From a virus, in IMG/VR virus record IMGVR_UViG_3300009593_000110, positions 1 to 25,435 of that record: a stretch of DNA of 25,435 nt, one strand, 5' to 3'. Of this stretch, positions 1 through 25,435 are shown in pieces; positions within the stretch are counted from its first letter, which is position 1, and every line of letters begins with the position of its first letter. The translations under genes were made by a program, and so were the position numbers. The notes beneath the pieces were generated by a model. It did no database searches, was not told the origin of the DNA, and saw only the letters and a program-made list of their open reading frames with translations.

Positions 1-570
1 CCAGAAATTGACACAGATTCGGAGCGTAACCCAGATGATTCAGTTCACGAGGTTAGTAGCGGGTCCGATGAAGTTGCGGCAGAGCCAGAGATACTTGTTG
101 ATAAGAGAGTTGACGAAGACGACATAGAGATCGTAGGAGAAGTCAAGGAATTAGGAAGACCTAGTAAATTAGGAGAAGATACTATCAAAAGGCTAAATAC
201 TGCTTTAAAAATAGGATTATCACAGAAAAAATCAGCTTTATTCTCAGGGATCTCAGAAACTACCTTTTATAGATGGCAAAGACGCTTTAATAAGATCGAT
301 GACGCTTGTGGGGGAGATCCAGATAACATTAAAAACGCTGAAGATTTGGAATTATGGGAGTTTTGGCAGTCCTTAAAAAAAGCAAAAGTTGAAGGTGAAC
401 TAAACCACTTAGGAGTTATAACAAAAGCTGCGGAAAATGGGGTTTGGCAGGCTTCTGCTTGGTTTATGGAACGATCTAATCCAGAAGAATGGGGTAAAAG
501 AGAGAAAAACCAGTTGCAAGACGGTAAAGACGAAGAAGTTATAAAAGTAGAAATTAGATATAGTTCTTAA
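1..570 (+). CDS. Terminase small subunit-like DNA-binding protein (5' end outside window)
   Basis: The frame is open from base 1 to the TAA at 568-570, so at least 189 residues are present and the start lies upstream. The N-terminal part is acidic and probably disordered. A helix-turn-helix-like stretch (about nt 180-290, ending FSGISETTFYRWQRRF) is followed by a C-terminal segment reading AWFMERSNPEEWGKR. That pattern (AxWxxERxxPExWG) is typical of phage small terminase / phBC6A51-type homeodomain-like proteins, which bind the packaging site and hand DNA to the large terminase. The large terminase here lies more than 6 kb downstream, separated by the methyltransferase operon, which is unusual spacing. 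A strong terminator follows. It could instead be another phage HTH regulator with the same fold. The family call is from motif recognition only. Confidence 0.7.
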   Translation, partial: PEIDTDSERNPDDSVHEVSSGSDEVAAEPEILVDKRVDEDDIEIVGEVKELGRPSKLGEDTIKRLNTALKIGLSQKKSALFSGISETTFYRWQRRFNKIDDACGGDPDNIKNAEDLELWEFWQSLKKAKVEGELNHLGVITKAAENGVWQASAWFMERSNPEEWGKREKNQLQDGKDEEVIKVEIRYSS

Positions 571-649
571 CACATAAATTTACATTAGAGTATAATTAAA
601 TTATTCATTACTGAAATAGCCTTTCAGTTTGCTGAAATTAAAAGAGATT

Positions 650-685
650 AAGCCGCATTGCCAAGACAGTGCGGCTTTTTCTTTT
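650..685 (+). terminator. Rho-independent terminator
   Basis: An 8-bp GC-rich stem, AAGCCGCA (650-657) with TGCGGCTT (670-677), has a 12-nt loop and runs directly into a T-rich tract. It ends transcription of the terminase-small-subunit-like gene. Confidence 0.85.
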
Positions 686-814
686 GATCTTGATCCAGAA
701 AAGCAAAAGCTCCATTGCTGGAGCTTCCACTTAGTATTGACAAACAAAAGGAGTCGTCCTTTGATCTAGAAAGACCGAAGTAGGACTCTTTGTTAATAAA
801 AAGATTAGCAGTTA

Positions 815-843
815 TTGATTTATATGCAAACATATTGTAAAAT
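815..843 (+). promoter_or_regulatory. Promoter of the modification operon (leaderless type)
   Basis: TTGATT (815-820), a 17-bp spacer and TAAAAT (838-843) form a good sigma-70-type promoter. The ATG at 849 is only 5 nt past the -10 box, so transcription should start at or next to the start codon. There is no Shine-Dalgarno. This fits a leaderless mRNA, which is common in Actinobacteria. Confidence 0.65.
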
Positions 844-848
844 GTTTC

Positions 849-1067
849 ATGATGAAAAAATATGAATATTTATTTGATGGGAAAGAAACTATTACTGTTA
901 AAGGTAAAGGTCTCAAAGAAGCTGTTAGAGAATATAAACAGCAGAACCCAAAACAATTAAGAGCAACTGTTGAGTGGATCTCTAAAGATGGTTCCGTACA
1001 GAAAAAGAGAATTAAATTAAGAGAAGTCAATATCGGTATTGATAGACATGGCAACATAATTAGATAG
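849..1067 (+). CDS. Small hypothetical protein, first gene of methyltransferase operon
   Basis: This is a 72-residue basic protein rich in Lys, Arg and Glu, with no recognised domain, Cys motif or membrane segment. ATG is available at 849 and 852; 849 is chosen because it sits at the predicted transcription start of the TTGATT/TAAAAT promoter. Its TAG (1065-1067) shares one base with the GTG start of the next gene, so it is translationally coupled to the methyltransferases. Its place at the head of the operon suggests an accessory or regulatory role in DNA modification, but that is inference from position only. Confidence 0.7.
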   Translation: MMKKYEYLFDGKETITVKGKGLKEAVREYKQQNPKQLRATVEWISKDGSVQKKRIKLREVNIGIDRHGNIIR

Positions 1068-1756
1068 TGTTATTTTATCATGACGATTGCTTAGAACTAA
1101 TAAAGACTTTTCCAGATGACCATGTAGATCATGTTCTAACAAGTCCGCCATATAACATTGGTAGATCTAAAAATACAAAATCTTTACAAAAAGCAAAATA
1201 CGATGGTTTTGAAGATAAAAATAAAAATTACTTTGACTGGTCTGTACAAGTTATCGATGAACTAAGAAGAGTTACAAAAGGAAATGTTTTTTACAACATA
1301 CAAGCTAACTACTACAACAAAAAAGATGTTTATAAATTAATAGGACATTACCACAAAGATCTAATCCAAACTTTTGTATGGATAAAGGGTCATACTTCAC
1401 CTGCTTCTGAACCTTATGCAATTAGTAACTTCTATGAATACATTTGGGCGTTTTCTAAAAATTCAAGGATTAAAGGAAATGAAAAATATAACAAGAACAT
1501 AATACAAACTGATCTAGGTGGGCGTCACAAAGGTTTTCATGCAGTTATGCACGATGATGTTGCAGATTTTTTTATTCAGAACTTTACAAAAGAAGGTGAA
1601 GTGATACTAGATCCATTTCTAGGATCAGGCACAACAGGTGTTAGCTGCTTAAAAAACAACAGAGATTTTATTGGTATTGAATTAGTAGAAGAATATTATC
1701 TTAAAGCACAAGAAAGAATAGAAGATAGTTTTTGGAACAGGAAAGGATCAAATTGA
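1067..1756 (+). CDS. Beta-class DNA amino-methyltransferase (N4-cytosine or N6-adenine) 1
   Basis: This is a 229-residue S-adenosylmethionine-dependent DNA methyltransferase. The catalytic motif IV, TSPPYNIG, lies near the N terminus (about residues 25-32). The cofactor motif I, DPFLGSGTTG, lies near the C terminus (about 182-191). Motif IV before motif I is the beta-class order. The SPPY form is common in N4-cytosine enzymes but also occurs in N6-adenine ones, so the base is not settled. The GTG start at 1067 overlaps the preceding stop by one base, and the end overlaps the next gene by 4 nt. The size is short, so the target recognition region between the motifs is small. It probably protects phage DNA from host restriction. 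No partner endonuclease is visible in this operon. Confidence 0.9.
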   Translation: MLFYHDDCLELIKTFPDDHVDHVLTSPPYNIGRSKNTKSLQKAKYDGFEDKNKNYFDWSVQVIDELRRVTKGNVFYNIQANYYNKKDVYKLIGHYHKDLIQTFVWIKGHTSPASEPYAISNFYEYIWAFSKNSRIKGNEKYNKNIIQTDLGGRHKGFHAVMHDDVADFFIQNFTKEGEVILDPFLGSGTTGVSCLKNNRDFIGIELVEEYYLKAQERIEDSFWNRKGSN

Positions 1757-2451
1757 AACTGTATAACAACGATTGTTTAGAAGTGATGAAAGAATTACCA
1801 GATAATTCTGTTGATCTTATAATAACTAGCCCACCCTATGAGGACATATCTGGAGCTGGTTACAAGGCCAGCAAAAAAGATATTTTGTTTTTGAAACTAT
1901 ATTCAGAATTTATAGATCAAGTGTTCGATCAATATCAGCGTATTCTCAAAGATGGTGGACAATTGTTTTTTAATATAAAAAGCAAGACTGCTAACAAAAC
2001 ATTGAGAACACCCCACTGGTTAGAATTTACAGACGCTTTCCAAAAGTTAGATTTCAAAAGTTATATTATATGGAAATATTCAGGAAGCTTTGACAGTACT
2101 AAATCAAGATTTCACTTAGATTACGAAATTATATATCACCTATCAAAAGGAGATCAAATCTATCTCAATTCAGATTGTGGAATTGATGATCCGTTAACAT
2201 CAGTTTGGTATGTTCCACACAATATTCCTAAAGCAGAGAGGGTACACCCTACTCAAATGCCTATAGCTTTAGCTGAAAGAATTTTGAAAATTGCAAGCAG
2301 AGAGGACGATCTAGTCTTAGACAATTTTATGGGAAGTGGAACAACTGGTGTTGCTTGTAAACAAATGGGTAGAAATTTTATTGGAATAGAGTTAGACGAA
2401 AATAATTTTCAAATAGCACAACAAAGAATAGGGGAAAGTATTTTTGGATGA
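1753..2451 (+). CDS. Beta-class DNA amino-methyltransferase 2
   Basis: This is a 232-residue methyltransferase with N-terminal NDCLEVM, the catalytic TSPPYED motif and, near the C terminus, HPTQMPIALAERI followed by the cofactor motif DNFMGSGTTGVAC. The class is the same as the preceding protein, but sequences between the motifs differ, so it probably has a different target. I chose the TTG at 1753: it overlaps the upstream TGA (TTGA, 1753-1756), GGAAAGG lies about 7 nt upstream, and translation gives MKLYNNDCLEVM, the usual start of such enzymes. An in-frame TTG at 1732 would add seven residues. The stop overlaps the next ATG (ATGA, 2448-2451). Confidence 0.9.
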   Translation: MKLYNNDCLEVMKELPDNSVDLIITSPPYEDISGAGYKASKKDILFLKLYSEFIDQVFDQYQRILKDGGQLFFNIKSKTANKTLRTPHWLEFTDAFQKLDFKSYIIWKYSGSFDSTKSRFHLDYEIIYHLSKGDQIYLNSDCGIDDPLTSVWYVPHNIPKAERVHPTQMPIALAERILKIASREDDLVLDNFMGSGTTGVACKQMGRNFIGIELDENNFQIAQQRIGESIFG

Positions 2452-4061
2452 AGTTAGGTAGTATGTTTTCAGGTATAGGCGGTATTGAACTGGGTTTGAT
2501 GAGATCTGGTTTAGTGTCTAAAGTTGCTTGGCAAATTGATACAGATGAATACTGTACAGATGTCTTAAAAAAGCAATTTCCAGACTCGTTAGTTCTGAAT
2601 AAAAAAGTAGAAGATATAAACACTAAATATTTGCCAGAGGTAGATATCATTAGTGCAGGGTTTCCATGTCAGCCAGTTAGCGTTGCTGGAAACCAGAAAG
2701 GAGTATTAGATGAAAGATGGTTATGGGATGAAGTCGAAAGATTTATTAATGAGTTACGACCACCAATCTTCGTCTTGGAAAATGTCCCAAACATCCTCAG
2801 AGCAAGCAACGGAGAAGCCATTAACCGTGTCCTCAAAGGTGTGGCCGAAATGCGGTATTATAGATTCGAGTGGCAACTTATATCAGCAAAATTCGTTGGA
2901 GCAAGGCACAAAAGACAAAGATGGGTGGGAGTTGGAATCGTGGGAGACCCCAAACACTATGGATCACTTAGAGCCGAGATCAGGAGAGGCTTTGGAGAAT
3001 GTGCTGTATCGTGGAGATCCAGAGAGGAAGAGCAGAAGAAAAGGTACTGGAAACTTGAGAGAGAATCCGAAACTTTGGTTGACACCTACAACAATGGACA
3101 AGAAGGACGACTCGTTGAAACACGCAACGAAACTTATGCAGGGGAAAACGAGGAGATCAACAGGTCACAGAGTTCAAAGGACACTATCGGATCAAGTGTG
3201 GATGGATATGATAGAGAAGGATCCAACGCTAATGGAATTTTACCAAGATCACGAAATGATAGTGAGACCTCTTCTACCAGAACAACAGGAATGGGTGGAA
3301 TATCTGAGAAGTCAGACAACAGCGACAGAGATGCACAAATTGACAGGAATAAAGAAAACAACAGTGGATCATTGGTTCAGGAGGGACGACAAGGGTTTCA
3401 GTTATCCGAGTCTAGAGGATTGGAAGTTGATGAAGCCTCACCTCAAGGAAGTGAAGTTCGACAAAGAGATGACAACAGTGGAAGTGACGGAATGGACAGG
3501 GGACAAGGAAATGTGGCCGACACCATCGACACAGGACAACGAACATCTAAATCTGGAGCTGAACGAAAAGGGACGCAGGATAGCCAAGAATGGCGGAGAG
3601 GATCGATCTCTGAACCTAGCGGACAAAGTACAAATAAGGGAAACCTTTTCGACACCGAGAGCAAGTCAAGCAACGAAACCAGTAAACAAGAAAGCCCCAT
3701 CTGTAGCGAGTGGATCTCACGGATCTACTTTAGAAATGGATGTTGGGGAACGGAATCCAGAGTTGATTGGTCAAAGGCTGAATCCTCAATGGGTGAACAG
3801 ACTTATGGGCTTCCCAGATGGGTGGCTGGATTAGGCATGACTAATAGCTGGGGTGTTGACGATTTTTGGGAAAATGGGCTATCTAGAGTGAGAATTAGAC
3901 AAGATCAAGATATTGATCGATTAAAAGCACTAGGAAATGCTGTTGTACCACAGTTCATGGAGCTGGTAGGAAGGCTCGTAATTAAGTCAATTATTGAAGA
4001 TAATTTAGTTTTTAATAGTGAAATTCTTGAAAAAAAAGTGGAAAAAAGTGAAAAAAAATGA
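2448..4061 (+). CDS. C5-cytosine DNA methyltransferase with overprinted central region
   Basis: This 537-residue protein carries the C5-methyltransferase motifs in order: I (FSGIGG, 7-12, cofactor), IV (GFPCQPVS, 71-78, catalytic Cys74), VI (ENVP, 111-114), VIII-like (RHKRQRW, 153-159) and X (ALGNAVVPQ, about 494-502). The target recognition domain normally sits between VIII and IX. Here residues about 170-450 are a hydrophilic, low-complexity S/G/D/E/R/N-rich stretch with repeats such as LVDT and NVADT. Exactly this stretch is also read in the +1 frame by a second long gene (2710-3834), which explains the odd composition and the locally higher GC. ATG 2448 overlaps the preceding TGA. The uninterrupted frame and intact motifs argue for an active enzyme. 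How it recognises its target is unclear. Confidence 0.9.
   Translation: MKLGSMFSGIGGIELGLMRSGLVSKVAWQIDTDEYCTDVLKKQFPDSLVLNKKVEDINTKYLPEVDIISAGFPCQPVSVAGNQKGVLDERWLWDEVERFINELRPPIFVLENVPNILRASNGEAINRVLKGVAEMRYYRFEWQLISAKFVGARHKRQRWVGVGIVGDPKHYGSLRAEIRRGFGECAVSWRSREEEQKKRYWKLERESETLVDTYNNGQEGRLVETRNETYAGENEEINRSQSSKDTIGSSVDGYDREGSNANGILPRSRNDSETSSTRTTGMGGISEKSDNSDRDAQIDRNKENNSGSLVQEGRQGFQLSESRGLEVDEASPQGSEVRQRDDNSGSDGMDRGQGNVADTIDTGQRTSKSGAERKGTQDSQEWRRGSISEPSGQSTNKGNLFDTESKSSNETSKQESPICSEWISRIYFRNGCWGTESRVDWSKAESSMGEQTYGLPRWVAGLGMTNSWGVDDFWENGLSRVRIRQDQDIDRLKALGNAVVPQFMELVGRLVIKSIIEDNLVFNSEILEKKVEKSEKK
2697..2703 (+). promoter_or_regulatory. Ribosome binding site inside the C5 methyltransferase gene
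   Basis: AAAGGAG (2697-2703), six nt (TATTAG), then ATG at 2710. This near-perfect Shine-Dalgarno lies within the methyltransferase reading frame and is placed optimally for the +1-frame gene. It is the main reason to believe that gene is translated. Confidence 0.75.
2710..3834 (+). CDS. Overlapping gene nested in the C5 methyltransferase (+1 frame), WxTP-repeat/HTH protein
   Basis: This 374-residue ORF lies wholly inside the C5-methyltransferase gene in the +1 frame. It has its own AAAGGAG ribosome binding site six nt before the ATG. It looks like a protein rather than a shadow. There are four copies of a W/F-x-TP motif (WETPNTMD 78-85, WLTPTTMD 123-130, WPTPSTQD 269-276, FSTPRAS 313-319). 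A helix-turn-helix-like segment runs TATEMHKLTGIKKTTVDHWF (204-223), and the C terminus is LNPQWVNRLMGFPDGW (357-372). From memory, proteins with SWKTSQ, WPTPT and LNPEWVEWLMGFP motifs are common in phages and metagenomes and are often loosely labelled as methyltransferase, but I know of no established function. The WKMSQ motif here is encoded by the same bases as the enzyme's ENVPN motif. Co-expression suggests a partner, perhaps helping target recognition; this is speculative. Confidence 0.72.
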   Translation: MKDGYGMKSKDLLMSYDHQSSSWKMSQTSSEQATEKPLTVSSKVWPKCGIIDSSGNLYQQNSLEQGTKDKDGWELESWETPNTMDHLEPRSGEALENVLYRGDPERKSRRKGTGNLRENPKLWLTPTTMDKKDDSLKHATKLMQGKTRRSTGHRVQRTLSDQVWMDMIEKDPTLMEFYQDHEMIVRPLLPEQQEWVEYLRSQTTATEMHKLTGIKKTTVDHWFRRDDKGFSYPSLEDWKLMKPHLKEVKFDKEMTTVEVTEWTGDKEMWPTPSTQDNEHLNLELNEKGRRIAKNGGEDRSLNLADKVQIRETFSTPRASQATKPVNKKAPSVASGSHGSTLEMDVGERNPELIGQRLNPQWVNRLMGFPDGWLD

Positions 4062-4099
4062 AAAAAATTACGAAAATCCAAGTAAAAAAATGTTCAAAA
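4030..4099. promoter_or_regulatory. Helically phased A-tracts (predicted bent DNA)
   Basis: Seven A-runs of 4-8 bases are centred near 4033, 4044, 4054, 4064, 4074, 4087 and 4097, a spacing of about 10-12 bp or one helical turn. Such phasing produces intrinsic curvature. It begins in the last codons of the C5 methyltransferase and leads into a non-coding control region, as often seen at origins and regulated promoters. Confidence 0.6.
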
Positions 4100-4162
4100 T
4101 AGCGATACTTGTCGGCAAGAATTTTACCAAAAGCCTAATTTCATTGACTTTTAGTTTTTTTA

Positions 4163-4176
4163 TGTCACATGTGACA
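4163..4176. promoter_or_regulatory. 14-bp perfect palindrome, operator-like
   Basis: TGTCACATGTGACA is its own reverse complement. It is followed by a second GTGAC-T-GTCAC inverted pair (4180-4190). A -35-like TTGACT lies just upstream (4144-4149). The core GTCACATG recurs at 5600-5611 upstream of another gene with one mismatch in the palindrome. This is probably a binding site for a dimeric regulator. Confidence 0.5.
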
Positions 4177-4194
4177 TTTGTGACTGTCACGCCC

Positions 4195-4254
4195 TAGAGT
4201 AGAGTAGAGTAGAGAAGAGTAGATAAGACTAGAGTAGAGTAGACTAGAGTAGAG
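4195..4254 (+). repeat. Pentanucleotide tandem repeat (TAGAG, 12 units)
   Basis: Twelve consecutive 5-bp units keep phase without indels. Nine are TAGAG or a one-base variant ending in C or T; AAGAG and AAGAC variants are interspersed. The strand is almost entirely purine plus T. Two units equal about one helical turn, so the array presents the same face repeatedly. It ends just before the ribosome binding site of the gene at 4270. It could be an iteron-like protein binding array or a slippage-prone leader. Confidence 0.8.
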
Positions 4255-4269
4255 AATTAAAGGATACAA

Positions 4270-4470
4270 ATGGATAAATATTTAATAACAAGAGATGTTG
4301 AAGAACATTATATTATAAAAGCAAGTAACGAAAAAAGTGCTATAAAAATATTCAATATTCTTACTAAAACTAAAGATCGATCAATTAAATTTTTAATTAA
4401 AATGTATAATATTGATTTACATACTGAAATTACAAATTATAAAGCTATAATGAAAGATGACGATGAGTGA
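4270..4470 (+). CDS. Small hypothetical protein
   Basis: This is a 66-residue protein preceded by AAAGGA about 5 nt before the ATG. It begins MDKYLITRDVEEHYIIKASN and has alternating charged and hydrophobic residues. The opening resembles the next gene's LKEYLIQFVVDATDEDDAF (a beta strand followed by a helix that covers 'ASNEKSAIKIF' or 'ATDEDDAFDKF'). The two small genes may therefore be diverged copies of the same fold. No function is recognised. Its stop overlaps the following gene by 14 nt. Confidence 0.65.
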   Translation: MDKYLITRDVEEHYIIKASNEKSAIKIFNILTKTKDRSIKFLIKMYNIDLHTEITNYKAIMKDDDE

Positions 4471-4645
4471 ACTTAAAGAATATTTAATACAGTTTGTAGT
4501 AGATGCTACTGATGAAGATGACGCATTTGATAAGTTCCAAGACATGATGATGGGTACTACAGATTATATACCGCCAAATGTAACACCAGTTCGTAATGAA
4601 AGTTATGAAGCTTACACAGGCATTAAACCAGAAGGGACAGAATAA
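4457..4645 (+). CDS. Small acidic hypothetical protein
   Basis: This is a 62-residue acidic protein. ATG is available at 4457 and 4463; the second gives MSELKEYLIQ and may be the true start. Either choice overlaps the preceding gene, implying coupled translation. The N-terminal half (YLIQFVVDATDEDDAFDKFQ) looks like a strand-helix unit. The C terminus is short and polar. No domain is recognised. The TAA shares its last A with the ATG of the next gene. Confidence 0.65.
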   Translation: MTMSELKEYLIQFVVDATDEDDAFDKFQDMMMGTTDYIPPNVTPVRNESYEAYTGIKPEGTE

Positions 4646-4839
4646 TGGCCGACTTTAATTTCCCACCAGGGACAAAAAGAGAAGATGCTATTGATGAGTT
4701 GATCTCAGATGCAGATCTCAAAGAAGTTGTTTTAAAACAATTCAACTACATGAGAATAAAAGGTATCAACTTAGTTCAAGACGCAGATGATCTAGTTAAT
4801 TTATATTTAAAGATTTGCAAATCTTTTGAAGAGAAGTAG
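4645..4839 (+). CDS. Small hypothetical protein
   Basis: This is a 64-residue, probably all-helical acidic protein, beginning MADFNFPPGTKREDAIDELI. It is the last of three coupled small genes: TAATG overlap with the previous stop, and AAGGGAC upstream. No Cys, membrane segment or known motif is seen. A bidirectional terminator follows at 4921. Confidence 0.65.
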   Translation: MADFNFPPGTKREDAIDELISDADLKEVVLKQFNYMRIKGINLVQDADDLVNLYLKICKSFEEK

Positions 4840-4920
4840 AATACTTAAGTAGTCATTCTACGGTTATGAAAATTTTTCTTTGAAGAGTTTTCTGCCATAG
4901 TTAGAATACTTTTCAAAAGA

Positions 4921-4957
4921 AAAGGAATCGGTTGGGACAGATCGGTTCCTTTTTTAT
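4921..4957. terminator. Bidirectional terminator between convergent genes
   Basis: AAAGGAATCG (4921-4930) pairs with CGGTTCCTTT (4943-4952) with one wobble pair. On the plus strand it is followed by a T-tract; on the minus strand it is followed by CTTTTCTTTTG. It serves the small-gene operon on the plus strand and the small minus-strand gene at 5004-5174. Confidence 0.8.
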
Positions 4958-5003
4958 TTACCCTAAATTTAGAACAGATGGTCTATTATTGAAATGTCGG
5001 CTA

Positions 5004-5174
5004 CTAAACCGACTTCCTCCCATCATCGGCTGAATCTAACGGTTCAGCCTTTTCTTTTTTAAGTAGGGATTTTTCAAGAGCAAGATCTTTTCTAATTTTC
5101 TTTGCTAGTTGTCTTCTACTCTTTCTATTCATGTTTGGTGCATAGTCTTTTGAAATTGTAAATATTTTTTCCAT
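5004..5174 (-). CDS. Small basic minus-strand protein (56 aa)
   Basis: The minus-strand ATG at 5172-5174 opens a 56-codon frame ending with TAG at 5004-5006. The protein begins MEKIFTISKDYAPNMNRKSR and continues RQLAKKIRKDLALEKSLLKK, strongly basic and probably helical, with a short acidic end. The NRKxRR pattern is frequent near the start of small phage proteins. No SD is present, but TAGAAT lies exactly 6 nt before the ATG (5181-5186), the same leaderless arrangement as at other genes here. A bidirectional terminator lies at the correct end. It may be a nucleic-acid-binding protein; function unknown. It occupies most of an otherwise gene-free 400-nt gap. Confidence 0.55.
   Translation of the reverse strand: MEKIFTISKDYAPNMNRKSRRQLAKKIRKDLALEKSLLKKEKAEPLDSADDGRKSV
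5028..5060 (+). terminator. Second terminator-like hairpin
   Basis: GGCTGAA (5028-5034) and TTCAGCC (5043-5049) form a 7-bp stem with an 8-nt loop, followed by TTTTCTTTTTT. It lies within the minus-strand small gene, so it may act as a backup plus-strand terminator or be incidental. Confidence 0.5.
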
Positions 5175-5180
5175 TTAATA

Positions 5181-5208
5181 ATTCTATAGGTCTAATTGAT
5201 ACTTTTAA
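5181..5208 (-). promoter_or_regulatory. Minus-strand promoter, divergent from thioredoxin promoter
   Basis: Read on the minus strand: TTAAAA (5203-5208), a 16-bp spacer, TAGAAT (5181-5186), then 6 nt to the ATG at 5174. It overlaps the plus-strand thioredoxin promoter, so the two may interfere. Confidence 0.4.
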
Positions 5209-5223
5209 GTTTTGTTTTATGTT
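5196..5223 (+). promoter_or_regulatory. Thioredoxin promoter
   Basis: TTGATA (5196-5201), a 16-bp spacer and TATGTT (5218-5223). The expected start leaves a leader of only a few nt before the ATG at 5238. No Shine-Dalgarno is seen. Confidence 0.5.
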
Positions 5224-5237
5224 ATTGTGTATAAACA

Positions 5238-5558
5238 ATGATTAGACATATTCAACACAATGAGTTCACGGAGGCAGTCTTAAGAGACATAACAACAATA
5301 GTTAAGTTTGAGGCAGATTGGTGTGGTCCATGCAAAGCGATTACGCCATCAATAGAAGAACTTTCAAACGAATGGTCTGAAAAGGAAGTTGAGTTCGTTG
5401 CATTAGATGTAGATAATGCACCTGACATAGCAACACTCTATAATATTGTTTCGGTTCCTACTTTTATTGCTTTCAGAAATGGTCAACCAGTTTCTGAAGT
5501 AAGAGCTATGGTAAATGAACCCAATATTAGAAGAACTTTCGAAAAATATATATCATAA
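5238..5558 (+). CDS. Thioredoxin
   Basis: This is a 106-residue thioredoxin-fold disulfide oxidoreductase. The active site WCGPC is at 28-32, preceded by VKFEAD, and the cis-proline loop SVPTF (Pro74) is present, as is the FRNGQPV turn. Length matches classical cytoplasmic thioredoxin, and there is no signal peptide. It reduces protein disulfides using a thioredoxin reductase, which must come from the host because none is seen here. It stands alone between its own promoter and a strong terminator, like an acquired accessory (moron-type) gene. Phage thioredoxins can support host ribonucleotide reductase or act as polymerase processivity factors; neither partner is in the window. Confidence 0.93.
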   Translation: MIRHIQHNEFTEAVLRDITTIVKFEADWCGPCKAITPSIEELSNEWSEKEVEFVALDVDNAPDIATLYNIVSVPTFIAFRNGQPVSEVRAMVNEPNIRRTFEKYIS

Positions 5559-5566
5559 TTTAAAAG

Positions 5567-5593
5567 GCTCTAGGTTCGCCTAGAGCTTTTTTT
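5567..5593 (+). terminator. Rho-independent terminator after thioredoxin
   Basis: GCTCTAGG (5567-5574) and CCTAGAGC (5579-5586) form a perfect 8-bp stem closed by a TTCG tetraloop and followed by seven Ts. Confidence 0.92.
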
Positions 5594-5599
5594 ATTTTT

Positions 5600-5634
5600 G
5601 TCACATGTAACGGATATACTACTAAACTAAAGTT
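5600..5634 (+). promoter_or_regulatory. Regulatory region with operator-like half copy and -10 boxes
   Basis: GTCACATGTAAC (5600-5611) differs by one base from the core of the palindrome at 4163-4176. Downstream are TATACT (5614-5619) and TAAACT (5623-5628); the latter is exactly 6 nt before the ATG at 5635. A shared regulator for both sites is possible. Confidence 0.45.
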
Positions 5635-5841
5635 ATGAAAGATATTGACGCAGAAGCAAGAAAAGTGGTTCTGAATTTAGATCACTTAATGGCACAAGTT
5701 GATTATGAATACAACAGACACCAATCTTGTCTTGTTTGTAAAGAGAAATATAAACATCATGAAGATGGATTACCTTGTATTTCTGACGATAAAAGGAAAA
5801 GGATAGTAAAATTTAATCATGGGAGACATACAAAGAGGTGA
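5635..5841 (+). CDS. Small Cys/His-rich protein, possible zinc binder
   Basis: This is a 68-residue protein with CLVC (Cys32, Cys35), HH (41-42) and Cys48 in the middle, spaced like a small zinc knuckle, and a basic C terminus ending HGRHTKR. It may bind nucleic acid. The start has no strong Shine-Dalgarno; a TAAACT hexamer lies 6 nt before the ATG. The 3' end overlaps the next gene by 23 nt. The family is not recognised. Confidence 0.65.
   Translation: MKDIDAEARKVVLNLDHLMAQVDYEYNRHQSCLVCKEKYKHHEDGLPCISDDKRKRIVKFNHGRHTKR
5807..5812 (+). promoter_or_regulatory. Internal -10 box before gene at 5819
   Basis: TAAAAT is 6 nt before the ATG at 5819, inside the preceding gene. The only SD-like run (AAAAGGAAAAGG, 5791-5802) is too far upstream. 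This fits a leaderless internal start. Confidence 0.35.
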
Positions 5842-6904
5842 GCTAGAAATAGCTTCAACACAATATATCAGTTTAGATTTAAGCGATGATCTAGAATACG
5901 AAGAGTGGTTACAAATAGGCGAAGCCCTCACTAATCAAGCAAAGCATATTATGTGGTGGCTTGGTGATTGGTGGAACTATGGAGATCGCAAGTATGGTGA
6001 ATTGGCTTCTCAGGCCTTAGACTTCGGAATACCTTATTCAACATTTAGCAACGCTGCTTATGTGTCTAATAAAATACCTTTAGAGAGAAGAGTCCCTGAA
6101 CTTTCTTGGACACATCATTTCGAAGTTGCTTATTTAGAAGATGATGAAAAAATAGATAAATTTTTAAAAGAAGCTAATGAAAATCAATATTCAGTTAGAG
6201 AACTTAGAGCTAATGTTAAAAAATCTAAAATAGAAGCTTTAAATTCTGAAAATAAAGATTTCAATATAGTTGAAAAAGCAGGTGTAAATTTAAAGACTTC
6301 TAATGTTTGGACATTTGGGAAACCAGACAGCTCCTACGGTTTAGATCAACCATTTAAAACACCGCCTCAAATGATAGCTAACTTACTTTACTGGTTCACA
6401 GTTGGCGGTGAAAAAACAATTGTAGATCTTACAGACAAATACCAAGTAACTTACGATCTTGGAACAAAGCTTGATTATGATGTTTCAAGTTATGATCTGA
6501 ATCCTGCAAGAGGTACTAAAAAAGTAATGCCAGCAGATTTTTCTGTAAGTGAACTTCCAAAAGAGATCAAAGATGCAGATATTGTTATTTTGAACATGTT
6601 AGATTTTATTGATGATCCAGACGATCTTGATCCATCTGCTTTTCAAAGGCAAATGATTATAGATTTAGGTGTTGTTATGAAAAAAGGGGCTAAATTGTTC
6701 CTAATTACTAAAGATCTAGATGATATGAAGTTGGAAAACCTATTTAGTCTTATTTATGGTGAAAATGATTTTGCTGTTAATGAATTTATATCTACTACCA
6801 ATAAACACGCATATCACAAAGATGATGAAGCTTTTGCTATAAGAGACAAAATATTGTTAGATAAGCTCGCATATATATTAGTTCTCGAAAACCAAGCAGA
6901 ATAG
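5819..6904 (+). CDS. Two-domain protein: LmbU-like N-terminal region plus degenerate methyltransferase-like domain
   Basis: 361 residues. The N-terminal half (about 15-135) contains EEWLQIGEAL, IMWWLGDWWNYGDRKYG (44-60), a helical stretch and LSWTHHFEVAYL ... YSVRELRANVK. This matches the pattern of actinobacterial DNA-binding proteins often annotated as LmbU-like or ParB-like regulators. The C-terminal half (about 163-350) begins VWTFGKPDSSYGLDQPFKTP and has TPPQMIANLLYWFTVGGEKT, then YDLNPARG (225-232). The same order occurs in DNA methylases with DPMAGGGTT and DPPYW motifs. Here those motifs are replaced by DLTDKYQVTYD (203-213) and LNMLDF (258-263), so cofactor binding and catalysis are probably lost. 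It may be a regulator or packaging-related DNA-binding protein; it sits just before the large terminase. Family assignment is from memory. Confidence 0.6.
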   Translation: MGDIQRGELEIASTQYISLDLSDDLEYEEWLQIGEALTNQAKHIMWWLGDWWNYGDRKYGELASQALDFGIPYSTFSNAAYVSNKIPLERRVPELSWTHHFEVAYLEDDEKIDKFLKEANENQYSVRELRANVKKSKIEALNSENKDFNIVEKAGVNLKTSNVWTFGKPDSSYGLDQPFKTPPQMIANLLYWFTVGGEKTIVDLTDKYQVTYDLGTKLDYDVSSYDLNPARGTKKVMPADFSVSELPKEIKDADIVILNMLDFIDDPDDLDPSAFQRQMIIDLGVVMKKGAKLFLITKDLDDMKLENLFSLIYGENDFAVNEFISTTNKHAYHKDDEAFAIRDKILLDKLAYILVLENQAE

Positions 6905-6917
6905 ACATTTTATTTGC

Positions 6918-6923
6918 TACAAT
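6918..6923 (+). promoter_or_regulatory. -10 box of the structural operon (leaderless)
   Basis: TACAAT is exactly 6 nt before the terminase ATG at 6930, with no Shine-Dalgarno. No good -35 hexamer is seen at 17-18 bp, so an activator or alternative sigma contact may be needed. This would be the promoter entering the morphogenesis genes. Confidence 0.45.
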
Positions 6924-6929
6924 TGATCG

Positions 6930-8153
6930 ATGGCAACTAAAATATTACAAACACAATTTCCTGATCTCCATGAGGCTCAATTAAAAGTAGCTCAATCAGA
7001 AGCTAGGTGGAAGATATTATGTGCTGGAAGACGATTTGGAAAAACTCGTTTAGGTGTACAAATGTGTTTAGAAACTGCTTTAGCTGGTAAAAGGGCTTGG
7101 TGGGTAGCACCAACATATACAATTGCTAGAGTTGGGTGGCGTGATATTCAAGAAGCAGCCAGATCTTTTCCCCCAGAATATGAACCTAATATTTCACTTG
7201 TGAATATGGAAGTTAGTTTCCCCTGGTGTGGTGGGTCAATTGCTGTTAGATCAGCAGATAGTCCACATAGATTAAGAGGTGAGGGTCTCGACTTTTTAGT
7301 AATGGATGAGGCTGCTTTCACTAAGCCTGATGTTTGGCATCAAGTATTAAGACCTACTCTTACAGAGAGAAAAGGTGGAGCTTTATTTATATCAACACCT
7401 ATGGGTATGAATAACTGGTTTTATGAATTGTGGGAATTTGCAGATGATAAGCCAGATTGGGAAAAATTCCAATTTGCTACCTACGATAATCCAGCTATTG
7501 ATAAAGATGAAGTAGAACAAGCAAAAGGCGAAGTTGGATCAATAGTTTTTGCACAAGAATATTTAGCTGAATTTGTAGAAGCAGGACAAGGTTTACTAAA
7601 ACCTGATTGGTTGCACTATTTTAAAGAAAAAGGTGGTGTATTTTTTGCAAGTGGTGAAAATGTTGGTTTGCGTGATTGTTCTAGGTTTTGTACTGTAGAC
7701 CTTGCTACCTCAATTCAAGAAGGAGCTGACTATACTGTTATAGCAAGTTTTGCAATAACACCGAAGGGAAAAGTTTTGGTGCTAGATGTAGTTCGTGAAC
7801 GCATGGAAGCTCCTGACATTATCCCTCGAATAAGACAAAAAATGGCTCAATATGATTTACAATGGGTAGGTATGGAAAGAGCTGGTTTTCAGCTTTCTCT
7901 TATACAATTTGCTAAAAGAGACGGTTTAGCAGTGAAAGAACTAAGAGCGGACAAAGATAAAGTTTCTAGAGCTATGCCACTCGCTGCTCGTATGGAAGCA
8001 GGAGATGTATTCTTCAGGCAAGGCGCACCTTGGCTAGTGGAAGTTGAAAGAGAACTTATGAGTTTTCCAGTTGGATCTCATGATGACATAGTAGACGCAC
8101 TAGGTTATGGAGTGTTAAGCGCACAAGCTAAGAGAGAATGGACGGCTTACTAA
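6930..8153 (+). CDS. terL: Terminase large subunit
   Basis: This 407-residue DNA-packaging motor is an ATPase-nuclease. Walker A AGRRFGKT is at 32-39, and Walker B DFLVMDEA at 121-128 with catalytic Glu127. A coupling-type segment, FISTPMG (153-159), follows. The C-terminal RNase H-like nuclease has acidic residues in TVDLATS (Asp257), ADYTV (Asp267) and HDDIVDA (384-390). It translocates phage DNA into the prohead through the portal and cuts it. The ATG at 6930 has no Shine-Dalgarno but has a -10 box 6 nt upstream. The stop is directly adjacent to the portal ATG. At 407 residues it is at the short end of the family, but all key motifs are present. Confidence 0.95.
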   Translation: MATKILQTQFPDLHEAQLKVAQSEARWKILCAGRRFGKTRLGVQMCLETALAGKRAWWVAPTYTIARVGWRDIQEAARSFPPEYEPNISLVNMEVSFPWCGGSIAVRSADSPHRLRGEGLDFLVMDEAAFTKPDVWHQVLRPTLTERKGGALFISTPMGMNNWFYELWEFADDKPDWEKFQFATYDNPAIDKDEVEQAKGEVGSIVFAQEYLAEFVEAGQGLLKPDWLHYFKEKGGVFFASGENVGLRDCSRFCTVDLATSIQEGADYTVIASFAITPKGKVLVLDVVRERMEAPDIIPRIRQKMAQYDLQWVGMERAGFQLSLIQFAKRDGLAVKELRADKDKVSRAMPLAARMEAGDVFFRQGAPWLVEVERELMSFPVGSHDDIVDALGYGVLSAQAKREWTAY

Positions 8154-10337
8154 ATGGCAGAAAGAAAATCTAGATTTCGTAGGGCTGTAGACTTTTTAAA
8201 TGCACCTACACAAAGGCAGCAACAAAAAGCAAGCAGGTATAACCAAAGCACATCTTTAGATCGTGCTGTTTTTGGTTACAACACAGAATCAGGGTATTTC
8301 CCAACACAATTACTTGACGATGTTGGTGATGGATCTAATAACTCAGCAGTTGTTGCTTGTTTAAATGTTTTAGCTACTTCATTTGCAGAGCCTAAAGTAA
8401 AAGTTTGTTATGAATCAAATGATGGGGATCAAGAAGTTGTAAAACAACATCCAGTCACACAGCTATTAGAGAGACCAAATCCATTTACTTCTGGAAACTT
8501 ACTAGCTCATTATATAGTTACAGCCTTGTCAGCTCATGGTGATGCTTTCTTATATAAAAACCGTAACTCAGATGGAAATGTGGTAGAGCTTGTACCTCTA
8601 ATGCCTGACATGGTAGAACCAGTAGGAAATGAAAATCAACTGATCACAGAATTTAAGTACAGACCTTATGGTGGATTGGGAGCTAACAGTATAGTATTGA
8701 ATGTTAAAGATGTAGTGCATATCCGACAAGGAATAGATCCTAATAACCATAGGCGTGGTTTTGCTCCTCTAAAATCAGTACTAAGAGAAATCTTAGGTGA
8801 TGAGGCAGCAGGACAGTATGCAGCAGCACTCTTACATAACATGGCTGTACCAGGTGTTATCCTCTCGCCAAAAGATGATCAAATGGGCGGTCCTTCTAAA
8901 GAAGAAGCCGAAGCCATATCTGCAATGTATAAGCAGAAGTTTGGCGGAAAAAATCGTGGAGCGCCAATGATCCTTTCTGGTGCTATGAATGTTGAAGTTG
9001 TATCTTTTTCACCAGATCAAATGAATTTAAGTGAATTAAGAAAAATACCTGAAGAGAGAGTATCTGCTGTACTTGGTGTTCCAGCGATCTTAGCTGGTTT
9101 AGGTGCTGGTCTTGACGCAGCTACTTATAACAACACAAGAGAATTAAGAGAGTTTTTTACAGAGCAAAAATTAGTTCCTTTATGGAAAACAGTTGCTAAT
9201 GAATTAACACATCAATTGTTAAGAGTTGATTTTGATGCCGATGAAAATTATGTTGTGTATAACTTGGAAGATGTCAGGGCTTTATCAACAGATAAGGATG
9301 ATATATATAAAAGAATGAACACAGCTGTTTCAGGTGGTTGGGTCACAATAGGCGAAGCAAGAAAACAAGCAGGTTTAAAAACAGATGAAACACATGATAT
9401 TTATTTAAGACCAATGAATATGGTCGAACGCCCAGTCGATGGTAGCGCACCAGAAACTGAAGAAGAGCCTAACCAAGAAATAGAAGATCTTAAACAGGCT
9501 ATGAAAGACTTAGGTGAAAAAGTCATGACTACTATATCAGCGGATATAGAGGCAATTAGAACTGAGGTTATTAAACCAACACCTACAGAACTAAATGAAG
9601 AAAAGTATGTAGCAGAAATGCCAAATGGTTCTTGGTGTATCCTTGATCACGAAACAAATGATGTTATTAAATGTTATAAAACAGAGGAAGCAGCCAGAAG
9701 AGCTTTGGCAAGAATGAAAAAAGGGATTGAGGAAGATGTTATAGAGAAAACAGGATTTCCTAATTTAAACGATAATCAAGAAATACTACTCAAAAATTCA
9801 AACTTTAAACAATTCCCTGATTACAACTATGTGAAAAACTTAAAAGACAGCTGGCCTGAAATATGGAATAGAAATAAAGATATTTCACCTTTTGTCAAAG
9901 ATAAATCTTTTGAGTTCTGGGGATTATATAGATCAGGCGAAAGATCTGATGCTGTTTTGAAATGGGTTCAGTTAAGAGAAAAAATCCTTAAAGGACTTGC
10001 TAAAGACAATAGATTGAACACAGCATTAACCTTTATTAAGCTTGGAGCTGTAACCCCATCTGGTGTTGAACACATGAAAAAAATTATTAACGATTATAAA
10101 GAAACTATCAAAGTACGAAGAGAATTTGCCGAGCAGATCATGATCGATACTGAAAAAGCAGCAGTTAGTGAAGCAGTAGGCTTGAAAGACGCTATTAAAG
10201 AAGCGTTAAAAAATCAAAACACTGTTGATGAGTTAAAAGTATCATTAGAAGAAGCACATTCTCAAATGAATGAGCATGATCCTGCAGCGGAAACACCGCA
10301 GATAGAAGTTTCACTCAAATCTAACGAAGAAGAGTAA
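8154..10337 (+). CDS. Portal protein (HK97-type) with long C-terminal extension
   Basis: 727 residues. The first roughly 430 are a typical HK97-family portal: NNSAVVACLNVLA, HPVTQLLERPNPF, HGDAFLYKNR, DVVHIRQGIDP...GFAPLKSVL and IPEERVSAVLGVPAILAGL are family hallmarks. The portal dodecamer forms the DNA channel at one head vertex. After an acidic, probably coiled linker (about 430-480) comes an extra region of about 250 residues. It includes a WCILDHETNDVIKCYKTEEA segment (a small WC-V/D-x-x-Thr-x-E-AA fold seen in many actinophage head proteins) and a helical part with PDYNYVKNLKDSWPEIW, FWGLYRSGERSDAV and VTPSGVEHMKKII. Family portals usually end near 400-500 residues, so this is a fusion. 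There is no gap after the terminase stop. Confidence 0.93.
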   Translation: MAERKSRFRRAVDFLNAPTQRQQQKASRYNQSTSLDRAVFGYNTESGYFPTQLLDDVGDGSNNSAVVACLNVLATSFAEPKVKVCYESNDGDQEVVKQHPVTQLLERPNPFTSGNLLAHYIVTALSAHGDAFLYKNRNSDGNVVELVPLMPDMVEPVGNENQLITEFKYRPYGGLGANSIVLNVKDVVHIRQGIDPNNHRRGFAPLKSVLREILGDEAAGQYAAALLHNMAVPGVILSPKDDQMGGPSKEEAEAISAMYKQKFGGKNRGAPMILSGAMNVEVVSFSPDQMNLSELRKIPEERVSAVLGVPAILAGLGAGLDAATYNNTRELREFFTEQKLVPLWKTVANELTHQLLRVDFDADENYVVYNLEDVRALSTDKDDIYKRMNTAVSGGWVTIGEARKQAGLKTDETHDIYLRPMNMVERPVDGSAPETEEEPNQEIEDLKQAMKDLGEKVMTTISADIEAIRTEVIKPTPTELNEEKYVAEMPNGSWCILDHETNDVIKCYKTEEAARRALARMKKGIEEDVIEKTGFPNLNDNQEILLKNSNFKQFPDYNYVKNLKDSWPEIWNRNKDISPFVKDKSFEFWGLYRSGERSDAVLKWVQLREKILKGLAKDNRLNTALTFIKLGAVTPSGVEHMKKIINDYKETIKVRREFAEQIMIDTEKAAVSEAVGLKDAIKEALKNQNTVDELKVSLEEAHSQMNEHDPAAETPQIEVSLKSNEEE

Positions 10338-10338
10338 A

Positions 10339-10557
10339 TTAAACTCTGTAATATTGTTTATCTGGAATAAAATCTATACCCCTTGATCGCAACTTATTAA
10401 TTAAGTTAATCTTTTGTGGTTCATCTAAGTGAATCATCCACTCATTGATTATTGCGTCACGGTTTGGTTCAGATCCAACTACGCTTAAAGCATCCATAAA
10501 CACTTTAAACTCTTCAGAGGTCTTTTCTTCTATCCCATTAGTTCTTTTTTCAACCAT
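10339..10557 (-). CDS. Minus-strand small hypothetical protein
   Basis: This 72-residue protein is the second of two overlapping minus-strand genes set against the structural operon. It begins MVEKRTNGIEEKTSEEFKVF and has LDEPQKINLINKLRSRGIDF near the end. It looks helical and soluble, and the family is not recognised. Its start lies inside the 3' end of the upstream minus-strand gene (28-nt overlap), which suggests translational coupling. A weak hairpin (10331-10347) at its 3' end, shared with the portal stop, may end transcription. Confidence 0.6.
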   Translation of the reverse strand: MVEKRTNGIEEKTSEEFKVFMDALSVVGSEPNRDAIINEWMIHLDEPQKINLINKLRSRGIDFIPDKQYYRV

Positions 10558-10763
10558 TTTAATAATAAATCTCTTTCTTCAGCTCCACCCCTAAATTGTT
10601 TAGCGGCAAAAGTTTCCGATATTATTAGTTTATTCTTTTCTATTTTTACTGGATAAGTTTTATTAAAAATTTCTATTTCACCTGTTTTATTGGGGTATAC
10701 CTCAAGAGGAAAACTCCCAGATGAAATATGCAAAGTCGAAATCATCAATACTTCTTTTTCCAT
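10530..10763 (-). CDS. Minus-strand small hypothetical protein with its own promoter
   Basis: This is a 77-residue protein with a beta-rich N-terminal half (LHISSGSFPLEVYPNKTG, EIEIFNKTYPVKIEKNKLII) and a helical basic C-terminal end. No domain is recognised. It is expressed from a minus-strand extended -10 promoter placed 6 nt before the ATG. Together with the downstream minus-strand gene it forms a moron-like pair between portal and protease genes, so it is probably expressed separately from the late operon. Confidence 0.65.
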   Translation of the reverse strand: MEKEVLMISTLHISSGSFPLEVYPNKTGEIEIFNKTYPVKIEKNKLIISETFAAKQFRGGAEERDLLLKWLKKELMG

Positions 10764-10920
10764 ACAAAAAGTATACCACAGATATGCAGAAATGTTTTAT
10801 TTCATTGGCAATGATAAATACGCTAAGTTTTTAAAAAGTCAGTTACTATTAGCGAGGTATTTAGAATAGATCTAAGTACCGCAAGCGCACCAAATTGAAT
10901 ATTAATATACGAGGAGTAGG
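10764..10920. other. Divergent intergenic region
   Basis: This 157-nt gap between the minus-strand gene pair and the protease gene contains the minus-strand extended -10 promoter and, at its right end, a GAGGAG ribosome binding site. TAGAAT (10862-10867) is a possible plus-strand -10 box, but I find no matching -35 hexamer. Confidence 0.4.
10770..10778 (-). promoter_or_regulatory. Extended -10 promoter, minus strand
   Basis: On the minus strand the sequence reads TGGTATACT, an extended -10 element, with TATACT (10770-10775) exactly 6 nt before the ATG at 10763. The -35 is poor, as is usual for extended -10 promoters. This gives a leaderless transcript for the minus-strand gene pair. Confidence 0.6.
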
Positions 10921-10929
10921 TTGCGCTAT

Positions 10930-12291
10930 ATGTCTGAAGAAAAAAAAGAAATCGAATTTGAACTCAAAGGCGATGGGAAAAATAAAGGTCAAGTTGAAGC
11001 AGTATTTTCAGTCTTCAATGATATCGACAGTGATGGTGATGTAGTATTACCTCACGCAATAAAATCAGGATTTAAATCAGGAGATGTTCCAATGGTTTGG
11101 TCTCACAAGTGGGATATGCCAATTGGTAAAGGTTCAATTAAACAAGACAAATCAAAAGCTACATTTGTAGGCGAGTTCTTTATGGATACAGAATCTGGTA
11201 AAGAGGCTTATAACCTAGTTAAGAATATGGGAGATCTACAGCAATGGTCTTTTGGTTTTCAAGTAAACGATTCAGAATATGGAAAACACAAAAAAGATGG
11301 AAGCGAGGACGAACAAGATGTTAGGTATCTCAAAGATCTATCAGTTTATGAAGTCAGCCCAGTACTTGTCGGTGCTAACCAAGATACTTTCACAATGGCG
11401 ATTAAAAGTGACAAAAAAACTGAGGCAAAAATTGTCGAATCCATTACTTTATCTCACGGTGCAGATGATGGAGTGGATGAGGAAAAAGGTGTACTTGGTC
11501 ACGATTCTTTCGAAAAGGAAGAACCGCAAGGCGAAGTAGAAGTTGATCCAGCAGGAGAGCTTCTCGGAGACATCGCAGAAGATATGAAAAAAGTTTTGAA
11601 AAATATGCCAGAAGGTAGCCAACTTAATTTGGCCTCTTTAGATCAACTTAGAAAAGTTGCTAAAGGCATGAAAGAAGTAATAGATTTAATGATTGATCCA
11701 GATAAAAAATCTGATGATCAACAAAAAGTTTCAGAAGAGGGTGCCAGCGTGCAAGGCAAACGCTTTTCTGATGAGGTAAAAGATGTGCTTGCAGCATTAA
11801 ATAACCTCGTTGCCAGAGTTCAATCTATAGGAGAACTCAGGAAAAAAAATGGAAGGAAGTTGGGAGCGTCAGCAACAGATGCTCTCAGAGCAGTTCAAGA
11901 AAGCGTCCAAGATGCTTTTAGTGAACTAGATAAATTCGTAGATGAATTTGGATCGGAGGGTACATTGGAAACGGAAACACAAGTAGTGGATGAAGTTGAA
12001 GTACAAGAAGTAGAAGCAGAAGTAGAAGCAGAAGTAACTTCAGAAGTTGAAGTAGAAGCAGAAGTCGCAGACAACCCTGTTGAGGAAACTCAAGGTAGTA
12101 CCGTTGAAGCAACTGATGAAGAAACAGAAGTTGAAGAAGTAGAAGAAGCGGAAGCTGAAGCAGAAGTTCCTGTAGAGGAAACTTCAGAAGCAACAGAAGT
12201 TGAAGTGGATGATGAGTTGGATAGTCTTTGGCTTGAAAGTCAACAGACTTTAACTGAAACTATATTAACCGACATAGAAATAGAAGAATAA
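10930..12291 (+). CDS. Prohead maturation protease (HK97 family) with acidic C-terminal extension
   Basis: The protease domain occupies roughly the first 160 residues: VEAVFSVFNDIDSDGDVVLP, then VWSHKWDMPIG with the catalytic His, and LQQWSFGFQV with the catalytic Ser, the usual His/Ser pair of phage prohead serine proteases (S78-type). It cleaves scaffold and capsid delta domains during head maturation. The family is usually about 180-250 residues; this protein has some 290 more. These include a helical region and a Val/Glu-rich acidic tail (nt about 11990-12200), possibly a fused scaffold-like segment. ATG 10930 gives MSEEKKE; an in-frame TTG at 10921 lies closer to the GAGGAG ribosome binding site (10911-10916) and would add three residues, so the start is uncertain. 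Confidence 0.92.
   Translation: MSEEKKEIEFELKGDGKNKGQVEAVFSVFNDIDSDGDVVLPHAIKSGFKSGDVPMVWSHKWDMPIGKGSIKQDKSKATFVGEFFMDTESGKEAYNLVKNMGDLQQWSFGFQVNDSEYGKHKKDGSEDEQDVRYLKDLSVYEVSPVLVGANQDTFTMAIKSDKKTEAKIVESITLSHGADDGVDEEKGVLGHDSFEKEEPQGEVEVDPAGELLGDIAEDMKKVLKNMPEGSQLNLASLDQLRKVAKGMKEVIDLMIDPDKKSDDQQKVSEEGASVQGKRFSDEVKDVLAALNNLVARVQSIGELRKKNGRKLGASATDALRAVQESVQDAFSELDKFVDEFGSEGTLETETQVVDEVEVQEVEAEVEAEVTSEVEVEAEVADNPVEETQGSTVEATDEETEVEEVEEAEAEAEVPVEETSEATEVEVDDELDSLWLESQQTLTETILTDIEIEE
11991..12200 (+). repeat. Low-complexity GAAGTAGAAGCA-type coding repeat
   Basis: Imperfect tandem copies of GAAGTAGAAGCA and variants encode the Glu/Val/Ala-rich tail of the prohead protease. The copy number could change by slippage. 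The minus strand shows a Leu-rich open frame that is only a shadow of this repeat. Confidence 0.75.
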
Positions 12292-12314
12292 CGAGAATAT
12301 TTAGGAGAAAACGA

Positions 12315-13553
12315 ATGGAAGTAAATAAAGTTCGTGAGCAAATAGTTGCAAAGTCCGAAGAACTCAAAGGTCTCTTTGATGAGATTTCTGGGCAAGAAGG
12401 ACCATCTACTCCAGAGCAAAAGAACGCTGTCATTGATAGAAATGAAGAGCTTTCTTCTTTAAGAGATGATCTTAAAGTAGCTGAAGCAAAGTCTAAATTA
12501 GACGCTTCTGCTGGAGCAGTTGCAAGTATCCCTACCCCATCAGAGGAAGCACCAGCTTCATCTTTTGGTGCGGAAGTACTTAAATCAGCAGCTTACAAAG
12601 CTTACACAGAAAATGGTGCTAAGAACATTCAAAGCACTATTCCTTTTGAAATGAAGACAAACTTAACTACAACTGGATATCCACCAGAGTCATTAAGACA
12701 AGGTGGTATTTTAGAGACAGCTCTAAGAGATCCAAATGCAGTTATCAATTTGTTCGATCAGATTCAAACTGATCAAAACGCATTCGTGTATCTTGAGGAA
12801 ACTACTTTCACTAACAACGCAGCAGAAGCCGCAGAGGCAGCAGCAGTTGGTGAAGCAGCTCTCGCATTCACCGAAAGAACAGCCACAATCTCTAAACTTG
12901 GTGTAAACATACCAGTTACAGATGAATTAATGGCTGATGTTTCAGGTCTTGAAGGATATTTGAACTCAAGACTACAAACAATGATAAGATTAAGACTAGA
13001 CAGTCAATTGATCTCAGGTAATGGTACATCACCTAACCTAGAAGGTCTTTTAGACGCTGGTAAGTCAAGTGTTGGATCTAGCGATTACAACTCTTACAGT
13101 GGAAACTTAGGAAGAATTGGAGCGCTTTATAGTGCTATCACTGATATCCGAGTAAATGCTTTCACAGAGCCAGATGCTATTGTTTGCCACCCAAATGACT
13201 GGGCGCAAATTGTTACACTAGTCGATGAAGACTTTGCTGGTACATCATCAGCAGGTTATACAACTAAGCAACCTGTATTCACCGCAGCTGGTGGGTATGG
13301 TGGCGGAGTTGCAAATCAACTTTGGGGATTAAAGGTTGTTCCTACAACAGCTTGTCCTGCAAATACAATCATTGTTGGTAAATTCGGCGGCGGCGAAGCA
13401 GCACACATTGTCATGAGACAAGGAATGGACATCGCAGTTAGTGATAGTCATGGTGATAATTTTACAAAAAATATCATGGTGGTTAGAGCAACTATGAGAG
13501 TCGGTTTCCCTGTTTACAGGCAAGCAGCTTTCCACAAGGTCACAAACACATAA
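12315..13553 (+). CDS. Major capsid protein (HK97 fold)
   Basis: This is a 412-residue HK97-fold coat protein. The first 80 or so residues are a charged, coiled-coil-like delta/scaffold domain (VREQIVAKSEELKGLFDEIS ... LRDDLKVAEAKSKLD), normally removed by the prohead protease. The coat domain then has GGILETALRDPNAVINLFDQ, AFTERTATISKLGVNIPVTD, LRLDSQLISGNGTSPNLEG, AIVCHPNDWAQIV, LWGLKVVPTT and MRQGMDIAVSDSHGDNFTKN, which are family hallmarks. AGGAG lies 7-8 nt before the ATG. A strong terminator follows, which probably sets capsid message level relative to the downstream genes. Confidence 0.95.
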   Translation: MEVNKVREQIVAKSEELKGLFDEISGQEGPSTPEQKNAVIDRNEELSSLRDDLKVAEAKSKLDASAGAVASIPTPSEEAPASSFGAEVLKSAAYKAYTENGAKNIQSTIPFEMKTNLTTTGYPPESLRQGGILETALRDPNAVINLFDQIQTDQNAFVYLEETTFTNNAAEAAEAAAVGEAALAFTERTATISKLGVNIPVTDELMADVSGLEGYLNSRLQTMIRLRLDSQLISGNGTSPNLEGLLDAGKSSVGSSDYNSYSGNLGRIGALYSAITDIRVNAFTEPDAIVCHPNDWAQIVTLVDEDFAGTSSAGYTTKQPVFTAAGGYGGGVANQLWGLKVVPTTACPANTIIVGKFGGGEAAHIVMRQGMDIAVSDSHGDNFTKNIMVVRATMRVGFPVYRQAAFHKVTNT

Positions 13554-13565
13554 ATTGTGAAATTT

Positions 13566-13602
13566 GTAGTGGGGGTGTAAAAACCCCCATTACTTTTTTT
13601 TT
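13566..13602 (+). terminator. Terminator after the major capsid gene
   Basis: GTAGTGGGGGT (13566-13576) pairs with ACCCCCATTAC (13583-13593) with one wobble and a 6-nt loop, followed by nine Ts. It is likely partial in vivo, because the next genes also belong to the structural module. Confidence 0.9.
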
Positions 13603-13652
13603 GGTCTGAATAAACCAAAAACAAGAAAAAAATAAGTTAGGATTAATACATT

Positions 13653-13892
13653 ATGGCAGAAGAAAAATATATAACAATGGAAAAAGATGTTTGGGTATTA
13701 GGCGATGGTTCTATTTTTGAAGGACCAAAAGCTGAACTTCCAAAATCTAATGCTTCTAAGGTTGCAGGAATGGGTAAATCATATCCTGAGAGCTACCTAA
13801 AAGAACTTGGTTGGGGAAAAGCAGCTAAGAAAAAAGCAGATTCCAAGAAAAAAGTAGAAACTAAAGCAGTAAAACCATCTGAAAATAAGTAA
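13653..13892 (+). CDS. Small Lys-rich hypothetical head-region protein
   Basis: This is a 79-residue protein. The N-terminal part, with KDVWVLGDGSIFEGPKAELP, looks like a small beta structure. The end is Lys-rich (KAAKKKADSKKKVETK). AGGA lies about 10 nt before the ATG. It sits between capsid and connector genes, where phages often carry small capsid-associated or unknown proteins. No family is recognised. Confidence 0.7.
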   Translation: MAEEKYITMEKDVWVLGDGSIFEGPKAELPKSNASKVAGMGKSYPESYLKELGWGKAAKKKADSKKKVETKAVKPSENK

Positions 13893-13901
13893 GGGGTCAA
13901 C

Positions 13902-14540
13902 ATGGCTCTCTGCTCTTATTCTGATGTTGAAGCTATTGTAGGCATTGACTTTAGTTCTACCGTTCAAACATCAATAACTAATAATTTCATTCCTTATTCA
14001 GATAAGATAATAAAAACCTATATTGGTTATGACATAGAAGCTGGAAATAAAACTGAAACAATATTCGGTAATAATATGCGTGAATTGTCATTAAAACATT
14101 TACCAGTAAACTCAATCACATCAGTTACTGAAGATGGCAATACTTTAACAGAAGGTAACGAAGAAGATTTCGTTGTACACCCAAATGGAAGACTAGAAAG
14201 AGTCTTAAGTAGGTGGTCAGGATCTAAACCTAGAAATGTAGTCGTAGTTTACAACGCTGGATATTCAACAATTCCTGAAGATATAAGATTTACAAGTGCG
14301 AGAATATCTGCCAGAATGGTACTATCTGCTTTAAATTTAGGTAGCCAAGCCAAAGCTGGTGCGGTTGACACACATTTAGCAGACTCAACAAATGGGGCTG
14401 ACATGGCAATAGTGCTAGAAGAAAGAATTGGAGACTTGAATGTCAAGTTTGCTGATCCTCTGGCTTATTTTGATGGTGATCTACTTAAATCATCTGATAA
14501 AATGTTGCTAACACCTTACAAGAAACAGGTTCTGGTTTAA
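13902..14540 (+). CDS. Head-tail connector (adaptor, gp6-like)
   Basis: 212 residues. It starts CSYSDVEAIVGIDF, followed by a helix-rich part and the hydrophobic LKHLPVNSITSVTEDG and VVVYNAGYSTIPEDIRF segments, which are typical of head-tail connector proteins of the HK97 gp6 / SPP1 gp15 type. It sits under the portal ring. AAGGGG lies 5 nt before the ATG. The last A of its TAA is the first base of a small ORF. Confidence 0.82.
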   Translation: MALCSYSDVEAIVGIDFSSTVQTSITNNFIPYSDKIIKTYIGYDIEAGNKTETIFGNNMRELSLKHLPVNSITSVTEDGNTLTEGNEEDFVVHPNGRLERVLSRWSGSKPRNVVVVYNAGYSTIPEDIRFTSARISARMVLSALNLGSQAKAGAVDTHLADSTNGADMAIVLEERIGDLNVKFADPLAYFDGDLLKSSDKMLLTPYKKQVLV

Positions 14541-14710
14541 TGGATTTGGTTACATACACTTACCTTATCGGTTTCTTAAATTACCACGGTCTAATATCAA
14601 CTCATCTCAACGAATACGCACGAGAGCGTGTATTTCAGGAAGATCTAATTGCTAGAAAATTTAGTGAAATAATAGCAGGTGAGGAATGGAATATAAGGAA
14701 GAATCTCTAG
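14540..14710 (+). CDS. Small hypothetical protein (56 aa) between connector and WhiB
   Basis: A 57-codon frame starts at ATG 14540, overlapping the connector stop (TAATG), and ends at TAG 14708-14710, overlapping the WhiB gene by 25 nt. The protein begins MDLVTYTYLIGFLNYHGLIS and continues with THLNEYARERVFQEDLIARK. The N terminus is hydrophobic and could be a short membrane or packing helix; the rest is a charged helix. It fills what would otherwise be the only sizeable gap between these genes. Tight coupling on both sides supports it. No family is recognised. Confidence 0.55.
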   Translation: MDLVTYTYLIGFLNYHGLISTHLNEYARERVFQEDLIARKFSEIIAGEEWNIRKNL

Positions 14711-14973
14711 GGAATCTACTTAGACTACAAGAACTTTGGTGGCAAGATGACGCCAAATGTAAAGACGAAGACCCAGATTTATTTTTTCCAAATCGTGGAG
14801 CTTCTACTCGAAAAGCTAAACAAATTTGTGGTGAATGTCCAGCTCAAGAACATTGTTTAGAGTATGCAATCATTAATGCTGAAAAATTCGGTATTTGGGG
14901 TGGTTTATCTGAAAGGGAAAGAAGAAAATTAAGAAAAGAACGAGGACTTACAAGAAAGAGGAGCAGTGCCTAG
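14686..14973 (+). CDS. whiB: WhiB-family transcriptional regulator
   Basis: This is a 95-residue WhiB-like protein. Four cysteines, Cys25, Cys48, Cys51 and Cys57, have C-x22-C-x2-C-x5-C spacing and ligate a 4Fe-4S cluster. The DPDLFFP motif precedes them, and GIWGG (69-73) is followed by a basic C-terminal tail that contacts DNA. In Actinobacteria these proteins bind region 4 of the main sigma factor and redirect RNA polymerase; some phage versions repress host whiB genes. AGGTGAGGA lies directly before the ATG. The gene is within the structural operon and overlaps both neighbours, so it is probably made late. Its presence is the best host clue in the window. Confidence 0.95.
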   Translation: MEYKEESLGNLLRLQELWWQDDAKCKDEDPDLFFPNRGASTRKAKQICGECPAQEHCLEYAIINAEKFGIWGGLSERERRKLRKERGLTRKRSSA

Positions 14974-15499
14974 TAGAAAGATACCATCAGTAGAACAAGC
15001 GTTCGAACTTTTTAATAAAGATCCTTGGCGACCATTATCTGAATGGGCTGAAGAATGGGACTGTTCACACGAAAGAGTTAGGCAATTAAGGGAACAAGCT
15101 GGTTTTGATCCAATTTCTAGTATTGATCATGGAACTGCTCAAATTGTAATAGATCGTGTTCGTAATGGTGAATTTTCATTAACTGTAAGAGAATTATATG
15201 ATGATCTCCCAATAGGTTTAGAAAAGTTTTTAACTTGGATGAAAGAAGATCCTGCTATTTATTTAGGTGTTTTAGAAGCTCAACAATGGGTAGAAAAACA
15301 ATCATGGAATCCAGATAAAAAACAATGTAAAAGATGTGGAGAAGTACAAGATCCAAATAATTTTGGAAAAACACAAAAATATAAAGATGGACTACAAAAA
15401 ATATGTAACCACTGCCTTGAAAATCCATCTGAAAAACTAGCTAGTATTAAAGAAAAACAAGAAAAGATTAAAGCCCTTAAGGATAAGCTAGATAACTGA
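14966..15499 (+). CDS. HTH and zinc-ribbon protein with sigma-region-4-like motif
   Basis: 177 residues starting at GTG 14966, which has AAAGAGGAG directly upstream and overlaps the WhiB gene by 8 nt. The N-terminal part has PLSEWAEEWDCSHERVRQLR (23-42), a helix-turn-helix that closely resembles the ERVRQI recognition helix of sigma-70 region 4. The middle is helical. A four-Cys zinc ribbon follows: CKRC (121-124) and CNHC (147-150) around FGKTQKYKDGLQ, the pattern seen in HNH-type and other phage zinc-ribbon proteins. No HNH catalytic residues are seen. Being co-translated with WhiB, it could be a transcription partner that WhiB contacts. An alternative is a DNA-binding protein related to homing or HNH enzymes. 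Confidence 0.75.
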   Translation: MPSRKIPSVEQAFELFNKDPWRPLSEWAEEWDCSHERVRQLREQAGFDPISSIDHGTAQIVIDRVRNGEFSLTVRELYDDLPIGLEKFLTWMKEDPAIYLGVLEAQQWVEKQSWNPDKKQCKRCGEVQDPNNFGKTQKYKDGLQKICNHCLENPSEKLASIKEKQEKIKALKDKLDN

Positions 15500-15517
15500 A
15501 CCTCAGAAAAATTCTAC

Positions 15518-15523
15518 TAAAGT
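15518..15523 (+). promoter_or_regulatory. -10 box before the stopper gene
   Basis: TAAAGT is exactly 6 nt before the ATG at 15530, with no Shine-Dalgarno. It may restart transcription after the WhiB insert as a leaderless message. Confidence 0.4.
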
Positions 15524-15529
15524 GTAAGT

Positions 15530-15865
15530 ATGTCTTATGATTACCAAAGTTATTTAAAAGAAGATGTCAGCGTACAAACTATGTCAACTTCAAGTGTTGA
15601 TGATCGTGGTTTGTATAATTCAGACTGGACTGCTGGTTCAACCATAAAAGGTAGGTTAGTTTCTAGAGAGTCAGCAGAAACAGAGGGTGACACAAATTTA
15701 GAAGTAGGCCAGTTTTATTTATATTTACCTGGGTCTACAGCTATAAAAACATCAGACAGAATAGCAAAAGGTTCTGAATATTTTAATATTATTGGTATTG
15801 AAGAAATGAAAGACAGATATGGAACTACACCAATTAAAAGGTTAATTCTAAGGAAGAGTTATTAA
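15530..15865 (+). CDS. Head closure (stopper) / head-tail joining protein
   Basis: This is a 111-residue, mostly beta protein. GSTIKGRLVSRESAETEGDT, FYLYLPGSTAIKTSDRI and YFNIIGIEEMKDRYGTTPIK match the small beta-barrel of phage head-tail joining proteins (HK97 gp7 / SPP1 gp16 type), which plug the channel after packaging. Gene order (connector, stopper, gp10-like, tail terminator, tail tube) supports this. The start has no Shine-Dalgarno. Its TAA overlaps the next ATG. Confidence 0.8.
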   Translation: MSYDYQSYLKEDVSVQTMSTSSVDDRGLYNSDWTAGSTIKGRLVSRESAETEGDTNLEVGQFYLYLPGSTAIKTSDRIAKGSEYFNIIGIEEMKDRYGTTPIKRLILRKSY

Positions 15866-16848
15866 TGCGATCAAAACCAAAAAATAGATTTAGATCTTTC
15901 ATGTATTCGTCATCAGCAAACACATTTGCAACTGGTGACTTAATTGCATTAAATATTATGAAAAGTACAGCTAATAGTGTAAGGCAGCCTGCTTTGGGTT
16001 TCGCTAAGTTTATGGGTGACCTTAATTCAATTAGACCAGGTGGACAAGGAGTAAGTATGCGTGTACAAAGACGAGTATCTGGTAGAGTTGCTGGTCGTTT
16101 AGGACATATTTTAATTCCTCAGAAAATGGGTTTTGCTTCTCGTTTAATGAATAAATATTATGGTAGATATTTAACTAAATCTTTGAATAATTATTTTAAT
16201 CAAAAAGTTAAATATAGCATAAAGCTTGATGGTTCCAAAATGACAGCAACAACAAAAGAACAATTAAGTAAAAATTTAAGAAAATCAACAGAGGCGCAAT
16301 ATAAATCTGCTACTGCTGATTTAAAAGGTATGGGTATAAATTTAGAATATTTCAATCCAGCAGTAGTATTAAGAAAAATACAATTACAAATGATAGGCGG
16401 TTCTGCTGGTGGCACTGCTGCACCAATACAGTCAGGTCGTTTAGTGGGTTCTATAATAATGAGAGGATTTAGAGGATCTAGAGAGGCAATATTAGAAGGT
16501 GATTTAACGATAGGCGGATCTGAATCTTCAACTATAGGCGGACCAGCTAATGAAGCACCTTATTGGTGGAAAACAGTTTATGGCGGTTGGTATGAACTTT
16601 CAGGTCCTGAAAGATTTATTCCAGCAAGAAACGCAGGTTGGTTTGGAAAAGCAGTAGCTTATGGTGTAACAAAGTCACTTCCTAAGAATACAATAATATA
16701 TGTTGACAATGGTGAGTATCAACAATATGAGAGTACAGGTGGCAATCTAAAATATTTGAATTATCAACCACCTCGCCCTAAAGGACCAGATAAATGGAAT
16801 AGCGAGCTAGGTATTAATAATAAATATCCAGTGGAGGACGAAGTATGA
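15865..16848 (+). CDS. HK97 gp10-like tail completion protein (probable)
   Basis: This is a 327-residue basic protein. The C-terminal part has PIQSGRLVGSII, NEAPYWWKTVYGGWYELSG and ERFIPARNAGWF, reminiscent of the TGxLxxSI ... YAxxVEyG ... RPFL pattern of HK97 gp10-family proteins. The N-terminal about 150 residues, rich in Arg, Lys and Ser, are extra compared with the usual length of about 120-150. Position between stopper and tail terminator supports a head-tail junction role. The start overlaps the upstream stop (TAATG) and the end overlaps the next gene (ATGA). Confidence 0.6.
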   Translation: MRSKPKNRFRSFMYSSSANTFATGDLIALNIMKSTANSVRQPALGFAKFMGDLNSIRPGGQGVSMRVQRRVSGRVAGRLGHILIPQKMGFASRLMNKYYGRYLTKSLNNYFNQKVKYSIKLDGSKMTATTKEQLSKNLRKSTEAQYKSATADLKGMGINLEYFNPAVVLRKIQLQMIGGSAGGTAAPIQSGRLVGSIIMRGFRGSREAILEGDLTIGGSESSTIGGPANEAPYWWKTVYGGWYELSGPERFIPARNAGWFGKAVAYGVTKSLPKNTIIYVDNGEYQQYESTGGNLKYLNYQPPRPKGPDKWNSELGINNKYPVEDEV

Positions 16849-17321
16849 CAGGTTTAGTTAGTGCTTCAAATATGCCACCTGATCCAGAAATAACAGCTAG
16901 AGCTTGGTGTCTTGAAAAAACAGCTATAACAGATTTAGTTAGTACAAGAATAGCCACAAGACTACCTCAAAATCCGACATTACCATTTTTAGTTATTACA
17001 AATGGCGGTGGTGGTCCATTAGATTCCACTTCACAAGCAGCAATAAATGGTGTATCTATTATATTTAACTGCTATGCAGGGAGATGGGGTGGTGATGGAT
17101 CTAAAGGTGAACCAGACTATACTGCTGCAAGTAATTTAGCCCAAGCTGTTTATAAAGAATGTTTTATTGAAGCTAATAATCAGATAACAACAGGTGCTGG
17201 TGTTAAAGCTTTTATTTATGGTTTCGATATACAATCTTCCCCAGTTAGAGTTGAAGAAAAAGATTTAATGGTTGCTAATTTTGAATTAGTAGCTTTCATG
17301 ACATATAGAGCTAGCGCTTAA
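16845..17321 (+). CDS. Tail terminator protein (probable)
   Basis: 158 residues. An N-terminal helix with DPEITARAWCLEKTAITDLV is followed by TRLPQNPTLPFLVITNGGGG, GVSIIFNCYAGRWGG, AASNLAQAVYKECF and a beta-rich end. This layout (short helix, then strands with PFLV and a mid helix) fits the tail terminator/DUF3168 group, which caps the tail tube and joins it to the head. It starts in an ATGA overlap with the preceding gene. The call relies on order and general pattern. Confidence 0.65.
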   Translation: MTGLVSASNMPPDPEITARAWCLEKTAITDLVSTRIATRLPQNPTLPFLVITNGGGGPLDSTSQAAINGVSIIFNCYAGRWGGDGSKGEPDYTAASNLAQAVYKECFIEANNQITTGAGVKAFIYGFDIQSSPVRVEEKDLMVANFELVAFMTYRASA

Positions 17322-17378
17322 TCGTTGAATAACACTAATTTGCAAAATAATCCTCTAATATTATCTCAGAGGTAAATT

Positions 17379-17684
17379 ATGAAAATAAAAGTTAAGGTTA
17401 ATCCTAATTATCCAGCTGACGCAGTTGGCGATGAGATATTGGGGCTAACATTTACCAAAAATGAATGGACGGAAGTTAATGGGACTGACTGGAAAAGACT
17501 CAAAGAATCAACTGGTCGTATGTGGAACGGTGAGCTATCTATACCGATGCTTATCGAAGAAGGATCAGATTGGGAGATCACACCAGTCATTCAGACTGAT
17601 ATAACGGAAGACAATTCTGTTGTAGATAGCGATGAAGAAGCTGACGACTCTTCTGAAGAATGGTATGGATCTGAAGAAGAATAA
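17379..17684 (+). CDS. Small protein with acidic C terminus
   Basis: This is a 101-residue protein with AGAGG six nt before the ATG. The N-terminal 70 residues look like a small beta domain (MKIKVKVNPNYP, NEWTEVNGTDWKRL). The last 30 are very acidic (DSDEEADDSSEEWYGSEEE). It sits between tail terminator and tail tube genes. No family is recognised; it may be a small tail-associated or decoration protein. Confidence 0.7.
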   Translation: MKIKVKVNPNYPADAVGDEILGLTFTKNEWTEVNGTDWKRLKESTGRMWNGELSIPMLIEEGSDWEITPVIQTDITEDNSVVDSDEEADDSSEEWYGSEEE

Positions 17685-17697
17685 ACTAGTCAAAATG

Positions 17698-17715
17698 ATT
17701 AGTTGTACAACTAAT
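17698..17715. promoter_or_regulatory. 18-bp perfect palindrome before the major tail gene
   Basis: ATTAGTTGTACAACTAAT is fully self-complementary. It lies 23 nt upstream of the major tail protein ATG, in a 53-nt gap. It could be an operator or an mRNA hairpin that stabilises or controls the abundant tail message. There is no T-tract, so it is not a standard terminator. Confidence 0.55.
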
Positions 17716-17737
17716 AATTGTAAGTTAGGAGAAATGT

Positions 17738-18382
17738 ATGCCAACAACATATAATACAGCAGGTACAGTATCAGATGTGCTTATAGGCACAGGTGTTCTG
17801 TATGTTGCTGCTAAAGGCACAAGCTTCCCTGGTAATTCAGGCACAGCTTGGGAAGCCAACCCTAGTGGTTGGTCAGATGTAGGTTTCTCAGAAGACGGCT
17901 GGACCCTAGAATATGATAAAACTTTCGAAGATATCATGGTTGCAGAAGAAATTGATCCAATTAAATCAGTGAAATCTGCACAAGAGATCAGACTAACTGG
18001 TACTCTTGCACAAGCGAGTTTAGCTAATATTAAAGAAGCTTTTGGTGGTGGAACGATCACAGAAGATCAGACCACTAACTTTGCTGCTGGTTTTGACACA
18101 TTAGTGCCACCAGCAACAGATAGCTTCGTTGAGAAATCACTATTGTTGGTGACTGAAGGACCAAGCGGTGCTATCAGACACTTACAAATCCCAAGAGCTA
18201 TTAATGTTGGAGCTTTCTCAATGGCACAACAAAAAGCACCTCAAAAAGTGCTTCTTGCCACTGAGTTTAAGATCCTTGTACCAGATAGTGTTGCTACAGC
18301 TGTAGGAACAACAGACGGTAAGAAAAACATTTTTAGAATTGTCGATAACACTAACGCTGTTACCGAAGGAAGTGTAAACTAA
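17738..18382 (+). CDS. Major tail (tube) protein
   Basis: 214 residues. TVSDVLIGTGVLYVA, SGWSDVGFSEDGWTLEYDKT and EEIDPIKSVKSAQEIRLTGT match actinophage-type tail tube proteins, which open with a beta sandwich and a typical D-G-x-x-x-x-x-D region. Many copies polymerise into the tube through which DNA passes. AGGAG lies 6 nt before the ATG. It is followed immediately by the chaperone pair, the canonical order. Confidence 0.85.
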   Translation: MPTTYNTAGTVSDVLIGTGVLYVAAKGTSFPGNSGTAWEANPSGWSDVGFSEDGWTLEYDKTFEDIMVAEEIDPIKSVKSAQEIRLTGTLAQASLANIKEAFGGGTITEDQTTNFAAGFDTLVPPATDSFVEKSLLLVTEGPSGAIRHLQIPRAINVGAFSMAQQKAPQKVLLATEFKILVPDSVATAVGTTDGKKNIFRIVDNTNAVTEGSVN

Positions 18383-18411
18383 ATTAACTCATAACGATTG
18401 GAGGAATAATA

Positions 18412-18759
18412 ATGAGTAAGCGATTTAAAGATTTTGACGCTGCACAGGACGCAAAAAATCCTGAGCCGATCAAGATAAAAGTGAATGAAACCGAATATGA
18501 GTTTCCACCATTTTTATCAGCGTCAGTTGTTTTAGAACAGCTAACATGGATCGGTGAGGATGGTGCTGTTGCAGCTTCAAATCTTCCAAGATGGTTTGTA
18601 ACTGTTTTCGGAAAAGAAAACTATACAAAAATTTCACAAGCTGTCGATTTCCAAAAACTACAAGAAATATCACAATGGTTAATGGAACAATACGGATTAA
18701 CTGACACAAATCAAGAATTAGCAGGTGGGGTTGAGGACGAGGGTGATACCCCAAAATAA
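18412..18759 (+). CDS. Tail assembly chaperone, short form (gpG-like)
   Basis: This 115-residue protein comes after the tail tube and before the tape measure, the conserved site of the tail assembly chaperone. It contains IKIKVNETEYEFPPFLSASV and WFVTVFGKENY, features of siphoviral gpG-type proteins. GGAGG lies about 7 nt before the ATG. The last codons read ACC CCA AAA TAA and include a C CCA AAA slippery heptamer, so a fraction of ribosomes continues into the -1 frame. Confidence 0.82.
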   Translation: MSKRFKDFDAAQDAKNPEPIKIKVNETEYEFPPFLSASVVLEQLTWIGEDGAVAASNLPRWFVTVFGKENYTKISQAVDFQKLQEISQWLMEQYGLTDTNQELAGGVEDEGDTPK

Positions 18760-19094
18760 CTTTTAAGGTCACCGACATAGTTGATAGGTGGTCTTATGTA
18801 GAGTCCGACTTCAACAAAATATATTCAATCCTTGAGCCACTAGAACTTGAATGGCGCAAATTTTACAGATTACTTAGTACAATGCCTATAGAGAGTTCTT
18901 TATTCTTTGCTCCATATTCCAACGAATATAACGAGCAAATGGAAAATGGATCTGATGATTCTACCGATCATAATTGGTACAAAGAAGAACTTGATAAAAA
19001 AATGGGCAGGTCTCCTAAACCGAGAGCTGTTACAACAGTAGACGAAATGATCCAAGACCAAAATAAACATGGTATAGGCAAGGAGAATATTTAA
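18412..19094 (+). CDS. Tail assembly chaperone, -1 frameshift long form (gpGT-like)
   Basis: A -1 shift on CCCAAAA (18750-18756) joins the first 115 codons to a -1-frame extension that is open to TAA at 19092-19094. This gives about 227 residues. The extension begins ITFKVTDIVDRWSYVESDFN and continues through LELEWRKFYRLLSTMP, with no stop between the slip site and its end. It has no ribosome binding site of its own near the slip site. GT-type products bind the tape measure and tail tube during tail polymerisation; the ratio of short to long form is set by frameshifting. Confidence 0.85.
18750..18795 (+). promoter_or_regulatory. Programmed -1 frameshift signal
   Basis: The slippery heptamer C CCA AAA (18750-18756) fits X XXY YYZ and directly precedes the zero-frame TAA. 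Eight nt downstream, AAGGTCACC (18765-18773) can pair with GGTGGTCTT (18787-18795), a 9-bp stem with two G-U pairs and a 13-nt loop. This is standard spacing for a stimulatory hairpin. Confidence 0.85.
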
Positions 19095-19096
19095 AA

Positions 19097-22000
19097 ATGG
19101 CTTTTCAACCACTTCAAGGTGTAGTCAAATTAATGATAGGAGCTTCTCCTGACCTATCACAATTAAAAATTGAGGCTGAACAAGGTGTAGCAGACGCAGG
19201 TATGGCTGTTAAAAAAATGCAGGCATTACAAGCTAGTGTAACAGGTGGTGCATTAATAGGTCTTGGTACTATCGCAGTAGGTTTATTTAAAGCAACTCAA
19301 TCAGCAATAGCTTTTGAAGAAACATTTGCTGGTATTATAAAAACCGTAGAAGCCTCATCAGATCAATTCGATGATCTTAAAGCAAAAATAATAGAATTAA
19401 GTACGGTTATTCCAGTTAGTACTGATGAATTAAATAGAATAGGTGAGCTTGGTGGTCAATTAGGAATTGCTGTAGAAAATTTACCTAGTTTTATACAAAC
19501 TGTTTCTACACTTGCGACAACTACTAACCTTACTATTGATAACGCCTCTTTAGGTCTTGCTAGATTAGATGCTATTGCACAAACAGGTGGAGAAACATTT
19601 GAAAATATGTCTTCAGTTATTGTTGAATTAGGTAACAACTTTGCTGCAACTGAAGCAGAAATTATGACTACAGTACTTCGTATAGCTCAGGCTGCTGCAC
19701 AGGTAGGTGCTACAACCCAAGACGCACTCGCTTTTGCTACTGCGTTACAAGCAATAGGTGTCCCAGCACAAGCTGGTGGTACTGCTGTTGCTCGTGTATT
19801 CCAAGCTATAAATGAAGCAGTAATAACTGGCGGAGAAGAATTAGAAAAGTTTAGTGTGATTGCAGAAGCTTCAGGAAGAGTAACTGCCGAAACATTTGCA
19901 GAAGCTTTTGGCGATGATCCAGCTATGGCCACAGTGGCTTTTATAGAAGGATTGAATGAACTTAATAAACAAGGTGTTAATATCATTCAATTCTTAGATG
20001 ATTTAGATCTAAAGCAGAGAAGAACAATGTTAGCAATTTTAGGTCTAGCTGAAGCTGAAGGTGTGTTGGCAGACGCATTAGGTTTAGCAAGAGTAGCATT
20101 TGAAGAGAATAATGCTGCTATGGAAGAAGCTGTAAAAAAATATAGAACTACTGCTTCTCAAATTGATATGACAAAAAATGCTTTTAGAGAATTAGGTATC
20201 CAACTTGGTGATCAAACAATGCCTGCATTTAAAGGTTTCTTAGATCTAGTCCAAGAAACAATTTTAGGACTTACTGTGAGTGAGACAGCAATGAAGAAGC
20301 TTAAAGTTGCAGCAGCATTCTTAATAGGTGCAATTATAGGAGTAACAAATGTCACTATAGGTTTCACCGCAGCACTTAATGTACTGACAGCACATCCTAT
20401 AATCGCAAGTATTACTTTAGCTATTGGTTTGTTTACAACATACGCAGTAAAATTAAGTAATGCTGCAGGAGAGGTCGAACAATTAAGGCGTGCTATGAAT
20501 ACTTTTACACAAGATGGAGTAGTAACAGAAAATACTATACGAGCTTTATTAGGAACTACACAGGAATTTGATGAAGTATTAAGTAGTTTTAGTGATGATC
20601 AAAGATTTAATATGGAATCTAATATCATTGCAGCCACAATGGGAACTCATGCTGAAAGACAACAAGCTTTAGAAGATATAGGATTAATGATTGAACAGCA
20701 AGAAGAAGCATACCACGCAGCTCGTAAGTCATCTGGTCAAAATTATGATTATGCAGAAGTTTTCGAACTCCAAGAAATGAGAAAACTTTATGACATCATT
20801 GACCAGATAAATAAAGTTAAAGCAGAGAAAGCGAAAAAAGATAAAAAAGAGAAAAGGGATGCAGCAATGCTCGCTCTTGGTATCACTAAATTAGCTGAAG
20901 CAAGAACCAGAGAAAGAGAAGAACAAGAGAGAGAAATAGATAATTGGATTGCGTCTAGAGACGCTGTTCAGAAGTACACAGATGAAGCAGTCAAGTTAAG
21001 GGAAGAAGCACTTGGTCTTTCAACTGTATTTGATGCAGTTACCGAAGCAGTCAAAAAGTCAACAGATACTTTTGTTTCAAGTTTTGAAGCCTTGCCAGAT
21101 GCTGTGATTATGTCAGCTGATGAAATGGTAGAGAACTTTAGAGCAAGATTTTTAATTGCTCAGATATTCGAGCAACAAATAGCTGAATTGAAGAGGCTTG
21201 GTATGGATGACCTAGCATTTTTCTTTTCACAATTAGGTCCTGAATCAGCGCCAAACCTAGCAAATCTACTAACTAGTCCAGAAGCTCTTGCTGAATTAGA
21301 AGCAGGTTTAGAGGCTCAGGGCATAACAGCTGTAGAAGAATTGAAAACAAATGCTGATAAGATAGCAGATGTTTTAGGTCCTGAATTTGCAGAAAAAGGT
21401 AAAGAGTCAGGTATCGCATACATGGATGGTCTGATTTCTGGTTTTAGTGAAGGCGCACCAAAAGCTTCAGGCGATTTGGAGAAAAAACTAGAGGGTATAG
21501 CTGAAATAGCAGAAATAATATTTGATACTGGATCACCATCTAAGAGAATGAAGAAACTTGGTAACTTCATAATGCTTGGTTTTGTTAAAGGTATACAACA
21601 AGGCTACCCAACACTTCAAAGAGAATTTGAAGACAAAATGATTGACTTAGTCACTCTTATTGAAACAAGCGTGAACCAAGCAGTCAGTGCAGTATCAGGA
21701 GCTTTCGGTGATCAGTTCGGTTTATTCTCAGGTGCTAATAGCTTAACTAAAGCTAATAGAGATCTAAATAAATTACTTGAAAAACAAAATCAGTTACTTA
21801 AAGGAAATACAGCTCAACAATTAAAAGCTATAGCTGAAGCTGAAGATAAAGTAGAATTTCTAAAACTTGCTTATGCAGAAGGAACAGCTCCTTTATATGA
21901 ATTACAAATTGCTGAAGAAGAGTTAGCTAAAGCAAGATCTGCTAATGCTGACGAACTTTTATCAATTGAAGAACAAATAGAAACAGCACAAATAAGAATT

Positions 22001-22672
22001 GGTCAATCTCAATTTGCGTTAGGGAAAGATGCTTTTGGATTACTACAAGCTGGTCCTGAAGCTGTAGATCAATTTAAAGCACTTGCAAAAGTATTAGGAA
22101 TTGATGAAGCCTTAGTTGCTAAAGTTACAAGTAAAACTGATGAACTAGCACAAACATTAGGCACAGAGTTCGGTGATGCTATAGATACAATAGCTAAAGA
22201 CTATTTTGATTTTAACTTAAAAGTAGAACAAGAAAAGATAACTTTAAATCTTGATACTGATTCTGCAACTATGACAATGAAAGAATGGTTGGAATGGTAT
22301 ACAGGTCAAATAAACAATGCAAATAATTCAAATTCAGTCGCCCCTCAAATAGTTACACCAGGGGGCAATGTTGCGTATGCAGGTGGTGGAAGAATACCAA
22401 TGTATGCTAAAGGTGGAACTCTTGGTGCTGGTTATGGAATTGTCGGTGAATATGGACCTGAACTTATCAGAGCAATCCCAGGTGGTGGTGTAGATATAAC
22501 ACCAATGGGTAACTTTGGCTCTAGTAATATAACTGTACAGAATTTAAATGTAAATGTTACTGGTGTACCATCTGATCCTATGCAAGCCAGAAAAGCAGCA
22601 AAAGCAATTAGAAAAGAACTTTCAAAGCTGGACAAAGAAGGATTAATAGGAACAGGTATTAGAGGTAGATAA
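19097..22672 (+). CDS. Tape measure protein
   Basis: 1191 residues. The N-terminal third has the TP901-type tape measure core: FEETFAGIIKTVEASSDQFD, VIPVSTDELNRIGELGGQLG and AAQVGATTQDALAFATALQA, and QAGGTAVARVFQAIN. Hydrophobic segments at about 400-450 (AAAFLIGAIIGVTNVTIGF and IASITLAIGLFTTYAV) could help membrane passage of DNA. Long Glu/Lys-rich helical parts follow, then a beta/Gly-rich end (GYGIVGEYGPELIRAIPGGG), a common tape-measure C-terminal motif. The predicted tail would be about 180 nm using the usual 1.5 Angstrom per residue rule. AAGGAG lies 11 nt upstream. The stop overlaps the next ATG. Confidence 0.93.
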   Translation: MAFQPLQGVVKLMIGASPDLSQLKIEAEQGVADAGMAVKKMQALQASVTGGALIGLGTIAVGLFKATQSAIAFEETFAGIIKTVEASSDQFDDLKAKIIELSTVIPVSTDELNRIGELGGQLGIAVENLPSFIQTVSTLATTTNLTIDNASLGLARLDAIAQTGGETFENMSSVIVELGNNFAATEAEIMTTVLRIAQAAAQVGATTQDALAFATALQAIGVPAQAGGTAVARVFQAINEAVITGGEELEKFSVIAEASGRVTAETFAEAFGDDPAMATVAFIEGLNELNKQGVNIIQFLDDLDLKQRRTMLAILGLAEAEGVLADALGLARVAFEENNAAMEEAVKKYRTTASQIDMTKNAFRELGIQLGDQTMPAFKGFLDLVQETILGLTVSETAMKKLKVAAAFLIGAIIGVTNVTIGFTAALNVLTAHPIIASITLAIGLFTTYAVKLSNAAGEVEQLRRAMNTFTQDGVVTENTIRALLGTTQEFDEVLSSFSDDQRFNMESNIIAATMGTHAERQQALEDIGLMIEQQEEAYHAARKSSGQNYDYAEVFELQEMRKLYDIIDQINKVKAEKAKKDKKEKRDAAMLALGITKLAEARTREREEQEREIDNWIASRDAVQKYTDEAVKLREEALGLSTVFDAVTEAVKKSTDTFVSSFEALPDAVIMSADEMVENFRARFLIAQIFEQQIAELKRLGMDDLAFFFSQLGPESAPNLANLLTSPEALAELEAGLEAQGITAVEELKTNADKIADVLGPEFAEKGKESGIAYMDGLISGFSEGAPKASGDLEKKLEGIAEIAEIIFDTGSPSKRMKKLGNFIMLGFVKGIQQGYPTLQREFEDKMIDLVTLIETSVNQAVSAVSGAFGDQFGLFSGANSLTKANRDLNKLLEKQNQLLKGNTAQQLKAIAEAEDKVEFLKLAYAEGTAPLYELQIAEEELAKARSANADELLSIEEQIETAQIRIGQSQFALGKDAFGLLQAGPEAVDQFKALAKVLGIDEALVAKVTSKTDELAQTLGTEFGDAIDTIAKDYFDFNLKVEQEKITLNLDTDSATMTMKEWLEWYTGQINNANNSNSVAPQIVTPGGNVAYAGGGRIPMYAKGGTLGAGYGIVGEYGPELIRAIPGGGVDITPMGNFGSSNITVQNLNVNVTGVPSDPMQARKAAKAIRKELSKLDKEGLIGTGIRGR

Positions 22673-22893
22673 TGGCACAACCATCACATGCTAATTTTCA
22701 TCATCACATGGCTACCCATGATAACGACTATGTTGAGTGGGAAGATCTAGATATTGCAGGAGCTTCGACAGTAAATAATAAATATCAAGATCGTATGAAA
22801 TACTGTAAAGGCTATAAGTGTGGTTATTACTTTTACGATATAGATGGTAAATATGCTTTGTGTGAATTTTGTAGGGGAAAGGAAATGTGTTAA
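22672..22893 (+). CDS. Small Cys-rich protein, probable zinc ribbon
   Basis: This 73-residue protein has five cysteines in the C-terminal third: Cys45, Cys50 (YCKGYKC), Cys64, Cys67 (CEFC) and Cys73. This suggests a zinc ribbon. The N-terminal part is His-rich (HANFHHHMATH). It starts in a TAATG overlap with the tape measure stop, and its own stop adjoins the next ATG, so it is expressed with the tail genes. No family is recognised. It may be a tail-tip metal-binding piece or a small regulator. Confidence 0.7.
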   Translation: MAQPSHANFHHHMATHDNDYVEWEDLDIAGASTVNNKYQDRMKYCKGYKCGYYFYDIDGKYALCEFCRGKEMC

Positions 22894-24129
22894 ATGGCTA
22901 ATACTGTAACAATAGGAAGATTAACTTTTACTTCACCAGCTTCTTTAACTGAAGATAGATCTGGATCTCAACACACATTGAGTATTGTTGGAAAACTTGC
23001 TCCAGATACATTAAATGAAGCAAAATATATAAGAGATGAATTATTAGCTTGTGCTAATGGTTATTATGTTGTTCCGTTTATTTGGCAAGGTGATAGCTCA
23101 ATGGATGGATATGTAAGAGTATTAGGCTCTTCCGTAAACACATCTAGAGTTATGATTGGTGGCTATGAGTATTCAATACAATTAGAATATTTAGGAAATA
23201 TGGGAGAAGTTGAGTTTGAAAGCCAAATGTCTGGTGGTTTAATCTCAAATGATCACAGTATAACTTCAACAACTAGTCAGTTTTATGCTGGACCAGTTGA
23301 TTCCTATTCACATGAACATGGATCTACACCAGGGACTTTTGCAAGAGTAGGAGAAGATGGAACTTCTTATATAAGGTATGGATCTTCAATGAGAACTCAT
23401 AATGCAAAATTTTTATGTGATCCTGCTGATTATTATAAAAATGCTTGTGAAGTTTACACAGATGGTACAGACGACACAAATAGACTAAGATGTGGTCTTC
23501 AATCTCCAAATCAATCTCCCTCTTCAACAAAAATACAAAATGGATTAGTACAAATGACTTTTGGTAATAGCACTACTCAATCTAGGTTTGTCATAAAATC
23601 TTATGATGGTACAGGTTATTTATCTTCAACAACATTTGCAGTCTCAAGAGGTGCTAGTGCAGTTGAATGGCAGGGGTGGAGATCAATACAAATATTAAAA
23701 AATGATCCTGAAATATGTACTGTTCGTTTAGGAAGTTATTATGAAGCTACAACAAAAGACAAGAGGCTGACTTTTGATGTATCTTTAAGAAGAGGATCGA
23801 GGCATTTTTCAATAGTGGCAACCCAATGGTCTTCTGCAAAACTTAACATAAGACCAACTACTACTACCGCATATACAGATAATACAAGTTATGGTATAGC
23901 GAGTAGTAATGATTTAGATGGTAATAAGGTTGTTTTAGGATCTCCACAGAATTTTGATGTTGATACAACAAACGGTGGTATAAATTCAACAGCTTCTACT
24001 GCAACTTTAAAAGCTTTTATAGGATATGAATACAATGGGACTTCGGCCACTTCGGAAGATCAAGCTACAAAGATCAGAGATCAGTATCTTGATAATATAT
24101 TTGAGGTTGTCCGATTAGTTAAGTCATGA
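22894..24129 (+). CDS. Minor tail protein, distal-tail-like
   Basis: 411 residues. It is the first large tail gene after the tape measure, the place of the distal tail protein. The N-terminal about 110 residues (MANTVTIGRLTFTSPASLTE, QHTLSIVGKLAPDTLNEAKY, YVRVLGSSVNTSRV, YEYSIQLEYLG) resemble the beta-sandwich of distal tail proteins. The remaining 300 residues are Ser/Thr/Asn-rich and beta-structured, perhaps a carbohydrate-binding or tip domain. AAAGGA lies about 10 nt before the ATG. The stop overlaps the next gene by 4 nt (ATGA). Confidence 0.7.
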   Translation: MANTVTIGRLTFTSPASLTEDRSGSQHTLSIVGKLAPDTLNEAKYIRDELLACANGYYVVPFIWQGDSSMDGYVRVLGSSVNTSRVMIGGYEYSIQLEYLGNMGEVEFESQMSGGLISNDHSITSTTSQFYAGPVDSYSHEHGSTPGTFARVGEDGTSYIRYGSSMRTHNAKFLCDPADYYKNACEVYTDGTDDTNRLRCGLQSPNQSPSSTKIQNGLVQMTFGNSTTQSRFVIKSYDGTGYLSSTTFAVSRGASAVEWQGWRSIQILKNDPEICTVRLGSYYEATTKDKRLTFDVSLRRGSRHFSIVATQWSSAKLNIRPTTTTAYTDNTSYGIASSNDLDGNKVVLGSPQNFDVDTTNGGINSTASTATLKAFIGYEYNGTSATSEDQATKIRDQYLDNIFEVVRLVKS

Positions 24130-25435
24130 GTGTTACAGAAAAATTAATGGCACCTGGGCAGTTCAGCCTGTCATTAAATAAAACTACTACACCAAACACA
24201 ATAATCAATCAATTAGACGCATGGGGGAACATAGTTATTGTTCCAGCTGATCTAAATCCAAATGAATTTTCAGACGCAACACTATTAGGTGCAGCTAGTT
24301 ATGTAGGCATACTTTATTCACTAGAAATAGGTGATGAAGAAAATGTTATGTTAAATGGACAAGGTTTGGTTTCTTATTTGGGTGATAGCGATGCAAAAGG
24401 TATGCCTATTGCAGAAACAGGCGGTCCAACAGGTGTTAGATCTTATAGCAATACAACATTAGCAGATGTATTAGACACAACAGGAACACCTAAAGGTTTA
24501 CTTAGAGACGAATCTGGGAATCAAGGTGCTATTAGAAAAGGAACAATTACAGAGACTGGTACAAACTATACAGGCTCTCACTATACAGAGTCAGCATTAA
24601 AAGCAATAAAGTATGTTTGTCAAGAAGTTGGTGCAGAATTTAAAATTAGCACTACTGGGTATTTAAGTGCTGGTCCATCAGGTAGCATATTTTCTGGTCA
24701 CACTTCAGATCCAACAACAATTATTGTAAGAAATCAAACTGGTGAAGATCCGAATATCACTGGTTTATCTACAACTAGCTTAGTTGCTCAGTATGACGCT
24801 TCAGAATTTGTAAACAAAGTTGAACTCGTTGCAAGTAAATTTGGATTTGAAGCTAATTATGGTGCAGCTACTGCTTCATCTAATCCTTATAAAGATTTAT
24901 TCGGATCTGCATTAAAAAGAACACAATACATTACTGATCCACAAACGCCAGCAACTAGTAAAACTACTAGAGCTACTGCTTATTTAAATGAACTAAATGA
25001 ACTTAAGAAAACTTTAAATGTTTCTCTTACTGAGTATGACATAGCAGGCGACTTCACAGTTGGTGATAAAATATTCATTTACGATCCTGATATAGGTTTT
25101 GTAGACACTGCGGCTGATGCTACAGCAGAGTCTAGAACTTTATATGAAACCACATATCAAGGTCAAATATTAAATCCAACAAAGATCAGGATCTTGGGTA
25201 TCACATGGCCTGTAAAAAATGGTTATGGTATATTTTATAGAAAATCAGATGGATCTTACATAGAACTAACAGATTATATGCTCTGGGAATCTGGAGATGT
25301 TGAATTAGAAATTGGTGATGTCGCACCGACCTTATCAGAGAGTTTAAGTTTTAGTGGTTATTCATTAGATCAAGTAGGTGGAGAAGATAAAACTGTTCCT
25401 AATACACCGTCAAGCCTTCAACAAGTAGCAGGTAC
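24126..25435 (+). CDS. Tail hub / minor tail protein (3' end outside window)
   Basis: The frame opens at ATG 24126, overlapping the preceding TGA, and stays open to the last base, giving at least 436 codons. The protein begins MSVTEKLMAPGQFSLSLNKT. It has a GIL-type beta segment and the FTVGDKIFIYDPDIGFVD pattern typical of tail hub (gp27/Tal-like) proteins, where a protein-bound loop describes the tail tip. The last residues seen (KTVPNTPSSLQQVAG) look like the opening strand of a fibronectin type III domain. It is likely the adsorption-side hub. Function of the missing part is unknown. Confidence 0.7.
   Translation, partial: MSVTEKLMAPGQFSLSLNKTTTPNTIINQLDAWGNIVIVPADLNPNEFSDATLLGAASYVGILYSLEIGDEENVMLNGQGLVSYLGDSDAKGMPIAETGGPTGVRSYSNTTLADVLDTTGTPKGLLRDESGNQGAIRKGTITETGTNYTGSHYTESALKAIKYVCQEVGAEFKISTTGYLSAGPSGSIFSGHTSDPTTIIVRNQTGEDPNITGLSTTSLVAQYDASEFVNKVELVASKFGFEANYGAATASSNPYKDLFGSALKRTQYITDPQTPATSKTTRATAYLNELNELKKTLNVSLTEYDIAGDFTVGDKIFIYDPDIGFVDTAADATAESRTLYETTYQGQILNPTKIRILGITWPVKNGYGIFYRKSDGSYIELTDYMLWESGDVELEIGDVAPTLSESLSFSGYSLDQVGGEDKTVPNTPSSLQQVAG

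Follow-up and report, generated by a model that had tools for sequence, protein, structure and literature searches.

What does a phage protein do when it joins a DNA-binding domain to the apparent remains of a DNA methyltransferase and is encoded immediately in front of the large terminase subunit (TerL)? The locus that raises this question lies in virus record IMGVR_UViG_3300009593_000110, a stretch of 25,435 bases that is here called the window, and virus contigs were scanned for relatives. The open reading frame at 5819-6904 (plus strand, as for the domains, motifs, neighbouring genes, repeat array, half-site and hairpin described below) starts with ATG, encodes 361 amino acids and ends 25 bp ahead of TerL (6930-8153). 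An earlier note on this DNA had placed the gene at that position and had described its product as an LmbU/ParB-like protein fused to a dead methyltransferase domain, the enzyme fold having been kept for another job such as packaging-site recognition; the strings it quoted from the protein (TPPQMIANLLYW, YDLNPARG, DLTDKYQ and LNMLDF) are all present. On the basis of predicted structures, we consider it very probable that the protein consists of a ParB-type head (residues 18-149; 5870-6265) and a tail with a catalytically degenerate class I methyltransferase fold (residues 157-361; 6287-6901).

The likeness of the head to LmbU and ParB is borne out by both sequence and modelled structure. The NCBIfam LmbU family (NF038070) matches residues 18-149 with an E-value of 2.1e-27 and 96.1 bits, under the curated cut-off of 125 bits. 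Residues 1-151 were modelled from 32 heads (mean pLDDT 84), and the model was compared with known structures. Foldseek placed ParB, Noc and Spo0J proteins in the first 25 of 32 matches, with weak E-values of 0.07-3, and VIA-align placed them in the first 12 (Z 11.4-8.8 over 89-99 residues), the first match of another kind being Raf1 (Z 8.2). The shared fold spans residues 43-142, with Z of about 11 against the ParB/Noc structures 7ol9, 6y93 and 7nfu. From sequence alone the assignment is not clean, since DUF1016_N matches 17 of the 32 heads (best E 1.2e-6; 5.3e-6, under the cut-off, for the protein of the window) and HTH_ParB (PF17762) only 12 (best E 2.5e-5; a weak 0.065 for the protein of the window). 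When a profile of the heads was searched against PDB sequences, a cyclic-nucleotide-binding protein (E 0.2) ranked ahead of ParB 4umk (E 1.2). DUF1016_N was nevertheless rejected as the identity of the head, because the ParB/Noc assignment is better supported by the fold.

ParB/Noc proteins have a CTPase domain and bind a palindromic parS/NBS site, whereas the protein of the window lacks the CTPase and has a different candidate site. The ParB_N CTPase domain (PF02195) has no match in it at E-values up to 1, compared with 1.5e-9 for the ParB-methyltransferase fusion P0001, and the first helix of the head comes after only about 25 residues. Within the head, a predicted helix-turn-helix segment (residues 69-91; 6023-6091) ends in two arginines, R90 and R91, that are invariant in an alignment of 27 sequences (A1) and line up with arginines in two proteins annotated as LmbU homologues. 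According to the available portion of a study of LmbU (PMC6510168), the helix-turn-helix of that regulator (amino acids 80-102) binds DNA, R101 is required, and the protein recognises a palindrome and dimerises. LmbU regulators have a head homologous to that of the phage protein, and R101 may correspond to its arginine pair, but they carry no methyltransferase tail. The kinship of LmbU with ParB is not new, because the same portion of the study describes modelling on two Spo0J (ParB) templates. Given the modelled fold, sequence-specific DNA binding by the phage protein is likely.

The tail class was taken from fold and profile comparison, because single-sequence searches of the tail against Pfam, PHROGs and PDB sequences returned almost nothing. 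No Pfam methyltransferase family, including PF01555, matched the tail (E-values up to 1 for the window; 0 of 27 tails), and a profile search gave a weak match to T7 DNA polymerase and nothing else. The full-length model has a mean pLDDT of 80 (mostly 84-97 in the tail) and contains the Rossmann methyltransferase fold whose absence would have contradicted the earlier note. Foldseek matched this model to 169 PDB chains at E-values up to 0.001, with SAM methyltransferases on top (best E 5.5e-6), and VIA identified a class I methyltransferase fold in the tail (Z 13.6, 2.8 Å over 160 residues), methyltransferases occupying most of the 50 matches listed and a polyamine synthase appearing at rank 50. 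By hhalign, the tail is homologous to that of P0001 (E 7.2e-8, probability 94.6, 28% identity over 129 columns).

How general the loss of catalytic motifs might be was read from the homologues. Searching viral contigs with the protein of the window returned 45 loci: 37 full-length homologues (L002-L038), one cut short at the end of its contig (L045, 64 amino acids) and seven that match in the head only. The 37 loci represent 26 distinct proteins, which with that of the window make up the 27 sequences of A1 and are 41-86% identical to it. None of the 27 retains motif I (of the D-x-F/M-x-G-x-G type) or motif IV ([DNS]PP[YFWHI]), so the motif loss noted in the single sequence is conserved among the homologues examined. 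As a control, the same scan found both motifs in the two live neighbouring methyltransferases of this phage (MT1 and MT2), in the four ParB-methyltransferases P0001 and L051-L053, in L240/L241 and in L039/L044, and nine MT-A70-type fusions were found to have DPPW without such a motif I. Former motif I (6425-6457) reads DLTDKYQVTYD where a live enzyme has DPMAGGGSTLD, or DLTDSYGTTRD in L030-L032; former motif IV (6593-6604) reads N-M-L-D in the window and N-x-L-D in the group in place of DPPY, and its loop is shorter in a joint alignment with live tails. An intact alternative cofactor site, which the earlier note had named as evidence against its view, was sought and not found. We infer that the tail has lost methylation activity.

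The degenerate motifs do not have the appearance of neglected sequence. In the joint alignment, which comprises 13 representatives and six live tails, W164, F166, G174, D203, T211 and D213 are identical in 19 of 19 sequences, and Q184, N188 and P229 in 18 of 19; D203-x-x-D206, T211-x-D213 and N259-x-L-D262 do not vary among the 27 distinct sequences. When 10-residue windows of the 13 representative tails were ranked by conservation, former motif X (KTPPQMIANL; 6356-6385) came 1st of 193, motif I 3rd of 192, motif IV 19th of 195 and the end of strand 2 41st of 197. Values of dN/dS over 14 pairs were 0.03-0.24 for the tail and 0.02-0.18 for the head. Relaxed decay of the tail is ruled out by these low values together with the conserved former motifs; because purifying selection acts on the tail and former motifs I and X are among its most conserved parts, it appears to have been repurposed. 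The frame of the former pocket is, judged from the sequences, held under selection. Of the earlier proposal, the LmbU/ParB-like head, the retained fold and the motif loss are supported, while the packaging role suggested for it is weakened, as described below.

Fusions of DNA-binding domains with methyltransferases are themselves known; what is new here is the dead tail on an LmbU/ParB-type head, of which no description was found in the limited collection of literature searched. Phage fusions of a ParB CTPase with an N6/N4 methyltransferase have been surveyed before, as stated in the available part of that work (PMC12704722). Such proteins (MW202554.1 'parB', P0001) have a homologous tail with the motif order X-I-II-IV behind a DNA-binding module, but they possess the ParB_N CTPase and intact DPMAGGG and DPPY motifs, all of which the protein of the window lacks. 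The live version of this tail type is found on ParB-type heads in P0001 (by Pfam) and in L051-L053, L240 and L241 (by eye). Conversely, the LmbU-type head also occurs on MT-A70 tails (L040-L043, L046, L048-L050 and L156) and on N6_N4 methyltransferases (L039 and L044), with L039, L040 and L044 assigned by Pfam and the rest by DPPW and sequence likeness; these fusions share the head with the phage protein, but their tails belong to other, live methyltransferase types. That the head is shared with live methyltransferases suggests that it targets DNA for the tail. A search for intermediates, in which the LmbU head would be joined to a still-live version of this tail type, found none. Whole-protein and tail-only profile scans returned the same group, the former adding the head-only matches L048-L050, and no tail without a head was found with the tail profile, all 37 relatives lying in contigs of the same group. 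A homologue in a host genome was sought by scanning genome contigs with A1, which gave 44 pattern matches and no relative. With alignment A3, the best 80 of 179 relatives in genome contigs had mostly MT-A70 tails. Among five of these relatives that were read by eye, one has an LmbU-type head (L156) and four have ParB-type heads (L158, L160, L165 and L168), and MT-A70 methyltransferases of diverse bacteria carry LmbU-type or ParB-type DNA-binding modules interchangeably.

A candidate target for the head lies upstream of the gene. The sequence TGTCACATGTGACA (4163-4176, no strand assigned) is a perfect palindrome that resembles what we take to be the parS consensus; it is followed by two further GTGAC/GTCAC units and then by an adjoining array of 12 TAGAG-type 5-bp repeats (4195-4254). 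The window contains a single exact copy of the palindrome, and because allowing up to three mismatches yields 2 matches against 1.35 expected, weight is placed only on the exact copy and its conservation. The array is covered by 29 of the 38 loci (window included), and 20 of these 29 have the exact palindrome; it is missing in the other nine (L013, L015-L020, L033 and L038). A degenerate half copy, TGTCACATGTAACG (5599-5612), follows an intrinsic-terminator-like hairpin (5562-5591, by consensus match only) behind the thioredoxin gene and precedes a small ORF, the gene itself and TerL. Given the hairpin, the downstream genes probably begin a new transcription unit. The small ORF (5635-5841; 68 amino acids, with a CxxC motif) overlaps the start of the gene and is present in part of the group. 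In 27 of 38 loci a TGTCAC half-site is found in the 260 nt that precede the gene, and in 11 it is missing; it is present without the palindrome in the L018 group. Its spacing to a -10-like box varies between loci, and it may be a plain -35 element. Within the head, two sequences compared from the palindrome-less L013-L020 clade have I or V in place of H99, but this is a single event from which nothing can be concluded. The candidate site could also belong to another DNA-binding protein, such as the small terminase subunit (TerS).

The most satisfactory overall reading, to which we assign a probability of about one half, is that the protein is a DNA-binding regulator or organiser with a ParB-type head and a non-catalytic methyltransferase scaffold. 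Its observed basis consists of the two folds in predicted models, tail homology, motif loss in every homologue examined, purifying selection on the tail and fixed synteny. The tail would descend from an N6/N4-type DNA methyltransferase that lost motifs I and IV. The head, probably as a dimer, would bind a palindromic site, for which TGTCACATGTGACA or its half-site is the best candidate; the tail would serve as a scaffold that dimerises or contacts protein or DNA; and the protein would control or organise the terminase-structural operon that it heads together with the upstream repeat module. Of the jobs considered, regulating or organising the late region is the most likely, though we give it slightly less than an even chance. 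A role in partitioning has no direct support, the points in its favour being the ParB-type domain and the parS-like candidate palindrome only. The best-known methyltransferases that lost catalysis and took on other work belong to eukaryotic RNA methylation; METTL14-type pseudo-methyltransferases likewise keep a non-catalytic fold for a binding role. If the scaffold reading is correct, this phage lineage, in which every homologue examined has a dead methyltransferase domain frozen onto a DNA-binding domain of ParB type, would be a clear natural example of an enzyme turned into a DNA-bound scaffold or regulator, and the live relatives that share its head or tail, together with the candidate DNA site, make comparison possible.

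The genomic context bears on two other explanations. The gene is directly upstream of TerL in 37 of 37 full homologous loci, in the fixed order thioredoxin, gene, TerL; the palindrome and array resemble a nucleoprotein site between TerS and TerL, and in sister phages the array lies directly before TerL, all of which would suit a factor that recognises the packaging site (cos or pac) and acts with TerL. Yet a normal TerS is encoded at 1-570 (truncated by the contig end; phrog_4102, E 5.4e-31), and the protein has no TerS-like match; with this separate TerS and no PHROG match at E-values up to 1, the possibility that the protein is itself TerS was ruled out. Among the best 80 of 214 TerL relatives, 40 are at least 79% identical, 35 of them being contigs of the gene-bearing group, and in five loci at this level (L067, L070, L071, L075 and L084) TerL lies within 500 bp of the locus start. 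The other 40 are 58-65% identical and represent sister phages, and no homologue of the gene was seen in the upstream ORFs of 32 such loci or, by profile, in any of nine sister records, which are fragments searched without a positive control, such that absence from them is not proof. Because TerS is encoded elsewhere and the phages with 58-65% identical TerL appear to lack the gene, the protein does not look like general packaging machinery, and we consider a packaging-factor role decidedly unlikely. The main rival holds that the protein is a non-catalytic partner of a phage methyltransferase, bringing a live C5 (or N4/N6) enzyme to, or keeping it off, sites chosen by the head, much as METTL14 serves METTL3. 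The window encodes a C5-cytosine methyltransferase (2448-4061) and two live N4/N6 methyltransferases (1067-1756 and 1732-2451, together 1067-2451). Of 17 records that carry the gene, 16 have a C5 enzyme (PF00145), as against 0 of 9 sister records that lack the gene; the sole exception, L021, is a contig that ends about 1.3 kb upstream of the gene. For N6/N4 enzymes the counts are 10 of 17 and 0 of 9. A pseudoenzyme beside live enzymes of its wider class is a known pattern. The comparison nevertheless sets one clade against its sisters, so that common ancestry alone could yield the co-occurrence; N6/N4 enzymes were not found in seven of the 17 records, C5 enzymes belong to a different methyltransferase class, and we know of no precedent for the pairing of a dead N6/N4-type with a C5 methyltransferase. 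We judge this explanation unlikely.

The former active site itself suggests two further explanations, since its strict conservation could reflect a new activity or ligand instead of a scaffold. A ligand sensor, in which the former cofactor pocket binds SAM, SAH or a nucleotide and thereby switches the head, would account for the pocket-lining residues held in common with live enzymes (the six and three positions given above) and for motifs I and X being the most conserved parts of the tail. But the glycines of motif I have become K-Y/F-Q in most sequences and S-Y-G in L030-L032, a replacement that should spoil the usual SAM contact, and we regard this explanation as very unlikely. Still more doubtful is an active enzyme with altered chemistry on the D203-x-x-D206, T211-x-D213 and N259-x-L-D262 positions: their invariance in 27 of 27 sequences is what such an enzyme would require, but it fits a scaffold or ligand role equally well, and the tail has no known catalytic signature and no match to a methyltransferase family. 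Elements of several of these explanations could be combined, with the CTPase-free ParB-type domain anchoring on the palindrome and array and the retired methyltransferase acting as an effector that recruits or restrains the C5 enzyme or senses SAM. We think this combination rather improbable; if true, such a nucleoprotein system would tie DNA modification to late expression and packaging.

As for the host, a WhiB gene in the window (14686-14973) suggests an actinobacterium, and WhiB is also carried by published marine actinobacterial phages, according to the available portions of the reports (PMC3861242, PMC7771536). The host of this phage is thus probably a marine actinobacterium. A search for tRNAs found none.

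Several additional elements were observed in this region. In sister phages of the 63-65% group, TAACGCG-type repeats and a similar 5-bp array lie directly before TerL; because the array is present there beside another box, in phages where the protein was not found, it is not specific to the protein. Five-base arrays (of TAGAG and GATAA types, located before TerL in L086-L105) lie beside short repeated boxes in both phage groups, the boxes and their positions differing between the groups, and they possibly mark an origin, a packaging site or a centromere-like site. A conserved structured element at 4995-5059 consists of GTCGG...CCGACTTCCTCCCATCA followed by a covarying hairpin, whose seven pairs are 100% paired across 30 distinct sequences with 35 cells changed on both sides; an Rfam search, which included this element, returned no family match. 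The element lies directly before TerL in the sister phages L086-L105, and we can only guess at its nature, for example a packaging site or a small C-rich RNA. In many core loci (L003 at 375-384, L027 and L034, for example), a TAGTAAAAT-like box is found a few bases before the start codon, a position that suggests leaderless transcripts. The C5 methyltransferase gene harbours, in another frame, a nested ORF of 374 amino acids (2710-3834) that matches phrog_1008 'DNA methyltransferase' with an E-value of 2.1e-10. A nested ORF of 187-380 amino acids accompanies the C5 gene in all 27 loci, window included, where a script located that gene, and in L027 and L031 sequence resembling part of the nested frame of the window sits in the C5 frame. 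Short low-complexity repeats occur at 4031-4067, at the end of the C5 gene, and at 12006-12065, within the ORF at 10921-12291.
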